Below, in pieces: positions 1-64,000 of a DNA stretch of 64,000 nucleotides. Below the pieces are notes generated by a model that worked only from the letters and a program-made list of their open reading frames with translations, had not been told where the DNA came from and made no database searches. Every line of letters begins with the position of its first letter. Position 1 is the stretch's first letter. The translations under genes and the position numbers were made by a program. This stretch comes from Aerophototrophica crusticola (GTDB lineage: Bacteria > Pseudomonadota > Alphaproteobacteria > Azospirillales > Azospirillaceae), in the NCBI GenBank assembly GCA_001939945.1, contig MOEB01000001.1, positions 203,595 to 267,594 on the forward strand, written 5' to 3'.

Positions 1-859
1 GGTTACCGTTGCCGTCGTGGACAGTGGCGTCGACGGCAATCATTCCCGGTTGGCGGGTCGAGTGACCGGAGGTCGATGCACAGTCCAGGGGGAGAACCCC
101 CTTGATTGGGGCGCATGCTCGACGGACAAGGGTGCCCACGGAACGCATGTGGCTGGGATTATTTGTGCGGGGGGCGATCCAAGTTCAGGTCCGGTCGGGG
201 TGGCGCCAGGGGCCAAGGTCAGGAGCTATCGGGTTTTTCCAAAAGACATGTCGGATGGTGCCAGTAACTATAGCATTATTCAAGCGATCAGGGCGGCAGT
301 CGAAGATGGATGCGATATCATAAATCTGAGTCTTGGTGGGCGCGCTGCAAAAGATGATGGCGTGAGAGATGCCGTAAACTATGCTTGGGTAAACGGTTCT
401 GTTTGTATAGCCGCTGCGGGCAATGATAAGAGAAGGCCTGTGAGTTATCCTGCTGCCCATCATAATTGTATTGCTGTGTCGGCTATTGGAAGAGTGGGTA
501 CGTTCCCGCCAGGGTCTACGGGCCAAACCTTTGTGAGCTCCCCATTTGCATCATCGGACCAAAACATATTCCTCGCGTCGTTCTCCAACATCGGCCCGCA
601 GATCGATTTGACCGGCCCCGGTGTCTGGATCGTCTCGACTCTTCCGAACGGGGAAATTGGTGCCATGAGTGGCACTTCCATGGCATCCCCTGCGGTCGCC
701 GGGTTTGCGGCTGTTGTCCTGTCCAGGAACTTGAATATATTGAACGCGAAACGGGATGAGCAGCGCTCCCACGCCATTCTCCAATCCGTGCTGAGCCGCT
801 CCACGCAGGTCGGCCTCGGCAGCTTCGATTACGAGGGGTATGGCCTACCGAGGGTTTGA
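1..859 (+). CDS. Subtilisin-like serine protease (S8), 5' end cut by window
   Basis: Serine endopeptidase of the subtilase family. The reading frame is open from the first bases (frame starts at base 2) and has no plausible start inside the window, so the N-terminus lies to the left. All three catalytic elements are visible: Asp in VVDSGVDGNH at the very edge, His in HGTHVAGI (codon at 145) and Ser in SGTSMASPAVAG (codon at 677). The oxyanion Asn is in AAAGND. The family normally cleaves proteins after its own propeptide is removed; no signal peptide can be judged because the start is missing. The stop TGA is followed after two bases by the next ATG, so the two genes are almost certainly co-transcribed. 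Base composition is AT-richer than the rest of the window, suggesting an acquired segment. Family sure; substrate unknown. Confidence 0.93.
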   Translation, partial: VTVAVVDSGVDGNHSRLAGRVTGGRCTVQGENPLDWGACSTDKGAHGTHVAGIICAGGDPSSGPVGVAPGAKVRSYRVFPKDMSDGASNYSIIQAIRAAVEDGCDIINLSLGGRAAKDDGVRDAVNYAWVNGSVCIAAAGNDKRRPVSYPAAHHNCIAVSAIGRVGTFPPGSTGQTFVSSPFASSDQNIFLASFSNIGPQIDLTGPGVWIVSTLPNGEIGAMSGTSMASPAVAGFAAVVLSRNLNILNAKRDEQRSHAILQSVLSRSTQVGLGSFDYEGYGLPRV

Positions 860-861
860 CG

Positions 862-1110
862 ATGTCGGACAGGTTTATCCTTCAGAACTGGTCCAAGCCG
901 TCGTCGGCGCCAGTTTCGGAAAGCCAGTCGGAGTTGGCTTCAGTTCTGGAGGATTTTCCGCAGGTCCAGCTGGTCGAGGTAGGGCCGGGTACGGCAATTA
1001 TTGAAATCGATGGCCGGAATGCCTCCGAAATTGCCCGTATCCGGTCCCGCCTGGAGGACACCTTGCATGATTGGAAGGTTTACGGTCAGAGCACCTATGG
1101 TCTGCCGTAA
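862..1110 (+). CDS. Small protein partner of the S8 protease, unknown function
   Basis: An 82-residue protein beginning at ATG 862, two bases after the protease stop; a TTG at 856 overlapping that stop is an alternative start. No family recognised. It has no signal peptide or membrane segment. The C-terminal half reads as beta (VQLVEVGPGTAIIEID), helix (ASEIARIRSRLEDTL), beta (DWKVYGQSTYGLP), which is compatible with, but does not prove, the small alpha/beta fold of subtilisin propeptides and stand-alone I9-type inhibitors. Tight coupling to the protease gene suggests a chaperone, inhibitor or substrate of that protease. This role is inference from context only. It shares the lower GC of the protease gene. 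Confidence 0.75.
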   Translation: MSDRFILQNWSKPSSAPVSESQSELASVLEDFPQVQLVEVGPGTAIIEIDGRNASEIARIRSRLEDTLHDWKVYGQSTYGLP

Positions 1111-1125
1111 AGGTTTGATGTCATC

Positions 1126-2829
1126 TCAAGCCTCATGCACCGGCTTGCCCCGGCGGGCGCCGGGTTGGGGTGGGGCGTGGGCGCGGTTCAGGGCGGCGCG
1201 GACCCGGTCGGCCAGCTCGGACCGGCGGTAAGGCTTGCCCAGCACGTCCATGGCGGGGGTGCGCGGCCCCTCCGCCACCAGTTCCTCCGTGTAGCCGGTG
1301 GCGAGCAGCACGCCCAGGTCGGGCCGCACGGCGCGGGCCTTTTCCATGAGCACCAGCCCGTTCATGCCGCCGGGCATGACCAAATCGGTGAACAGCAGGT
1401 CCACCCGGTCGCCCGCCTCCAGCAGCTTCAGCGCCTCCTCCCCCGACGGCGCGGTGAGGACGCGGTAGCCCAGGCCCTGGAGCTGGTGGGCGGTGATGCC
1501 GCGCACGTCCTCGCTGTCGTCCACCACCAGGATCGTCTCCTCGCCGCCCTGCTCTTCCCGGGGGTGGTCGGGCACGGTCATGGGCCAGGTGGAGCGCACG
1601 GCCTGCACGGGGAAGACCATCCGCACCGTGGTGCCCTTGCCCGCCTCGCTCTGCAACTCCAGCCGGCCGCCGGACTGTTGCAGGAAACCGTGCACCATGG
1701 ACAGGCCCAGGCCCGTGCCCTTGCCGGGTCCCTTGGTGCTGAAGAAGGGCTCGATGGCCCGTTCCAGCACGTCGGGCGACATGCCCGTACCCTCGTCCCT
1801 CACCGCCAGCCAGACATAGTCGCCGGGGGTGAGCTGGTGGGCCGCGGCGTCGCCATTCAGCTTCAGGTTGCCGGTGGAGATGGTGACCTTGCCGCCCCCG
1901 GGCAGGGCGTCCCGCGCGTTGATCAGCACGTTCAGCAGGGCCATCTCCACATGGATGGGGTCCACCGTGCATTCGGGCAGGCGCGGTTTCAGGTCCAGCC
2001 GCAGCTCGATCTGGTCGCCCAGGGTGCGGTCCAGCATGTCGCTGAACTCCACCACCAGGCTGTTCAGGTTGGTGGGGCGGGGGTCCAGGCGCGTCTTGCG
2101 GGCGAAGGCCAGCAACTGCTGGGTCAGCTTGGCGCCCTGGCGGGCGGCGCGGTCCGCGTTCTCCACCGCGCGGCCCGCCTCAGGCGGCAGGCCGTCCAGT
2201 TCCAGCGCCAGTTCCAGGTTGCCGGAGACTACCTGGAGCAGGTTGTTGAAGTCATGGGCCAGCCCGGCGGTGAGCTGGCCGATGGCCTCCATCTTCTGGG
2301 CCTGGCGGTAAGCCTGTTCCGACACCCGGCGACGGGTGACATCCAACTGGCTGGCGAAGAAATACCGCAGCGTCCCCGACTCGTCGAAGATCGGGCCGAT
2401 GAACAGGGCGTTCCAGAAGGGCGTGCCGTCGCGGCGATAGTTCAGCAACTCCACCGACACGGCGCGGCGCGCCTCCAGCGCCTCCCGGATCTCGTTCACC
2501 GTCTCCCGGTCCGTCCGGGCGCCTTGCAGGAACCGGCAGTTGCGCCCCTGGATCTCCTCCATCTCATAGCCGGTCAGGTCCAGGAACGCCTCGTTGGCGA
2601 AGACGATGGGATTGTCGGGCAGGTTGGGGTCGGTGACGATCATGGGCATGCGCGTCATCTCCACCGCGGCGAAGAAGATGCTGCCCCGCTCGTCCAGGCC
2701 GGGCCTGGAGATGACGCCCTTGCGCCAGTGTTGCCCCTGGCCCGTGTCGTTGTTGCCCGCCGTACCCTTGTCCGGGCCCGGCTCGACCGGGCGGCCTTCG
2801 TCCGGCTGGGACCGACGCGTGTCAGCCAT
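1126..2829 (-). CDS. LOV-domain hybrid sensor histidine kinase (blue-light sensor)
   Basis: A 567-residue cytoplasmic hybrid kinase with no membrane segment. An N-terminal PAS domain (about residues 50-168) carries the LOV signature GRNCRFLQG with the flavin-adduct Cys at residue 98, plus the typical NYRRDGTPFWN strand, so it should bind FMN and sense blue light. The dimerisation/phosphoacceptor box is AHDFNNLLQ with His192. An HATPase domain follows (N box INARDALP, G boxes DEGTGM and GKGTGLGLS). A C-terminal receiver domain (about 440-555) has the acidic pair VVDDSED, the acceptor Asp in LLFTDLVMPGG and a Lys in GKPYR. Its start overlaps the end of the receiver gene encoded upstream by 8 bases, so the two form an operon. 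Output target is unknown; no DNA-binding domain is present. Confidence 0.93.
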   Translation of the reverse strand: MADTRRSQPDEGRPVEPGPDKGTAGNNDTGQGQHWRKGVISRPGLDERGSIFFAAVEMTRMPMIVTDPNLPDNPIVFANEAFLDLTGYEMEEIQGRNCRFLQGARTDRETVNEIREALEARRAVSVELLNYRRDGTPFWNALFIGPIFDESGTLRYFFASQLDVTRRRVSEQAYRQAQKMEAIGQLTAGLAHDFNNLLQVVSGNLELALELDGLPPEAGRAVENADRAARQGAKLTQQLLAFARKTRLDPRPTNLNSLVVEFSDMLDRTLGDQIELRLDLKPRLPECTVDPIHVEMALLNVLINARDALPGGGKVTISTGNLKLNGDAAAHQLTPGDYVWLAVRDEGTGMSPDVLERAIEPFFSTKGPGKGTGLGLSMVHGFLQQSGGRLELQSEAGKGTTVRMVFPVQAVRSTWPMTVPDHPREEQGGEETILVVDDSEDVRGITAHQLQGLGYRVLTAPSGEEALKLLEAGDRVDLLFTDLVMPGGMNGLVLMEKARAVRPDLGVLLATGYTEELVAEGPRTPAMDVLGKPYRRSELADRVRAALNRAHAPPQPGARRGKPVHEA

Positions 2830-3229
2830 GGCCGGCGCCGCCCAGGGGGGCCTCGGGCCCGGCGCCCCGCCGCGTGCCGCGCTTCAGCACGTGGTCCAGG
2901 TGGTGGGCGAGGCTCTTGGGGCTGACCGGCTTGCTGAAGAAGGTGACCAGCGGGTCCCCCCGGCCGACGTTGCCCGCGTCCCCCTGATAGCCCGTGACCA
3001 CCAGGATCGGCAGGCCCGGGTCCCTGGCGCGCAGGCGGAGGATCAGGTCGCGCCCGTCCATGCGCGGCATCCGCAGGTCGGTGACCACCGCGTCCGCCGG
3101 GTCCTGGTCGAGGAGTTCAAGCGCCTCCTGCCCGTCGCGGGCGAGGCTGACGCGGTATCCGGCCTGCGACAGGGCTGCCTCGAACATCATGGCCACCAGC
3201 GCTTCATCCTCGGCGACGATTACGTGCAA
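2822..3229 (-). CDS. Single-domain response regulator (receiver)
   Basis: A stand-alone CheY-like receiver transcribed just before the LOV kinase and overlapping its start by 8 bases. Visible signature residues are the acidic pair in VIVAEDEA, the phosphoacceptor in AVVTDLRMPRMDG, the Thr in LVVTGYQG and the Lys in FFSKPVS. There is no output domain. The start chosen is TTG at 3229, with a GGAG about 8 bases upstream, because the receiver fold begins there (LLHVIVAEDE). The only upstream ATG (3349) would add a 40-residue Arg/Pro-rich tail that looks non-coding. Likely shuttles phosphate with the neighbouring hybrid kinase, as in LOV two-component systems; that pairing is inferred from the operon. 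Confidence 0.82.
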   Translation of the reverse strand: MHVIVAEDEALVAMMFEAALSQAGYRVSLARDGQEALELLDQDPADAVVTDLRMPRMDGRDLILRLRARDPGLPILVVTGYQGDAGNVGRGDPLVTFFSKPVSPKSLAHHLDHVLKRGTRRGAGPEAPLGGAGHG

Positions 3230-3638
3230 CAGGGGTCTCCGGGTCCTTCGTGCCAGGGGCGGGGTGTTGCCGGGCCATCCCAAGGGGGGAAGGGATGGCC
3301 GACGGGCGGCCTCGGCGCACGCCAGGGATAGCGGGCGCCCCCGACGCATGAATAGTTGCTGGGTAACGCGGATTCCATGCCGTGCGACGCGATGGCCGGT
3401 CAGAAATTGGTGCTACGCCGGGCCGAGGAGCTTTTACCAAAGTCATAGGGGGTAGAATGGCTCTGCGCCCGAACAGTGGGCGCCGGTCGGGGATGGGCGC
3501 TCCCAATGGGGTGGCACGCGGCCGGGACAGAAACCCCTTGACGTGCACGTAAGCTGCAATTACCTTTACGTAAACGTAAGCCACTATGTGGCGCGGGGAA
3601 ATAGGCGGCCATCGGCCGGCCTGGTGTCGGGGGAGGGG
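3230..3638. other. Intergenic region between receiver and MerR genes
   Basis: About 400 bases with no convincing gene. It carries the divergent control region for the receiver/LOV-kinase operon (leftward) and the MerR gene (rightward). The right part, 3538-3580, is unusually AT-rich for this genome and holds the ACGT-type boxes listed separately. Confidence 0.6.
3541..3580. promoter_or_regulatory. Paired ACGT-N2-ACGT operator boxes
   Basis: Two boxes of the form ACGT-NN-ACGT: a perfect palindrome ACGTGCACGT at 3541-3550, and TTTACGTAAACGTAAG at 3565-3580. Their starts are 27 bases apart. A -35-like TTGACG (3538-3543) overlaps the first. The second box matches my recollection of the motif for LiuR-type MerR regulators of branched-chain and fatty-acid degradation genes. 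The box lies just upstream of a MerR gene followed by beta-oxidation genes, so autoregulation is likely. Confidence 0.65.
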
Positions 3639-4076
3639 ATGGCGATGCTGGACGGGGCTGAGCCGCAGGCGACCGGCAAGGAAGGCCGCACCTACACCAT
3701 CGGCGAGCTGGCCGAGGAATTCGGCCTGACCCTGCGCACCCTGCGCTTCTATGAGGATGAGGGGCTGATCCGCCCCGCCCGCGCCGGGCAGAGCCGCATC
3801 TATTCCCGCCGGGACCGGGCGCGGCTGAAGCTGATCTGCCGCGGAAAGCGGCTCGGCTTCTCCATCGGCGACATCAAGGATTTCCTCGACCTGTACGACG
3901 CCGACGAGGCCCAGGTCGAGCAGATGCGATACATGCACGGGCTGGCGCGCGACCGCATCCGCCAGCTGGAGCAGCAGCTCCGCGACGTGCAGCAGACCCT
4001 GCGGGAGCTGCGGGACATCGACGACCAGATCGTCTCGCACCTCAAGCACCAGGGTGTCGACCCGGAGTCGGAATGA
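3639..4076 (+). CDS. MerR-family regulator of acyl-CoA catabolism
   Basis: Transcription regulator of about 145 residues. The N-terminal winged helix is typical MerR: YTIGELAEEFGLTLRTLRFYEDEGLI, then SRIYSRRDRARL. A C-terminal coiled coil follows (RDRIRQLEQQLRDVQQTLRELRDI). No metal-binding Cys cluster is present, unlike CueR or ZntR. Start: ATG 3639 directly after a strong GGGGGAGGGG; ATG 3645 gives better spacing and is an equally good candidate; the frame stays open to 3543 but that part overlaps the operator. Thiolase and FadN-like genes lie downstream, which fits LiuR-like control of fatty-acid or branched-chain acyl-CoA degradation. The ligand cannot be read from the sequence. Confidence 0.88.
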   Translation: MAMLDGAEPQATGKEGRTYTIGELAEEFGLTLRTLRFYEDEGLIRPARAGQSRIYSRRDRARLKLICRGKRLGFSIGDIKDFLDLYDADEAQVEQMRYMHGLARDRIRQLEQQLRDVQQTLRELRDIDDQIVSHLKHQGVDPESE

Positions 4077-4181
4077 GCGGGCGGAGGGCCTGACGATCCG
4101 ATACCTTAAGGGTCAAACAGTTCCGTGAACGTCCCGGGCCCACCCGGGCAGCAAGTCCACCAGGCGAGGAGTGCTCAGTCG

Positions 4182-5318
4182 ATGAAGAACGTCGTCATTG
4201 CCGGTTATGCCCGTTCCCCCTTCCACCTCGCCAACAAGGGCGAGCTGACCCGGGTCCGCCCGGACGATCTGGCCGCCGCGGTGGTCAAGGCGCTGGTGCA
4301 GCGCACCGGCGTGGACCCGAAGGAGATCGAGGACCTGATCGTCGGCTGCGCCTTCCCCGAGGGTGAGCAGGGCTTCAACGTCGCCAAGCTGATCGGCATG
4401 ATCGCCGGCCTGCCCCAGTCCGTGGCCGGCACCACCGTGAACCGCTTCTGCGGCAGCTCCATGCAGGCCATCCACCAGGCCGCCGGCGCCATCGCGCTGG
4501 GCGCCGGTGAGGCGTTCATCTGCGCCGGCATCGAGAGCATGACCCGCGTGCCCATGGGCGGCTTCAACCCGTCCCTGAACCCCGCCCTGGCCGCCGCCAA
4601 CCCCGGCGCCTACATGTCCATGGGCATCACCGCCGAGAACCTGGCCAAGAAGTTCGGCTTCAGCCGCGCCGACCAGGAGGCCTATGCCGCCGAGTCCCAC
4701 CGCAAGGCCGCGGCCGCCCGCGCCGCCGGCAAGCTGGAGGCGGAGATCGTCGGCATCGAGACCCAGGGCAAGCTGGTCAACCAGGACGGCTGCATCCGCC
4801 CGGACACCACGCCGGAGGGCCTGTCCACCCTGAAGCCCGCCTTTGACGCCGCCGGCACCGTGACCGCCGGCACCTCCTCCCCCCTGACCGACGGCGCGTC
4901 CGCCGTGCTGGTGACCTCGGAGGACTTCGCCCGGGCCCACGGGCTGAAGGTGATGGCCCGCATCCGCTCCATCGCCGTGTCCGGCTGTGACGCCACCATC
5001 ATGGGCTACGGCCCGGTGCCCGCCTCCAGGAAGGCCCTGGCCCGCGCCGGCATCACCGTCGCCGACCTGGACATCGTGGAGAGCAACGAGGCCTTCGCCG
5101 TGCAGTCCATGACCGTGGCGAAGGAGCTGGGCTTCGACCCCGCCAAGGTGAACATCGACGGCGGCGCCATCGCGCTGGGCCACCCGCTGGGCGCCACCGG
5201 TGCCCGCATCACCGGCAAGGCCGCCAGCCTGCTGCAGCGTGAGGGCAAGGCCCTGGCGCTGACCACCCAGTGCATCGGCGGCGGCCAGGGCATCGCCACC
5301 GTGCTCGAGGCGGTCTGA
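4182..5318 (+). CDS. fadA: Acetyl-CoA acyltransferase (thiolase)
   Basis: A 378-residue type-II thiolase, catalysing CoA-dependent cleavage of 3-ketoacyl-CoA, the last step of beta-oxidation. The nucleophilic Cys is residue 90 in NRFCGSSMQA. The C-terminal signatures NEAFA, GGAIALGHPLGATGAR (catalytic His) and CIGGGQG (second Cys) are all intact. The start ATG 4182 follows an AGGAG about 10 bases upstream; upstream in-frame codons are non-conserved. It lies about 105 bases after the MerR gene and 26 bases before the FadN-like gene, giving a thiolase-FadN operon. Biosynthetic thiolases share these motifs, but the neighbours favour degradation. Confidence 0.93.
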   Translation: MKNVVIAGYARSPFHLANKGELTRVRPDDLAAAVVKALVQRTGVDPKEIEDLIVGCAFPEGEQGFNVAKLIGMIAGLPQSVAGTTVNRFCGSSMQAIHQAAGAIALGAGEAFICAGIESMTRVPMGGFNPSLNPALAAANPGAYMSMGITAENLAKKFGFSRADQEAYAAESHRKAAAARAAGKLEAEIVGIETQGKLVNQDGCIRPDTTPEGLSTLKPAFDAAGTVTAGTSSPLTDGASAVLVTSEDFARAHGLKVMARIRSIAVSGCDATIMGYGPVPASRKALARAGITVADLDIVESNEAFAVQSMTVAKELGFDPAKVNIDGGAIALGHPLGATGARITGKAASLLQREGKALALTTQCIGGGQGIATVLEAV

Positions 5319-5344
5319 GCCGGCCGGTAGGGGAGGATAGACCC

Positions 5345-7690
5345 ATGCAGATCAAATCCTGCGCCGTGATCGGCTCGGGCGTGATGGGCAGCGGCATCGC
5401 CGCCCACATCGCCAACGCCGGCATTCCCGTCATGCTGTTGGACATCGTCCCCCAGTCCGTGAAGGACAATGGGGGCGACCGCTCGGTGGTGGCCAAGACC
5501 GCCATCGAGAAGATGCTGAAGACCGACCCGGCACCCTTCATGCACAAGAAGGCCGCCAGCCTGGTCACGCCGGGCAACCTGGAAGATGACTTGCCCAAGC
5601 TGGCCGACGTCGACTGGATCGTCGAGGCCATCGTCGAGAACCCGGCCATCAAGGCCGACCTCTACAAGAAGCTGGACGGGGTGCGTAAGGCCGGTTCGGT
5701 GGTGTCGTCCAACACCTCCACCATCCCGCTGAACATCCTGCTCCAGGGGCAGAGCGAACGGTTCGCCGCCGACTTCATGATCACCCACTTCTTCAACCCG
5801 CCGCGCTACATGCGGCTGCTGGAGGTGGTGAAGGGTGAGAAGACGCGCGACGACGCCTTCCAGGCGGTCAGCGCCTTCTGCGACGTGGTGCTGGGCAAGG
5901 GTGTCGTCCGCTGCAAGGACACGCCGGGCTTCATCGCCAACCGCATCGGCACCTACTTCATGCAGGCCGCCGTCAACGAGGCCATCGACGGCGGGCTGAC
6001 GGTGGAGGAGGCGGACGCCATCTCCGGCAAGCCCATGGGCCTGCCGAAGACCGGCACCTTCGGGCTGATCGACCTGGTCGGCCTGGACCTGATGCCGCTG
6101 ATCTCCAAGTCGCTGCTGTCCACCCTGCCGCAGGACGACGATTATCGCCGCATCTACCGGGACAACCCGCTGGCGGCGAAGATGATCGCCGAGGGCTATA
6201 CCGGCCGCAAGGGCAAGGGCGGCTTCTACCGCCAGACCAAGCTGCCGGACGGCAAGCGCCTGCGTGAGGCCATCGACCTGCGGACCGGTGAGTACCGCAA
6301 GTCCGGCCGCGCCTCGCTGGAGTCGGCCAATGCCAAGGGCCTGCGCGCCCTGGTGGAGACCAAGGACAAGGGCGGCCAGTACGCTTGGCGCGTGCTGAGC
6401 CAGAGCCTGTCCTACGCCGCCGACCTGGTGCCCCAGATCGCCGACGACGTGCAGTCGGTGGATGAGGCCATGCGCCTTGGCTACAACTGGAAGTTCGGGC
6501 CGTTCGAGATGATCGACCAGCTCGGCACCGGCTGGTTCGCCGAGATGCTGGCCGCCGAGGGCAAGCCCGTCCCCCACATGGTGAAGCTGGCCGCCGGCCG
6601 GTCCTTCTACCGGACCGAAGGGGCGAAGCTGCAGTTCCTGGGCACCGACGGCGACTACCATGACGTGGTCCGGCCGGAGGGCGTGCTGCTGCTGTCGGAC
6701 GTGAAGCGCGGGTCCAAGCCGGTGGCGAAGAACGGCTCCGCCAGCCTGTGGGACATCGGCGACGGCGTGCTTTGCCTGGAGTTCACCTCCAAGATGAACG
6801 CCCTGGACGCGGACATCATGGCGATGATCCGCAAGTCCATGGAGATCATCGGCGACGGCAAGTCCGGCTCGTTCAAGGCCCTGGTGGTCCACAACGAGGC
6901 GTCCAACTTCTCCGTCGGCGCCAACCTCGGCCTCGCCCTGTTCGCCCTGAACATCGGCCTGTGGCCGCAGGTGGAGCAGTCGGTCGCCGATGGGCAGCAG
7001 ACCTACAAGGCCCTGAAGTACGCCCCGTTCCCCACCGTGTCCGCCCCGTCGGGCATGGCGTTGGGCGGCGGCTGCGAGATCCTGCTGCACTCCAGCGCGA
7101 TCCAGGCGCACGCGGAGCTGTATACCGGTCTGGTGGAGGTCGGCGTCGGCCTGCTGCCGGGCTGGGGCGGCTGCAAGGAGATGGTCTTCCGCCACACCAT
7201 CAACAAGAAGCGGCCGGGCGGCCCCATGCCCCCCATCGCCACCGCCTTCGAGATGATCTCCACCGCCAAGGTGGCGAAGTCCGCCTTCGAGGCGCGTGAC
7301 ATGCTGGTGCTGCGGCCGGCCGACGGCATCACCTTCAACAAGGACCGGCTGCTGGCCGACGCCAAGAAGAAGGCGCTGGAGCTGGTGGCCGCGGGCTACA
7401 CGCCGCCGGAGGAGGTGAAAATCCGCCTGCCCGGCCCGGGTGCCCGCGCGGCCCTGGAGAACGCGGTGGAGGGCTTCGCCGCCCAGGGCAAGGCCACGCC
7501 CCACGACGTGGTGGTGTCTGGCGCTGTCGCCACGGTGCTGAGCGGTGGCGACACCGACATAACGGTGGAGGTCAGCGAGGACGACCTGTTGGAGCTGGAG
7601 CGGAAGCACTTCATGGCCCTGGTGAAGACCAAGGGCACCATCGACCGCATCGAGCACATGCTGGAGACCGGCAAGCCGCTGCGGAACTGA
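5345..7690 (+). CDS. 3-hydroxyacyl-CoA dehydrogenase / enoyl-CoA hydratase (FadN-like)
   Basis: A 781-residue bifunctional beta-oxidation enzyme with domain order dehydrogenase first, hydratase second, as in FadN-type proteins and unlike FadB/FadJ. The N-terminal Rossmann motif is VIGSGVMGSGIAAH (residues 7-20). The dehydrogenase core shows THFFNPPRYMRLLEVV and KDTPGFIANRIGTYF. The C-terminal crotonase domain (about residue 470 on) has VGANLGLALFALN and GMALGGGCEILLHS with the oxyanion-hole glycines, followed by LLPGWGG. The start ATG 5345 follows AGGGGAGG. It is the second gene of the thiolase operon. It hydrates enoyl-CoA and oxidises 3-hydroxyacyl-CoA with NAD to give the thiolase substrate. 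The repeat pair just downstream may act as an operon end. Confidence 0.94.
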   Translation: MQIKSCAVIGSGVMGSGIAAHIANAGIPVMLLDIVPQSVKDNGGDRSVVAKTAIEKMLKTDPAPFMHKKAASLVTPGNLEDDLPKLADVDWIVEAIVENPAIKADLYKKLDGVRKAGSVVSSNTSTIPLNILLQGQSERFAADFMITHFFNPPRYMRLLEVVKGEKTRDDAFQAVSAFCDVVLGKGVVRCKDTPGFIANRIGTYFMQAAVNEAIDGGLTVEEADAISGKPMGLPKTGTFGLIDLVGLDLMPLISKSLLSTLPQDDDYRRIYRDNPLAAKMIAEGYTGRKGKGGFYRQTKLPDGKRLREAIDLRTGEYRKSGRASLESANAKGLRALVETKDKGGQYAWRVLSQSLSYAADLVPQIADDVQSVDEAMRLGYNWKFGPFEMIDQLGTGWFAEMLAAEGKPVPHMVKLAAGRSFYRTEGAKLQFLGTDGDYHDVVRPEGVLLLSDVKRGSKPVAKNGSASLWDIGDGVLCLEFTSKMNALDADIMAMIRKSMEIIGDGKSGSFKALVVHNEASNFSVGANLGLALFALNIGLWPQVEQSVADGQQTYKALKYAPFPTVSAPSGMALGGGCEILLHSSAIQAHAELYTGLVEVGVGLLPGWGGCKEMVFRHTINKKRPGGPMPPIATAFEMISTAKVAKSAFEARDMLVLRPADGITFNKDRLLADAKKKALELVAAGYTPPEEVKIRLPGPGARAALENAVEGFAAQGKATPHDVVVSGAVATVLSGGDTDITVEVSEDDLLELERKHFMALVKTKGTIDRIEHMLETGKPLRN

Positions 7691-7696
7691 TGTCGT

Positions 7697-7789
7697 CGTA
7701 GGTCGGATTAGGCGCCCTGCGCCGTAATCCGACAGCCCTTTGCCCCGGACCGTCGGATTACGCGGCTGCGCCGCTAATCCGACCTACGG
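7697..7789. repeat. REP-like repeat pair, family A
   Basis: Two inverted copies of the GTAGGTCGGATTA...TAATCCGAC hairpin unit, outer arms GTAGGTCGG and CCGACCTACGG, each with its own inner stem (GGCGCCCTGCGCC and GCGGCTGCGCCGC). It fills the space between the convergent FadN-like gene and the secreted-protein gene. Other copies in this window are near 13333, 19116, 26723, 34272, 35958, 40377 and 56596. Confidence 0.85.
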
Positions 7790-7833
7790 AGAACCTGGGG
7801 GCCGCGGTGCCGGGAGGCGTCGCGGCCCCTATT

Positions 7834-8322
7834 TCATTTGGCAAGATTGAAGCTGTCGGCCTCCGTGCACGCGACCCCGTCCAGCTTCCAGGCCCCGCCT
7901 GCCTCGGCCATGCGGTAGGTCGCGGCCGGCTTCGGTTGCCCCGGCCAGAACATCTCGACACGGTCGGGGCCTACGGTCCGGTACAGGAACTTCGCCGGCG
8001 CGTCCTGGCCGCACAGGACGGGGTGGTACTCCAGGCCGCAGATCATCCCCTCCAGGTACTTGCCGCCGCAGTCCCGCATCACCGTCTCCCGCTCCGCCGC
8101 GCGCATGGCCTGGACCAGGGCGGGGGTCAGGCTGTCGGGCAGTTTGCCCTTGCTGTCAGGGCGGCCCAGCAGCACCTCCACCGACCGCTCGTCCCGGCTG
8201 AACCCGGTCAGCAGCGTGTGCAAGGCCTTCTCCATGGGCGTGGCCGCCGGGTGGGGCGCCTCCGCCGCCGCGGGAAGGGAGAACAGCAGCAGGGCGGCCA
8301 AGGCGGTCAGGGGATGGCGCAT
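7834..8322 (-). CDS. Secreted protein of unknown function
   Basis: A 162-residue protein with a clear Sec signal peptide (MRHPLTALAALLLFSLPAAAEA) and no further membrane segment. The mature part has four Cys residues (MRDCGG, MICGLEY, VLCGQ, VACTEAD), probably two disulfides in the periplasm. I do not recognise the family. The start ATG 8322 was chosen because it begins the signal peptide; longer in-frame starts give non-natural sequence. It is divergent from the acyl-CoA dehydrogenase gene and separated from it by the dyad operator at 8444-8471, so co-regulation with that gene is possible but unproven. Confidence 0.8.
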   Translation of the reverse strand: MRHPLTALAALLLFSLPAAAEAPHPAATPMEKALHTLLTGFSRDERSVEVLLGRPDSKGKLPDSLTPALVQAMRAAERETVMRDCGGKYLEGMICGLEYHPVLCGQDAPAKFLYRTVGPDRVEMFWPGQPKPAATYRMAEAGGAWKLDGVACTEADSFNLAK

Positions 8323-8443
8323 CGGGGGTGTCCGAGTTTCAGGGGGTGGGGGTAATCCGAAGGATGCCTTGGATGCGGGCAGGATTCCAGCCGCCGCGCA
8401 ACTGGAAGTCATCATGCCCGGCCCCGCTGCCCACATGGCGCTG

Positions 8444-8471
8444 GACCTTACCATTACGTAATGGTAAGGTC
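8444..8471. promoter_or_regulatory. 28-bp perfect palindromic operator upstream of acyl-CoA dehydrogenase
   Basis: An uninterrupted 28-base perfect palindrome, half-site GACCTTACCATTAC, centre between 8457 and 8458. A -35-like TGGACC (8442-8447) and a -10-like TAAGGT (8466-8471) lie 18 bases apart with the dyad between and over them, the geometry of MerR-type promoters. It is about 140 bases before the acyl-CoA dehydrogenase start. The core contains TTACGTAA, related to the ACGT boxes upstream of the MerR gene at 3639. A TetR-type operator is an alternative reading. Confidence 0.8.
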
Positions 8472-8608
8472 TGTCCTGGCGCGTCGGTCGGCGTCGCCAC
8501 CACGGAAAACAAGGGCGCCCCGGTGCCTTCGACCCCCGAATGCGGGCGACTCAAGCCTGCTGCCGGGGCGGAGCCGCGTCGGCTGCCCATGAGAGGAAGG
8601 ACCCTCCC

Positions 8609-10402
<1,794 letters not shown>

Positions 10403-10429
10403 CCGTCATCGGTCAGGCGAAAGGGAAGG

Positions 10430-10457
10430 GCCCCGGTGGAAACGCCGGGGCTTTTTC
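10430..10457 (+). terminator. Rho-independent terminator after acyl-CoA dehydrogenase
   Basis: Stem GCCCCGG (10430-10436) pairs with CCGGGGC (10445-10451), followed directly by TTTTT. Confidence 0.85.
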
Positions 10458-10483
10458 CATTTGACCATTGCTGCCAATCACAG

Positions 10484-10643
10484 GATGTCATCCCGGGCTT
10501 GACCCGGGACCCTTGGGAAAGCGGATGTGCCAAGGGGCGGCAGCGGGGCTCCAGAACAAGGAACAACGGGGCTTCCGGTGACCTGCACTAAGGGGCCCCG
10601 AGGGCCCCGGCTCTCCGCTGCGCTGCGGCCGGGGTGACATCAG
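10484..10643. repeat. Composite repeat, family D (CCCGGGCTTGACCCGGG type)
   Basis: Begins GATGTCATCCCGGGCTTGACCCGGGACCC and ends GGCCGGGGTGACATCA; ATGTCATCCC / GGGGTGACAT form the outer inverted ends. The interior contains GGCCCCGAGGGCCCC. This type of dispersed element is common in proteobacterial genomes. It occupies the gap between the acyl-CoA dehydrogenase terminator and the LysR gene; no gene is seen. Confidence 0.6.
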
Positions 10644-10664
10644 GTGCCTTGCACTGCTTGGGTC

Positions 10665-11600
10665 TTATCCCCCCTTCAGCACCACCAACCCCGCGTCCCA
10701 ATAGGGGACCGGGCCGAAGCTGGTCGCCAGCAGGTCCACGAAGGCGCGGACCTTGGGGGACAGGTGGCGGTTGGCGGGGTAGACGGCGTGGAGCGCGCCC
10801 TCCGACACGGTGTATTCGGTCAGGATGCCGCGCAGCTTGCCGGATAGAAGGTCATCCCCGACGATGAAGCTGGGCAGCACGACGATGCCCAGCCCGGCCA
10901 AGGCCGCCTGGCGCAGCACGTCGCCGTTGCTGACCCGCATCCGCCCCTGCACCCGAACGCCCTGGGTCTCCGCCGAGCCGGGGGCGATGCGGAAGCTCCA
11001 TTGGTCGAAGCTCTGGCTGTTGGTGTAGAGCAGGCAGTCATGCTCGACCAGTTCCGCCGGGGTCTGGGGCGTGCCGCGGCGAGCCAGGTAGGCGGGGCTG
11101 GCGCAGACCACCATGCGGATGGGGCAGATGCGGCGGGCGACCAGGGAACTGTCCTTCAGCCGGCCGATGCGCACGGCCACGTCATAGCCTTCCTCCACCA
11201 GGTCCACGAAGCGGTCGGACACGTCCATGTCCACCTGCACCTCCGGGTACCGTTCCATGTAGCCGCAAAGGACCGGGGCCAAGTGGGACAGGCCGAAGGA
11301 CATGGGCGCCGCCACCTTCAGCGTGCCGCGGGGGGCCGCGTGCTCCGACGTGACCGACCGCTCCGCCTCCTCCAACTCCGCCAGGATCTGGCTGACCCGC
11401 TGGCAGAAGCCCTGGCCCACCTGGGTCAGGCTGATGCTGCGGGTGGTGCGGTGGAACAGCCGGGTACCCAGCCGCGCCTCCAGCTCCGCTACCCGGCGGC
11501 TGGCGGCGGACTTGGACAGGCCCAGCTTGTCGGCCGCCTTGGTGAAGCTTTTCGTCTCCGCCACCAGGGTGAACAGCTTCAGGTCATCCAACCGATCCAT
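10665..11600 (-). CDS. LysR-family transcriptional regulator
   Basis: A 311-residue LysR regulator. Winged helix at the N-terminus: [58 protein letters not shown] periplasmic-binding-like effector domain follows (about residues 90-295), of the CrgA/AaeR-like subgroup with [21 protein letters not shown]. Start ATG 11600 is where conserved sequence begins. It is divergent from the wrbA gene 190 bases away, the usual arrangement for a LysR regulator and its target, so regulation of the quinone oxidoreductase gene is likely. The inducer is unknown. Confidence 0.92.
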
Positions 11601-11791
11601 GCTTGCGACCTTTCCGCTTGGCCATACCTCTTCCATGGCCCCGACGCCGGGCCATGGATTGTCGCGCATGGCGCAACATTCCGGTGCGATATTGGGCGAT
11701 TATCGGATGGACGGCAACGGCATATCTTGGGCGTCGAGAGGTTGGGGCAGCACCCGCACCCCGGAAACCCGAAAAGCTGATGGAGACGATG

Positions 11792-12394
11792 ATGAGCAAG
11801 GTCCTGGTCCTCTACTATTCCAGCTACGGCCACATCGAGACGATGGCGAAGGCCGTGGCGGAGGGTGCCCGCTCCGTGCCCGGCACCGAGGTGTCCGTGA
11901 AGCGCGTGCCGGAGCTGGTGCCGCCCGAGGTGGCCAAGCAGGCCGGGATCAAGCTGGACCAGGAGGCCCCCGTCGCCACGGTGGCCGAGCTGGCCGACTA
12001 TGACGCCATCGTCATCGGCACCCCCACCCGCTATGGCCGCATGGCCAGCCAGATGGCCAACTTCCTGGACCAGACCGGTGGCCTGTGGGCCCGCGGCGCC
12101 CTGAACGGCAAGGTGGGCAGCGCCTTCACCAGCACCGCCAGCCAGCATGGCGGGCAGGAGACGACGCTGTTCAGCGTGATCACCAACATGCTGCACTTCG
12201 GCATGGTGATCGTCGGCCTGCCCTATAGCTTCCAGGGCCAGATGGGCGTGGACGAGGTGAAGGGCGGCAGCCCCTATGGCGCCTCCACCATCGCCGACGG
12301 CAACGGCAGCCGCCAGCCCAGCGCGGTGGAACTGGACGCCGCCCGCTTCCAGGGCGCCCTGGTGGCGAAGACGGCCGCCAAGCTGGCGGCCTAA
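11792..12394 (+). CDS. wrbA: NAD(P)H:quinone oxidoreductase, flavodoxin-like
   Basis: A 200-residue WrbA-type FMN protein, two-electron reduction of quinones, protecting against redox cycling. The FMN phosphate loop is [16 protein letters not shown] at the N-terminus, and the flavodoxin core continues with [24 protein letters not shown] and [14 protein letters not shown]. Length matches the family. ATG 11792 was chosen because GGAG sits 6 bases upstream; ATG 11780 and 11789 are also in frame. Divergently paired with the LysR gene. Confidence 0.95.
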
Positions 12395-12399
12395 GTTTC

Positions 12400-12541
12400 C
12401 TCTCCCTAGGGAGAGGGTGGCGCGGCAGCGCCGGGTGAGGGAGGTGGGCGTAGAGACCACCTCTTGAACCAACCCGTTTCGAGGAACCCGTCCCCCTCAC
12501 CCGCCCCTGCGGGGCACCCTCTCCCCAGGGGAGAGGGGGAC
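12400..12541. repeat. Inverted pair of CCCTCACCCG / CTCTCCC repeats, family C
   Basis: Left copy TCTCCCTAGGGAGAGGGTGG...GCGCCGGGTGAGGGAGG and right copy CCCCCTCACCCGCCCCTGCGGGG...CCAGGGGAGAGGG are inverted relative to each other. It is the common GGTGAGGG-type dispersed element and lies between wrbA and the pirin gene. Confidence 0.7.
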
Positions 12542-12608
12542 ACCAAACAGGACCGCCCCCCGGCCGCCGATGGTCGGGGCTGGGGGCGGGGCCTTGGAGG
12601 ACAGGACC

Positions 12609-13319
12609 ATGATCGAACGTCGCAGCCTTTCCAGCCTCGGCAACGCCAATTTCGGCTGGCTGGACGCCAAGCACCATTTCAGCTTCGGCCACTACCATGA
12701 CCCGAAGCGGGTGCATTGGGGCCCGCTGCGGGTGTGGAACGACGACACCATCGCCGCCGGCACCGGCTTCGACCCGCACCCCCACCGGGACATGGAGATC
12801 ATCACCTATGTCCGCAAAGGGGCCATCACCCACCAGGACCGGCTGGGCAACCAGGGCCGGACCGAGGCGGGGGACGTGCAGGTGATGTCCGCCGGCACGG
12901 GCATCGTCCATGCCGAGTACAACCGCGAACCGGGTGAGACCCAGATCTTCCAGATCTGGATCATCCCCAACAAGGCCGGCGTGCAGCCCCGTTGGGAGGC
13001 CCGCCAGTTCCCGAAGGGGGAAAGTGCCGGCAAGCTGGTCACGCTGGCCAGCGGCCGGGCCCAGGACAAGGACAGCCAGGCCCTGATGATCCACCAGGAC
13101 GCCGCCCTGTTGGGGGCCACCCTGCCGGCGGGCACCACGGTGACGCATGAGCTGGGTGACCGGCTGGCCTATCTGGTGCCGGCCCGAGGCAAGGTCCGGG
13201 TCAACGGCGTGGAGATCGACGCCCGCGACGGCGCCGCCATCCGGGGCGAACCGACCCTGACCATCGAGGCGCTGGAGGAGGCCGAGATCCTGCTGGCCGA
13301 CCTGCCCCAGGCGGCCTGA
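12609..13319 (+). CDS. Pirin family protein (YhaK-like bicupin)
   Basis: A 236-residue bicupin. The N-terminal cupin has the pirin metal motif HPHRDMEIITYV (His residues near 57-59), and AGTGIVHAEYN supplies the third His and the Glu. Bacterial pirins of this type bind Fe or Ni, and some, like YhiW/YhaK relatives, act as quercetin dioxygenases or redox sensors; function here is not defined. Start ATG 12609 follows GGAGGACAGG. It stands alone between repeat elements, downstream of wrbA, and could share the redox stress theme. Confidence 0.9.
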   Translation: MIERRSLSSLGNANFGWLDAKHHFSFGHYHDPKRVHWGPLRVWNDDTIAAGTGFDPHPHRDMEIITYVRKGAITHQDRLGNQGRTEAGDVQVMSAGTGIVHAEYNREPGETQIFQIWIIPNKAGVQPRWEARQFPKGESAGKLVTLASGRAQDKDSQALMIHQDAALLGATLPAGTTVTHELGDRLAYLVPARGKVRVNGVEIDARDGAAIRGEPTLTIEALEEAEILLADLPQAA

Positions 13320-13332
13320 CGCCTGGCCCGCC

Positions 13333-13361
13333 GTCGGTCGGATCAGCGCAGCGTAATCCGA
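13333..13361. repeat. Degenerate single family-A REP unit
   Basis: GTCGGTCGGATCAGCGCAGCGTAATCCGA: a diverged single copy of the family-A hairpin between the pirin and DUF423 genes. Confidence 0.6.
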
Positions 13362-13495
13362 GAGTCGCACAACGGGCTTTCGGGGATGTATGTTGGACGT
13401 GGAAGCGGGGCCGTGGCGACACGGCCCCGTTTGCCATTGGGCCGGGGGACAGGATGGCTTAAATCAGGCCCGTCCAGAACAACCGGAACCGAACC

Positions 13496-13885
13496 ATGAC
13501 CGACCGCAGCGCCCGCCCGCAGCTTTTCCTCGCCGGCCTGTTCGGGGCGATGGCGGTGGCCTGCGCGGCCTATGCCGCCCACGGGCTGGGGCCGGTGAAG
13601 GGGGAAAGGGCGGTGGAGCTGTGGCGCACCGGGTCCCAGGTCCAGATGGTCCACGCGGCCCTGCTGGTCGGGTTGGTGGCCCTGCAGGCGCGGATGGAGG
13701 CGGGTAGGGGCCTGCTGGCCGCGGCGGGGTGGCTGGTCGCCCTGGGCAGCCTGCTTTTTCCGGGGGCGGTCTACCTGCTGGGCTGGTTCGGTCCAAGCGC
13801 GTTGGGCGCCGTTGCACCCATAGGGGGCCTCAGCCTGATCCTGGGTTGGCTGTGTGTCGCGGCAGCGGCCCTGCGCGCCCGTTAA
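13496..13885 (+). CDS. DUF423 family inner-membrane protein
   Basis: A 129-residue hydrophobic protein with about four membrane segments (FLAGLFGAMAVACAAYAAHGL, VHAALLVGLVALQ, GWLVALGSLLFPGAVYLLG, GLSLILGWLCVAAAALRAR), length and AAHGL motif typical of DUF423/YgdD-type proteins. Biochemical role unknown. Its stop TAA shares the palindrome GTTAAC with the stop of the convergent ArsR-type gene, giving a 4-base overlap. Confidence 0.88.
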   Translation: MTDRSARPQLFLAGLFGAMAVACAAYAAHGLGPVKGERAVELWRTGSQVQMVHAALLVGLVALQARMEAGRGLLAAAGWLVALGSLLFPGAVYLLGWFGPSALGAVAPIGGLSLILGWLCVAAAALRAR

Positions 13886-14235
13886 CCCATCACCGGCTCG
13901 GGCGAGCAGGGGGCGTCGCGGCCGTTGCGGTGGCGGGCGTCATCGGCGCAGTAAAGCTCGTAAAGGGTCCGCATGACCGAGGAGGCGTCGCGCCCGTTCA
14001 GGGAATAATAGATGGTCTGGGCGTTGCGCCGGGTCCGCACCAGCTTGTCCTTGCGCAGCCGCGCCAAATGCTGGCTCAGGGCCGACTGGGACAGGCCGAC
14101 CAGCCGTTCGAGTTCCCCCACCGAATGTTCCCCCTCTGCCAGGTAGCAGAGGATCAACAGGCGGCGTTCATTGCCCATCGCCTTCAGCAGCGTGCTGGCT
14201 TTGCGGGCGTTGACTCTGAGCGATTGTGCGTCCAT
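13882..14235 (-). CDS. ArsR-family persulfide sensor, SqrR/BigR-like repressor
   Basis: A 117-residue winged-helix repressor: ASTLLKAMGNERRLLILCYL, SVGELERLVGLSQSALSQHLARLRKDKLV, RRNAQTIYYSLN. It carries exactly two relevant Cys residues, Cys30 in the RLLILC helix and Cys96 in LYELYC, 66 apart, the same spacing I recall for the SqrR/BigR pair (Cys41/Cys107) that forms a tetrasulfide bridge. The metal site of ArsR/SmtB is absent. It is divergent from a TusA-type sulfur carrier gene, a context fitting sulfide/persulfide response. A second Cys near the C-terminus (DAPCSPEP) is extra. Confidence 0.88.
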   Translation of the reverse strand: MDAQSLRVNARKASTLLKAMGNERRLLILCYLAEGEHSVGELERLVGLSQSALSQHLARLRKDKLVRTRRNAQTIYYSLNGRDASSVMRTLYELYCADDARHRNGRDAPCSPEPVMG

Positions 14236-14288
14236 GAGGGTGAAAATCGGGCGGGCGCCCGGGCCGTCAAGCGCAGCCCGATAAAAAA

Positions 14289-14303
14289 ATTCCCCGGCCG
14301 AAT
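14289..14303. promoter_or_regulatory. Candidate SqrR/BigR operator in divergent promoter
   Basis: Inverted repeat ATTC-N7-GAAT (ATTCCCCGGCCGAAT) in an A-rich stretch between the SqrR-like gene and the tusA-like gene. Persulfide-sensing ArsR repressors bind GAAT/ATTC dyads of this general form. Position and form are seen; binding is inferred. Confidence 0.5.
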
Positions 14304-14390
14304 AGTGAAAGGCTGCCCGCGTCAGGGTCGCCCCGGCGCAAGGTCGAACCCGGCCCCACGGGCCCTATCCCGATGCCCAGGAGTGATGGG

Positions 14391-14624
14391 ATGTCCGACA
14401 CCGATGTCCTGTTGGATTGCAGCGGCCTGATCTGCCCCCTGCCGGTGCTGCGGGCGCGCAAGCGGCTGAAGGACCTGGCCGATGGGCAGGTGCTGCGGGT
14501 GCTGGCCACGGACAAGGCGGCACCCCGGGACTTCGAGACCTTCTGCCGTGAGGCGGGCCATGGCCTGCTGGAGAACGCAGGCGCGGACGGGGTCTACTCC
14601 TTCCGCATCCGGAAGGGCGGCTGA
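14391..14624 (+). CDS. TusA-family sulfur carrier
   Basis: A 77-residue SirA/TusA fold protein: LDCSGLICPLPVLRARKRLKDL with the CPxP motif (active Cys15). Such proteins carry persulfide sulfur between sulfurtransferases for tRNA thiolation, molybdenum cofactor or sulfide oxidation. Start ATG 14391 follows AGGAG. It is single, divergent from the persulfide-sensing repressor, so its likely job is handling sulfane sulfur under sulfide stress rather than housekeeping tRNA thiolation; this is inferred from the neighbour. Confidence 0.9.
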   Translation: MSDTDVLLDCSGLICPLPVLRARKRLKDLADGQVLRVLATDKAAPRDFETFCREAGHGLLENAGADGVYSFRIRKGG

Positions 14625-14729
14625 ACGTCACAGGTGGGCGAAGGGGGAGGGGTGCTGATTCCCCATGAAACCTGTCGCGTAATGGGGGAAAGTGGGGCGA
14701 AGAGGAAACGCCACAAGAAACGGTTCTCC

Positions 14730-15659
14730 ATGGACACGGCCCTGTTCTCGCATCCTGCCTGCCTGACCCATGACACGGGTGAAGGTCACCCGGAATGCCC
14801 TGCCCGGTTGCGTGCCGTGCTGAACGCCCTGGAGGGCGAGGCCTTCATGTTCCTGGACCGGCGGGAAGCCCCGCGGGCGACGGAGGACCAGTTGGCCCGT
14901 GTCCACCCGCGCGACCATGTGCAGCGCGTCCTGGCCATGGTGCCCGCCGATGGCTGGGCGGAGGTGGACGACGACACGGTGCTGTCCCCCGGCTCGGGCG
15001 AGGCCGCCTTGCGGGCGGCGGGGGCCGTGGTGGCGGCGGTGGACGCCGTCTGCACCGGGGAGGTGCGCAACGCCTTCTGCGCCGTGCGGCCGCCCGGGCA
15101 CCATGCGGAGCCGGACAAGGCCATGGGCTTCTGCCTGTTCAACAACGCCGCCGTGGGCGCCGCCCATGCCCGCGCCGCATATGGGCTGAAGCGCGTCGCC
15201 ATCATCGACTTCGACGTGCACCACGGCAACGGCACGCAGAGCTTCGCCCAGCACGACCCGGACATCTTCTACGGCTCCACCCACCAGTGGCCGCTTTACC
15301 CCGGTACCGGATCCGCCAAGGAGCATGGCGACTTCGGCAATGTGGTGAATGCCTGCCTGCCGCCGATGGCCGCCAGCCCGGAGTTCCGGCACGCGGTGCA
15401 GACCCAGTTGCTGCCCCGGCTGGACGCCTTCAAGCCGGAGCTGGTCATCATCTCCGCCGGGTTCGACGCCCATGCCCGCGACCCGCTGGCCGGCCTGGAC
15501 CTGACAGAGGACGACTTCGCCTGGATCACCACGAAGCTTGGGGAGATCGCCAAGCGCCACGCCACCGGGCGGCTGGTGTCCGTGCTGGAGGGCGGCTATG
15601 ACATCCGCGCCCTGGCCAGCAGCGCCGCGGCCCATGTGAAGGCGCTGATGGCGGTCTGA
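14730..15659 (+). CDS. Histone-deacetylase-family amidohydrolase (acetylpolyamine/protein deacetylase-like)
   Basis: A 309-residue zinc deacetylase of the class-II HDAC-like bacterial family. Motifs: HPECPARLRAV, RPPGHHAEPDKAMGFCLFNN (the paired catalytic His), IIDFDVHHGNGTQ (zinc ligands Asp and His), SAGFDAHARDPLAGL (zinc Asp) and LEGGYD (catalytic Tyr). All catalytic residues are intact. Start ATG 14730 begins conserved sequence (MDTALFSHPACL). In alphaproteobacteria this gene often sits before xseB-ispA-dxs as here. True substrate unknown. Confidence 0.92.
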   Translation: MDTALFSHPACLTHDTGEGHPECPARLRAVLNALEGEAFMFLDRREAPRATEDQLARVHPRDHVQRVLAMVPADGWAEVDDDTVLSPGSGEAALRAAGAVVAAVDAVCTGEVRNAFCAVRPPGHHAEPDKAMGFCLFNNAAVGAAHARAAYGLKRVAIIDFDVHHGNGTQSFAQHDPDIFYGSTHQWPLYPGTGSAKEHGDFGNVVNACLPPMAASPEFRHAVQTQLLPRLDAFKPELVIISAGFDAHARDPLAGLDLTEDDFAWITTKLGEIAKRHATGRLVSVLEGGYDIRALASSAAAHVKALMAV

Positions 15660-15927
15660 GGGCAGGGGAGGGGTGGCTCGACCCGCTTCCTCCCCATCGG
15701 TGACCGCCGCGCCTGTGTCGCCCGGGCAAAGGCATCAGCGGAGCTGGGCAGGCGGGCCGCGTTTGGTGCCAGGGCGCCCTGCCAAGCCAGCCTTGCGTCA
15801 ATCCCGCCACCCCCGAAAGGGGTAGGGTCCCGGGCGGTTCGGCCATGCCAGCCCCCCCTGCAAGGCCGCTTGAACCGCTACCCCCATGAGTCATACAGTC
15901 CGCCCTTCCGCAACGGTCCGGCGTACC

Positions 15928-16179
15928 ATGAGCGAGCAGAACCTACCCCAAGACATCGCCGCCCTCAGCTTCGAGGACGCCCTTGCCGAGTTGGAACGCA
16001 TCGTGCGCCAGCTGGAGGAAGGCAAGGCCAAGCTGGACGATGCCATACGCTTCTATGAGCGCGGGACCCTGCTGAAGCGCCATTGCGAGCTGAAGCTGCG
16101 GGAAGCCCAGGCCAAGGTGGACCGCATCACCGTGTCCGCCGACGGGTCCATCGGCTCCGAGCCGGCCCGGCTGGACTGA
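15928..16179 (+). CDS. xseB: Exodeoxyribonuclease VII small subunit
   Basis: An 83-residue protein with the XseB coiled-coil pattern: LSFEDALAELERIVRQLEEGKAKLDDAIRFYERG then LKRHCELKLREAQAKVDRI. Several XseB subunits assemble with one XseA to degrade single-stranded DNA. Length matches the family; ATG 15928 is preferred over ATG 15886, whose extra 14 residues are not conserved. First gene of the xseB-ispA-dxs run. The 268 bases upstream hold no gene I can see. Confidence 0.93.
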   Translation: MSEQNLPQDIAALSFEDALAELERIVRQLEEGKAKLDDAIRFYERGTLLKRHCELKLREAQAKVDRITVSADGSIGSEPARLD

Positions 16180-16245
16180 ACCGCCCCCACGCCCCATCTG
16201 ACCTTTTCCCGGCCGTCGTCCGGCCCAGCCCCCGGGTGCACACCC

Positions 16246-17145
16246 ATGCCCAGCCTGCCCAAGACCCTGCAATCCGCCATGGCCGACACCGTCGAGCAGG
16301 TGGAGACCGCCATTGAGGTCCTGTTGCCCACGGTGGACCTGGTGGAGGCGCGGCTGTTCGAGGCGATGCGCTATGCCTGCCTGGGCGGGGGCAAGCGGCT
16401 GCGCCCCTTCCTGGTGATGGAAAGCGCGCGCATGTTCGGGGTGAACCCGGCCTGTGCCCTGCGCGCCGCGGCGGCGGTGGAGTTCGTGCACTGCTACAGC
16501 CTGGTGCATGACGATTTGCCGGCCATGGACAATGCCGACCTGCGCCGTGGCCGCAAGACCGTGCACCTGGAATTCGACGAGGCCACGGCCATCCTGGCCG
16601 GCGACGGGCTGCTGACCGCCGCCTTCGAGATCCTGTCCGACCCCGAAACCCACGAGGACCCGCAGGTCCGCTGCAAGCTGGTGGCGGCCCTGGCCCGGGC
16701 TGCCGGGCCGCGCGGCATGGTCGGCGGCCAGATGCTGGACCTGATCGCGGAGAAGCAGACCTTCGACATCGGCGCCATCACCCGGTTACAGCGCATGAAG
16801 ACCGGCGACATGATCGCCTTCTCCTCCGGGGCTGGCGCCATCCTGGGCAAGGCCGGCCCGGCGCAGCAGCACGCGCTCCAGGCCTATGCCCATGACCTCG
16901 GCCTCGCCTTCCAGATCGCAGACGATTTGCTGGACGTGGAAGGCTCCGAGGCGGAGGTGGGCAAGTCGGTGGGGCGTGACGTTGCCGCAGGAAAGGCTAC
17001 TTTCGTTTCGATATTGGGCGTAGAACGAGCGAAGGACCAGGCGCGCCGGCTTGCCGACCAGGCGGCCGCCCACCTGGATATCTTCGGGGACCGTGCGGAA
17101 ATGCTGAAGGAAGTGGCGCGCTACGTGGTGGAGCGCCGGTCTTGA
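16246..17145 (+). CDS. ispA: Farnesyl/geranyl diphosphate synthase
   Basis: A 299-residue trans-prenyltransferase condensing DMAPP/GPP with IPP. First Asp-rich motif DDLPAMD (about residues 89-95), second DDLLD (226-230), with [10 protein letters not shown] at the IPP site and [13 protein letters not shown] around the first motif. The residues before the first motif ([15 protein letters not shown]) are consistent with a C15 product enzyme. ATG 16246 assumed; ATG 16279 also possible. Its stop lies 36 bases before the dxs start: one operon for isoprenoid precursors. Confidence 0.94.
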
Positions 17146-17180
17146 GCGGCAATCCGACGGGGATCGAGGGAGTAGAGGCA

Positions 17181-19103
17181 ATGGGCCAATCGAAGACCCC
17201 GCTGCTGGACCAGGTCCGCATCCCGGCGGACCTGCGCAAGCTCCAGCCGGGGCAGCTCCGGCAGTTCGCCGACGAGCTGCGGCAGGAAACCATCGACGCC
17301 GTCTCCGTGACCGGCGGCCATCTGGGTGCCGGGCTTGGCGTGGTGGAGCTGACGGTGGCCATCCACTATGTCTTCAACACGCCGGACGACCGGCTGATCT
17401 GGGACGTGGGGCACCAGTGCTACCCGCACAAGATCGTCACCGGGCGGCGTGACCGCATCCGCACCCTGCGCATGGGCGGCGGCCTGTCCGGCTTCACCAA
17501 GCGGTCGGAGAGCGAGTACGACCCCTTCGGCGCCGCCCACAGCTCCACCTCCATCTCCGCCGGGCTGGGCATGGCCGTGGCGCGGGACAAGGCCGGCAAG
17601 AAGAACCACGTCATCGCCGTGATCGGCGACGGCGCCATGAGCGCCGGCATGGCGTACGAGGCCATGAACAACGCGGGCGCCCTGGGCTCCCGCCTGGTGG
17701 TCATCCTCAACGACAACGACATGTCCATCGCCCCGCCGGTCGGGGCGCTGTCGGGCTACCTGTCGCGGCTGATCTCCTCCAAGCAGTACCGGGGCCTGCG
17801 CGAGGTGGGCAAGCACGTGGCGGAGCACCTGCCGCGCCCCTTGCAGAAGGCCGCCCGCCGGGCCGAGGAATATGCCCGTGGCATGGTCACCGGCGGCACC
17901 CTGTTCGAGGAGCTGGGCTTCTATTACGTCGGCCCCATCGACGGGCATAACCTGGATCACCTGCTGCCGATCCTGGAGAACGTGCGCGACGACCCGGCCG
18001 GCGGGCCGGTGCTGATCCACGCCGTCACCCAGAAAGGCAAGGGCTATGCCCCGGCGGAGGCAAGCGCCGACAAGCTGCACGCCGTCACCAAGTTCGACGT
18101 CATCACCGGCACCCAGGCCAAGCCCAAGGCCAACGCCCCCAGCTACACCCGCGTCTTCGCCGACGCCCTGGTGAAGGAGGCGGAGCGGGACGAGAAGGTG
18201 CTGGCCATCACCGCGGCCATGCCGTCAGGCACCGGCCTGGACGTGTTCGAGAAGGCGTTCCCCGAGCGCACCTTCGACGTTGCCATCGCCGAGCAGCACG
18301 CCGTGACCTTCGCCGCCGGCTTGGCGGCAGAGGGGTACAAGCCGTTCTGCGCCATCTATTCCACCTTCCTGCAGCGTGGCTACGACCAAGTGGTCCACGA
18401 CGTCTGCATCCAGAACCTGCCGGTGCGCTTCGCCATCGACCGGGCCGGGCTGGTGGGCGCCGACGGTGCCACCCATGCCGGCAGCTTCGACCTCGCCTAT
18501 CTCTGCTGCCTGCCCAACATGGTGGTGATGGCCGCGGCGGACGAGGTGGAGCTGATGGACATGACGGCCACCGCCGCCGCCTATGACTCCGGCCCCATCG
18601 CCTTCCGCTATCCCCGCGGCGAGGGGGTGGGGATGGAGATGCCGGAGCGGGGCCGCGTGCTGCCCATCGGCAAGGGCCGCATCGTGCGCGAGGGCAGCAA
18701 GGTCGCCATCCTCAGCCTGGGCACCCGGTTGGCGGAGTCGCTCAAGGCCGCGGAGGACTTGGCCGCGCGTGGCCTGTCCACCACCGTGGCCGACGCCCGC
18801 TTTGCCAAGCCCCTGGACGGTGACCTGATCCGCAAGCTGGCCACCGAGCACGACGTGCTGGTGACCATCGAGGAGGGCTCCGTCGGCGGCTTCGGCAGCC
18901 ATGTGCTGCACTTCCTCGCCACCGAAGGGCTGCTGGACCAGGGCTGCAAGGTCCGGCCCATGGTGCTGCCCGACCGCTTCCAGGACCAGGACAGCCCACA
19001 GAAGCAGTATGACGAGGCCGGCCTGAACGCCCCCCACATCGTGGACACGGTGCTGAAGGCCCTGGGCATCCACGAGAGCGCCGCGGCGCCGGTGAGGGCC
19101 TGA
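17181..19103 (+). CDS. dxs: 1-deoxy-D-xylulose-5-phosphate synthase
   Basis: A 640-residue thiamine-diphosphate enzyme, first step of the MEP isoprenoid pathway (pyruvate plus glyceraldehyde-3-phosphate). TPP motif [20 protein letters not shown] and LNDNDMSI; substrate/TPP contacts [12 protein letters not shown] and [16 protein letters not shown]-terminal transketolase domain with [13 protein letters not shown]. Start ATG 17181 follows GAGGGAGTAGAGG; a TTG overlapping the ispA stop at 17142 is less likely. Length and motifs complete. Confidence 0.97.
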
Positions 19104-19115
19104 CCCGCTGTTCTT

Positions 19116-19225
19116 GTAGGTCGGATTAGGCGCCATCGGCGCCGTAATCCGACGGCGGCGGGCGTACCGCGTGGTGTCGTGACGGGATGTCGGATTACGG
19201 GACTCCGCCCCTAATCCGACCTACG
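19116..19225. repeat. REP-like repeat pair, family A
   Basis: Two inverted units, GTAGGTCGGATTAGG...CCGTAATCCGAC and GTCGGATTACGGG...CCTAATCCGACCTACG, between dxs and the entericidin gene (convergent). Stops of both genes lie outside the repeat here. Confidence 0.85.
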
Positions 19226-19246
19226 AGCGCGCCCGACCAAGACCGC

Positions 19247-19384
19247 CTACTTCCTGCCCTTCTCGCCGGCGCCCTGGATGGCTTCCCCGGCCTTCTCGAT
19301 GTCCTTGCCGATGCCCGAGACGGTGTTGCAGGCGGAGAGGGCCAGCAGGCCGGACAGCAGGATCAGGGCGAGGCGGGCGGTCAT
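19247..19384 (-). CDS. Entericidin-family lipoprotein
   Basis: A 45-residue small lipoprotein: signal peptide MTARLALILLSGLLALSACNTV with lipobox LSAC and then the entericidin-like GIGKDIEKAGEAIQGAGEK. Entericidins A/B are small cell-envelope lipoproteins described as an antidote/toxin pair in E. coli; in most proteobacteria a single copy of unknown role occurs, as here. Start ATG 19384 begins the signal peptide. Confidence 0.85.
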   Translation of the reverse strand: MTARLALILLSGLLALSACNTVSGIGKDIEKAGEAIQGAGEKGRK

Positions 19385-19492
19385 GGCGTGAGGGTCCCGG
19401 GAAGATAGTTCTTGGATTTGCTTAGTATAGTCGTGGCACGCCCCTGCCAAGTCCAGGCCCTTATGTCGGAAGGGGTAGCAGGCCCGCCAAGG

Positions 19493-21625
19493 TCACGCCC
19501 GGTACCCGATGCGGAAGCCGCCCCAATGGCGGCCTCGGACCATGATGGGGGCGGACACATCCTTCATCAGCACGAACACCCCGCCGCCCATGTCGCGGCG
19601 GTAGCATTGCAGCAGGTAGGGTTCCTTGTTCTTGGCAGCGGCCAGGCCCGTGGGATCGCGGAATATGCGGCGGTTGCGGGAATTGGCGGCGTTCCAGACC
19701 GGGTCCGGCCCCTGCGGCTTTGAGAACTTCTTGTTGTGGGTGGGCAGGTATCCGTTGCGGTCCACCGCGGCGCAGAAGGCGATGCCCTCCAGGCTGCGGA
19801 GCAGCGGTTCCTGAAGGTTTGGCAACAGCGTGTCCGTCAGGTCGGTGAAGCGGGTCAGCACTTGCTGCGGGTCGGTGCCGGGGACGGGCTGGTAATTCTC
19901 GTCAAACAGGTCCGACAGGCCGATGCGCCCGCCGGCCAGGGCGCGCTCGAACAGGTCGGCGATGCGGGCGGCGGTATCCGTCGCGGCCTCCACGAAGGGC
20001 ACGTCCGCCGTGATGGTGAAGAAGGCCATCTGGCTGCCCAGGCGGCCCGCCTCCTCATCCATGTTGGTCACGGCTTCGCGGGTGCGCTCCACCAGGGCCG
20101 CGTTCTCCTGCGTGATGGTGTCCAGCTGCATCAGCGCCTCGCTGATGGCGGCCACGGTCTGGGCCTGCTCCCGGCTGGACCGGGCCATGCTGTCCAGCAG
20201 GCCATCCACCCGGCCGGTGCCGTCACGGATGCTGTCCAGCGCCTCTCCCACGCGGCGGACCTGGGCCACGCCGGCCTGGACGCGCTGGCTGCTGGCCTCG
20301 ATCAGGGCTTTGATCTCCTTGTTGGCGGTGGCCGTGTGCTGGGCCAGGGTGCGCACCTCCTGTGCCACCACGGCGAAGCCGTGCCCGGCCTCCCCGGCCC
20401 GGGCGGCCTCCACCGCGGCGTTCAGGGCCAGCAGGTTGGTCTGGAAGGCGATCTGCTCGATGGTGCCCACGTTTTCCGCCATCAGCTTGGCGCTCTCGGC
20501 GATGGCGAGCACCGCCTTGATGGCTTCCCCGGCTGTCTGGAAGCCCTCATCGGCCAACTCGCGGCTGCGGCGGGCGGCCACCCCGGCATCGGCCACGCCG
20601 GCCGCGGTCCCCTGGGTGGTGGCGGCGATCTGCTGCACGGCGGCGGCCGTCTCCTCCAGGCGGGAGGCCTGGTCGGCGGTGCGCAGGAACAGGTCGTTGA
20701 AGTCCGCGGCGATCTGGCTGACATCGTTGGAAATGCGCACCGTGCCGCCGAAGATGGCCTGGACCGTCTCCCCCATCTTGCCGGACGTCGCGGCTGCCCC
20801 GTCGGCAACGGCGCCGAGTCCGGTGCCCGTCGCCCCTTCCAGCGCGAACCGGTGGGTCAGGTCGCCCCGGGCCAATGCGTCGAACTGGTCGGCGACGCCG
20901 CGCAGCAGGTCAGCCTGCCGCCGCGCCAGCCCGTCAAGGGTTGCCGCCACACGGTCCAGGGAAGTGTTGCCGGAACCGGGCAGGGAACCCGCCGGCGTCT
21001 CGCCCTTGGCGACCGCCTGGAGGGCGGACTCCAGGGCGGCGGCGAAGCGGTCCAGGGTCGTCTCCTCCCGCCACTCCACCAGCCGGTACCGCACGGCACC
21101 CGGCAGGTCCGTTGTCCGGGCAGTGAACCGCCGCCCGGCCCCAGCGGCAAGGGAAGCGGGATCAGGCAAGGGATGCCCGTCCGCATCGCCCAATAGCTGC
21201 CGGGCGGCGTCGTTGAGCTGTACCAAGCTGTTGTCGGGCCCGACCAGGACAGCGGGAAGCGTCCCCGCCCGGAAGCCGGCCGCCGTGAGGGATAGCCCCG
21301 CCACCCGCCGCGACACCTCCGCCAGATCCTTGTCCAGGGCTGGTAGGCCCGTCTGGGCATCGGCGCCCTCATCGGTGCCGAGCCGGGACATGGCCAGGGT
21401 GACCCCGGCGACTGCCTGCGCCATGCCGGACATCACCAGCCAAGCCGCCATCAGCAGCAGGGCCAAGGCTGCCGCTCCGAATCCAGCGGCCATTGCCACC
21501 GACCCGGCCAACCCGCCGGCCACCGCCCCGGCAGCCAGCACGGCCTGTCCCGCCAGCAGGATCAAGGGGAGCCGCAGGAAGGGGGGCATGGATGGGGACG
21601 TCGGGGAAGCCGGGCGCAAGGGCAT
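19493..21625 (-). CDS. Methyl-accepting chemotaxis protein with C-terminal extension
   Basis: About 710 residues. Two close N-terminal membrane segments ([23 protein letters not shown] and [21 protein letters not shown]) with almost no periplasmic loop. Then a PAS-like stretch ([20 protein letters not shown]), HAMP-like linkers, and a methyl-accepting signalling domain with the hairpin tip [22 protein letters not shown]. After it comes an unusual C-terminal domain of about 170 residues ending [21 protein letters not shown], which resembles the sensor part of Cache-type domains but lies at the wrong end. Start uncertain: ATG 21649, 21625 or 21589. It interrupts the usual dxs-tlyA neighbourhood in opposite orientation. 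Confidence 0.9.
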
Positions 21626-21783
21626 GGTTACAACTACCGTCCTATCCATCTATGCCGATCGGAAAGCAAGAATAGGCCTTTCGGTTAGAATGAAATGTTC
21701 TTCCGCACCGATTTTCAACAGCGGACCCTTGGCAAGTCAGGTTCATCAGGATAGGTGCAGACCAAAGTCTGGGGCGGGGAGCC

Positions 21784-22539
21784 ATGGTTGCAGAAAAGTC
21801 GGGCAAGGTCCGGGCGGACCAGGCCCTGGTGGAACGGGGCTTGGCGGAGAGCCGCGCCAAGGCGCAGGCGCTGATCTTGGCCGGTCTGGTCTATTCGGAC
21901 ACCAAACGGATCGCCAAGGCGGGCGACTCCATCGCCGCGGACCAGCCCCTGTCGGTGAAGGGGCAGGACCACCCTTGGGTCAGCCGCGGCGGGCTGAAGC
22001 TGGTGAAGGGGTTGGACCATTTCGGCATCGACCCCAGCGGGCTGGTCGCCCTGGACGTGGGTGCCTCTACCGGCGGCTTCACCGACGTGCTGCTCAGCCG
22101 GGGGGCGGCCAAGGTCTATGCCGTGGATGTGGGCCACGGCCAACTGGCCTGGAAACTGCGGGAGGACCCGCGGGTGGTGGTGATGGAGAAAACCAACGCC
22201 CGCAGCCTGGGCGGCGCGCAGATCCCTGAGCCGGTGGACCTGGTTGTGTGCGACGCCAGCTTCATCGGGTTGGAGGTGGTGCTGCCGGCACCCCTGGCCC
22301 TGACCCGGCCCGGTGCGCGGCTGGTGGCCCTGGTGAAGCCCCAGTTCGAGGTGGGCAAGGGCCGGGTGGGGAAGGGTGGCGTGGTGCGGGAGCCGGAACT
22401 GCACCAGGAGGTCTGCGACCGGATCAGCGCCTGGCTGGGCGCCCTGCCGGGCTGGCGGGTGCTGGGGCTGACCGAAAGCCCCATCACCGGGCCGGAAGGC
22501 AACAAGGAATTCCTGATCGGCGGGGTGAGGGAGGGCTGA
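21784..22539 (+). CDS. tlyA: TlyA-family rRNA 2'-O-methyltransferase
   Basis: A 251-residue protein with an N-terminal S4 RNA-binding domain (VRADQALVERGLAESRAKAQALILAGLVYSD) and an FtsJ-like methyltransferase: SRGGLKLVKGLDHFGID, LDVGASTGGFTDVLL (SAM site), VDVGHGQLAWKLR, VDLVVCDASFIGL. It should 2'-O-methylate cytidines in 16S/23S rRNA. It belongs to the xseB-ispA-dxs-tlyA group though now separated from dxs by the chemotaxis receptor. Confidence 0.93.
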   Translation: MVAEKSGKVRADQALVERGLAESRAKAQALILAGLVYSDTKRIAKAGDSIAADQPLSVKGQDHPWVSRGGLKLVKGLDHFGIDPSGLVALDVGASTGGFTDVLLSRGAAKVYAVDVGHGQLAWKLREDPRVVVMEKTNARSLGGAQIPEPVDLVVCDASFIGLEVVLPAPLALTRPGARLVALVKPQFEVGKGRVGKGGVVREPELHQEVCDRISAWLGALPGWRVLGLTESPITGPEGNKEFLIGGVREG

Positions 22540-22560
22540 ACCTCCCCCACCCCGTCAACC

Positions 22561-24366
22561 TCACTCCACCAGCAGCGGCGGCATCAGCAGCACCGTCTCA
22601 TCCATGCTCCGGGCCCGGATATAGGGAGCCAGGGGGGCGATGACGGGGCGGATTTCCGCCAGCAGGTCCGCGGCGACCAGGGCACTGACCGCACGGCCTG
22701 CCTCGGCCCGGGTGTCGCCGGACATCAGGTCCATCAGGTTCTCGATCGGGCCCTTGGGCTGCGGGAAGGGGACCAGGTTCACCTTGGCGTCGGCGGCGAC
22801 GCCGATCAGCTCCCGCACCTGGGCCAGCGCCGTCTGGTAGCCGCCCAGCGCGTCCACCAACCCGATCTCCTTCGCCTGCCGGCCGGTATAGACGCGGCCC
22901 TTGGCGATCTCCCGCACCTTCTCCACCGGCAGCTTGCGCCCATCGGCCACGCCGCGGGTGAAGGCGTCGTAGGTGGAGTCCATGAAGGCGTTCAACCGTT
23001 CAGTCTGGCTGGGGCTGAAGCCGTTGTTGGACGACCACATGCCGGCGTTCTTGCCGCGCTCGATGGCGACGAAGTTCAGCCCGGCCCAATCGGTCAGGCC
23101 CTTGGTCACCATCTTGCCGCCGACCACGCCGATGGATCCGGTGATGGTGCCCGGCTGGGCGACGATGCGGTCGGCCTTCATGGATACCCAATAGCCGCCG
23201 CTGGCCGCCACGGGACCCATGGAGATGACCACCGGCTTGCCCGCGGCCCGGGCCCGGTCCACCATCCGGCCCACCACGGCCGACGCGACGGCGGAGCCGC
23301 CGGGGCTGTCCACCCGGAACAGGATGGCGCGCACGTCCTTGTCATCGATGGCGGCCTGGAAATGCTCGGCCACCGTCTCCGCGCCGAAGGTGCTCTCCCC
23401 GGACAGGGGGTCCACCTCCCCCTCACCGCGCATGATGGGGCCGCTGCCCACGATCAGGGCAACCTTGGGCGCGTCGGCCGGCGGGGCGGAGGTCGGCTCG
23501 GCCCTCGCGGCGCTGCCATATTCCAGCAGGTCCAGCACCGGCGTGTCGTTGCCCTTGGCGCCTTTGGCCTTGGCGGCGTCCAGCGCCTCGTCGGCATAGG
23601 CCAGCTTGTCCACCAGCTTGGCCTCTACCGCCTCATCGTCCAGCAGGGGCGCCCTGTCCACGGCGGCGCGAACCGCCTCCACCGGCAGGTTGCGGGCAGC
23701 GGCCACGCCTGCCACCCACTGCTCGAACAGGTCGCCGATCAGGCTTTCGGTCGCTTCCTTGTTGGCGGGGGAGGGTTCGCTGTTCGTGTACTGCTCGGCG
23801 AAGGTCTTGTACTCGTACCGCTTCTCGAACTGCGGGACGACGTTCAGCTTGTCCAGGGTGCCGCGCAGGAAGGGAAGCTCCGCCCGCAGGCCGGTGGTGG
23901 AGACGTCGCCCATGGGCTGCATCCATACCTGCTCGAAGGCGGTGGCCAGGTAATAGCCCTGCATGCCGCTGCCCAGTTCCCCGAACGTCTCCGCATGGGC
24001 GATGGTGAACTTGCCGGCGGCGCGGAAGCGCTGGATGGCGTCCCGCAGCTCCTGCGTCATGGCGAAACCCTTGCCGCCGGAGTCGCCCACCGTGCCCACC
24101 AGCCCCACGACCCGCGGGTCGGCGGCAGCGCGGTCGATGGCCGTGACCACCTCCACCAGGGTGGGCTGCTTGCCGGAGAGGAGGCCGGCGATGGGATCAT
24201 CCGGGGCCGCCTCGGCCAGGGACTTCTGGAAGTCGAAGGACAGCACCAGGCCGTCCGGCAGGGGCTTGGCATCGGGGCGGAGCATCAGCCAGAGGCCGAC
24301 CAGGCCCCCGACCAACAGCACGGCCAGAAGACCGATCACGGCGAACAGGCGAACCAGGAAGCGCAT
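22561..24366 (-). CDS. sppA: Signal peptide peptidase SppA, long (67K) form
   Basis: A 601-residue membrane protease with a single N-terminal anchor (FLVRLFAVIGLLAVLLVGGLVGLWLML) and tandem S49 domains. The catalytic Ser is in MGPVAASGGYWVSM in the second domain; the general-base Lys lies in the first domain, as in E. coli SppA. RVDSPGGSAVASAVVGRMV and GSIGVVGGKMVTKGL are typical. It degrades cleaved signal peptides in the membrane. ATG 24366 starts right before the anchor. Confidence 0.95.
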   Translation of the reverse strand: MRFLVRLFAVIGLLAVLLVGGLVGLWLMLRPDAKPLPDGLVLSFDFQKSLAEAAPDDPIAGLLSGKQPTLVEVVTAIDRAAADPRVVGLVGTVGDSGGKGFAMTQELRDAIQRFRAAGKFTIAHAETFGELGSGMQGYYLATAFEQVWMQPMGDVSTTGLRAELPFLRGTLDKLNVVPQFEKRYEYKTFAEQYTNSEPSPANKEATESLIGDLFEQWVAGVAAARNLPVEAVRAAVDRAPLLDDEAVEAKLVDKLAYADEALDAAKAKGAKGNDTPVLDLLEYGSAARAEPTSAPPADAPKVALIVGSGPIMRGEGEVDPLSGESTFGAETVAEHFQAAIDDKDVRAILFRVDSPGGSAVASAVVGRMVDRARAAGKPVVISMGPVAASGGYWVSMKADRIVAQPGTITGSIGVVGGKMVTKGLTDWAGLNFVAIERGKNAGMWSSNNGFSPSQTERLNAFMDSTYDAFTRGVADGRKLPVEKVREIAKGRVYTGRQAKEIGLVDALGGYQTALAQVRELIGVAADAKVNLVPFPQPKGPIENLMDLMSGDTRAEAGRAVSALVAADLLAEIRPVIAPLAPYIRARSMDETVLLMPPLLVE

Positions 24367-24521
24367 GGAAAGACCATCCACGAAATCGCGATTGCGGCCA
24401 CTTGACCACAGCCGGCGCGGGCGCGCCAGGGCCGTTGCGGGCAGCGCACCAAGGGGCCGGTCCAAGCCCCCACCGGTCCTGTGGTTGTGGGCCGGGCGGC
24501 GGGGCGATATGGTCCCGGGCC

Positions 24522-25988
24522 ATGGCCAACCTGCCCGTCCGCCTCGACCTGCCCTGGACCGACCCCGCCGACGCCTTCGCCGCCCTGGCGGGGCAGGACG
24601 GGGCCATTTTGCTCGATTCGGGTGCCGCGGACCCGGCCCGGGCCCGCTGGAGCTTCATCGCCGCCGACCCTTTTGCTTGGGTGGAAGCCTCGGGCACCCG
24701 CGTCACCGTCGACGGCCGCCCGGTGGACGGCGATCCGTTCGCCGTGCTGGGGCGACTGCTGGCACCCTTCCGCCGGGACCCCGACCCGGACCTGCCGCCC
24801 TTCCGCGGTGGGGTTGTGGGCATGCTGGGTTACGAGCTGGGCGGCTGGCTGGAGCGGCTCCCCATGCCGCGGGACCGGGGCATCGCCCTGCCTGACCTGG
24901 CCGTGGGCCTGTATGACACCGTCGCCGCCTTCGACCACCACAGCGGCCGGGCGTGGGTGCTGTCCGGCGGGGAGCGGGAGCCGGACCCGGCCCGCCGGCC
25001 CACGGCGGCCCGGGCCTTGGCCGAGGGCCTGCGGGGGCGGTTGCTGTCCGTGCGGCCCGCGGGGGAGGCACCCCGGCGACTGCTGTCCGGCCCCGGCTGG
25101 CGGGCGGAGCTTCCACCTGCTTCGTACCAGGCCGCGGTGGCGCGGGTGCTGGAGTACATCCGGGCCGGCGACATCTACCAGGCCAACATGACCCAGCGGT
25201 TCCTGGGGACCTTGGCACCCGGCGCCACGGCTTGGGATGCCTACCGCGCGTTGCGGCCGCGGACGGCGGCGCCGTTCAGCGCCTTCCTGAACCTGGGTGC
25301 CGGGCGGGCGGTGGCGTCGGGCTCACCGGAGCGGTTCCTGAAGCTTTCCGCCGACGGGCGGGTGCAGACCCGACCCATCAAGGGGACGCGGCCCCGCGGC
25401 GGCACCCCGGCCGACGACGACGCCCTGGCGGCGGAGCTGCTGGCCAGCGAGAAGGACCGGGCAGAGAACCTGATGATCGTGGATTTGCTGCGCAACGACC
25501 TCAGCCGCGTGGCGCAGGTCGGGAGCGTGAAGGTGCCGACCTTGTGCGGGTTGGAGAGTTACCGCACCGTCCACCACCTTGTCAGCGTGGTGGAGGCGCG
25601 GCTCAAGGATGGGCTGGGGCCGGTGGACCTGCTGCGCGCGGCTTTCCCCGGCGGCTCCATCACCGGGGCGCCGAAGATCCGGGCCATGGAGATCATCCAT
25701 GAACTGGAGCCGGCGCGGCGCGGGCCCTATTGCGGCTCCGTCGCCTGGATCGGCTGGGACGGGGCCATGGACAGCTCCATCGTCATCCGCACCCTTTGCC
25801 TCGCCCCGGACGGGCAGGGCGGCACGTGCGTGCAGGCCCAGGCCGGGGGCGGCATCGTCGCCGACAGCGACCCGGCGGCGGAGTACCAGGAAAGCCTGAC
25901 CAAGGCCAAGGCCATGCTGACCGCCCTGGACCCCGACATGGCCTGGCCGCCCCTGGCGGTTGCGCCCTTGGGGCTGGCCGCGGAATGA
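24522..25988 (+). CDS. pabB: Aminodeoxychorismate synthase component I
   Basis: A 488-residue chorismate-using enzyme forming 4-amino-4-deoxychorismate for folate. Characteristic anthranilate-synthase-I-type core: YIRAGDIYQANMTQRF, ASGSPERFLKL, QTRPIKGTRPRG, LMIVDLLRNDLSRV, FPGGSITGAPKIRAMEIIHELE. PIKGT (instead of the PIAGT of anthranilate synthase TrpE) marks PabB. Its stop overlaps the pabC start (ATGA at 25985), so the two are translationally coupled. No glutamine amidotransferase gene is adjacent. Confidence 0.95.
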   Translation: MANLPVRLDLPWTDPADAFAALAGQDGAILLDSGAADPARARWSFIAADPFAWVEASGTRVTVDGRPVDGDPFAVLGRLLAPFRRDPDPDLPPFRGGVVGMLGYELGGWLERLPMPRDRGIALPDLAVGLYDTVAAFDHHSGRAWVLSGGEREPDPARRPTAARALAEGLRGRLLSVRPAGEAPRRLLSGPGWRAELPPASYQAAVARVLEYIRAGDIYQANMTQRFLGTLAPGATAWDAYRALRPRTAAPFSAFLNLGAGRAVASGSPERFLKLSADGRVQTRPIKGTRPRGGTPADDDALAAELLASEKDRAENLMIVDLLRNDLSRVAQVGSVKVPTLCGLESYRTVHHLVSVVEARLKDGLGPVDLLRAAFPGGSITGAPKIRAMEIIHELEPARRGPYCGSVAWIGWDGAMDSSIVIRTLCLAPDGQGGTCVQAQAGGGIVADSDPAAEYQESLTKAKAMLTALDPDMAWPPLAVAPLGLAAE

Positions 25989-26743
25989 GCGGCCCCGTCC
26001 TGTGGCTGGACGGGGCCCTGGTCCCGGCGGCGGAGGCCCGCATCGACCCCGCCGACCGCGGTTTGACCCTGGGCGACGGGCTGTTTGAGACGATCCGGGT
26101 GGAAGGTGGGCAGGGGATGCGCCTGGACGCCCACTTCGCCCGGCTGGGGCAAGGGGCCGATCTGCTGGGCCTGCCGGTGCCGCCGGGCGACGACAGGTTG
26201 GCCGATGCCGTGGCCGCCGTGGCGGGGGCGAACGGGCTGGCCGACGCGGCGGTGCGCCTGACCCTCACCGCCGGCCCGGGGCCGCGGGGCTTGCCGAGGC
26301 CGACGGTGCCGCGGCCCACCCTCATGCTCACCGCCGCTTCCTTGCCACCGCCACAGGGACCGGCGCGGCTGGTGGTGGCGACGGTGACTTGCCGGAATGA
26401 GCGCAGCCCGCTGTCACGGGTGAAGAGCCTGAACTACCTGGACAGCATCTTGGCGAGGAACGAGGCCACGGCCCGCGGGGCCGACGATGCCGTGCTGCTG
26501 AACACCCGGGGACGCGTGGCGGAGGCGAGTGCCGCCAACTTGTTCGCCCTGCTGGACGGGGTCTGGGTGACGCCGCCGGTGGGGGAGGGCGCCTTGCCCG
26601 GGGTGATGCGGGCAGCGATGATCCGGGAATGGGCGGCGGTGGAGCGGGCGCTTACCGTTGACGAGCTGGGCCGGGCGGAGGCCATCCGGCTGACCACGGC
26701 GCTGGGGGTGAGGGAAGCCAGGGTAAGTCGGTGCCGAGCGTAG
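25985..26743 (+). CDS. pabC: Aminodeoxychorismate lyase (class IV aminotransferase fold)
   Basis: A 252-residue fold-type IV PLP enzyme that converts aminodeoxychorismate to p-aminobenzoate and pyruvate. LTLGDGLFETIRV near the N-terminus, the PLP Lys in SRVKSLNYLDSILAR, and EASAANLFALLDG are family hallmarks. It overlaps pabB by four bases. The last residues (VSRCRA) and the TAG stop are encoded by a family-A REP-like element, so the native C-terminus may have been replaced. Confidence 0.93.
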   Translation: MSGPVLWLDGALVPAAEARIDPADRGLTLGDGLFETIRVEGGQGMRLDAHFARLGQGADLLGLPVPPGDDRLADAVAAVAGANGLADAAVRLTLTAGPGPRGLPRPTVPRPTLMLTAASLPPPQGPARLVVATVTCRNERSPLSRVKSLNYLDSILARNEATARGADDAVLLNTRGRVAEASAANLFALLDGVWVTPPVGEGALPGVMRAAMIREWAAVERALTVDELGRAEAIRLTTALGVREARVSRCRA

Positions 26744-26812
26744 CGAGGCCCGACAATGAAAGATGAAGAGTCTTGCTGTCGGGTTTCCGCTTCGCTGCAA
26801 CCCGACCTACGG
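26723..26812. repeat. REP-like repeat pair (variant) carrying stop codons of both convergent genes
   Basis: Left arm GTAAGTCGG..GAGCGTAGCGAGGCCCGAC and right arm GTCGGGTTTCCGCTTCGCTGC..CCCGACCTACGG. TAG of pabC (26741-26743) and, on the other strand, TAG of the DUF2927 gene (26809-26807) both lie inside it. Confidence 0.8.
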
Positions 26813-27586
26813 CGGGTCGCGCCGCGCCGCCACCTGCGGCTTGCGGACCAGCTCTGTGATGATGCGCCGGGCCTGGTGCAGGGCAACCAGCCCCTGGGAA
26901 CCGGGGACGAGGCGGGGATCGTAGAGCGTCTTCAGAAGGATGGTGTCCACCTCCCCCAGCCGTTGGTAGCCCACATTGTCGTTCAGCAGGGTGGAGGGGT
27001 CCTCCACCTCCCCGAACAGGCCCAGGCTCTGGGCGATCTCTTCCAGCAGGCAGGCCTTGGCCGTCTCCGTGCCCACATTGCCGGCGTTGATGTGCACCTC
27101 CGCCCGCAGCATGATCCCGTTCTCGGCGGAGCTGGGGATGGCCATGCAGGTGAACTGGGTGTCCTTGGGGTCCACCGGGGCGGCGAAGAAGGGCCAGTAG
27201 CGCTTGCGCCAGGTCAGGATCACGTCGATGTCGCCCCGCTGCAGGGGCCGGTCCAGCACCTCGATCTCCAGCCCCGTGGCGGCGGACAGCTCATCCGCCA
27301 GCTCATAGACGGGGGTCAGGAAGTCCCTGGTCGCGTCGCCGCGCAGGGCGATCACCAGGGGGCCCTTCCATTTGGTGACCGGCCGCTCGCGCTTGTTCTC
27401 ATCCTTCAGCACGCCCTCGGCGAAAAGGCCGGTGATGCGGTCGATCCATTCGTCCGTGGGCTGCACCCGCTCCGCCGGGCGGACGTGGACGTCCATCAGG
27501 TCCATGTCCGTGTCCGCGGGCGCGGCCAGGGTCGGCGTGGCGAGAAGGGAAAGGGTGAGCAAGGCGGCGCCGATCCGGTGTGTCAT
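26807..27586 (-). CDS. DUF2927-type secreted protein
   Basis: A 259-residue exported protein: signal peptide MTHRIGAALLTLSLLATPTLAAP, then a globular domain. Features such as KWKGPLVIALRGD, the acidic helix LLEEIAQSLGLFGEVEDPS and LNDNVGYQRLGEVD match what I recall for DUF2927, a family of unknown function with a metalloprotease-like EEI/LTQ pattern. ATG 27586 starts the signal peptide. The stop is provided by the REP-like element. Confidence 0.8.
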   Translation of the reverse strand: MTHRIGAALLTLSLLATPTLAAPADTDMDLMDVHVRPAERVQPTDEWIDRITGLFAEGVLKDENKRERPVTKWKGPLVIALRGDATRDFLTPVYELADELSAATGLEIEVLDRPLQRGDIDVILTWRKRYWPFFAAPVDPKDTQFTCMAIPSSAENGIMLRAEVHINAGNVGTETAKACLLEEIAQSLGLFGEVEDPSTLLNDNVGYQRLGEVDTILLKTLYDPRLVPGSQGLVALHQARRIITELVRKPQVAARRDPP

Positions 27587-27700
27587 GCAAGCTCCTCCAA
27601 CCCTGTGCCAAACAGGGAAGTGGGCTTGTCGGCATGGCCGGACAGGGAAGCCCGGCAAATTTCCGGAATCCGCCACCGTGGCGGCGCACAGGGTTGCCGT

Positions 27701-28489
27701 CTAGGACCCCATCGTTGCTGCTTGGGCGCGGGCAAGCAGGGCATCACGACGTATCAGGAAGATGACCGCGACCACAGGAACGGAGACCTGGACGACCCAA
27801 GGCGCATAGATCGGCACTTTGCTGGCCCCAACACCGAAAGCCTGGAGCGCCAGCAACGAAAACGATGCTTCGCCGGATGTCCAGTTCAGGGAAAGCTGTC
27901 CGAAGCCGACAATGATCCCCAAACCCCAGAGCCACCGGCGCGGTAGTCCCCTTGACCGTACCAGCAACGCAAGGGCGGACAAGGTGGTTGCCAGCGATGC
28001 GGCGCCCAACATGAGCATCAGCCAATGCCGCCAGCTCTTGTCTGCCAGACTGAAGGGGTTCAACGAGGCAGCTGGCCCTGGGGTCGGCGTGACATGGAAA
28101 CCGTTGATGAACTCACCATTGGGGGTTGATTGCACCTGGACCTGAGACAGCACCCATCGGTCCCGGAACCTTACGTCGAACACCAGGACAGTGATGGTTT
28201 TTCCACTCTCCTCCAAAATCTGGATGTTCACGAGGTCCATACTGATTGGCACCTGTCCGCCTATGATGCCGCCGATTTGAGGCACCACCGCCGGGATTTT
28301 CGATTTCAACTCCGGCGCGGTAAGGGGGGCCAAAGCTTCCATCTCCCCCTTAAAGAGCCCGTCCAGGTAGGTTCTCGCTAAGGTTACCCGCTCTGGCGTC
28401 GTGAAAGACTCGACCACTTTGCTAAAACGGCTTTGGTCACAGCCTGCAAGGAGAATGACCATCAAAACAGCGACAGCCCACCGGGGCAT
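27701..28489 (-). CDS. Membrane lipoprotein of unknown function
   Basis: About 262 residues. N-terminus MPRWAVAVLMVILLAGCDQ has a lipobox (LLAGC); an ATG 24 bases upstream (28513) is an alternative start. A soluble part with a nuclear-transport-factor-like start (TPERVTLARTYLDGLFKGEMEAL, VLVFDVRFRDRWVLSQVQVQ) is followed by four hydrophobic segments (LMLMLGAASLATTLSALALLV, WLWGLGIIVGFGQLSL, FSLLALQAFGVG, WVVQVSVPVVAVIFLI). Family not recognised. GC content is visibly lower than in flanking genes, suggesting transfer. The start-proximal region is AT-rich, consistent with a promoter at 28500-28590. Confidence 0.75.
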   Translation of the reverse strand: MPRWAVAVLMVILLAGCDQSRFSKVVESFTTPERVTLARTYLDGLFKGEMEALAPLTAPELKSKIPAVVPQIGGIIGGQVPISMDLVNIQILEESGKTITVLVFDVRFRDRWVLSQVQVQSTPNGEFINGFHVTPTPGPAASLNPFSLADKSWRHWLMLMLGAASLATTLSALALLVRSRGLPRRWLWGLGIIVGFGQLSLNWTSGEASFSLLALQAFGVGASKVPIYAPWVVQVSVPVVAVIFLIRRDALLARAQAATMGS

Positions 28490-28592
28490 TCTTGCCTCAA
28501 GCCAAGAATTCAAAGGTCGACAAGGATATATGCAATTTAAACTCCCTGCAACTCGGGCGCCGAATTATCTCGGCAACACGGGTCCCTGCCCA

Positions 28593-29600
28593 TCAGGCGG
28601 GATCGTTGCCCAGGGACCGTCGCGTCACCTTCCTGTCCCATCCCAGCAGCCAAGCCTCCAACCCGCCGCCCGCCCGCAGGATGCCCGCGGCCCGGTCCGG
28701 CGGGGCGGCGGCGATGGCGGTGGAGAGGGCGTCGGCAAGGGTGGCGGTGGGGGCAACCACGGTGACGCTGGCCCAGGCGCTGGCCGGGCGGCCGCTGCTC
28801 GGTTCGAACAAATGGTGGAAGCGGCCTTGCGCGTCAAAGGCGGTGCCCAGGCCGGCGCTGGTGCTGGCGGCGCGCCCCCTAAGGTCCAGGCTGGCCAGCA
28901 GGCGGGCGGGGTCGGCGGGGTGGGGGATGCCCAGGTGCCAGGGGCGGCCGTCCGGGTGGCTGCCCAGCGCCCGGTACTCCCCCATGTTCACCAGGGTGGC
29001 GGTGATGCCGCGGGCGGCGAGGTAGTCGGTGACCGCGTCGGTGATGAAGCCCTGGGCGATGCCGTTCAGGGTGACGGCCATCCCGTCCCGCAAGGCGACG
29101 CGCCGGGGGGAAAGGTCGATGCCCTGCCAGCCGACGCGGGCCCGGGCCCCGCTCACCAAAGCGGGGGAGGGGCCGGCGGGATCGGCGCCCGGCTTGGCAA
29201 AATGGCTGGCATAGAGTGACCAGAGCGGCTGGACGGTGACGTCGAAGGCTCCGCCGGACAGGGCGGAGATCGCTTGCGCCTGCCGAAGCAGATCCAGGAA
29301 CTCCCGCGGCGGGTCGGTCAGGCTGCCGTCCCGGTTCAGGGCGGACAGGGCGCTGTCCGACCGGTACAGGCTGAACAGCCGCTCCAGCCGCGCCACCTCT
29401 CCCAACGCCCCCTCGATGATCGCGGCGGCCTCATCCGGGTCGGGGTGGTAAAGGGTCAGGTCGGCCTCCGCGCCCAGCGCCTGACCCCGCCAGGTGACGG
29501 GGACCGGGGGCTTGGCCGTGGCCCAGCCGGACGTGCCAACGCAGGCGGCGGCGACGCCGGCCAGGGACAGGAATCGGCGGCGGGTGAGCCCAGCGGCCAT
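28593..29600 (-). CDS. apbE: FAD:protein FMN transferase (ApbE/NosX)
   Basis: A 335-residue exported flavin transferase. Twin-arginine signal TRRRFLSLAGVAAACVG. Core motifs: LFSLYRSDSALSALNRDG, GAFDVTVQPLWSLY, VTLNGIAQGFITDAVTDYL, VNMGEYRALG and the C-terminal ADALSTAIA metal site. It covalently attaches FMN to Thr in periplasmic proteins. The neighbour is NosR, a known flavinylation target, so this is most likely the NosX-type maturase. ATG 29600 is chosen because upstream in-frame sequence is family-B repeat DNA. Confidence 0.92.
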   Translation of the reverse strand: MAAGLTRRRFLSLAGVAAACVGTSGWATAKPPVPVTWRGQALGAEADLTLYHPDPDEAAAIIEGALGEVARLERLFSLYRSDSALSALNRDGSLTDPPREFLDLLRQAQAISALSGGAFDVTVQPLWSLYASHFAKPGADPAGPSPALVSGARARVGWQGIDLSPRRVALRDGMAVTLNGIAQGFITDAVTDYLAARGITATLVNMGEYRALGSHPDGRPWHLGIPHPADPARLLASLDLRGRAASTSAGLGTAFDAQGRFHHLFEPSSGRPASAWASVTVVAPTATLADALSTAIAAAPPDRAAGILRAGGGLEAWLLGWDRKVTRRSLGNDPA

Positions 29601-29601
29601 C

Positions 29602-29700
29602 ACCGATGGGCGCTGGAGGCCGGCGACTGCCGGCCCGCGGCCACGTGGCCGCGTAAGCCAAGCCGCCGGATGGCGGCGTCCGGCGTCTGAGGGCGAATTA
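29602..29700. repeat. Family-B palindromic repeat
   Basis: Contains GCGGCCACGTGGCCGCG (perfect dyad), AAGCCAAGCCGCCGGATGG and GGCGTCTGAGGGCGAATTA. Related copies at 41530-41609 and 58052-58136. It fills the gap between nosR and apbE, and its last three bases are the nosR stop codon. Confidence 0.8.
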
Positions 29701-31797
29701 GGCTCCATGTGCAGCCCTCCGCGGCTGGGGGACGTAGCCGGCGCCCCGTTTGGCGGCGAGGACCTTGGGCACGCAGCGCTTGGCGTCGGCATAGATGCCC
29801 ACGCAGTCCAGGCACTGGAAGCATTCGTCATAGCGGATGCTGCCGTCCCGGCGGATCGCCTTGTATTTGCAGCGGGCGGTGCAGAGCTGACAGGGGCTGC
29901 CGCAGGCCTTCTGCCGCGGGATCCAATCCCACAGCCGCAGCCGCCCCACCACGGCCAGGAAGGCGCCGAGCGGGCACATATAGCGGCAGAAGGGCTTGAA
30001 CAGGAAGGCGCCCAACACGACCAGCCCGACGGCGTACACGACAAACGGCAGGTCGCGGACGAACCCAAGCGTGATGGCGGTCTTGAAGGGCTCCACCTCT
30101 GCCGCCTTCTCGGCCTGGGCCGGGGCGATGACGGCAACCGCCAGCAGCGCCGCCAGCGCGCCGTACTTCACCAGCACCAGCCGCCCGTCTAGCCAAGCCG
30201 GAACCTTGACCTGCGGGAAGCGCAGCAGCTTGCCCAGCCAGTGGCTGAACTCCTGCAAGGCACCAAAGGGGCAGAGCCAGCCGCAGAAGGTGCCCCGGCC
30301 CCAGACGATGGCCGCCACGGCCACATAGGCCCAGAGCAGCAGGCTGATGGGGTCGTACAGCAAGAAGCCGAAGTCGAAGCCCTGGCGGAACCCCTTCATC
30401 ACCCCCTGCACGGTGACGATGGAGAGCTGCCCCTGGGCATACCAGCCGATGAAGACCAGGGTGGCCGCCAGGTAGGACAGGCGGATGGCGTAGAACAGCC
30501 GCTCATTCCGGGACAGGCGCTGCTGCATCACCAGGGCCCCGGTCAGCGCCAGCAGCATCAGGCCCAGGATCGAAAGCTCCGGCAGCCGGTCGGTCCAGGC
30601 GCTGAGCCATTCCGGCGCATTGTCCACCACGGGCGCGATGAACAAGGTGGCGGGCAGGGCGTAGTCCGCCTTGAAGTCCCGCGCCTCCGTCTCCGGCATG
30701 AACATGCCCTTTTCCCGCACCACCCGCAGGGACAGGGTCCAGGGGCTGGCGGGGTCGAACGGGGCGCTGCCGTCGATGCGGAAGATGCGCAGTTCCTCCC
30801 CCTCCGGCAGGCCGGGGGGCAGGGAATAGTCGTGGACCATGTCCCGGATGTTCACGGGGAACCCGCCCTGGTCCAGGGCCAGCAGGTCCGGCACGGTGGC
30901 GGGGACGAAATCATCGGGGATGTAGCGGTAACGGCCCGACGACCAGACCAGCAGGGCCTGTTCCCCCTCCTGCAAGCGCCCGCGCAAGTGCTGGTACTGC
31001 CGTTCCCCCAGCACCGTCGGGCCGATGGCGGGGCTGTTCAGGTAGGCGAACCACAGGTCGGTGAACAGCCCGTCCGGGTCGGACAGGGCCTCCGGGTCGC
31101 GGCCGGCGAAGCTGGTCCCGGCAAAGGCTTTCTCCACGTCGGCGTTGCTCAGCCGCAGGTGCCCCACATGGCCCTTGGCCACCAGCTCGTCCCAGGGCAG
31201 GGCGGGGCCCACATCCTCCTTGGGCGTGGATTTGGGCCGGGGCGCGACGCCGGCCATCTTGGCCTGGGCCACCTTGGTGCTGGCGGCCAGGATGGTCAGG
31301 TTGGCGATGCGCACGCTGGCCGTGGCCTTCAGCACCCCGTCCAGGGTGACGCTGGTGCTGTTGCCCTTGTCGGAGCCGCCATAGGCGCTGCCGATCTTGA
31401 TGTTCTGGCGGATGGACTTCCCACGGTACTGGTTCAGGAACTCCACTAAGGGCTGCGGCCCCAGCCCCTCCACGAACACCGGCTCCGCCTGGTGCAGGAT
31501 CTGCACGTCCAGGAACTGGCCCTGGGTGTCCATGGCCACCAGCAGGTTGATTGGCGTGCCGCTGAAGCCGGGGATGGAAGCCAGCTTCCCCGTCTCATAG
31601 ACGTACCCCGCCACCATGCCCGCCTTGATCAGCGGCCAGGCGGGCACGTCTTTCTCCTTGGGGCCGAGGTCGTAGCCGGGGGGCGCCAGCTTCGCCGCCG
31701 TCTCATCATCCAGCACCACCCCTTGCGCCCGGGCGGCGAGGGGAAGGGTGACCACCAGCAGCAGTGTCAGAAACAGGCGGAAAAGCTGCTGGCGCAT
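29698..31797 (-). CDS. nosR: NosR/NirI-family flavo-iron-sulfur membrane protein
   Basis: A 699-residue protein needed in denitrifiers for electron supply to nitrous-oxide reductase. Signal peptide (MRQQLFRLFLTLLLVVTLPLAARAQ), periplasmic FMN-binding domain (GFSGTPINLLVAMD...), a middle domain, then about six membrane segments, two polyferredoxin loops CGWLCPFGALQ and CRYMCPLGAFLA, and C-terminal [4Fe-4S] motifs CGSPCQLCTARC and CFQCLDC. The flavin attachment region reads DKGNSTSVTLDGV, where the usual S/TGAT has become TSVT; the acceptor Thr is kept. Transcribed before apbE and after pseudoazurin. No nosZ in the window. Confidence 0.93.
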   Translation of the reverse strand: MRQQLFRLFLTLLLVVTLPLAARAQGVVLDDETAAKLAPPGYDLGPKEKDVPAWPLIKAGMVAGYVYETGKLASIPGFSGTPINLLVAMDTQGQFLDVQILHQAEPVFVEGLGPQPLVEFLNQYRGKSIRQNIKIGSAYGGSDKGNSTSVTLDGVLKATASVRIANLTILAASTKVAQAKMAGVAPRPKSTPKEDVGPALPWDELVAKGHVGHLRLSNADVEKAFAGTSFAGRDPEALSDPDGLFTDLWFAYLNSPAIGPTVLGERQYQHLRGRLQEGEQALLVWSSGRYRYIPDDFVPATVPDLLALDQGGFPVNIRDMVHDYSLPPGLPEGEELRIFRIDGSAPFDPASPWTLSLRVVREKGMFMPETEARDFKADYALPATLFIAPVVDNAPEWLSAWTDRLPELSILGLMLLALTGALVMQQRLSRNERLFYAIRLSYLAATLVFIGWYAQGQLSIVTVQGVMKGFRQGFDFGFLLYDPISLLLWAYVAVAAIVWGRGTFCGWLCPFGALQEFSHWLGKLLRFPQVKVPAWLDGRLVLVKYGALAALLAVAVIAPAQAEKAAEVEPFKTAITLGFVRDLPFVVYAVGLVVLGAFLFKPFCRYMCPLGAFLAVVGRLRLWDWIPRQKACGSPCQLCTARCKYKAIRRDGSIRYDECFQCLDCVGIYADAKRCVPKVLAAKRGAGYVPQPRRAAHGA

Positions 31798-31889
31798 GGG
31801 ATTCCTGGCGTGGCGGGACGCCGGGAGCGTGGCAGGCCAGCGCGCGGGCGGGAATTGTACTTTGGGCTGCGTTGGGGCCGTCGGGGCAG

Positions 31890-32030
31890 CAGACACGGAC
31901 GACACGGACAAGCCACGGACGACACGGGCGAGTGAAAAATTGCCTCCGGCGGGTAACTGCCACGCGGCGCAGCCATCAACCCTGTCCGTGTCCGTCCGTG
32001 GAAAGTCCGTGCCGTCCGTGCAAAAAGGCA
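31890..32030. repeat. CACGGAC repeat cluster, inverted
   Basis: GACACGGACGACACGGACAAG and CCACGGACGACACGGGCG on the left are inverted to TGTCCGTGTCCGTCCGTGG and GTCCGTGCCGTCCGTGC on the right. They fill the nosR-pseudoazurin gap (31798-32047), where no gene is seen. Confidence 0.65.
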
Positions 32031-32047
32031 CCGACGGACCATCACCC

Positions 32048-32500
32048 TCAGTTCGACGCCGTCTGCGTCTTGCCCGCTTCCTCCAGCAGGGCGCCGAACA
32101 CCTGCTTGGCCTTGCCGGGGTGGCCCACGGCTTTGGCGGTGTCCAGGTTGGCGGCGTCGCCCACCTGGACCAGGGCGACCATGCCCATGGCGTAATGGGG
32201 CTTGCACTTGATGCCGTACAGGCCGGGCTTGTCGAAGGTGACCACCACCTCCTCATTCATCTTGCCGACGAAGATCTCCGCCCCGTCGGGCACCATGCCC
32301 TTGATGGCCTCGGCATTGTGGCTCTTGTCCGTGGGCAGGAAGCGCACCGTGTCGCCGGGGGCCACCTTCAGGTAGGCCGGTTCGAACACCATGGCCCCGG
32401 CGGTGCCCTGGTTCAGCATCTTCACCTGGTGCTCGGCGGCTTGGCCCGCGGCGGGCAGGGCGAGGGCGGCAAGGATGGCGGCGGCCAGGGCGTGGCGCAT
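32048..32500 (-). CDS. Pseudoazurin (type-1 copper protein)
   Basis: A 150-residue periplasmic cupredoxin. Signal peptide [23 protein letters not shown]. Copper ligands by spacing are His61, Cys99, His102 and Met107 (KSHNAEA and [13 protein letters not shown]), matching pseudoazurin spacing of 38, 3 and 5. It shuttles electrons to copper nitrite reductase or nitrous-oxide reductase. It precedes nosR and apbE in the same direction but is separated by 250 bases of repeat DNA, so it may have its own promoter. Confidence 0.95.
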
Positions 32501-32736
32501 GGGTTCTCTCCCGTATCGTTTGGGGGGTGAAGCGATGGCGGGGGCAGGTTTCGCGGACACACGCCCAGATGGCAATTGCACCTTGGTGCCGCCCAGGAAC
32601 CCCTGGGCAAGGGGTCTTCGCCCAAGGTCTAATTTACCGGCGGCAGCCCCGGGGCGCAGGGTGTGCGGCATGGCAGGGGCCGCCGCCCAAAGAACGCGCC
32701 GACGCGGCCCGCCAAACCGACCAGGGAGAACGCGCC

Positions 32737-34257
32737 GTGTTGCACCAAGCCCTCGAGAAGCTGAAGTCGAGCATCGCCCTCCGCTCGACCTATGACAATT
32801 TCATCGGTGGGGAGTGGGTGGCACCCGTGCGGGGCCAGTACTTCGACAACATCTCCCCCGTCACCGGCAAGCCGATCTGCAAGGTTGCCCGTTCCACCGC
32901 CGAGGACATCGAGCTGGCGCTGGATGCCGCCCACAAGGCGAAGGACAAGTGGGGCCGTACCTCCCCCGCCGAGCGCGCCTTAATCCTGAACCGGATCGCC
33001 GACCGGATGGAAGAGAAGCTGGACCTGCTGGCCCTGGCGGAGACCATCGACAACGGCAAGCCGATCCGCGAGACCACCGCCGCCGACCTGCCGCTGGGCG
33101 TGGACCATTTCCGCTACTTCGCCGGCTGCGTCCGGGCCCAGGAAGGCAGCCTGGCCGAGATCGACCACGACACCGTGGCCTACCATTTCCATGAGCCGCT
33201 GGGCGTCGTGGGCCAGATCATCCCCTGGAACTTCCCGCTGCTGATGGCGGTGTGGAAGCTGGCCCCCGCCCTGGCCGCCGGCAACTGCGTCGTCCTGAAG
33301 CCGGCCGAGCAGACCCCCATGGCCATCATGGTCCTGGCGGAGATCATCGCCGACCTGCTGCCGCCCGGCGTGCTGAACATCGTCAACGGCTTCGGCGTCG
33401 AGGCCGGCAAGCCGCTGGCCCAGAACAAGCGCATCGCCAAGATCGCCTTCACCGGTGAGACCACCACCGGCCGGCTGATCATGCAGTACGCTTCCGAGAA
33501 CCTGATCCCCGTCACGCTGGAGCTGGGCGGCAAGTCGCCGAACATCTTCTTCGCCGACGTGGCGTCGGAGGATGACGACTTCTTCGACAAGGCCCTGGAG
33601 GGCTTTGCGATGTTCGCCCTGAACCAGGGCGAGGTCTGCACCTGCCCGTCCCGCGCCCTGGTGCATGAGAGCATCTATGACCGCTTCATGGAGCGGGCGA
33701 TCAAGCGGGTGCAGTCGGTGAAGCAGGGCAGCCCGCTGGACCCCAGCACCATGATCGGCGCCCAGGCCAGCAACGACCAGCTGGAGAAGATCCTCAGCTA
33801 CATCGACATCGGCCGGAACGAGGGCGCCAACGTCCTGACCGGCGGCGCCCGCGCCCAGCTGGGTGGCGAGCTGGAGGGCGGCTTCTACGTGCAGCCGACC
33901 ATCCTGGAAGGCCACAACAAGATGCGGGTGTTCCAGGAAGAGATCTTCGGGCCGGTCGTCGCCGTCACCAAGTTCCGGACGGACGAGGAAGCGCTGGAGA
34001 TCGCCAACGACACCCTGTACGGCCTGGGCGCCGGCGTGTGGAGCCGCAACGGCAACCGCGCCTACCGCTTCGGCCGCGCCATCCAGGCCGGTCGCGTCTG
34101 GACCAACTGCTACCACCTGTACCCCGCCCATGCGGCGTTCGGTGGCTACAAGCAGTCGGGCATCGGGCGTGAGAACCACAAGATGATGCTCGACCATTAC
34201 CAGCAGACCAAGAACCTCCTGGTTAGCTACAGCCCGAAGGCGTTGGGCTTCTTCTGA
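32737..34257 (+). CDS. NAD-dependent aldehyde dehydrogenase (ExaC/AldB-like)
   Basis: A 506-residue ALDH. NAD contacts [10 protein letters not shown] and FTGETTTGR; catalytic Glu in LELGGKSPN; nucleophilic Cys in [11 protein letters not shown]. The GEVCTCPSR loop and size are those of acetaldehyde/ethanol-pathway ALDHs (ExaC, AldB). Start is a GTG at 32737 with GGGAGA upstream; no ATG is suitably placed. A DUF779 gene follows, a partner often seen next to this ALDH type. Likely oxidises acetaldehyde or similar aldehydes. Confidence 0.94.
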
Positions 34258-34271
34258 GCCTGGGGTGTTAA

Positions 34272-34352
34272 TGTCGGGCCTCGCTTCGCTCGGCACCGAC
34301 CTACGGGAATGGTACCGTAGGTCGGCTTGAGCCCCGGCGCGAAGCCCGACAC
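34272..34352. repeat. REP-like repeat pair, family A, arms inverted
   Basis: GTCGGGCCTCGCTTCGCTCGGCACCGACCTACGG and CCGTAGGTCGGCTTGAGCC..GCGAAGCCCGAC, the unit order reversed relative to other copies (arms CCTAC inside). It lies between the aldehyde dehydrogenase and DUF779 genes, which would otherwise form an operon. Confidence 0.75.
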
Positions 34353-34382
34353 CCCCTTGCACGACACCTGAGGGATGGCACC

Positions 34383-34769
34383 ATGGTGGATCGCGTCCTT
34401 GCCACGCCGGCGGCAGAAGCCCTGATCGGGAAGCTGCGTGCCGTGCATGGCGACCTGATGTTCCACCAGTCCGGCGGGTGCTGCGACGGGTCGGCACCCA
34501 TGTGCTATCCGTTGGGTGAGTTCAAGGTGGGGCAGCAGGACGTGTTCCTGGGTCGGATCGCCGGCTGTCCCGTCTTCATCGGGGCGGCCCAGTTCGAGTA
34601 CTGGAGCCATACCCAACTGATCATCGACGCCGTGCCTGGGCGCGGCGCGGGCTTCTCGTTGGAGGCGCCGGAGGGCATGCGGTTCCTGACCCGCTCCCGC
34701 GTCTTCACCGACGATGAGGCCGAAGAGCTGTCCGCTGCGGGCCCTCCCCCGCGCGGCGACGCCGTCTAG
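34383..34769 (+). CDS. DUF779 protein, aldehyde dehydrogenase partner
   Basis: A 128-residue protein with the Cys-rich DUF779 signature FHQSGGCCDGSAPMCYP plus GCPVFIG, and YWSHTQLIIDAVPGRGAGFSLE. Function undefined; the gene usually accompanies aldehyde dehydrogenases of the AldB/ExaC class, as here. The Cys cluster could bind metal. Start ATG 34383. A rho-independent terminator follows 35 bases after its stop. Confidence 0.9.
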   Translation: MVDRVLATPAAEALIGKLRAVHGDLMFHQSGGCCDGSAPMCYPLGEFKVGQQDVFLGRIAGCPVFIGAAQFEYWSHTQLIIDAVPGRGAGFSLEAPEGMRFLTRSRVFTDDEAEELSAAGPPPRGDAV

Positions 34770-34803
34770 CATACCCTCCCTGGTGGCGACGGCGAAACTG
34801 TGG

Positions 34804-34837
34804 GCGCCGCGGGACACTCCGCGGCGCTCTTTTTTGC
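34804..34837 (+). terminator. Rho-independent terminator after DUF779 gene
   Basis: Stem GCGCCGCGG (34804-34812) with CCGCGGCGC (34819-34827), 6-base loop, followed by TCTTTTTTG. Confidence 0.9.
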
Positions 34838-34977
34838 TTTTCTCGATAGAAGATCTCTATTAGCCCAAAGTCCAAGACCGGTCTGCCCGGCAAACCGTTA
34901 GCATCCATGCACGTGGGGAGAAGAGCGCGGCCAGCAAGGACCGCCCAACCCCCCGGGACCGGGAGGATGCGTGGCCC

Positions 34978-35961
34978 ATGATGACCCTGCGGCAGATCGA
35001 GATCTTCTGGGCCATCGCCCATGCGGACAGCCTGACCAAGGCCAGCAAGGTGCTGGGCCTGGCGCAGCCCAGCCTGTCGCAGCAGCTCGCCAAGTTGGAG
35101 GAGGAGGCGGGAAACCGCCTGTTCAACCGGGCCGGCAACAACCTTGAACTGACCGATGCCGGCCGCTTCCTGCTGCGCAAGGCGGAAGCCATCCTGGCCA
35201 ACATGGATGAGGTCAGCGCCGGCATGACCGAGTTCCGCGACGGGGCGCGCGGCGTGGTCTCCATCGGGGTGCTGAACTCCGTCGGCCGCACGGTGCTGCC
35301 CCTCGCCCTGGCCCAGGCGGCGGAAGCCATGCCGGGGGTGGAGATCGACATCCATGAGGTGGCGCCGGCGGAGGCGCTCGAGCTGCTCTATGGCCGGCGC
35401 ATCACCATGGCCGTCCTGGGCGCCGACAGCATCGCCGCCACCAGCGCCAGCTTCCAGCAGGTGGACCTGCTTGCCGACCCGCAGGTGCTGGCCGTGCCGC
35501 GCTCACTGGACCTGTCCGCGGTCAAGGATTTGGACCGCGACCTGGGCGAGGCTGAAAAGCGGGTGCTGAACAACTGCATCCAGTTCAATTTCGGCAACCA
35601 GCGCAGCCGGCGGGTGGAGCAATGGTACCGGGACTACCTGCCGCGCCACCGGGTGCTCTGCCAGACCCGCACCTATGAGGTGGCCCTGTCCATGGTGGAG
35701 GCGGGGGCGGGCGTGGCGCTGGTGCCGGCGCTGGCCGCCAAGCTGGGGCCGCACCTGGACCATGCGGTGAACCTGTACAGGGTTCCCATGCCGGAACGCC
35801 GCCTGGTGGCCCTGGCCCCGCCGCAGAACCTGCGGGTGGATGTCTATTCCCGCTTCCTGGCCATCCTGAAGAAGGCCGCGGGGCAGGTCACCCTGCCTGA
35901 CGTAAGGGACATGCCCCCGTTCCTCGCCGCTGGGCCTGCGGAGTGGAAGGCCGTCTCGTAG
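34978..35961 (+). CDS. LysR-family transcriptional regulator
   Basis: A 327-residue LysR protein: winged helix MMTLRQIEIFWAIAHADSLT, KASKVLGLAQPSLSQQLAKLEEEAGNRLF, then an effector-binding domain. The target is not evident: no divergent partner gene, since the upstream region (34838-34977) only separates it from the DUF779 terminator. Two ATGs (34978, 34981) are possible. Its stop TAG is contributed by the GTAGGTCGG arm of a REP-like repeat. Confidence 0.9.
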   Translation: MMTLRQIEIFWAIAHADSLTKASKVLGLAQPSLSQQLAKLEEEAGNRLFNRAGNNLELTDAGRFLLRKAEAILANMDEVSAGMTEFRDGARGVVSIGVLNSVGRTVLPLALAQAAEAMPGVEIDIHEVAPAEALELLYGRRITMAVLGADSIAATSASFQQVDLLADPQVLAVPRSLDLSAVKDLDRDLGEAEKRVLNNCIQFNFGNQRSRRVEQWYRDYLPRHRVLCQTRTYEVALSMVEAGAGVALVPALAAKLGPHLDHAVNLYRVPMPERRLVALAPPQNLRVDVYSRFLAILKKAAGQVTLPDVRDMPPFLAAGPAEWKAVS

Positions 35962-36050
35962 GTCGGATTAGGAGCCGCAAGGCTCCGTAATCCGACGGCC
36001 CCGCGTCGAGCCCATTATGTCGGATTACGCTTCGCTAATCCGACCTACGG
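35958..36050. repeat. REP-like repeat pair carrying both stop codons of convergent genes
   Basis: GTAGGTCGGATTAGGAGCC...GTAATCCGAC and GTCGGATTACGCTTCGCTAATCCGACCTACGG. TAG at 35959-35961 ends the LysR gene; TAG on the minus strand at 36047-36045 ends the propeller gene. Perfectly preserved arms. Confidence 0.9.
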
Positions 36051-36917
36051 GAGGACGGAGGATGTGGGCACCCGGTACACGTCCGCCATCCCGGCCGGCT
36101 GGCCGTCGCGGACGCGCATGCTGCCGAAGGTCAGGGTCTTGCCGTCGGCGCTGAACTGCGGGGTGAAGGTGAAGGGGCCGGTGTTGACGGCATCGGGCAG
36201 CTTCACCGCCTCACCCCAGCCATCGCCCTGCTTGGCGACCCGGTAAATTTCCCCCTTGCCGCCGCGCAGGCTCCAGAACAGGGCCGACTTGCCGTCCGGG
36301 GCCAGGGTGAAATCGCCTTCCTGGCTGGCGGAGTTGATGGGGGCAGGCAGGGCTTCTGGTGCCGTGAACCCGCCCTTGCCATCGGGCTTGGCGGCATAGA
36401 TGTCCAGCCCGCCCTGGCTGCCCTTGCGGCTGGAGTTGAAGGTCAGGACGCCGCCATGCACCTCCGGCCCCAACTCTTCCCCGGGGCTGTTCACAGCCTC
36501 CCCCAGCCATTCGGGCGTGCCCCAGCCGGCGGCGGTGCGGGTCACGCGCCAGATGTCCATGTCCTTCTTGTCGGCCTTGGCCGGGGTGGGGCGGTCTGAA
36601 ACGAAATAGAGGGTCCGCCCGTCGGGCGCCAGCCAGGGGTCGCTGTCCTTGTAGCGATTGTCGGTGAAGGGCAGGGGGGCCGGTTCGGTCCAACCATCAC
36701 CGCGCCGCTCCATCACCATGATGCGGGCGCCCTGGAAGTTGGCGGCCGAGCGGGCGAAGACGGCCAGGGTGCCGTCGGCGCTGATGTTCCAGTTGTACTC
36801 GTTCTCCGCGGTGGAGACGGTGCCCGGCAGCCACGGGCCTTCCATGGCCAAATCCGCCGCACCCGCGGCCCCAGCCGTCAGCACCACCGCCAGCAACCCG
36901 ATCCCGACCTGTCGCAT
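36045..36917 (-). CDS. Periplasmic TolB/PD40-type beta-propeller protein
   Basis: A 290-residue protein: signal peptide MRQVGIGLLAVVLTAGAAGAADL and repeated PD40 strands (DSDPWLAPDGRTLYFVSDR, GDFTLAPDGKSALFW, FTPQFSADGKTLTFGS). Such propellers bind proteins or peptidoglycan-linked partners in the periplasm; no peptidase domain is present. The stop codon belongs to the REP-like repeat. Confidence 0.85.
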   Translation of the reverse strand: MRQVGIGLLAVVLTAGAAGAADLAMEGPWLPGTVSTAENEYNWNISADGTLAVFARSAANFQGARIMVMERRGDGWTEPAPLPFTDNRYKDSDPWLAPDGRTLYFVSDRPTPAKADKKDMDIWRVTRTAAGWGTPEWLGEAVNSPGEELGPEVHGGVLTFNSSRKGSQGGLDIYAAKPDGKGGFTAPEALPAPINSASQEGDFTLAPDGKSALFWSLRGGKGEIYRVAKQGDGWGEAVKLPDAVNTGPFTFTPQFSADGKTLTFGSMRVRDGQPAGMADVYRVPTSSVLP

Positions 36918-37008
36918 GATCCATTCCCGCTTCCGTCAACCTGCGCCGACAGAAACCAGATGGACCCAGGGCGGGATAGGGCCATTCCAGAGGAACGGGT
37001 GGAGGCCG

Positions 37009-37173
37009 TCAGGAATTCGACGCGGGCGGCTTGTCCCCCGGCTTCGGGCCGTCGCCGGTCCAGTCGTCATGGACCAGGCTGCGGGCGCGGTCCATCTCCG
37101 CCTGTTCTTCCTTGGTGGGCGGGCGGGGGATCTGGGGGCGGTCGGGGCCGTCCAGACTGGGCTTGCCGGTCAT
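37009..37173 (-). CDS. Small acidic/Pro-rich protein (54 aa)
   Basis: A short gene with a strong ribosome-binding site (GAGGAGGTGACAG before ATG 37173). The 54-residue product begins MTGKPSLDGPDRPQIPRP and ends GPKPGDKPPASNS; it is polar with no membrane segment or signal and looks disordered except for one helix (TKEEQAEMDRARSLVHDDW). Not recognised. Third-position GC is typical of the host. It is likely real because of the ribosome-binding site and the tight fit between neighbouring genes of the same strand. Confidence 0.7.
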   Translation of the reverse strand: MTGKPSLDGPDRPQIPRPPTKEEQAEMDRARSLVHDDWTGDGPKPGDKPPASNS

Positions 37174-37221
37174 CTGTCACCTCCTCGGGTTCGGGAAGGC
37201 AACAGGCGACCGGCCAGGGCG

Positions 37222-37593
37222 TCACTTCTTCGCCATGCGCAGGGCGTCCGCCTGCTCGGCGGTGATGGGGTCGATGCTGTCGATCAGGCAGAACTGGCTG
37301 CCCGGCTCCACCACCCGCAACGGGTCGGTGCTGCACAGGTCGTTGGTGCTGGTGGCAAAGCTGAAGCCGTTGAACAGAAGGCCGGTGCAGCGGTTGGCCA
37401 GGCTGATCCTCTGGTACCGGTCCTTGCCGCGCAGCTTCACCAGGATGGTCTTGCTGTCGATGGTCTCCGTCCGGTCGATGTCGCGCAGGGGAATGCAGGT
37501 GATCCCCTTGTCCTTCTTGGGCTCAGCCTCCTGCGCCAGGGCGGGGGAAGAGACGGCAAGGGCGATGGCGGCGGCGATGGCAAGGCGCAGCAT
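37222..37593 (-). CDS. Secreted DUF6491-like protein
   Basis: A 123-residue exported protein: signal peptide MLRLAIAAAIALAVSSPALAQ, then CIPLRDIDRTETIDSKTILVKLRG, RCTGLLFNGFSF, DLCSTDPLRVV, SQFCLIDSI, four Cys that may pair. The layout is what I recall for the DUF6491 family (secreted, function unknown). Start ATG 37593 begins the signal peptide. Confidence 0.8.
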   Translation of the reverse strand: MLRLAIAAAIALAVSSPALAQEAEPKKDKGITCIPLRDIDRTETIDSKTILVKLRGKDRYQRISLANRCTGLLFNGFSFATSTNDLCSTDPLRVVEPGSQFCLIDSIDPITAEQADALRMAKK

Positions 37594-37670
37594 GGCGGGA
37601 CTCCCCGGGGGTGGGACATTCCCATCATATGGGTGCGGTTTTCCCGTCGCGTAGGGCGGGGCGGCCCCTG

Positions 37671-38342
37671 TCAAGGATCGAAAGGCGCCGTCAGGCCGGC
37701 GGTGACATAATCCACCACCCGGCGCACCAGCGCATCCCGGTCGGTGACCTGGCAGAGGCCGCCGGACAGGGTGGCGAGGCGGCCCAGGTCGTTGGAGCTG
37801 CCGTGCTGAACGCCCAGGGACAGGTGCAGGCGCCAGTACACCTCCTCCGCCGGCAAGTGGGGCAGGGCGCGGGTGAGCGCGGTGACGAAGCGCTGCAGGT
37901 GGCCCACGTCCTTCTCCAGCATCTCCCGCAGTTCGGGCGGGCCGCCGGCGCGGGCCAGCGTGTAGAACTGGTTGTAGAGCGACAGGGCGGTGCCGGTGAG
38001 GCTGGCCCGGATGGCGGGGCCCACCAGGGCCTCCACGATCTCCCGCACCGGCGGGGGCTGGTCGCCGGCCCGCGCCTCCGCCTCCCGCAGCAGGCGGGCG
38101 CGCTCCTTGTTAAGGGTCACGGCCCCGCGGCGGAACACGGCCAGCAGCAGGGCGTCCTTGGAGCCGAAATGATAGTTCACCGCGGCCAGGTTCACCCCAG
38201 CCGCCGCCGTCAGCTCCCGCAGGGACACGCTGGCATAGCTGCGCTCGGCGAACAGCCGCTCCGCCGCGTCCAGGATCACTTCCTTGGTGTCCTTGCCGTC
38301 CGTGCGTGGGGCCTCCTCGGCCCCCACCCCCGTCCCCGCCAT
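37671..38342 (-). CDS. TetR-family transcriptional regulator
   Basis: A 223-residue TetR protein: N-terminal helix-turn-helix VILDAAERLFAERSYASVSLRELTAAAGVNLAAVNYHFGSKDALLLAVF. The C-terminal ligand domain (PAIRASLTGTALSLYNQFYTLARAGG...) belongs to no subgroup I can name. Regulated target not evident; the next gene on the same strand encodes a PhyH-type dioxygenase and could be controlled. Confidence 0.9.
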   Translation of the reverse strand: MAGTGVGAEEAPRTDGKDTKEVILDAAERLFAERSYASVSLRELTAAAGVNLAAVNYHFGSKDALLLAVFRRGAVTLNKERARLLREAEARAGDQPPPVREIVEALVGPAIRASLTGTALSLYNQFYTLARAGGPPELREMLEKDVGHLQRFVTALTRALPHLPAEEVYWRLHLSLGVQHGSSNDLGRLATLSGGLCQVTDRDALVRRVVDYVTAGLTAPFDP

Positions 38343-38447
38343 GCGCCCCCCGCCCCGTTCCGCTCAAACGTTCGTTCTTTTGTTTGCCGACTGTAGCGGT
38401 TCTGGCGGGGCGGTGCCAGGGGAGGGAATGCGGGGACTGTTCGGTGC

Positions 38448-39311
38448 CTAGGCAAACCCCCGCGCCGGGTTGTCGGCCGGCCTTTGCAGCCAGTTGTCGG
38501 CGGGGTAGGGCAGGGTGCCGTCAACCACATGGACGGCATAGGCGTGGCGGCTCTTGTCCGAATGGTTCGGGCCGGACAGGTGGGGCAGCAGGCCGTGCAG
38601 CACCACCAGCGTGCCCTTCGCCGCCTCCAGCGGCACATACCCGTTCTCCGGCGTGCAGGCCGGCCAGGGGGTGGGGTCCAGCACGTCCATCCGCACGCCG
38701 CCTTGTCCGGCGCGGGCGAAGCGGGACTTCAGGCCCGCCGCGTGCCCGCCGGGCAACGCCCACATGCAGCCATTCTCCAGGGTCGCATCCTGGAGCGCGA
38801 ACCACAGGCCGATCACGCTGGGCGGGTCGGTGTAAAGGAAGGTGGCGTCCTGGTGGCAGACCACCTCACCCCCGATGCGCGGCTGCTTGAAGATGTACAT
38901 GGACTGCATCAGCAGCGGGTCGCGCATCCCCAGCGCCGTCACCAGTGCGGCCAGGCGAGGGTCGCGGGAAAAGTCGCTGAACAGCGGGTCCCGGTCATGC
39001 AGGGCGTGACCGATCTTGTTCACCGCCACCGACTTGGGGCGGTTCAGCGCGCCGTCGGGCCCAAGCGCCCCTTCCTCCAGGAAGAACCGCACCTGGTCGC
39101 CAGAGGACAGGAAATACGCGTCCGTCGTCTTCTTCTGGTCGGTGGTGGAGAAGACGCTGGGGATGTCCGCGGGCTCGAACCCCTCCACCAACTCCCCCGC
39201 CCGCGCCACCAGCGCGTCGCACCGCTCAGCGGGCATGAAACCGGGCAGGACCAGGAAGCCGTCACGGTGGAAGCGGGCGACCAGGTCGGGGGAGGGGAAG
39301 GTTCCAGTCAT
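38448..39311 (-). CDS. Phytanoyl-CoA dioxygenase (PhyH) family protein
   Basis: A 287-residue Fe(II)/2-oxoglutarate dioxygenase. Iron ligands are visible as the HxD pair in VCHQDATFLY and a later His in VLHGLLPHLSGPNHSDKSRHAY. The N-terminal DLVARFHRDGFLVLPGFM is typical. PhyH family enzymes hydroxylate acyl-CoA or small molecules; the substrate is unknown. Start ATG 39311. Confidence 0.9.
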   Translation of the reverse strand: MTGTFPSPDLVARFHRDGFLVLPGFMPAERCDALVARAGELVEGFEPADIPSVFSTTDQKKTTDAYFLSSGDQVRFFLEEGALGPDGALNRPKSVAVNKIGHALHDRDPLFSDFSRDPRLAALVTALGMRDPLLMQSMYIFKQPRIGGEVVCHQDATFLYTDPPSVIGLWFALQDATLENGCMWALPGGHAAGLKSRFARAGQGGVRMDVLDPTPWPACTPENGYVPLEAAKGTLVVLHGLLPHLSGPNHSDKSRHAYAVHVVDGTLPYPADNWLQRPADNPARGFA

Positions 39312-39353
39312 GGCGGCAGGGTAAGCGCGGCCGTGGGCAAGGGGCAAGGCCGC

Positions 39354-40259
39354 TCAGCCCGCCAGCCCCAGCATGGCGCGGAACTGGGCCTCGTCCAGGA
39401 TGGCCGGGCCCTGGTCCCCCCGGTTGCGGGCGGTGCGCAGCTTGGTGCTGTCACGGGTGCGGCCGACGACCAGGTAGGCGGTCTCCGCCGTCACGCTACC
39501 CTGGGGAACCATGCCGGCCACGGCGGCCAGCGTCTCCGCCTCGCCGCGGGTCAGGCTGGACAGGGTGCCGGTGAAGCAGATGCGGCGGCCGGCCAGGGTG
39601 GGGTCACGCAGCACCTGGGGCAGGCGGATAGGCTGCGCGCCGCCGCGCCGGGGGGCGCCATAGGCCTTGCAGGTCAGGTCCTGCTCGCCCCCGAAGCTCC
39701 CCAGGGTGATGCCGGACAGGGCGGCCATGGTGGCGAGGTCGTCGGCACCCGACTCCGCCATGGCCCGCAACGCGATCTCCGCACAGGCGCGGGCGTCGCT
39801 GCCGGCCTTGTGATGGTCCAGCTCGATCCCGAAATGCCAGGCCAGGTAGTTCAGCTTGTGCCGCTCGAGATCGGGCCAGAGCCGGCGGGCCGTCAACAGG
39901 GTGCAGAGGTAACTGTGGGCCGGCACCGTCAAGCCGTACCAGGCCAGGGTCGCCCGCAGCACCGACATGTCGAAGCTGGCATTATGGGCCAGCAGCAGGG
40001 CGTCGGACAGGCGTGGCCGCAGCCGCTCCCACAGGTCCGGGAACTCCGGCTTGTGGGCCACGTCCTCCGGCCGGATGCCGTGGACGCCGATGGTGAAGGG
40101 GGTGAAGCGCAGCTCCGGCGGGCGGATCAGGTACTCCTCCGTCGCCACCACCCGCCCGCCCTCGATGAAGGCAAGGCCGATGGCGCAGGCGCTGGCCCGC
40201 TGCTCGTTGGCGGTCTCGAAATCGATGGCGACGATGGGGGTGGGGAATGCGGCGGACAT
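39354..40259 (-). CDS. DnaQ-type 3'-5' exonuclease with C-terminal BRCT domain
   Basis: A 301-residue protein. DEDD exonuclease: IVAIDFETANEQRASACAIG (ExoI Asp-x-Glu), LLAHNASFDMSVLR (ExoII), HHKAGSDARACAEIAL (ExoIII). The C-terminal third (about 205-301) ends in a BRCT fold: LAGRRICFTGTLSSLTRGEAETLAAVAGM, TAYLVVGR. The exonuclease-BRCT fusion resembles the epsilon-like exonucleases found outside DNA polymerase III. Likely acts in DNA repair. Start ATG 40259. Confidence 0.92.
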   Translation of the reverse strand: MSAAFPTPIVAIDFETANEQRASACAIGLAFIEGGRVVATEEYLIRPPELRFTPFTIGVHGIRPEDVAHKPEFPDLWERLRPRLSDALLLAHNASFDMSVLRATLAWYGLTVPAHSYLCTLLTARRLWPDLERHKLNYLAWHFGIELDHHKAGSDARACAEIALRAMAESGADDLATMAALSGITLGSFGGEQDLTCKAYGAPRRGGAQPIRLPQVLRDPTLAGRRICFTGTLSSLTRGEAETLAAVAGMVPQGSVTAETAYLVVGRTRDSTKLRTARNRGDQGPAILDEAQFRAMLGLAG

Positions 40260-40376
40260 GGGTTCCAGTATAGCCATTCGTCGCCCGCTCGACGACGTGC
40301 CTTCTGCAAGGCAGATCCTCAGCATCCCTGGGCAAGCCGCCGATGCCCGGGGTTGAGTGGAGGGTGCCTCGCGTGC

Positions 40377-40409
40377 TGTCGGATTACGCTTCGCTAATCC
40401 GACCTACGG
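40377..40409. repeat. Single family-A REP unit before aroC stop
   Basis: TGTCGGATTACGCTTCGCTAATCCGACCTACGG, ending one base before the stop codon of the minus-strand aroC gene. Confidence 0.85.
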
Positions 40410-40410
40410 G

Positions 40411-41496
40411 TCAGCGGGCCATCGCCTTCTGCCGCAGGTAGGCGTCCGCCAGCACCACGGCCATCATGGCTTCCCCCACCGGCACGGCGCGGATGCCCAC
40501 GCAGGGGTCGTGGCGGCCCTTGGTGACGATCTCCGTCTCATTGCCGAAGCGGTCCACCGTCAGCCGGGGGGTGAGGATGGAGCTGGTGGGCTTGATGGCG
40601 AAGCGGACGACGATGTCCTGGCCCGTGCTGATGCCGCCCAGCACGCCGCCGGCATGGTTGGACAGGAAGACCGGCTTGCCGTCCGGGCCCACGCGCATCT
40701 CGTCGGCGTTCTCGATGCCGGTCAATTCCGCCGCGGCGAAGCCGGCGCCGATCTCCACGCCCTTGACGGCGTTGATGGTCATCATGGCGGCGGCAAGCTC
40801 GCTGTCCAGCTTGTCATAGATGGGCTCCCCCCACCCGGCGGGGACGCCGCTGGCCACCACCTCCACCACCGCGCCGACGGAATTGCCGGACTTGCGCAGC
40901 CCGTCCAGGTAATCCGCCCAGCGTTCAGCCGCCTGCCGGTCGGGGCAGAAGAAGGGGTTCTCCGCCACCGCGGACCAGTCCCAGTTGGCCCGGTCCACCT
41001 TGTGCGGGCCCATCTGCACCATGGCGCCGCGGATGGTGATGCCGGCACCCGGCACCGACTCCAGCACCCGCCGCGCCACGGCGCCGGCGGCGACGCGGCT
41101 CGCCGTCTCCCGCGCGCTGGAGCGGCCGCCGCCGCGATAGTCGCGGATGCCGTACTTGGCGTCATAGGTATAGTCGGCGTGGCCCGGACGGTACTTGTCC
41201 TTGATGTCGCCGTAGTCCTTGGACCGCTGGTCCTCGTTCTCGATGAAAAGCATGACCGGCGTGCCGGTGGTCAGCCCCTCGAACACGCCGGACTTGATCT
41301 GCACCCGGTCCGGCTCCTGCCGCTGGGTGACGTACTTGTTCTGGCCGGGCTTGCGCTTGTCCAGGAAGGCCTGGATGAAGCCCTCGTCCAGTGGCAGCCG
41401 CGGCGGCACCCCGTCCACGACGCAGCCGATGGCCGGCCCGTGGCTCTCCCCGAAGGTGGTGAAGCGGAACAGGGTGCCGAAGCTGTTGCCGGCCAT
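40411..41496 (-). CDS. aroC: Chorismate synthase
   Basis: A 361-residue FMN-dependent enzyme making chorismate, the substrate of PabB encoded elsewhere in the window. Signatures: [56 protein letters not shown] (FMN/substrate loop), [23 protein letters not shown]. Full length. Transcribed with FabI upstream, separated by the family-B repeat. Confidence 0.97.
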
Positions 41497-41529
41497 GGCC
41501 CGGCCTCCCGACGAAATGAATCACCCAAG

Positions 41530-41609
41530 GGCCGCGACCGCGGCCCCGCGACCACGTGGTCGCGCAAGCCAAGCCGCCGGAGGCGGCGCCCGGCGTCTGA
41601 GGGCGCTTA
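41530..41609. repeat. Family-B palindromic repeat ending at fabI stop
   Basis: GCCGCGACCGCGGC, GCGACCACGTGGTCGCG (perfect dyad), AAGCCAAGCCGCCGGAGG and GGCGTCTGAGGGCGCTTAA. The TTA at 41607-41609 is the fabI stop on the minus strand. Confidence 0.85.
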
Positions 41610-42455
41610 ATGCCCGGCCGGCGTCATGCTCTGCAACAGGGCCCCCGTCTCCGCGGCGGTGTCCACCCGGGCCATGCCGACGGTGTGGTAGCCCGCGTCC
41701 ACGTGCAGGTTCTCGCCCGTCACGCCGGTACCCAGGTCGGACAGCAGGAACAGGGCGGCGTTGCCCACCTCCTGGATGGTGACGTTGCGGCGCAGGGGCG
41801 CGTTCAGCTCGTTCCATTTCAGGATGAAGCGGAAGTCGCCGATGCCGCTGGCGGCCAGCGTCTTGATCGGGCCGGCGGAGATGGAGTTGACCCGGATCGC
41901 CTGGGGGCCCAGGTCGTTGGCCAGGTACTTGACGCTGGCCTCCAGCGCCGCCTTGGCCACGCCCATGACGTTATAGTGCGGCATCACCTGCTCCGCGCCA
42001 TAATAGCTGAGCGTCAGCAGGCTGCCCCCGTCCTTCATCAGCGGCACGGCCCGCTGGCTGACGGCGGTGAAGGAGTAGCAGGAGATGTCCAGGGTGCGCG
42101 CGAAGTTGGCGCGCGTCGTGTTGAGGTACAGACCATCCAGCTCGTTCTTGTCCGAGAAGGCGATCGCATGCACCACGAAGTCCAGCTTGCCCCAGCGCTC
42201 CTCCAGCGCCTTGAACACCGCGTCGATGCTGGCCTCATCCGTCACGTCGCAGGGCAGCAGGATGTCCGAACCCACCTGCTCCGCCAGGGGGCGGACGCGC
42301 TTCAGCAGGGCGTCGCCCTGGTAGGTGAAGGCCAGTTCCGCCCCGTGGGCGGCCGCCTGCTGGGCGATGCCCCAGGCGATGGAACGGTCGTTGGCGACAC
42401 CCATGATCAGGCCGCGCTTGCCGGCCATCAGCGGGGCAGGGGAGGTTTGATTCAT
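41607..42455 (-). CDS. fabI: Enoyl-[acyl-carrier-protein] reductase (NADH)
   Basis: A 282-residue short-chain-dehydrogenase-type enoyl-ACP reductase, last step of fatty-acid elongation. Cofactor site KRGLIMGVANDRSIAWGIA; catalytic pattern SYYGAEQVMPHYNVMGVAK with Tyr, Tyr and Lys spaced as in FabI. Divergent from the yihY gene. Start ATG 42455. The stop codon is donated by a family-B repeat. Confidence 0.96.
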   Translation of the reverse strand: MNQTSPAPLMAGKRGLIMGVANDRSIAWGIAQQAAAHGAELAFTYQGDALLKRVRPLAEQVGSDILLPCDVTDEASIDAVFKALEERWGKLDFVVHAIAFSDKNELDGLYLNTTRANFARTLDISCYSFTAVSQRAVPLMKDGGSLLTLSYYGAEQVMPHYNVMGVAKAALEASVKYLANDLGPQAIRVNSISAGPIKTLAASGIGDFRFILKWNELNAPLRRNVTIQEVGNAALFLLSDLGTGVTGENLHVDAGYHTVGMARVDTAAETGALLQSMTPAGH

Positions 42456-42565
42456 ACCGATCTCTCCGCCAAGACCCCTGTCGGGGCCTGGAAAAACGGC
42501 CGGCATCCTACACGAACCGGGCTTGGGGTCAAATCCGGGCCGCATGCCCATGGGGGGGCCGCCTG

Positions 42566-43849
42566 ATGCCGCCATTGTCTAGGGCAGGGCGATTGCAGGC
42601 CTGGGGGCTGGCCCTGCCGCACAGGATCAAGGATTTCGGCAGCGTCGCCTGGCATGCCATGGGCCGCTTCTGGCGCAACAACGACCTGCAGGCGTCGGCC
42701 GCGCTCACCTATACCACGCTGCTGGCGCTGGTGCCGCTCCTGACCGTCACCTTCGCCATCTTCACCGCCTTCCCCGCCTACAGCCGGGTGCGGGAGCAGG
42801 CCCAGACCATGCTTTTCGAGTTCCTGGTGCCCCAGGTGGGGCAGCAGGTCCAGGGCTATGCCAGCCAGTTCATGGCCAACGCCGCGGCATTGACCGGATT
42901 CGGCGCCGTGGGCCTGACGTTCAGCGCCATCCTGCTGTTCAGCAGCATCGAGGGGGCGTTCAACGCCATCTGGCGGATCACCGAGCCGCGGCCGTTGCTG
43001 ATGCGGGTGCTGTCCTTCTGGGCGGTGCTGACCATGGCGCCGCTGCTGCTGGGGGCCAGCATGTCGCTCAGCAGCAGCATGGCCGTGGACTTCCACGCCT
43101 TCGGGGGGGAAGCCATCGAGGGATTCAAGCTGCTGGTCCCGGGCCTGTTCGAGGCGGCGGCCTTCACCCTGATGTACCTGGCCATCCCCAACCGGGCCGT
43201 GCGCTGGCGCGACGCCCTGGCCGGCGGGCTGGTGGCGGCGGTGCTGATGGAGGTGTCGAAGATCGGGTTCGTCCTCTACGTCACCGCCTTCCCGACCTAT
43301 GAGACCATCTACGGTGCCCTGTCGGTGATCCCGATCTTCCTGGTCTGGCTGTACACCGTCTGGTCCATCGTCCTGTTCGGGGCGGAGATCACCGCCACCC
43401 TGCCGGAATGGCGGGCGGGCCGCATCACCGAGGGCGGGCCGGAGGGGTTGTTGTCCGCCCACCGCATCGTCGTGGCCGTGGCCATCCTGCGGGAGCTGCA
43501 CCGGGCGGCGAAGCTGGGCGTCGGCATCCGCCAACCCACGCTGGCCTCCCGCATCCCCGTGGGTGCCGTCATCATCGAGGGGATGCTGGAGCAACTCCAG
43601 CATGCCCGCTGGGTGGACCGCACCGCCCGTGGCGCCTGGATCGCCAGCCGGGACCTGCACACCGCCACCATCGACGACCTGCGGCACAGCCTGGGCCTTG
43701 CCCTTCGGGGCAATCTGCGCGCCGTCGGCCATTTGCAGACGGGCTGGCAGGCGCGGCTGGCCGACCTGTTCGAACAGACGGAGCTGGCGGACAGCGGGAT
43801 CCTGGCCGTGCCTTTGGCCACCTTGTTCGAGGAAGATGACAATTCATGA
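42566..43849 (+). CDS. YihY/BrkB family inner-membrane protein
   Basis: A 427-residue protein with about six membrane segments in the first 290 residues and a soluble C-terminal domain of winged-helix type (EGLLSAHRIVVAVAILRELHRAAKLGVGI...). Motifs ASAALTYTTLLALVPLLTV and YGALSVIPIFLVWLYTVWSIVLFGAEITAT are typical of YihY, a widespread protein once called RNase BN by mistake; function uncertain, possibly a transporter. Confidence 0.92.
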   Translation: MPPLSRAGRLQAWGLALPHRIKDFGSVAWHAMGRFWRNNDLQASAALTYTTLLALVPLLTVTFAIFTAFPAYSRVREQAQTMLFEFLVPQVGQQVQGYASQFMANAAALTGFGAVGLTFSAILLFSSIEGAFNAIWRITEPRPLLMRVLSFWAVLTMAPLLLGASMSLSSSMAVDFHAFGGEAIEGFKLLVPGLFEAAAFTLMYLAIPNRAVRWRDALAGGLVAAVLMEVSKIGFVLYVTAFPTYETIYGALSVIPIFLVWLYTVWSIVLFGAEITATLPEWRAGRITEGGPEGLLSAHRIVVAVAILRELHRAAKLGVGIRQPTLASRIPVGAVIIEGMLEQLQHARWVDRTARGAWIASRDLHTATIDDLRHSLGLALRGNLRAVGHLQTGWQARLADLFEQTELADSGILAVPLATLFEEDDNS

Positions 43850-44159
43850 GGCCCTGTGCCAAGCGCGGCCCTGAAGGGACGAGACATAGGCCGAAGCGGC
43901 GGCGCCCCGGCCGTGCCGCTACTTAGGGGAGGCATTGAATTGCAAAAGTGCAACGGTTCCCCGTAATCTTCACCTCGAATGGGTAGGGGTATTTGAAAGA
44001 TCGTCGTTCTCTCCGCTAAATCGGGAAAGCAGGTATGCGAACGGGTGGGGCTTTCCTCCTCCGCGTCGCCATGCCTCGACCGATGGGCAGCACCGGCCTA
44101 GGCCGGGCTACCCGATCAGATGCCGCACCAGACGGCATCGCGATAAGGGAACGACATAC
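43850..44159. other. Promoter region of TonB receptor, no gene
   Basis: About 310 bases without a gene. It is AT-richer than the coding DNA and holds the perfect inverted repeat TTGCA-AAAG-TGCAA at 43940-43953, a possible operator. No Fur-type AT-rich box was recognised. Confidence 0.55.
43940..43953. promoter_or_regulatory. Inverted repeat TTGCAAAAGTGCAA upstream of TonB receptor
   Basis: Arms TTGCA and TGCAA with a 4-base spacer, about 206 bases before the receptor start. Shape of a regulator binding site; the protein is unknown. Confidence 0.4.
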
Positions 44160-47006
44160 ATGAAGCAATCCGTGATGAAGTCTCGGTCCGTCCGCGCCGC
44201 GCTGCTGGCCAGCGCCGCGCTGGGTGTGTTCGCCGTCGCCCCGGCCGCCCAGGCGCAGCAGGCCTCCGACCTCGAGGAGATCGTGGTCACCGGCTCGCGC
44301 ATCGCGCGCCAGGACTTCGTGGCGAACAGCCCGGTGTCCACCGTGACGTCCGAGCAGATCCAGGCCACCGGTAGCTTGGCCGTCGAGCAGGTGCTGAACA
44401 CCCTGCCGCAGGTGGTCCCGGGCTTCACCGCCGCGTCGAACAACCCCTCGGATGGCACGGCCACGGTCGACCTCCGCGGCCTCGGCGCTTCCCGCACCCT
44501 GGTGCTGGTGAACAACCGCCGTTTCAACCCGTCCACCAAGGGCAGCTCCTCGGTCGACCTGAACAACATCCCGGCCCGCCTGATCGAGCGTGTCGAGGTG
44601 GTGACCGGCGGCGCCTCCGCGGTGTACGGCTCCGACGCGCTGGCCGGCGTGGTGAACTTCATCCTGAAGGACGACTTCGAGGGTCTGGAGTTCAACAGCC
44701 AGTACAACATCACCGAGGAAGGTGATGGGCGCCAGATCGACAACTCCATGATCATCGGCGCGAACTTCGACAACGGCCGCGGCAACGTGACCGCCTTCGC
44801 GTCGCACTATGACCGCAACCGCGTCCTGGGCGCGGACCGCGACTGGGCCCGCATCAGCAATGCCGGCGGTTCGGCCACCGGCCGCGCCCGGTTCGACAAC
44901 GTCCCGCTGAACCCGTTCCCGTCGCGCCCGACCAACGCCGGCTGCCCGGCCGCGGCCTCGACCAACCTGACCTTCAATGCCGACGGGTCTGTCCGCGGCT
45001 TCTGTAACGACCTGGACCTGGGCCCCAGCACCGACCGGTACAACTTCGCCCCGGTCAACAACCTGCAGTCCCCGGCCGAGCGCATCACCGCCGCCTTCCT
45101 CAGCCACTACGACGTGACGGACTGGCTGCAGTTCACCGGTGAGGGTTTCTACAGCGACAGCCGCCGCGGCGCCCAGCTGGCCCCCACCCCGCTGACCGGC
45201 GCCCTGGTCCCGGCCAACAACCCGTTCCTGTCCCCGACCGTGCGCGCCGCGCTGGCGGCCCGTCCGGACCCGAACGCCCCCGTCATCATGCGCCGCCGCA
45301 TGGAAGAGGTGGGTGCGCGCGTGCAGGACAGCTCCTCCAAGCTGTTCCAGGGCAACTTCGGCTTCGAGGCCGAGCTGCCGGGCGGCTGGAGGGCCGACAC
45401 GTTCTTCGGCTATGGCCGCACCGAGTTCCGCGACCAGATCCTGAACGACGTCTCCCGCTCCCGCGTGGCTGCCGCGCTGAACGCTGCCAGCACCACCAGC
45501 TGCGGTGCGGCCGTCCTGCGCCTGGCTCCCGGCTGCGTGCCGATCAACTTCTTCGGCCCGACCGGTTCCATCAGCCCGGCCGGCGCGAACTACATCCGCC
45601 TGAACATCTCCGACCTGACGGTGTATGAGCGCTACACCATCAACGCCAACGTCTCCGGCTCCGTGGTCGAGCTGCCGGCGGGCGACCTGGGCGTCGCGGT
45701 CGGTGTCGAGTACCGCGAGGACACGCTGACCTATACGCCGGACGCGGCCAAGGCGGCGGGCGACATCTTCGGCTTCAACGCCGAGCAGCCGGTGGACGGC
45801 AAGTACGACGTCTCGGAAATCTATGCCGAGGCCGTGGTTCCGCTGATCGCCGACGTTCCCTTCGCCAAGTATGTCGGCCTGGAACTGGGCGTCCGCTACT
45901 CCGACTACTCCTCGATCGACAGCGTCACCAGCTACAAGCTGGGCGGTGAGTGGGCCCCGGTGGACGGCGTCCGCTTCCGCGGCATGTACCAGCGCGCCAG
46001 CCGCGCGCCGAACGTGTTCGAGCTGTTCCAGAACGGCGACCAGGGCTTCCCGGCCATCACCGATCCCTGCTCGACCCGCAACGTCAACACCGGCGCCGTC
46101 CGCACCATCTCCGCGGCGACCCGGGCGTTCTGCACGCAGCAGCTGGGCTTCGACCCGGTCGCCGCGAACTTCGTGCAGCCGAACAGCCAGATCGAGGCGT
46201 TCTTCTTCGGCAACCGGAACCTGAAGGAAGAGACGTCCGACACCTACACCATCGGTGGCGTGTTCCAGCCGGACTTCGTCCCGGACCTGGACCTGACCGT
46301 CGACTACTACAGCATCAAGGTGAAGGACTATATCGGCACCATCGAGGGCGGCATCGCCGGCATCGTGGCTGCCTGCTTCGCCAGCCTCGACCAGACCAGC
46401 GCCGCTTGCCGCGATCCGCTGATCGGCGACAAGGTGTTCCGTGACGCGACGGGCGAGTTGAAGGCCCGCGGCACCCTGGGCAACGTGTCCTCCCTGAAGA
46501 CCTCGGGCATCGACGTCGGCATCAACTACAAGATCCCGGTGGCCGACATGGTCGGCGACACCGGCATCTTCGGTGAGAAGTTCGACGTGGGCCTGAACGT
46601 CACCTGGGTCGACAGCTACAAGCTGGACGGCATCGAGTACATCGGCACCGCCGGCGCCTACAACATCTCCGCCACCCTGCCGGAGTGGAAGGCCAACCTG
46701 CGGCTGGCCTATGACATCGGCCCGGTGACGCTGACCTGGAACACCCAGTTCATCGACAAGATGGACAACCAGGGCAACATCCCCGACTTCGAGGATGGCG
46801 GCTACAGCGGCGTGAAGACGTTCTGGTACCACGACGTCTCCTTCCGCTGGGCGGTGGTGGAGCAGGTGGACCTGTTCGGCGGCATCAAGAACCTGGCGGA
46901 CAAGAAGCCGCCGGTGTTCGACAACTCCCCGGACGGCAACACCGACCCGAACGCCTACGACGTGCTGGGCCGGCAGTTCTATGTCGGCGCGACCATCAAG
47001 TTCTGA
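44160..47006 (+). CDS. TonB-dependent outer-membrane receptor
   Basis: A 948-residue receptor. Signal peptide (SVRAALLASAALGVFAVAPAAQAQ), plug with EEIVVTGSRIARQDFVANSPVST and LEQVLNTLPQVVPGF-like helices, barrel ending in aromatic-terminal strand FYVGATIKF. The plug/barrel style (many Asn/Gly, GSRI TonB-box-like region) is that of caulobacter/sphingomonad-type receptors for sugars, peptides or siderophores; the ligand cannot be told. A convergent TPR-oxygenase gene is a common neighbour. Strong RBS-like GGGAACG precedes ATG 44160. Confidence 0.94.
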   Translation: MKQSVMKSRSVRAALLASAALGVFAVAPAAQAQQASDLEEIVVTGSRIARQDFVANSPVSTVTSEQIQATGSLAVEQVLNTLPQVVPGFTAASNNPSDGTATVDLRGLGASRTLVLVNNRRFNPSTKGSSSVDLNNIPARLIERVEVVTGGASAVYGSDALAGVVNFILKDDFEGLEFNSQYNITEEGDGRQIDNSMIIGANFDNGRGNVTAFASHYDRNRVLGADRDWARISNAGGSATGRARFDNVPLNPFPSRPTNAGCPAAASTNLTFNADGSVRGFCNDLDLGPSTDRYNFAPVNNLQSPAERITAAFLSHYDVTDWLQFTGEGFYSDSRRGAQLAPTPLTGALVPANNPFLSPTVRAALAARPDPNAPVIMRRRMEEVGARVQDSSSKLFQGNFGFEAELPGGWRADTFFGYGRTEFRDQILNDVSRSRVAAALNAASTTSCGAAVLRLAPGCVPINFFGPTGSISPAGANYIRLNISDLTVYERYTINANVSGSVVELPAGDLGVAVGVEYREDTLTYTPDAAKAAGDIFGFNAEQPVDGKYDVSEIYAEAVVPLIADVPFAKYVGLELGVRYSDYSSIDSVTSYKLGGEWAPVDGVRFRGMYQRASRAPNVFELFQNGDQGFPAITDPCSTRNVNTGAVRTISAATRAFCTQQLGFDPVAANFVQPNSQIEAFFFGNRNLKEETSDTYTIGGVFQPDFVPDLDLTVDYYSIKVKDYIGTIEGGIAGIVAACFASLDQTSAACRDPLIGDKVFRDATGELKARGTLGNVSSLKTSGIDVGINYKIPVADMVGDTGIFGEKFDVGLNVTWVDSYKLDGIEYIGTAGAYNISATLPEWKANLRLAYDIGPVTLTWNTQFIDKMDNQGNIPDFEDGGYSGVKTFWYHDVSFRWAVVEQVDLFGGIKNLADKKPPVFDNSPDGNTDPNAYDVLGRQFYVGATIKF

Positions 47007-47027
47007 TCGTCGCCGACCATCCCGCGT

Positions 47028-47057
47028 CCCCGGCAGGTGCCACAAGCCCTGCCGGGG
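47028..47057 (+). terminator. Hairpin after TonB receptor (first of two)
   Basis: Stem CCCCGGCAGG (47028-47037) pairs with CCTGCCGGGG (47048-47057); no T-tract of its own. Confidence 0.6.
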
Positions 47058-47082
47058 TTCCGGGGACCGGAGTCAAAGAAGA

Positions 47083-47112
47083 AGCGGCATGGGGAACCAT
47101 GCCGCTTTTTTC
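47083..47112 (+). terminator. Rho-independent terminator between convergent genes
   Basis: Stem AGCGGCATGG (47083-47092) with CCATGCCGCT (47097-47106), loop GGAA, then TTTTTTC. On the minus strand the A-rich AAAGAAGA also gives a U-run, so it may work in both directions. Confidence 0.9.
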
Positions 47113-47132
47113 TTGCCGTCACGGAAGGGTGG

Positions 47133-48965
47133 TCAGGCGGGGACCATGTCGAAGGCCACGGTGGTCCGGTGCTGGGGACCGTGGAACGGGATGGTGCCGT
47201 GCCAGACATAGCTGGGGAAGATCACCAGCCGCCCGGGCCGGGGTTGCACGGCGCGGACCCAGGGCAGGCGCAGGCGCGGCCCCATGTTGGGTTCCCCGAA
47301 CTTGATCCAGCCCTGCTTGGCCTTCTCGTCGGCCACGGCGTCTGGAACCTCCGCATAGTAGCAGGCGCTCAGCCAGCCGGCCGGGTGGACATGGTCGGTG
47401 TGGTATCCCTGGTCATGCAGGCGGGCCGACCAGGACCCGCTGATGCGGATGCCCCCTGTCTTGCGTCCCAGGAACGGATGGGCCTTGTCGTCGGGCAGGG
47501 TGGCGATCCAGCCGGTGATGGCCTGTTCAAGCGAGCGCTGCAGCACGCCGACGACAGGCGGCAGCCCCTGGCGGCCGAACAGCGTCTCCGCCGTCTGGGT
47601 GCCGTGGCGGAGGGTCTGGTCTATGGGTTCATGCTTGGTCGTGTGCAGGGTCTGAAGGGCCGCCAGCAGGTCACGGTTGAACGCCTCCATGTCGGCGAAG
47701 CCAGGCGGCGGCGGCAGGTCCAGCACCCCCACCAGCCGGTCGTAATCGTTGATATAGGCTTCCCCGGCATCTCCCTTCAGCCGCAAGGCCAGGGCTTGTT
47801 GGGCATAGGCGAGCTGGTCCGTCGGCGCCAGGGTGGCGAGGCGGCGGGCATAGGCCAGCGCCTTATCCGGGTCACCGGCAGCCAGCGCCGCCTCACCCGC
47901 GCCGCGGAGCAGGGCGGCTGAGTCGGAAGCGGCGGCCAACCCCCGTTCGAAATCGGCCAATGCCTCAGCGGGGCGGTCCTGGCGCAGCAGCACGTTGCCG
48001 CGGGTATGCCGCACGGCGGGCGAGTCCGGTGCCAGCACCAGCGCCCGGTCCACGTCCGCCAGGGCCTCCTCTGGCCGGCCGAAATGGGCCTCCGCCTCCG
48101 CCGCCATCTCCAGCACGTCGGCCCGGTCAGGGGCGGCCCGCTTGGCGGCGCGGTAGGACTCCAGCACCTCCCCATGCCGGCCCAACTGCCAGAGCAGCTT
48201 GTTCAGGTTGGCGTGGGTGTCCCGGTTGAACGGGTCCAGGGACAAGGCCCGGCGATAGGCCTCGATGGCCTCCTCATGCCGGTCCAGGCCGGACAGGGCG
48301 TTGCCCAGATTGTGCCAGACCTCGGGCAGGTCCGGCGCCGCGGACAAGGCCTGGCGATAGAAGGCCACCGCATCCGCCTGCCGCCCCTGGTGCTTCAGGG
48401 CAAGGCCCAGGTTGTTCAGCAGGCGGGGGGAGGGGGAGCCCAGGGACAGGGCCTTGCGGTAAGTCGCCTCCGCCTCGGCGAAGCGCTCCAGCCGGACCAG
48501 CAGCACGCCCAGGTTGGTCAGCGCCGCCCCATAGTCCGGCTTCAGCCGCAGGGCTGTGCGCAGGGCGGCCTCCGCGTCGGCTGGGCGGCCCAGGGTCTCC
48601 AAGGCTTTGGATCGGTTGAAATGGGCCTCGGCATAACCGGGGTTCTGGGACACCGCCTGGTCATAGCTGGCCAGGGCATCCGCCGGGCGGCCCACATCCA
48701 GCAGCAGATTGCCCAGATTGTTGTGCACATGGGGCTGGCTGGGTTGGGCCGCCAGGGAGCGGCGCATCAGCTCCACCGCTTCCGCCGGCCGCCCGGCGGC
48801 CTTGGCCGCCAACCCCAGAAGCTGTAGGGCGTCGGGGTTGCGGGGGTCCACGGCCAGGACGCGCCGGTACAGGGACTCGGCCTCCGCCGACCGCCCGGCC
48901 TTCTGGGCCGCCAACCCGGCCTGGAGCCAGGCGAGCAACTGGGGCGAGGGCGGGGCGGGGCGCAT
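47133..48965 (-). CDS. TPR protein with C-terminal 2OG-Fe(II) oxygenase domain
   Basis: A 610-residue protein. Residues about 10-410 form ten or more tetratricopeptide repeats (for example AEAESLYRRVLAVDPRNPDALQLLG). The C-terminal 200 residues form a 2OG-Fe(II) oxygenase with HTDHVHPAGWLSACYY (HxD), WHGTIPF (distal His) and RTTVAFD (2OG Arg). This fusion is typically found beside TonB-dependent receptors, as here on the opposite strand. Role unknown; probably protein or peptide hydroxylation. No signal peptide seen. Confidence 0.9.
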   Translation of the reverse strand: MRPAPPSPQLLAWLQAGLAAQKAGRSAEAESLYRRVLAVDPRNPDALQLLGLAAKAAGRPAEAVELMRRSLAAQPSQPHVHNNLGNLLLDVGRPADALASYDQAVSQNPGYAEAHFNRSKALETLGRPADAEAALRTALRLKPDYGAALTNLGVLLVRLERFAEAEATYRKALSLGSPSPRLLNNLGLALKHQGRQADAVAFYRQALSAAPDLPEVWHNLGNALSGLDRHEEAIEAYRRALSLDPFNRDTHANLNKLLWQLGRHGEVLESYRAAKRAAPDRADVLEMAAEAEAHFGRPEEALADVDRALVLAPDSPAVRHTRGNVLLRQDRPAEALADFERGLAAASDSAALLRGAGEAALAAGDPDKALAYARRLATLAPTDQLAYAQQALALRLKGDAGEAYINDYDRLVGVLDLPPPPGFADMEAFNRDLLAALQTLHTTKHEPIDQTLRHGTQTAETLFGRQGLPPVVGVLQRSLEQAITGWIATLPDDKAHPFLGRKTGGIRISGSWSARLHDQGYHTDHVHPAGWLSACYYAEVPDAVADEKAKQGWIKFGEPNMGPRLRLPWVRAVQPRPGRLVIFPSYVWHGTIPFHGPQHRTTVAFDMVPA

Positions 48966-48979
48966 CGGCGTGGTCCCGA

Positions 48980-49900
48980 TCAGCCCAGGCCCGCCTTGCG
49001 GCGGACGTCATACTCGTGCGTCTTGGCCCATTTCTCAATGAAGCCGGTCAGTTCCGCGTCCGGCCGGTCCGGCAGGACGACCACCAGCTTCACATACTGG
49101 TCGCCGTTCACCTTGCGCTCCGGGTTGGGTACGCCCTTGCCCTTCAGGCGCAGCACCGTGCCGGTGTTGGCGCCCTTCGGCACCTTCACCGCCACTTGGC
49201 CGTCCAGGGTCGGCACCTTGATGGTGGCGCCCAGCACCGCCTCCGCCAGGGTCACCGGCACGTCCAGGTGGATGTCGTCGTCACGGCGGGTGAAGTGGGG
49301 GTGGGGGTCCACATGGACCTCCACGATGGCGTCACCGGCCCCGGCGCCGCCCAGGCCGGCAAGGCCCTGGCCCTTCAGCCGCAGCTTGCTCTGGTCCCTT
49401 GTGCCCGGGGGAATCACCACGTCGATGCTCTTGCCCGTGGACAGGGACAGGCGGCGCTTGGTGCCCAGGCAGGCGTCGGCAAAGGGCACCGTGACCGAAT
49501 AGGCCACGTCCGCCCCCTTGGCCTTCACCCCGGCGGAATGGGCGCCATAGCGGCGGCGGCCGGCGCCGAAGATGTCGGAAAAGGGATCGTCACCGAAGTT
49601 GAACGGATCATCCGCCCCGCCGGCCCGGCCGGCACCCGCCCCGGCATAGGCCCGGCGGAAGCTGCGGTCCGGCCGCTCCGCCCCGGACGCGTCGATCTCC
49701 CCCTTGTCGAAGCGGGCACGCTTCTCCGGGTCCGACAGCAGGCTGTAGGCGGCGTTGACTTCCTTGAACTTCAGCTCGATGTCGGCCCGGCCGGGGTTCA
49801 GGTCCGGGTGGTACTGCTTGGCCAGGCGCCGATATGCCGCCTTGATGTCATCGGCGGTCGCTGTCCGCCCGACACCCAGGACTAGGTATGGATCGCGCAT
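48980..49900 (-). CDS. DnaJ-type co-chaperone (CbpA-like)
   Basis: A 306-residue type-II J protein. J domain [33 protein letters not shown] with HPD at residues 31-33, a Gly/Ala-rich linker (about 85-125), then two C-terminal beta domains ([39 protein letters not shown]). No zinc finger. Stimulates Hsp70 ATPase. Start ATG 49900; a GTG six bases upstream is less likely. In alphaproteobacteria it commonly neighbours pdxH and fabI. Confidence 0.95.
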
Positions 49901-50010
49901 GGTCACCGCAAATTCTGGAGAATCACTGCCCGCATCCTACGCCGCGACACGGTGGGGTCAAGCGGACCGGATGGTTTCCAATCCTTACCTTGGCAGCGCC
50001 CCCGAAAAGA

Positions 50011-50044
50011 CAACCCCCGGCGGCATCGCTGCCGCCGGGGGTCT
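50011..50044 (-). terminator. Terminator for the glycine-zipper lipoprotein gene
   Basis: Long stem ACCCCCGGCGGCA (50013-50025) with TGCCGCCGGGGGT (50030-50042), loop TCGC; on the minus strand it is followed by TGTCTTTTC. Confidence 0.75.
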
Positions 50045-50122
50045 GCCATTCCGTGCCCGATCGCGACATGGGGTTCCTGTCGACAGGAACCCCGGTCACG
50101 GCCAACGGCGACTGCTATGGGA

Positions 50123-50596
50123 TCAGCCGACGATCTTCCAGCTGCCGTCAGGCTGCTGGCAGGCGGTGCCATAGGCCTGTTCGCTGCGGCCACCGACGAT
50201 GATGGTCTGCTGGAACTCGCGGCAGTAGCTGCCATAGTTGGTGGGGCCCTCGCGCGTCGGGGTCACGACCACGCGGTTGCCGTTGTTGGGGTTGTCCCAG
50301 ACGATGGGCTGGCCCACGGGGGTGCTGGGCTGCCAAGCCACGCGGGTGTTGCGCTCCAGCGCCTGCTGGTCGGCGCGGTCAAGCGACGACCCCACCTCCG
50401 ACCCGATCAGCGCGCCGAGCAGCACGCCGGCACCCGTCGCCCACAGCCGGCCCTCGCCGCCGCCGATCTGCGACCCGGCGAGGCCGCCAGCCAAGCCGCC
50501 CAGCAGGGCGCCGCCGGTCTGCTTCTGCCCGCCATAGGTCTGGCACCCGGTCAGCAGGGCGGCCACCGCGGCGACGGCAACGAACTTGCGGATCAT
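50123..50596 (-). CDS. Glycine-zipper lipoprotein (17-kDa surface-antigen-like)
   Basis: A 157-residue lipoprotein: [19 protein letters not shown] with lipobox LLTGC, then a glycine-zipper double helix ([20 protein letters not shown] and [23 protein letters not shown]) and a small C-terminal beta domain with [12 protein letters not shown] and [13 protein letters not shown], two Cys. Outer-membrane integrity protein of the SlyB/17-kDa antigen type. Start ATG 50596. Confidence 0.88.
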
Positions 50597-50734
50597 CTCA
50601 ACAGCCTCTCTCAAGAGCCACCCCGCCGGCCCCGGCGCCCCTGCCGCCACCCCGGCGGCGGATGCAGCCATGCTGCGGCGGGCATGGACATCAACCTTGT
50701 GTCGCTTATCCTCGGCGGCAAATCAGGCACAACT

Positions 50735-51343
50735 ATGACGAAGAGCATGGCCATGGACATTGCTGCCGCCACCGACCCATTTGAGCTTTTCCAGGCCTGG
50801 TTCAAGGAGGCCGAGGGGACGGAGGTCAACGACCCCAACGCCTTCGCCCTGGCCACCGTCAGCCCGGAGGGGCGTCCCAGCGTGCGGGTGCTGCTGCTGA
50901 AGGGGCTGGATGACCGGGGCTTCGTCTTCTACACCAACACCCAGAGCCGCAAGGGCCAGCACCTGGACGCCACCGGCGTGGCCGCCATGAACTTCCACTG
51001 GAAGGGCCTGCGCCGCCAGGTGCGGGTGGAGGGCCCGGTGGAGCGGGTGACGGACGCGGAGGCGGATGCCTATTTCGCCTCCCGCCCCCGTGGCAGCCAG
51101 ATCGGCGCCTGGGCCTCGCAACAGTCCCGCCCGCTGGACAGCCGCGCGACCCTGGAGCAGCGCATCGCCGCCCTGACGGCGGAGCATGAGGGCAAGGACG
51201 TGCCCCGCCCGACCCACTGGGCCGGCTACCGGCTGGTGCCGGACTACCTGGAGTTCTGGCAGGACCGGGAATTCCGGCTGCACGACCGCATCACCTTCAC
51301 CCGCGATGGCGCCGGCTGGGCCACGGCCCGGCTGTACCCCTGA
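50735..51343 (+). CDS. pdxH: Pyridoxamine 5'-phosphate oxidase
   Basis: A 202-residue FMN oxidase producing pyridoxal phosphate. Motifs: [65 protein letters not shown], and the C-terminal [13 protein letters not shown] with ARLYP. Start ATG 50735 chosen; ATG 50747 and 50753 are in frame. The cation-efflux gene starts 2 bases after its stop. Confidence 0.96.
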
Positions 51344-51345
51344 GG

Positions 51346-52275
51346 ATGGCGGAAGGCATGTCCACCTTGGACCCGGTGACGGCCAACCGCTGGCGGCGGC
51401 GCGCCACCTATGCCAGCGTGGCCGTGGCGCTGACGCTGATCGCGGCCAAGCTGGGCAGCTACCTGCACACCGGGTCGGTGGCCATCCTTTCCTCGCTGAT
51501 CGACAGTTCGGTGGACCTGCTGGCCTCGCTGGTCACCCTCTGGGGCGTGGCCCAGGCCCTGCAGCCACCGGACAGCAGCCACCGCTTCGGCCATGGCAAG
51601 GCGGAACCCCTGGCGGGCCTGGCCCAGGCGGCTTTCGTCACCGGCTCCGGCGTCTTCCTGGGGTATGAGGCCATCGGCAGGCTGGCGGACCCAAGGCCGG
51701 TGGAGCAGGCGGAGGCCGGCATCGCCGTGATGATCCTGGCCATCGCCCTGACCGGTGCGCTGGTGCTGTTCCAGCGCTGGGTGATCCGGCACACCGGTTC
51801 CATGGCCATCGACGCGGACAGCCTGCACTACAGCGGCGACGTGTTCATGAACCTGGCGGTGATCGCGGCCCTGGCCGTCACCGCCGCGACCGGCCAAGCC
51901 TTCTGGGACCCGGTCTTCGCCCTGGGCATCGCCCTGTTCCTGGTGTGGGGGGCCAGCCGGATCGCCATGCGCTCCCTCGGCGTGCTGATGGACCGGGAAC
52001 TGCCGGATTCGGAACGCAAGCGGGTGCGGGAGGTGGTCCTGTCCCATCCGGAAGCCCGCGGCCTGCATGACCTGCGCACCCGCTCCACCGGCACGGGGGA
52101 GCATATCGAGTTCCACCTGGAACTGGACCCCGACCTGACCCTGGCCCGCGCCCACGACATCACCGACGACATCGAACAGCACCTCCGCGCTGCCTTCCCC
52201 ACGGCGGAGTTCACCATCCACCAGGAACCGGCGGGGCTGGAGGATGAGCGGCTGGATCACCGGCTGAGACGGTGA
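51346..52275 (+). CDS. Cation diffusion facilitator (FieF/YiiP-like)
   Basis: A 309-residue efflux transporter of divalent metal (zinc/iron) with six membrane segments and a cytoplasmic C-terminal domain. Metal site A: SLIDSSVDLL (two Asp) and ADSLHYSGDVFMN (His and Asp) as in YiiP. HRFGHGKAEPLAGL is the TM2-3 loop. Start ATG 51346, adjacent to pdxH. It would export excess Zn2+/Fe2+ with proton antiport. Confidence 0.93.
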   Translation: MAEGMSTLDPVTANRWRRRATYASVAVALTLIAAKLGSYLHTGSVAILSSLIDSSVDLLASLVTLWGVAQALQPPDSSHRFGHGKAEPLAGLAQAAFVTGSGVFLGYEAIGRLADPRPVEQAEAGIAVMILAIALTGALVLFQRWVIRHTGSMAIDADSLHYSGDVFMNLAVIAALAVTAATGQAFWDPVFALGIALFLVWGASRIAMRSLGVLMDRELPDSERKRVREVVLSHPEARGLHDLRTRSTGTGEHIEFHLELDPDLTLARAHDITDDIEQHLRAAFPTAEFTIHQEPAGLEDERLDHRLRR

Positions 52276-52562
52276 TTCCGCCAAGCCACATGGCGGCGTG
52301 CTGATCTCCCCGTTCTGGATCAAAGGCCGGGGGCGGGGCGTTGCCCCAGGGTGGTCCTGTGGCCTAGGCGCTTCCACCCCGTGGAAAACCCCCGCAAGTG
52401 CGGGGCAGGGGTCATGGATTCGCGGTGCCCCCTGTGCGCCCCGTCACACAAGGGCGTAGCGGAAACGCCTAAATTCTGGAACGTTTCCAGTCGGTGTGGG
52501 CCCCCGTGGCCGACGCCTGGATCTCAGACGGCACGGCGATCCCGCCGGGCCAAGGGGCGGAA

Positions 52563-53408
<846 letters not shown>

Positions 53409-53544
53409 TCCGCCGTCGATCACGGGATGGACGGGGCGGATAGTGCGCCCCGCCCATCCCTGACACCAGCTTGTCACCGGAACCGTGGGCGGTGCGTGGG
53501 GTTGAGAGGGGAATCCCCCGAAGACCCCAGTGGGAGCCATCCCC

Positions 53545-54648
53545 ATGCGCCGCCTTCCCCGTGCCACCACCCTGGCGCTCGCCCTCGCAGCCCTCGCCCC
53601 CGCGGCCTGGGCGCAGGCCACCCCCGAAAGCCCGCCGGTCCCGGCCCAGGGCTCCCCGGACAGCGGGACCGGCCTGACCGCGCCGCAACGCCGCAACAAC
53701 ATCATCATCCTGCCTGCCCCGCCGGCGGAGGCGGAGACGCTCCGGGCGCCGCAACGCCGGAACGAGGTGATCCTGCTGCCCCGCGCCCCGACGGAAGCCG
53801 ACCAGCCGGGCACCCTGGCCGGCGGCCTGCCGGAGGGCAGCCCCGCGGCCTCGCTGCTCCAGGGCCGCGCCGCCCTGGCGGAGGCGCGGGAAGTCTTCGA
53901 CACCATGGCCCGCACACCAGGCGGTGACCCGGCAGAGGTGAGCCGGCTGACCACCGAGGTATTGGACAAGCTCACCGCCACGCTGGAAGGCGGGACGGAC
54001 ACCAGCCAGTCGCCCCAGGTGCGGCAGAGCTGGGACCAGACCCTGCAGGCCCTGCGCTCGGCCAAGTCGGCGGTGGCCGAGGCGGCAGGCGACACGGGCG
54101 ACGTGCTGGAGCAGCGCCGCGCCGCTGCCTGGACCCTGGCGGAGGCGGAACGGCAGTTGGATGCCTATGTCGCCGATGTCCACCATGCCGCCTTAACGCC
54201 CGAGACCCGGACCGGCGACGCCGCGGACAAGACCGGCCCGGCCCTGGGCATGACCGACCCGGGCCAGATCACCGACCCGAGCACCCCGGCACCCCAGTCA
54301 GGGACGGAGACCGCCGCCCTGCCACCGCAGGATGATGCGCAGTCCGCCGTGGGTGCCCTGGCCGCCGGGGACGCGGCCTTGGGCTCCGTCCTGGGCAAGG
54401 CGGTGGTGGATTCCGCCGGGTCCGCCCTGGGCACCGTGGCCGACCTGTTGATCGACCCGCGGGGCGGCGGCGTCTCCCACGCCGTGGTCGCGCTGGGTGG
54501 CGGGCGGCAGGTGCTGGTGCCGTGGGAGGCGATCCGGCCGGTGGATGGCGGGGCGCTGGCCGTGCCCTTCACGGCCGCCGACATGGCCCAGGCGCCGACC
54601 TTTGAGATGAACGGCCCCACGGTGGGCCAGGCGCGGCCGGGGCAGTAG
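53545..54648 (+). CDS. Exported PRC-barrel domain protein with internal repeat
   Basis: A 367-residue protein with signal peptide RRLPRATTLALALAALAPAAWAQ. A duplicated 22-residue unit APQRRN..I.LP.AP.EA begins at residues 46 and 68. A helical middle follows, and a C-terminal PRC-barrel (LGKAVVDSAGSALGTVADLLIDPRGGGVSHAVV, GRQVLVPWEAIR). Start ATG 53545 with GGGAG upstream. It precedes a second PRC-barrel gene by 5 bases; the pair may act together on a periplasmic or envelope partner. Role unknown. Confidence 0.85.
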   Translation: MRRLPRATTLALALAALAPAAWAQATPESPPVPAQGSPDSGTGLTAPQRRNNIIILPAPPAEAETLRAPQRRNEVILLPRAPTEADQPGTLAGGLPEGSPAASLLQGRAALAEAREVFDTMARTPGGDPAEVSRLTTEVLDKLTATLEGGTDTSQSPQVRQSWDQTLQALRSAKSAVAEAAGDTGDVLEQRRAAAWTLAEAERQLDAYVADVHHAALTPETRTGDAADKTGPALGMTDPGQITDPSTPAPQSGTETAALPPQDDAQSAVGALAAGDAALGSVLGKAVVDSAGSALGTVADLLIDPRGGGVSHAVVALGGGRQVLVPWEAIRPVDGGALAVPFTAADMAQAPTFEMNGPTVGQARPGQ

Positions 54649-54653
54649 CGGCG

Positions 54654-55067
54654 ATGATCCGCCGGCCGGACCTGATGCTGGCGGGCGCCCTGGTCCTGGC
54701 GCCCACCCTGGTGGCGGCCACGGGCCCGGACGCCCTGTCCGGGCCCGACCAGGCGCCCATGGCCGACGCGGCCCTGCCGGAGAACCTGGTGGGCAAACCG
54801 GTCTATACGGCGGAAGGGCAGCCGGTGGGGCAGGTGGCCGACGTGCTGGTGGACCGGCGGACCGGCGCCGTGCGGGCCTTGGTGCTGGCAACCGAGGGGT
54901 TCCAGGGCGCAGGCGCCCGGCCGGTGCTGCTGCACCGGGGCGAGGTGCGGCTGGACGCTGAAGGGGACGGGCTGCGCACCCGGCTGGATGCCGACGGCGT
55001 GGCCGCCCTGCCGCCCTTCGACCCGGCGCGGCTTGAAGACGGGTTGGTGGCGCTGGGGGAGCGCTGA
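54654..55067 (+). CDS. Exported PRC-barrel domain protein
   Basis: A 137-residue protein: signal peptide IRRPDLMLAGALVLAPTLVAATG, then a single PRC-barrel (LVGKPVYTAEGQPVGQVADVLVDRRTGAVRALVL, LDAEGDGLRTRLDADGV). It is the small companion of the upstream PRC-barrel gene, 5 bases away. Function unknown. Confidence 0.85.
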   Translation: MIRRPDLMLAGALVLAPTLVAATGPDALSGPDQAPMADAALPENLVGKPVYTAEGQPVGQVADVLVDRRTGAVRALVLATEGFQGAGARPVLLHRGEVRLDAEGDGLRTRLDADGVAALPPFDPARLEDGLVALGER

Positions 55068-55369
55068 CACGCCGGCCCTCCGGCACGGACGTTGGATCAG
55101 GCTGGGGGAAGGCGCCATGCGGTGCCGTTCCTTTCCATCACCCAAGGGCTGGGGAGGCCGGACCAGGACAGGCGCCCCTTCCAATGAACTTTCGAATTCG
55201 AAAGCCGCACAACTTCCCTCCCGGCCTTTCCCTTTCGGCAGGAGGGGACGCAGGGGCGGGTTCCAGCCCGATCCTTGACGGGAGCCATTCCGAACGCCCG
55301 TTGGGCTTGCGGAGACCCCGGCGGGCGGCGTAGGGCTGGGGCTCCACCGCCCGCCACGCCCACCTTCCC
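55068..55369. other. Intergenic region with perfect palindrome, no gene
   Basis: 302 bases without a gene. Contains the 16-base perfect palindrome CTTTCGAATTCGAAAG (55189-55204). The rest is GC-rich without a clear promoter. Confidence 0.5.
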
Positions 55370-56599
55370 ATGACAGCCCTGGTCCTGACCGTATTTGCCC
55401 TGGTCTATCTCGGCATGGCCCTGGGGCGCCTGCCGGGCTTGCAGGTGGACCGCACCGGCATCGCGCTGCTGGGCGCCATCGCCTTGCTGTTGGCGGGGGT
55501 GATGGATGACCGGGCCCTGGTGGCGGCGGTGGACTTCCCCACCCTGTTCATCCTGCTGGGCCTGATGGTCCTGTCCGCCCAGTTCGAGCTGGCGGGCTTC
55601 TATGGCTGGTGCGCCGACCGCGTGGCCCGGGCCCGGCGCAGCCCAGAGGCGCTGTTGGGGCTGGTGGTGCTGACCGGTGGGGCTTTGTCCGCCGTGCTGG
55701 CAAACGACGTGGTGGTCTTCGCCATGACGCCGCTGCTCTGTGCCGGGCTGGCGGCGCGGGGTCTGGACCCGCGGCCCTACCTGATCGCCCTCGCGGGCGC
55801 GGCCAATGCCGGTTCTGCCGCCACGCTGATCGGCAACCCGCAGAACATCCTGATCGGGCAGGTGGGGGGCCTGGGCTTCTGGCCCTTCCTGGCGGCCTGC
55901 GGGGTGCCGGCCCTGCTGGCGCTGGGGTGCGTGTACGTGACCGTCGCCCGCGTCTGGCGGGGGCGGCTGGTCTGCCCGGGTGGGGCGGGGGCGCCGGTGG
56001 CGGTGCCGGAGCTGGACCGCTGGCAGTTGGGCAAGGGGGCGCTGGGCACGCTCGCCCTGCTGGCCCTGTTCGCCACGCCGCTGCCCCACGAACAAGGCGT
56101 GTTGGCCGTGGCCGCCTGCATGCTGGTCAGCCGCAAGCTGGGCAGCCGGCGCATGCTGGGGCTGGTGGACTGGCACCTGTTGCTGCTGTTCGCGTCCCTG
56201 TTCGTCGTTACGCGCGCCTTGGCGGACACGGGATTGCCCGGTCAGGTGGTGGGCGACATGGCCGCGGCGGGCCTGCCGCTGGAAAGACTGGCTGTGCTGG
56301 CGCCCCTGTCCTTGTTGGCCAGCAACAGCATCGGCAACGTCCCCGCCGTCGCCCTGCTGATGCAGGTCTGGCCGGACCCTTCGGATGGCGCCCTCTACGC
56401 CTTGGCGGTGCTCAGCACCCTGGCGGGCAATTTGCTGCTGACCGGGAGCATGGCCAACCTGATCGTCGCGGAGCGCGCCGCGGCCGTCGGGGTGCGCCTG
56501 TCCTTCGCCGAGCATGCCCGCTGCGGCATCCCCATGACCCTGTCCAGCACGGTGCTGGCCAGCCTGTGGCTGGTCGGGATGGGGTATGTGGGTGTGTAG
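55370..56599 (+). CDS. ArsB/NhaD-superfamily anion or cation permease
   Basis: A 409-residue permease with about ten membrane segments, of the CitMHS/ArsB ion-transporter superfamily. Signature loops: LIALAGAANAGSAATLIGNPQNILIG and the second-half LLASNSIGNVPAVALLMQ, plus GNLLLTGSMANLIVAE. Substrate (arsenite, Na+, carboxylate) cannot be told. The stop TAG is supplied by the REP-like arm GTAGGTCGG. Confidence 0.9.
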   Translation: MTALVLTVFALVYLGMALGRLPGLQVDRTGIALLGAIALLLAGVMDDRALVAAVDFPTLFILLGLMVLSAQFELAGFYGWCADRVARARRSPEALLGLVVLTGGALSAVLANDVVVFAMTPLLCAGLAARGLDPRPYLIALAGAANAGSAATLIGNPQNILIGQVGGLGFWPFLAACGVPALLALGCVYVTVARVWRGRLVCPGGAGAPVAVPELDRWQLGKGALGTLALLALFATPLPHEQGVLAVAACMLVSRKLGSRRMLGLVDWHLLLLFASLFVVTRALADTGLPGQVVGDMAAAGLPLERLAVLAPLSLLASNSIGNVPAVALLMQVWPDPSDGALYALAVLSTLAGNLLLTGSMANLIVAERAAAVGVRLSFAEHARCGIPMTLSSTVLASLWLVGMGYVGV

Positions 56600-56677
56600 G
56601 TCGGATTAGGTGCGAAGCACCGTAATCCGACGACGCCGGGATGATGTCGGATTACGCTTCGCTAATCCGACCTACGG
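56596..56677. repeat. REP-like repeat pair carrying both stop codons of convergent genes
   Basis: GTAGGTCGGATTAGGTGCGAAGCACCGTAATCCGAC and GTCGGATTACGCTTCGCTAATCCGACCTACGG. TAG 56597-56599 ends the permease gene; on the minus strand TAG 56664-56662 ends the esterase gene, whose last codons (RRSD) read through the repeat arm. Confidence 0.9.
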
Positions 56678-57564
56678 TGGCATGCAGGCACCGACTTCAG
56701 GAACCCATCCGCATCGTCCAGCACGGGCGCCAGGAAGCGCAGGCGGTACTGCAAGGCGCCGACGATGCGGATGTGGCCGACGCCGTCATAGAGCTTCACC
56801 GTGGCCTGCCCCCCGGCGGCGTTCACCGCGGCGGCGAGGCGTTCGGCGTTGCGGGGCAGGACCGTGTCGTCGTCGGTGCCGTGCAGCAGCAGCAAGGGCG
56901 GGTCGCCGCCGCCGGCGAAGCTGATGGGCTGCGTCTCCGGCCCGGCGGGACCGGGGCCGAAAACCTGCTTCAACCGCTCGCTGGTCAGGGGCAGGAAGTC
57001 GTAGGGGCCGGCCAAGCCCACCGCCGCCGCGGGCTGGACACAGGCGTCGCCGCCCGCCCTGATGATCCAGGTGGGGTCCAGGGCCAGCATCAGGGCGATG
57101 TGGGCGCCCGCGGAATGGCCGGCCAGGAACACCGCCCGCGGCCGGGCGCCCCGGCGCTTCGCCACCTCCCGCTCCACCCAGACCGTGGCGGCGGCCGCGT
57201 CCTCGATGAAGCCGGGGAAGCGGACCTCCGGATAGACCCGGTAGTCCGGGATGGCCGTGACATAGCCGCGGGAGGCGAATGCCTGGCCGACGAACGGGTA
57301 GATGCCCTTGGACCCGCTGTCCCAGGACCCGCCATAGATGAACACCAGCAGCGGCGCGTCCGCCGGCGCCCCGTCGGGCACGTACAGGTCCAGGGTGCGG
57401 CGCGGCCCGTCGCCATAGGCCAGGTCGCGGCTGACCGCGTAGCCATCCCCCGGTACCGTGCCGTTCAGCAGGGCGTTGCAGCCCGCCAGCGCAATCGCCC
57501 CGGCCGCCAGGACCAGCAGGCGGAGGGGCGAGGGGCGACGGCGGCGGGTGGTCTCTGGCATCAT
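56662..57564 (-). CDS. Alpha/beta hydrolase (esterase/lipase-like lipoprotein)
   Basis: About 300 residues. N-terminus MMPETTRRRRPSPLRLLVLAAGAIALAGCN with a lipobox. Then an alpha/beta fold: LLVFIYGGSWDSGSKGIYPF (oxyanion GG motif), nucleophile elbow FLAGHSAGAHIALML, and HGTDDDTVLPRN plus GVGHIRIVG (Asp, His). The family is that of BD-FAE/HSL esterases. Last residues are encoded by the REP-like repeat. Confidence 0.9.
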   Translation of the reverse strand: MMPETTRRRRPSPLRLLVLAAGAIALAGCNALLNGTVPGDGYAVSRDLAYGDGPRRTLDLYVPDGAPADAPLLVFIYGGSWDSGSKGIYPFVGQAFASRGYVTAIPDYRVYPEVRFPGFIEDAAAATVWVEREVAKRRGARPRAVFLAGHSAGAHIALMLALDPTWIIRAGGDACVQPAAAVGLAGPYDFLPLTSERLKQVFGPGPAGPETQPISFAGGGDPPLLLLHGTDDDTVLPRNAERLAAAVNAAGGQATVKLYDGVGHIRIVGALQYRLRFLAPVLDDADGFLKSVPACHRRSD

Positions 57565-57601
57565 GGGCCGGAAGGTAGGGCGCGACCGGAAGGAGTAAAG
57601 C

Positions 57602-58023
57602 ATGGCCCCTGGGCAGCCGGGAACTTCCTTCCGGGCGGAACGGCGCCTGTTGCAGGCGGTGGTGGCCCTGCTCTGCCTCGTGCCCTTGTCGGCAGGGCTG
57701 GCGGGTGTGCTGGTGGGGCCGGCCATGGTGGGAGAGGGGCCGGGAACCCCGCCGGACCTGGACAGCCACTACCGCTACCTATCCGGCATCTTCCTGGGGG
57801 TGGGCTTGCTGTTCGCCTGTACCGTGCCGCCATCGAACGGCGCGGGGCGGCGTTCCGTCTGGGCACGGCGCTGGTGGTGCTGGGCGGGCTGGGGCGGCTG
57901 TTGTCCCTGCTGTTCCACGGTGCGCCGACCCTGCCGCACCTGGTCGGGTTGGGCCTGGAGCTGGGTGTGGTGCCGCTGCTCTGCCTATGGCAGGGGCGGG
58001 TGGCGCGACTGACCGGGGATTAG
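57602..58023 (+). pseudogene. DUF4345-like membrane protein gene, frameshifted
   Basis: The first part (MAPGQPGTSF...LSGIFLGVGLLFA) reads in one frame to about 57817; the continuation (LYRAAIERRGAAFRLGTALVVLGGLGRLLSLLFHGAP...LTGD) is in the -1 frame up to the TAG at 58021-58023. Joining them by one extra base in GCC(C)TGTACC gives a four-helix protein of about 140 residues of DUF4345 type. The 136-residue ORF that stays in frame 1 has a Trp/Cys-rich, non-protein-like tail. It is either a true mutation or a sequencing error. Family assignment moderately sure. Confidence 0.75.
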
Positions 58024-58171
58024 AGCGTGTTTACGCTGACCGTAAACACGCTCCGGCGGCGACTGCCGCCGCGCGGGCCCATGCCCGCGTAAGCCAAGCC
58101 GCGGATGCGGTGCCGGCGTGTGAGGAACACGAAAGGCTAGACCCGTTTCCAGCCTGCGGGAAACGGGTCTA
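58021..58171. repeat. Family-B repeat flanked by two hairpins
   Basis: Hairpin GCGTGTTTACG-CTGAC-CGTAAACACGC (58025-58051), then a family-B copy (GCGTAAGCCAAGCCGC...GCCGGCGTGTGAGG), then hairpin AGACCCGTTTCC-AGCCTGC-GGGAAACGGGTCT (58138-58170). The TAG of the ABC transporter gene (58171-58169) lies at the edge of the last hairpin, and the TAG of the DUF4345 gene at the left edge. Confidence 0.75.
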
Positions 58172-60001
58172 AGCCCCCACGGCCAGCCGCCCGGCCTGTT
58201 CCACCTGCACCACCCGGAACAGGCGGCTGGCGGGGTCGCGGGCCAGTTGCTGGAAGGGGCCGGTCTCCACCAGCTTGCCGTCCTCCACCATCACCACCGT
58301 GTCGGCGAAGGCCATCATGGACAGGCGGTGGGCGATGGTGACCACGGTCAGGCTGCCGCGCAGGCCGGCGATGGCGGCGGCGATGGCGGCCTGGCTGTCC
58401 CCGTCCAGGGCGCTTGTGGCCTCATCCAGGATCAGCAGGCTCGGCTTGCGCAGCAGGGCGCGGGCCAGGGCGATGCGCTGCCGCTCCCCGCCCGACAGGC
58501 GTGTCCCCCGCTCCCCCACCAGCGTGTCGAGCTGCTGCGGCAGGCGCCGGACCAGCAGCTCGGCGGAGGCGAGGGAGAGGACATGCCACAGCTCCGCGTC
58601 CGTGGCATCCGGGGCGGCCAGCTTCAGGTTGGCCCGCACCGTGTCGCAAAGCAGGAAGGTCTCCTGCGGGACATAGGCCACCTGTGCCCGCCAGGCGCGC
58701 AGCGTCTCCGGGCCCAGGGGCACGCCGTCGATGCTGATCGTCCCGGCGGAGGGGCTGAGGAAGCCCATGACCAGGTCGGCGATGGTGGTCTTGCCGCTGC
58801 CGGACGGACCCACCAAGGCGGTGACCTGGCCCGCGGGGATGCTGAAGGAAAGGTCCTTCAGGATGGGCTCGTTGCCCGGATAGCCGAAGCCCACCCGGTC
58901 GAACCGCACGGCCCGGGACAGGGCGGGCAGGGGTGCCCGGCCGGCCGACGCGGTGGCGGCCTCCGGGTCCGCGGCCAGGCGGCGTTGCAGGGCGCGGGCG
59001 GCGCGGAAGGACGGCACCATGAACAGGAAGCCCTGCAACGAACTCTGCGCCTGGCCGAACAGGGGCGACAGCCGGGCGAACAGGATCACCAGCACCAGCA
59101 GCTCTGCCGCCGGTAGGGCCAGCACCTCCAGCCCCACATAGAGGAAGCCGCAGAGGGCGGCGGCGCCCATGACCTGGAACAGCAGCGCGCTGGCCTGTTG
59201 CAGGCGGGAGACGGAGAAGGTGGCCGCCTTCACCCGGTCCAGGGCGCCCTGGAACTCCCCGACATAGCGGGCCTCGGCCTGGAAGCTCTTGGCAACCTTC
59301 AGCCCGCCCAGGAACTCGCTGACCGTGCGGAACAGCTCCTGCCGGCTCTCCCCCACCGCCATGCCGCTGCGCACCACGCGGCGGCGCAACGGGTAGAGGA
59401 TGGCGAACATGGCAAGGCCGCTCAGCATCACCACCGCCGTGGCCAGCGGCGCCACCAGCAGGGAGATGGCCAGGTACACCGCCGCCATGGCAAGGGAGTT
59501 GGTGAGCTGCAACAGGGCGTTGGTGGCGCCCTCGATGCGCTGCACGTCGTTGGTCAGCATGTGGTTGATGTCGGCTGTGCGCAGGCGGGCGATGCCGGAC
59601 CAGCGCGCCGCGGCGAGGCTGCGGTACAGGGAGCCGCGCATATGGTCGGTGAACTCCACCACCAGCCGGGTCAGGTAGACGTTCTTGACCGAGACGAAGA
59701 TGCTGCGCAGGGTGATCAGCAGGAAGCAGGCCAGCAGCGCGCCGGACAGGGTGGCGGGCAGGCCCACCGCGTCCAGCGCCCGTGACAGGGCAGCCCCCAG
59801 GCCGGACCGCGTCTCCGACAGGCCGGCCAGTTCCAGGGCAGGGATGAAGACCAGCAGCGATAGCCCTTCCATCAACCCGCCCAGCAGCAGCAGGGTCAGG
59901 GCGATGGCCAGCTTGTGCCGGGCCTGGCCCGCCAGGGCGCGGGCGAAGGCGAACACGCCGTCCTCGCCGTCCACGCGGCGGAGGGGCAGGATGCGGGCCA
60001 T
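58169..60001 (-). CDS. Lasso peptide exporter, ABC transporter with fused permease and ATPase
   Basis: A 610-residue half-transporter. Six membrane segments in the first 330 residues (KLAIALTLLLLGGLMEGLSLLVFI...), then an ATPase: Walker A GPSGSGKTT, Q-loop YVPQETFLLC, signature LSGGERQ, Walker B SLLILDEATSALD, H-loop IAHRL. A type-I exporter without N-terminal peptidase domain, like McjD-type D proteins of lasso clusters. Start ATG 60001 lies three bases after the NTase stop, so it is coupled to that gene. It exports the mature peptide and probably confers immunity. Confidence 0.92.
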   Translation of the reverse strand: MARILPLRRVDGEDGVFAFARALAGQARHKLAIALTLLLLGGLMEGLSLLVFIPALELAGLSETRSGLGAALSRALDAVGLPATLSGALLACFLLITLRSIFVSVKNVYLTRLVVEFTDHMRGSLYRSLAAARWSGIARLRTADINHMLTNDVQRIEGATNALLQLTNSLAMAAVYLAISLLVAPLATAVVMLSGLAMFAILYPLRRRVVRSGMAVGESRQELFRTVSEFLGGLKVAKSFQAEARYVGEFQGALDRVKAATFSVSRLQQASALLFQVMGAAALCGFLYVGLEVLALPAAELLVLVILFARLSPLFGQAQSSLQGFLFMVPSFRAARALQRRLAADPEAATASAGRAPLPALSRAVRFDRVGFGYPGNEPILKDLSFSIPAGQVTALVGPSGSGKTTIADLVMGFLSPSAGTISIDGVPLGPETLRAWRAQVAYVPQETFLLCDTVRANLKLAAPDATDAELWHVLSLASAELLVRRLPQQLDTLVGERGTRLSGGERQRIALARALLRKPSLLILDEATSALDGDSQAAIAAAIAGLRGSLTVVTIAHRLSMMAFADTVVMVEDGKLVETGPFQQLARDPASRLFRVVQVEQAGRLAVGA

Positions 60002-60004
60002 GGC

Positions 60005-61156
60005 TCAGCCCGCCCCGATGGTCCGGGCGACCCGGCGGGGCAGCACTTCCTTCCCGAACTCCCGCACCCGTGAGCTGAACTCGAACGCAAGATACGCGGG
60101 TCGGGGGCTCAGGCACATCATGTACAGGGTCGCCGAGGTGCGCGGGTCGCCCGACCGCCGCTCCGGCTTGCGCTGGCGGCGGAACAGGTGCTGGGCGCCA
60201 TGGGCCAACAGGTAACGCACGCTGGCCACCTGCTCCGCCCTGGCCCGGGCCGCGTCGGGGATGGGGCTGCCCAGCAGGGCGTTGGCGAAGACCATGCCCT
60301 GGATGACGGGGCCGCCCACGCCCAACCGGTCGGCCGTGGCCAGCCAGGACCCCGCATCGTCAGGCTTGGCCCGGAGCATGCGGTCCAGGTCGCAGACCCA
60401 TTGCAGGCGGCTCCACTCATGCCGGGCGCCGTGGACGCAGAGGTAGGCGAACTGGTGCGCGTCGCCCATGACGCGGATCGTCTCCCCCCCGATGGCGAGG
60501 GGCTCGGCCTCGGCCCAGATCCCCGCGAAGGGCAGGGGCATCAGGTTGGGGTTGTGGTTCAGGCGGAAATGCAGTTCCACCAGCACGCCGGTGCGGGGGT
60601 TGCGGAACGCCTCCTCATAGCGCAGCCGCTCGGGCAGGCGGTCTTCCGGGTCGACCGGGTTCTCCCAGGGCAGGTAGCCGGCCTCGCGGAACAGCCGCTC
60701 CGCCTTGTTTCCATGCTCCGGCGCGACCAGCAGGTCCACGTCACCGGCCGTGCGGGCGGCCAGGCTGCCGTACCATTGCTGGGCCAGGGACACGCCCTTC
60801 ATGGGCACCGAAGGGATACCGGCCTCACGCAGCATGCGGGTCGCGGCCAGCAGCTCCTTCACCAGCCGCAGGCTCCAGTTCACGTTGCCGGCATACTCGC
60901 GGGCGAAGCGGCGGCTGGGGCAGTCGGGGCCACGGGCGGGCAGGGCGCTGATCCGCTCATGAACCCGCGGGATCACCTTCTGGCGACGCACGTCCAGGTC
61001 AAAGGCGGCCAAGTCGATCCCGTCGCCATAGGCAGCGGCGGCAAGCATCGCTTGGTCGATGTCGTCGCCCCCCCGGCAGAGCGCGGCCAACAGGCGCTGC
61101 TCCCGGCTCAGGCGGGCGGGGATGTCGGGCAGGGCGGGCGCGAAGGTGGACAGCAT
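60005..61156 (-). CDS. Nucleotidyltransferase-family protein of the lasso cluster
   Basis: A 383-residue protein of the NTP_transf_5 (PF14907-type) nucleotidyltransferase family that accompanies many lasso clusters of the paeninodin/pseudomycoidin sort. Core: PSVPMKGVSLAQQWYGSLAARTAGDVDLLV with the DVDLLV acidic pair (metal/NTP site), ERLFREAGYLPW, RTGVLVELHFRLNHN and AYLCVHGARHEWSRLQWVCDLDRML. It probably modifies the peptide tail (nucleotidylation or glycosyl transfer), the reaction is not established. ATG 61156 lies after the precursor terminator; the in-frame extension to 61261 covers that hairpin and is unlikely. No kinase is seen within the window. Confidence 0.88.
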   Translation of the reverse strand: MLSTFAPALPDIPARLSREQRLLAALCRGGDDIDQAMLAAAAYGDGIDLAAFDLDVRRQKVIPRVHERISALPARGPDCPSRRFAREYAGNVNWSLRLVKELLAATRMLREAGIPSVPMKGVSLAQQWYGSLAARTAGDVDLLVAPEHGNKAERLFREAGYLPWENPVDPEDRLPERLRYEEAFRNPRTGVLVELHFRLNHNPNLMPLPFAGIWAEAEPLAIGGETIRVMGDAHQFAYLCVHGARHEWSRLQWVCDLDRMLRAKPDDAGSWLATADRLGVGGPVIQGMVFANALLGSPIPDAARARAEQVASVRYLLAHGAQHLFRRQRKPERRSGDPRTSATLYMMCLSPRPAYLAFEFSSRVREFGKEVLPRRVARTIGAG

Positions 61157-61187
61157 CCGGGCCCCTGGGGCAGTGGACCAACCACAG

Positions 61188-61223
61188 AGAAAAACGCCGG
61201 CCGGGGGGATGCCCCGGCCGGCG
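61188..61223 (-). terminator. Strong hairpin with U-tract between lasso precursor and nucleotidyltransferase genes
   Basis: In minus-strand direction the stem CGCCGGCCGGGG/CCCCGGCCGGCG (plus-strand 61195-61206 with 61212-61223, 5-base loop) is followed by TTTTTCT. It lies about 68 bases after the precursor stop and 39 before the next start. It probably lets the precursor be made in excess, with partial read-through to the export genes. Confidence 0.9.
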
Positions 61224-61275
61224 GTCGGGATGGTGGGAAGGCCGTGCGGCCCTGCCATCATCCCTCAGGCCATCG

Positions 61276-61289
61276 GACCCCGAAGGGTC
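61276..61289 (-). other. Small UUCG-loop hairpin at the end of the precursor gene
   Basis: Minus-strand GACCC-TTCG-GGGTC, starting two bases after the precursor stop codon. Such a stable cUUCGg-like loop may protect the precursor mRNA 3' end. Confidence 0.6.
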
Positions 61290-61290
61290 G

Positions 61291-61431
61291 TCAGGACGCC
61301 CCGCCCGGGTTGGGGAAGGCGTTGTTGGCGGTCTGACCATCATCGCTGTTCGGCAGGGACGAACCCTCGGTGCCGATCAGGTCGATCTTCTCATAGTCCG
61401 GGCGGGCCCAGGCCATCTTGCTCTCAGTCAT
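61291..61431 (-). CDS. Lasso peptide precursor (46 aa)
   Basis: A 46-residue gene, too short for routine calling. Leader MTESKMAWARPDYEKIDLIGTE (22 residues) and a 24-residue core starting GSSLPNSDDG and ending FPNPGGAS. The leader shows Trp8-x-x-Pro11 and penultimate Thr21; Pro-to-Thr spacing of 10 matches the paeninodin leader as I remember it (Y-x-x-P...T-M). Core Gly1 with Asp8 or Asp9 can close an 8- or 9-residue macrolactam. The last residue is Ser, the phosphorylation point in paeninodin. RBS GGGAG is 7 bases before ATG. It lies between B2 and the nucleotidyltransferase gene, in agreement with cluster logic. Confidence 0.9.
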   Translation of the reverse strand: MTESKMAWARPDYEKIDLIGTEGSSLPNSDDGQTANNAFPNPGGAS

Positions 61432-61519
61432 GTTACGCTCCCGTTGGGTTGGAGAAGCAGGTTTCAATTGCTACAGAACCAAGTCACCATCAATCTTCCA
61501 TCCGGAGCCTCTCCGAAAG

Positions 61520-61538
61520 TACCAAATAATACCAAATA
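61520..61538. promoter_or_regulatory. Tandem TACCAAATA direct repeat upstream of lasso precursor
   Basis: TACCAAATA at 61520-61528 and again at 61530-61538, period 10 bases (one helical turn). About 90 bases upstream of the precursor start. This looks like a site for a regulator dimer. Confidence 0.55.
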
Positions 61539-61579
61539 CGGCGACTGACGGTTCCGAATAGAAGTTATAGTGAAGGAAC

Positions 61580-61614
61580 AAAAAGCGGCGCGCCGGCAAA
61601 AGCCGGAGCGCCGC
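61580..61614 (-). terminator. Terminator after lasso protease B2 gene
   Basis: Minus-strand stem GCGGCGCTCCGGC-TTTT-GCCGGCGCGCCGC (one internal mismatch) followed by TTTTTG. It separates the B1-B2 unit from the precursor. Confidence 0.9.
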
Positions 61615-61633
61615 GTCCACTAATAAAGGTTGC

Positions 61634-62080
61634 TCAGGAGAACTTGGCGATACAGGTGTACTGGTCCATGTGCTCCTCCCCGGTGAGCACCACAGCCCCG
61701 GCGCGCAACCAGGCATGGGCCGCCGCCCGCCCCTGCACCCCCGGCTCGGGCCGTAGGGCGACGCCGAGATAGAGGGTAGAGCCGATGCCCCGCCGCCGCA
61801 GCATGGCCTTCGCCGCCATGGCCCGGGGCAGGCAGACCGCGTTCCAGGGCACGTGGCGGGCCGCGGCCCGCACCGCCCACCGGATACGGGCGACCTCACG
61901 CTCCTGGGCCGGGCTCAGCCTCTCCCCCGTCTCCCCGTGCAGCCGGCCCAGGTCGGGCTTGCGCCGCATCAGGTGTCCCAGGAGGATGCGGGCCCGGGCG
62001 CGGGCCAGTTCCCCCACCGCCTCCGCCAGCAGCCGGCGGTCGGCGCCGGTGACGTCAAGCAGCCTGCGAAGCTTGCGCAT
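61634..62080 (-). CDS. Lasso leader protease B2 (transglutaminase-like Cys protease)
   Basis: A 148-residue transglutaminase-fold protease that removes the leader peptide together with B1. Catalytic Cys83 in PWNAVCLPRAMAAKAMLRRRG and His122 in AHAWLR; the Asp is less obvious but DQY at the end is a candidate. It overlaps the B1 gene by 26 bases (translational coupling). Start ATG 62080; the longer frame upstream is B1 antisense-frame sequence. Family sure. Confidence 0.93.
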   Translation of the reverse strand: MRKLRRLLDVTGADRRLLAEAVGELARARARILLGHLMRRKPDLGRLHGETGERLSPAQEREVARIRWAVRAAARHVPWNAVCLPRAMAAKAMLRRRGIGSTLYLGVALRPEPGVQGRAAAHAWLRAGAVVLTGEEHMDQYTCIAKFS

Positions 62081-62363
62081 GGTCGGCCCGGACAAGGTTG
62101 TCCCGCTGCAGGCGCCCCAGGAAGGCCAGGGTGTCGGCCCGGCAAATCTCCCGCTCCACGGCATAGGCGGTGCAGAGTTCCTCACACAAGTCCGCGACGC
62201 GGCGCGGCGTTTCCAGCCGCGCCCAGATGTCGGCGCCCAGCGGGTTCAGCACGAAATAGGTGCCCGTCTCCACATCCATCAGGGCCTTCTGGTTGCCCCC
62301 GATGTCGGCCATAACCAGGCCGGCGCACTGCGCCACGACGGTATCCAGATCCATCGCCGCCAT
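62055..62363 (-). CDS. Lasso B1 leader-recognition protein (PqqD-like)
   Basis: A 102-residue PqqD/RRE-fold protein: LMDVETGTYFVLNPLGADIWARLETPRRVADLCEELCTAYAV is the typical core. It binds the precursor leader and presents it to the B2 protease and the cyclase. RBS GGGGGAG precedes ATG 62363; a second ATG nine bases downstream is possible. First gene of the leftward unit, divergent from the cyclase gene. Confidence 0.92.
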   Translation of the reverse strand: MAAMDLDTVVAQCAGLVMADIGGNQKALMDVETGTYFVLNPLGADIWARLETPRRVADLCEELCTAYAVEREICRADTLAFLGRLQRDNLVRADHAQASQAA

Positions 62364-62698
62364 TCAGGACTCCCCCATGATCGTTCCGCGTGCTCTACCC
62401 TTCCCAAGAAGCGAGGTGGGTGCATCGCAGTATTTCTGGCCTGACAGTGGTACCGGTGACCTTCATGGGTCCAGAGGCGAGGCGAATTACTCCGCCTGAG
62501 AGATGCCGCAGCGCGAAAGCTGCCATACCCAGCGCCCCTGTCTTCTGCATCATCTTCGCGAAGGCACGAGGAGCCTCCCCCGCCTGGGGCCATTCTTCTT
62601 TCCCAGGCTTTGCGGCGGTCTGACCGAAAAATCGGGTTATTGGGTCGCCGGAAGGGGTGGGGTCGCGGGCCGGGGCACCTGGATCGGGGGTAGCGGAC
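62364..62698. other. Divergent intergenic region between B1 and the cyclase gene
   Basis: 335 bases. It must hold promoters for both directions, but none is obvious. A minus-strand frame of about 100 codons (62700 down to 62395, start ATG sharing the CATG at 62698-62701 with the cyclase start) is open; it lacks a ribosome-binding site and has weaker host-like codon bias, so I treat it as probably non-coding. Confidence 0.5.
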
Positions 62699-64000
62699 AT
62701 GGCAACCATCAGCGGGACGGTCGGCACCAGCTTCGCCGCAAGGGACCGGGCCGATGCCGACCGGGGAGGGGTGGGGTTATCGGGATTAGGGGGTGCGTGG
62801 CGCTCATCCCAGGCGGAGCTTCGCGCCGTGGTGGAACCCCTCCTGCCGGCGGAAAGCCTTGAGCGGCAACCGGTCACTGGAGGCGGCGGGCGTTTCGTGC
62901 TGGTGGCCGACGCCTGGTTGACGGAACGGGGGGACCTGCGGGGCGCGTTGGGCATCCCGCGGGAGCAACCCCTGTCGGACTCCGCCCTGATCATGCGGGC
63001 GTTTGAGCGATGGAAGGAGGATTGCGTCCACCACCTGTCCGGCGCCTTCGCCTTCGCCGTATGGGACACGTCCGACCGCACCCTGTTCTGCGCCCGCGAC
63101 CCGTCGGGCCGGCGGCCCCTCTTCTATGCCCGGCTGCCCCAAGGGTTTGCCTTCGCCTCCTCCGTCCGGCAGCTGCTCGACATTCCGGGGGTCCGTCGTG
63201 ACCTGGACCTGGAGCGGGTGGCGGGACAGCTTGCCCATCTGGTGGCAGACCACGAGGGCACCTATTTCAGCCACATCCGCCGCCTGCCGCCGGCCCACCG
63301 GCTGACCTTCGGCCCCGGCGGGTCGGCGCAGCCCCGCCGGTACTGGTCCGCGCAGGACATGAAGATGCTGCGCTTCGCCGACCGGGACGAATATGCCCGC
63401 GAGCTGCGCCGCGTGCTGGACGATGTGGTGGGGGAGTTCGCCTCCGCCCCCAGCCCGCTGGGCATCAAGCTGTCGGGCGGGCTGGACAGCTCCTCCCTCG
63501 CCTGCCTGCTGGCGCGGACCTTGGACCGGTCGGGGCGGCGGCTGGCCGCCTTCTCCTCCGTCCTGCCGGAGGACCATGTGGGGCCGGAGGAGGATGAGCG
63601 GCCCTACATGGAAATGGTGGTGGCCCAGGAGCGGAACATCGACCTGACCTATGTCACGGGCGGCGACGCCTCGCCGCTGGACCGGTTGGGGGACAGCATC
63701 GACATCCTGGCGGCCCCGCCGCGCAATGCCTTCGACTACATGAATTTCCGGCTCTGGGCCGAGGTGAAGCGGCAGGGGGTGAGCCTGCTGATGGACGGGT
63801 TCGGGGGCGATGCCTTCGCGTCCTACCAGCACCCCGCCTATTTCCTGCAACTCCTGGCGTCCGGGCGGCTGTTGACCCTGGACCGGGAGATGAAGCTGCT
63901 GGCCCGCTCCTACCGCATGCGGCGCAAGGACCTGGTCAAGCACGTGCTGGCGCCCCTTGTGCCCGATAGCTGGATGCGCTCGAACCAGCGGCTGAACAAC
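62699..64000 (+). CDS. Lasso cyclase (asparagine-synthetase-B-like), 3' end cut by window
   Basis: At least 434 codons remain, running off the right edge. ATP-dependent isopeptide-bond-forming cyclase: it adenylates the Asp/Glu side chain and closes the ring on the N-terminal amine. N-terminal amidotransferase-like part lacks the usual Cys nucleophile after Met (starts MATISGTVGTSFAA), with HHLSGAFAFAVWD, FCARDPSGRRPLFYA. The synthetase part has the PPi loop motif LSGGLDSSSLACLLAR (SGGLDSS at residues 259-265) and a DGFGGDAFASY region. ATG 62699 follows GGGGG; upstream frame gives no better start. Confidence 0.92.
   Translation, partial: MATISGTVGTSFAARDRADADRGGVGLSGLGGAWRSSQAELRAVVEPLLPAESLERQPVTGGGGRFVLVADAWLTERGDLRGALGIPREQPLSDSALIMRAFERWKEDCVHHLSGAFAFAVWDTSDRTLFCARDPSGRRPLFYARLPQGFAFASSVRQLLDIPGVRRDLDLERVAGQLAHLVADHEGTYFSHIRRLPPAHRLTFGPGGSAQPRRYWSAQDMKMLRFADRDEYARELRRVLDDVVGEFASAPSPLGIKLSGGLDSSSLACLLARTLDRSGRRLAAFSSVLPEDHVGPEEDERPYMEMVVAQERNIDLTYVTGGDASPLDRLGDSIDILAAPPRNAFDYMNFRLWAEVKRQGVSLLMDGFGGDAFASYQHPAYFLQLLASGRLLTLDREMKLLARSYRMRRKDLVKHVLAPLVPDSWMRSNQRLNN

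Follow-up and report, generated by a model that had tools for sequence, protein, structure and literature searches.

The right-hand end of a 64,000-nucleotide stretch of Aerophototrophica crusticola DNA (the window) carries a group of leftward genes facing a rightward cyclase gene, and raises the question of what kind of peptide they make. A first-pass annotation had described a lasso-peptide cluster with a divergent cyclase. We find that the locus is a lasso-peptide cluster of a known type, tailored by a kinase and a nucleotidyltransferase as in paeninodin and pseudomycoidin; its product and modifications are predictions from sequence.

Organization of the locus

The host is an Azospirillaceae bacterium and the module has the order D-N-A-B2-B1 / C-K, with D, N, the precursor gene A, B2 and B1 running leftward and C, with K behind it, running rightward. 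Open reading frames together with NCBIfam and Pfam matches placed the six genes named by the first-pass annotation at roughly the coordinates it gave. Its cluster span of 58169-64000 contains real genes but is too short, since C runs past 64000 and K lies wholly beyond it. About the first two thirds of C lie inside the window; in the rest of the genome it continues to window-equivalent position 64651, giving a protein of 650 aa. K lies beyond the end of the window, which is why the kinase/nucleotidyltransferase-tailored type had gone unrecognised. The features are as follows.

58169-60001, minus strand: D, ABC exporter with permease and ATPase in one chain, 610 aa (PF00005, PF00664)
60005-61156, minus strand: N, nucleotidyltransferase-family protein, 383 aa (PF14907)
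61195-61223, minus strand: terminator/attenuator-like hairpin between A and N, 12 G-C pairs then TTTTT (z -4.42)
61291-61431, minus strand: A, precursor peptide, 46 aa (Oleisolibacter albus orthologue, E 1.2e-10)
61614-61585 with U-run 61584-61580, minus strand: terminator-like hairpin between B2 and A (z -5.13)
61634-62080, minus strand: B2, leader peptidase, 148 aa from ATG (NF033537, PF13471)
62055-62363, minus strand: B1, free-standing RRE, PqqD-like, 102 aa (PF05402)
62699-64000 in the window, plus strand: C, lasso cyclase, asparagine-synthetase family (PF00733)
Window-equivalent 64651-65592 (L006:10246-11187), outside the window directly behind C: K, HPr-kinase-like

Maturation, export and tailoring proteins

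Profile searches recovered both the RRE and the cyclase homology on which the lasso reading had been staked. B1 scored 68.7 bits with PF05402 PqqD (cut-off 23.4), B2 scored 86.8 bits with NF033537 (cut-off 33) and 83 bits with PF13471 (cut-off 26), and the whole C protein, whose translation contains SGGLDSS, scored 105.4 bits with PF00733 (cut-off 21). The three proteins that define a lasso cluster are thus present together, each above the cut-off of its family model, although B1 (64.2 bits against 80 for NF033536) and C (328 against 525 for NF033535) fell below those of the narrow models. Cys83 and His122 of B2 occupy what we take to be the expected positions of the catalytic pair. D matched PF00005 at 119.5 bits and PF00664 at 55.9 bits and was 56% identical to the D protein of the O. 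albus cluster.

K carries LHAG at 111, GESGAGKTT at 127 and SDD at 149, and so has the His, P-loop Lys and Asp-Asp residues that mutagenesis showed to be important in lasso kinases (PMC9266682 and PMC10368454). It matched TIGR04352 at E 6.8e-10 with 38.5 bits, below the cut-off of 200, and its best hit among solved structures was a weak or partial relative, 3tqf (6.2e-4). N matched PF14907 NTP_transf_5 at 168.3 bits (cut-off 31.2), while its best solved structure reached only E 0.11. Alignment of 12 N proteins revealed invariant K120-G121, R135, D139-x-D141, H196 and D256. An NTP_transf_5-family N in one cluster with K is the pairing of the pseudomycoidin type, if PsmN itself is assumed to belong to PF14907, and N likely acts on the phosphorylated peptide.

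Related modules in O. albus and other alphaproteobacteria

The module of O. albus NAU-10 (L013/L016) matches this one gene for gene: all seven are present, their order and relative orientation are unchanged, and each protein is 47-61% identical to its counterpart. A 2OG-Fe(II) oxygenase gene directly follows D in O. albus, and there the module points the other way with respect to the adjacent glycosyltransferase genes that the two genomes share.

We then considered a non-random sample of 30 loci, made up of 26 hand-chosen loci covering 27 of 41 match rows, this cluster and three O. albus loci. These contained 29 B2 places; at seven of them our profile detected no C within 8 kb (five of these seven also had no K), and they were excluded. 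The remaining 22 include two places from L074, this cluster, a second cluster of the same genome and two O. albus clusters. K accompanied B2 at all 22, N at 11, and C lay opposite B2 at 10. The 22/22 for K raises the possibility that phosphorylated lasso peptides are widespread in Alphaproteobacteria. It is a lead rather than a survey result, because the search profiles derive from kinase-type clusters, namely from the proteins of this cluster itself, a choice that favours look-alike relatives. The first-pass annotation had set the locus apart from compact A-C-B1-B2 operons; it does differ from them, but the divergent cyclase is not special among its relatives. One genome of the wider set, G355, carries a K/N lasso cluster (L068) on a different contig from the glycosidase homologue mentioned below.

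Plasmid records contained no match to the precursor, and three of them held only distant cyclases (28-33% identity). Within the open-licence literature, no title or abstract beginning described this cluster.

The precursor and its predicted core

A search at E 0.01 found A in 2 of 82 family genomes, its own and O. albus, where it also adjoins N and B2. Given this conservation, A is more than a chance open reading frame. It has a 22-aa leader ending in TE and a predicted 24-aa core that starts with GSS and ends with GAS. The two precursors share W(-15)xxP(-12)x[YF](-10), T(-2), a core of 24 residues, Gly1, Asp8 and the C-terminal Ser24. The cores aligned by eye without gaps, with 13 of 24 residues identical, including Ser7 as well as Gly1, Asp8 and Ser24; Ser2 and Ser3 of this core are Ala and Asp in O. 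albus.

A leader ending with Thr(-2) and an Asp or Glu at core position 7-9 are features of lasso precursors (PMC10368454), and Thr(-2), Gly1 and Asp8 are identical in both orthologues. The WxxP leader and C-terminal Ser of paeninodin-type precursors are also found in both, and the spacing of W(-15), P(-12) and residue -10 is that of the crystallised paeninodin-like complex of PbaB1 with the PbaA leader, where W and P stand at -15 and -12 (PMC13381572). The predicted core layout is paeninodin-type. A matched no NCBIfam or Pfam family at E up to 1; since no curated precursor model matched, the assignment was made by gene content and leader.

Candidate precursors of other alphaproteobacterial loci had a similar leader and core layout. 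The leader motif with this W/P spacing occurred in 19 small open reading frames across the 30 loci, 15 of them ending in Ser, as against 3.6 per set in Markov-1 controls (18 over five sets, one of them with a terminal Ser) and 2 when the sequences were reversed; the count is not an independent test because the motif was defined after the candidates had been seen, and among the four frames without a terminal Ser one (L068) is plainly spurious.

Other core boundaries were tried. Reading the known YxxPxL spacing with Tyr13 as its Tyr (Y at -17) puts the first core residue at Asp30 and leaves ring positions 7-9 without an acid; it was dropped because W and P are conserved at -15 and -12 in O. albus. 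Cores starting at Gly20 or Thr21, which also lack an acid at 7-9, were discarded, as was an isopeptide at Asp9, since O. albus has Gly at that position. For the 24-residue core, the predicted monoisotopic masses are 2255.97 for the lasso peptide, 2335.93 with one phosphate and 2497.99 with phosphate and hexose.

Hairpins and transcription units

The hairpins that had been annotated on either side of the precursor both stood up to shuffling: on the minus strand, with their U-runs, none of 200 shuffles folded equally well for either one. The hairpin at 61614-61585 was absent from the list of a terminator consensus scan and had no clear counterpart in O. albus, where the hairpin after A was no better than shuffles (z -0.28; 68 of 200 folded equally well). 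A simple sigma-70 scan of 57900-63000 found no promoter. Judged only from the hairpins and gene orientation, the locus would comprise three transcription units.

Proposed pathway and alternative products

Given the gene content, conserved residues and conserved core positions established here, we propose with a probability of roughly 85% that the product is a class II lasso peptide with an 8-residue ring, on whose C-terminal Ser K places a phosphate and N, as in pseudomycoidin, possibly a hexose. The catalytic steps and their order, the lasso topology and the modification site are modelled on precedent. B1 would grip the leader at W(-15)xxP(-12)x[YF](-10) and pass the precursor to K, which would phosphorylate Ser24. 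B2 would then cleave after Glu(-1), behind Thr(-2), and C would join the Gly1 amino group to the Asp8 side chain, leaving an 8-residue ring and a 16-residue tail. N may add a group to the phosphate, by precedent a hexose, and D would export the product.

We keep Ser24 tentative as the modification site because Ser7, beside the ring Asp, is also identical in both cores, and because BsfK, from a cluster that likewise has both K and N, phosphorylates a ring serine, Ser3 of BsfA (PMC10368454). A lasso peptide phosphorylated in its ring, at Ser7 or at Ser2 or Ser3, nevertheless seems unlikely. Ser2 and Ser3 are replaced in O. albus, most of the motif-bearing frames (15 of 19, with the reservation above) end in Ser, and according to a review the C-terminal Ser is extremely conserved where a precursor is paired with such a kinase (PMC9266682). 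The Bsf case also differs from this cluster because BsfA ends in Asp.

It is most improbable that the module makes a linear polyphosphorylated peptide (LPP) while the cyclase serves another peptide. LPP clusters combine an RRE, an HprK-like kinase, an NTP transferase and an MsbA-like exporter, so that B1, K, N and D would supply four of the five conserved LPP genes (PMC13381572). However, those clusters are defined by a signal peptidase and have no cyclase, whereas both genomes here have B2 and C; LPP leaders have Y where W stands here (PMC13381572), and conservation extends to Gly1 and Asp8, the predicted ring residues. The phosphorylated lasso peptide remains our preferred product.

The glycosidase gene behind K

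A secreted glycosidase gene (L006:11208-13316, outside the window) lies behind K; its best solved-structure match was again a weak or partial relative, 5jvk (3.9e-15). The exopolysaccharide-type glycosyltransferases next to the module are the same in both genomes, with the module facing opposite ways, and the glycosidase gene is probably exopolysaccharide-related. That it is instead a working part of the lasso cluster, trimming for example a sugar installed by N, appears quite doubtful. The gene does follow K in both genomes with this module; among the 82 family genomes, near-full-length matches are confined to these two, with a partial match in a third; and it keeps with C-K despite the inversion of the module relative to the shared glycosyltransferase genes. 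On the other hand, none of the 28 other cluster loci showed it, and partial homologues in two other alphaproteobacteria, G355 and G171 (38% identity), were not accompanied by any lasso gene over the 11 and 18 kb examined and lay near open reading frames resembling the exopolysaccharide genes of this locus. Very improbable, in our estimate, is a single system making both lasso peptide and cell-surface polysaccharide, in which N's sugar on the phospho-serine would tie the peptide to the polysaccharide or the glycosidase would release it.

Comparison with known systems

The cluster adds an orthologous Azospirillaceae pair to the kinase/nucleotidyltransferase-tailored lasso peptides. Comparison of the two precursors narrowed the core and ring residue to one likely choice, and the cluster offers a further substrate for studying the chemistry of the N enzyme.

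Paeninodin has a nine-residue ring, whereas the ring predicted here closes at Asp8, and the N gene is additional in our cluster. With the paeninodin cluster of Paenibacillus dendritiformis it shares the split B1/B2, the HPr-kinase-like K, the C-terminal Ser of the precursor and an ABC exporter (PMC9266682, PMC5067487), and with paeninodin-like precursors the W(-15)xxP(-12) leader (PMC13381572). The paeninodin construct is named padeCAB1B2D (PMC5067487), while C and K run opposite the other genes here. Pseudomycoidin from Bacillus pseudomycoides likewise has both K and N; there, PsmK phosphorylates the C-terminal Ser and PsmN adds one or two hexoses (PMC9266682). Host phylum and core sequence differ from ours, and hexose transfer by our N is suggested by analogy. 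The Bsf cluster of Bradymonas sediminis, also a Gram-negative, has A, B1, B2, C, D, K and N as here, but its leader has Ile(-2) and Y(-17) in place of Thr(-2) and W(-15), and its phosphate is on ring Ser3 of a precursor ending in Asp, where ours ends in Ser (PMC10368454).

Gene content of the cluster and its relative in Oleisolibacter albus

The first-pass annotation had reported a lasso-peptide cluster with five leftward genes and a divergent cyclase. These genes were borne out, and profiles backed each enzyme, including the RRE and cyclase homology.

Genes of the cluster in the window
58169-60001, minus strand: D, exporter (ABC domains)
60005-61156, minus strand: N, nucleotidyltransferase-family protein (PF14907, 168.3 bits)
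61291-61431, minus strand: A, precursor of 46 residues
61634-62080, minus strand: B2, leader peptidase (NF033537, 86.8 bits)
62055-62363, minus strand: B1, RRE protein (PqqD profile, 68.7 bits)
62699 across the window end, plus strand: C, cyclase (asparagine synthase and GATase domains)

B1 and the cyclase also matched their narrow NCBIfam models strongly, though below the cut-offs (64.2 of 80 bits and 328 of 525, respectively), and A matched no model in NCBIfam and Pfam profile searches. In the stretch L006, which continues the window (G000:C1:203595-267594), C is complete at 650 residues, and K, an HPr-kinase-like protein of 313 residues, begins at the last base of the C stop codon. K carries the motifs LHAG at 111, GESGAGKTT at 127 and SDD at 149, and mutagenesis is reported to mark the same residues as important in lasso-peptide kinases (PMC9266682; PMC10368454). 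Gly132 and Lys133 were invariant in 22 aligned K proteins, while His112, Gly127, Asp150 and Asp151 were at least 90% conserved. Past K lie a 702-residue glycosidase-like protein and then, on the other strand, glycosyltransferases and a polysaccharide exporter. At the opposite end of the cluster, D is directly followed by a 14-pair hairpin (58134-58172, minus strand), just past which an inverted repeat, agcgtgtttacg...cgtaaacacgct, was seen by eye at 58024-58052; the next two neighbours are a DUF4345 protein and an esterase-like protein.

At E 1e-60 or below, the cyclase matched two of 82 family genomes, A. crusticola itself and Oleisolibacter albus NAU-10 (G066; Azospirillaceae). The latter shares seven genes with the cluster in like order and relative orientation, with identities of 49% (B1), 55% (B2), 47% (N), 56% (D), 49% (C), 47% (K) and, over 38 residues, 61% (A). 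A few bases past D in O. albus, a gene for a 2OG-Fe(II) oxygenase begins (L013:10390-11040, plus strand; PF13640, 58.6 bits); the enzyme is a candidate for hydroxylating the peptide. Unlike in A. crusticola, where K and the glycosidase are separate genes, O. albus has both in a single open frame of 1110 codons, stop-free between them (L013:768-4097, minus strand), which may be a fusion or hold an internal start. A third O. albus cyclase locus has two candidate precursors (L015:7236-7409 and 8713-8886, minus strand) with near-alike leaders, differing cores and a Ser end in both; B1, B2 and K were not detected in the 12 kb fetched there.

Arrangement and transcription

The B2 domain model matched in 33 of 385 sampled genomes of the class, a count that may include fused B proteins. 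We surveyed 30 mostly hand-chosen loci with B2 at 29 places, 22 of which had C within 8 kb. At these 22, C lay on the other strand from B2 in 10, K was nearby in all and N in 11; K was present at two of the seven places lacking C within 8 kb and absent at five. A cyclase lying opposite and the K/N pair are therefore ordinary in these loci. The arrangement had been noted to differ from compact A-C-B1-B2 operons; among the surveyed loci, the precise order D-N-A-B2-B1/C-K was found only in A. crusticola and O. albus. A. crusticola has a second kinase-type cluster (L063, G000:C24:104000-122500) with C, K, B2, B1 and D on one strand and a possible precursor with a Ser end about 2.9 kb away (L063:2059-2427, plus strand).

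The proposed terminators on each side of A were confirmed as strong hairpins with U-runs (z -4.42 and -5.13). The O. albus hairpin and U-run after A, in a very G+C-rich stretch, scored no better than shuffles (z -0.28), and no clear terminator was seen in the stretch folded between B2 and A of that genome. A scan for consensus sigma-70 promoters in window 57900-63000 gave none. Judged by the hairpins and gene orientation, three units, B1-B2, A (with N-D by read-through) and C-K, are a fair inference rather than established fact.

The neighbouring glycosidase

The glycosidase has an apparent signal peptide, judged by eye, and a glycosidase-like core (PF11790, 19.3 bits, below the cut-off of 21; PDB relative 5jvk, E 3.9e-15). 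Near-full-length matches occurred in only two of 82 family genomes, A. crusticola and O. albus, with a partial match in a third, and the gene lies behind K in both. Measured against the glycosyltransferase genes common to both loci (64.7% and 45.0% identity), the two modules point in opposite directions, so the glycosidase gene moved with C-K. Other alphaproteobacteria have two distant, partial homologues close to ORFs that resemble this locus's exopolysaccharide genes, with no lasso genes in the fetched stretches, which favours a putative polysaccharide role; that peptide and polysaccharide form one joint system is very improbable. A shorter second homologue (41% identity) lies about 25 kb onward on the same contig (L100, G000:C1:296639-297586).

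Precursor, phosphate site and proposed pathway

The precursors, with the predicted cut as a slash, are MTESKMAWARPDYEKIDLIGTE/GSSLPNSDDGQTANNAFPNPGGAS in A. crusticola and MQHTQKSLWIDPSFEKINLIGTE/GADQPNSDGQPGADNAFPNPDPLS in O. albus. The cores aligned by eye over 24 residues without gaps, 13 being identical, and Asp8 is the sole acid at a permitted ring position common to both, pairing with Gly1. The leader has Thr at -2, and its W(-15), P(-12) and aromatic residue at -10 are likely the RRE-binding motif; the RRE cleft of a crystallised paeninodin-like complex is described as holding W-15, P-12 and L-10 (PMC13381572). A search for this W/P spacing, give or take one residue and without overlap with cluster genes, found 19 ORFs in the 30 loci, 15 with a Ser end, a count that is not independent since the motif was defined after the candidates had been seen. 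Five Markov-1 control sets gave 18 ORFs (3.6 per set; one with a Ser end) and reversed sequences two, counts raised by the lack of gene masking. The L068 ORF among the 19 looks spurious; another three, two from L072 and one from L087, lack a Ser end. L072 is a cluster with N and two neighbouring K genes; because its candidate precursors (14057-14218 and 14381-14578, minus strand) have the W(-15) layout without a Ser end, its kinases may use another site.

By precedent, from which we infer every catalytic step, B1 would bind the leader of A, K would phosphorylate A with Ser24 as the likeliest site, B2 would cut it, C would join Gly1 to Asp8, N would modify the phosphate and D would export the product. 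The phosphate site is the chief uncertainty since Ser7 is also conserved and BsfK is reported to target a ring serine (PMC10368454). A C-terminal Ser is the reported target of PadeK, ThcoK and SyanK (PMC9266682). Asp139, Asp141 and Lys120-Gly121, invariant in 12 N proteins, are consistent with a putative active site of nucleotidyltransferase type; like PsmN (PMC9266682), N may transfer either a nucleotide or a hexose. We found no description of the cluster in the open-licence literature covered. The lasso-peptide reading is supported and sharpened to a phospho-, perhaps phosphoglyco-lasso cluster with a predicted product. This kind is already known: in pseudomycoidin, PsmK is reported to work with PsmN on the C-terminal Ser (PMC9266682).
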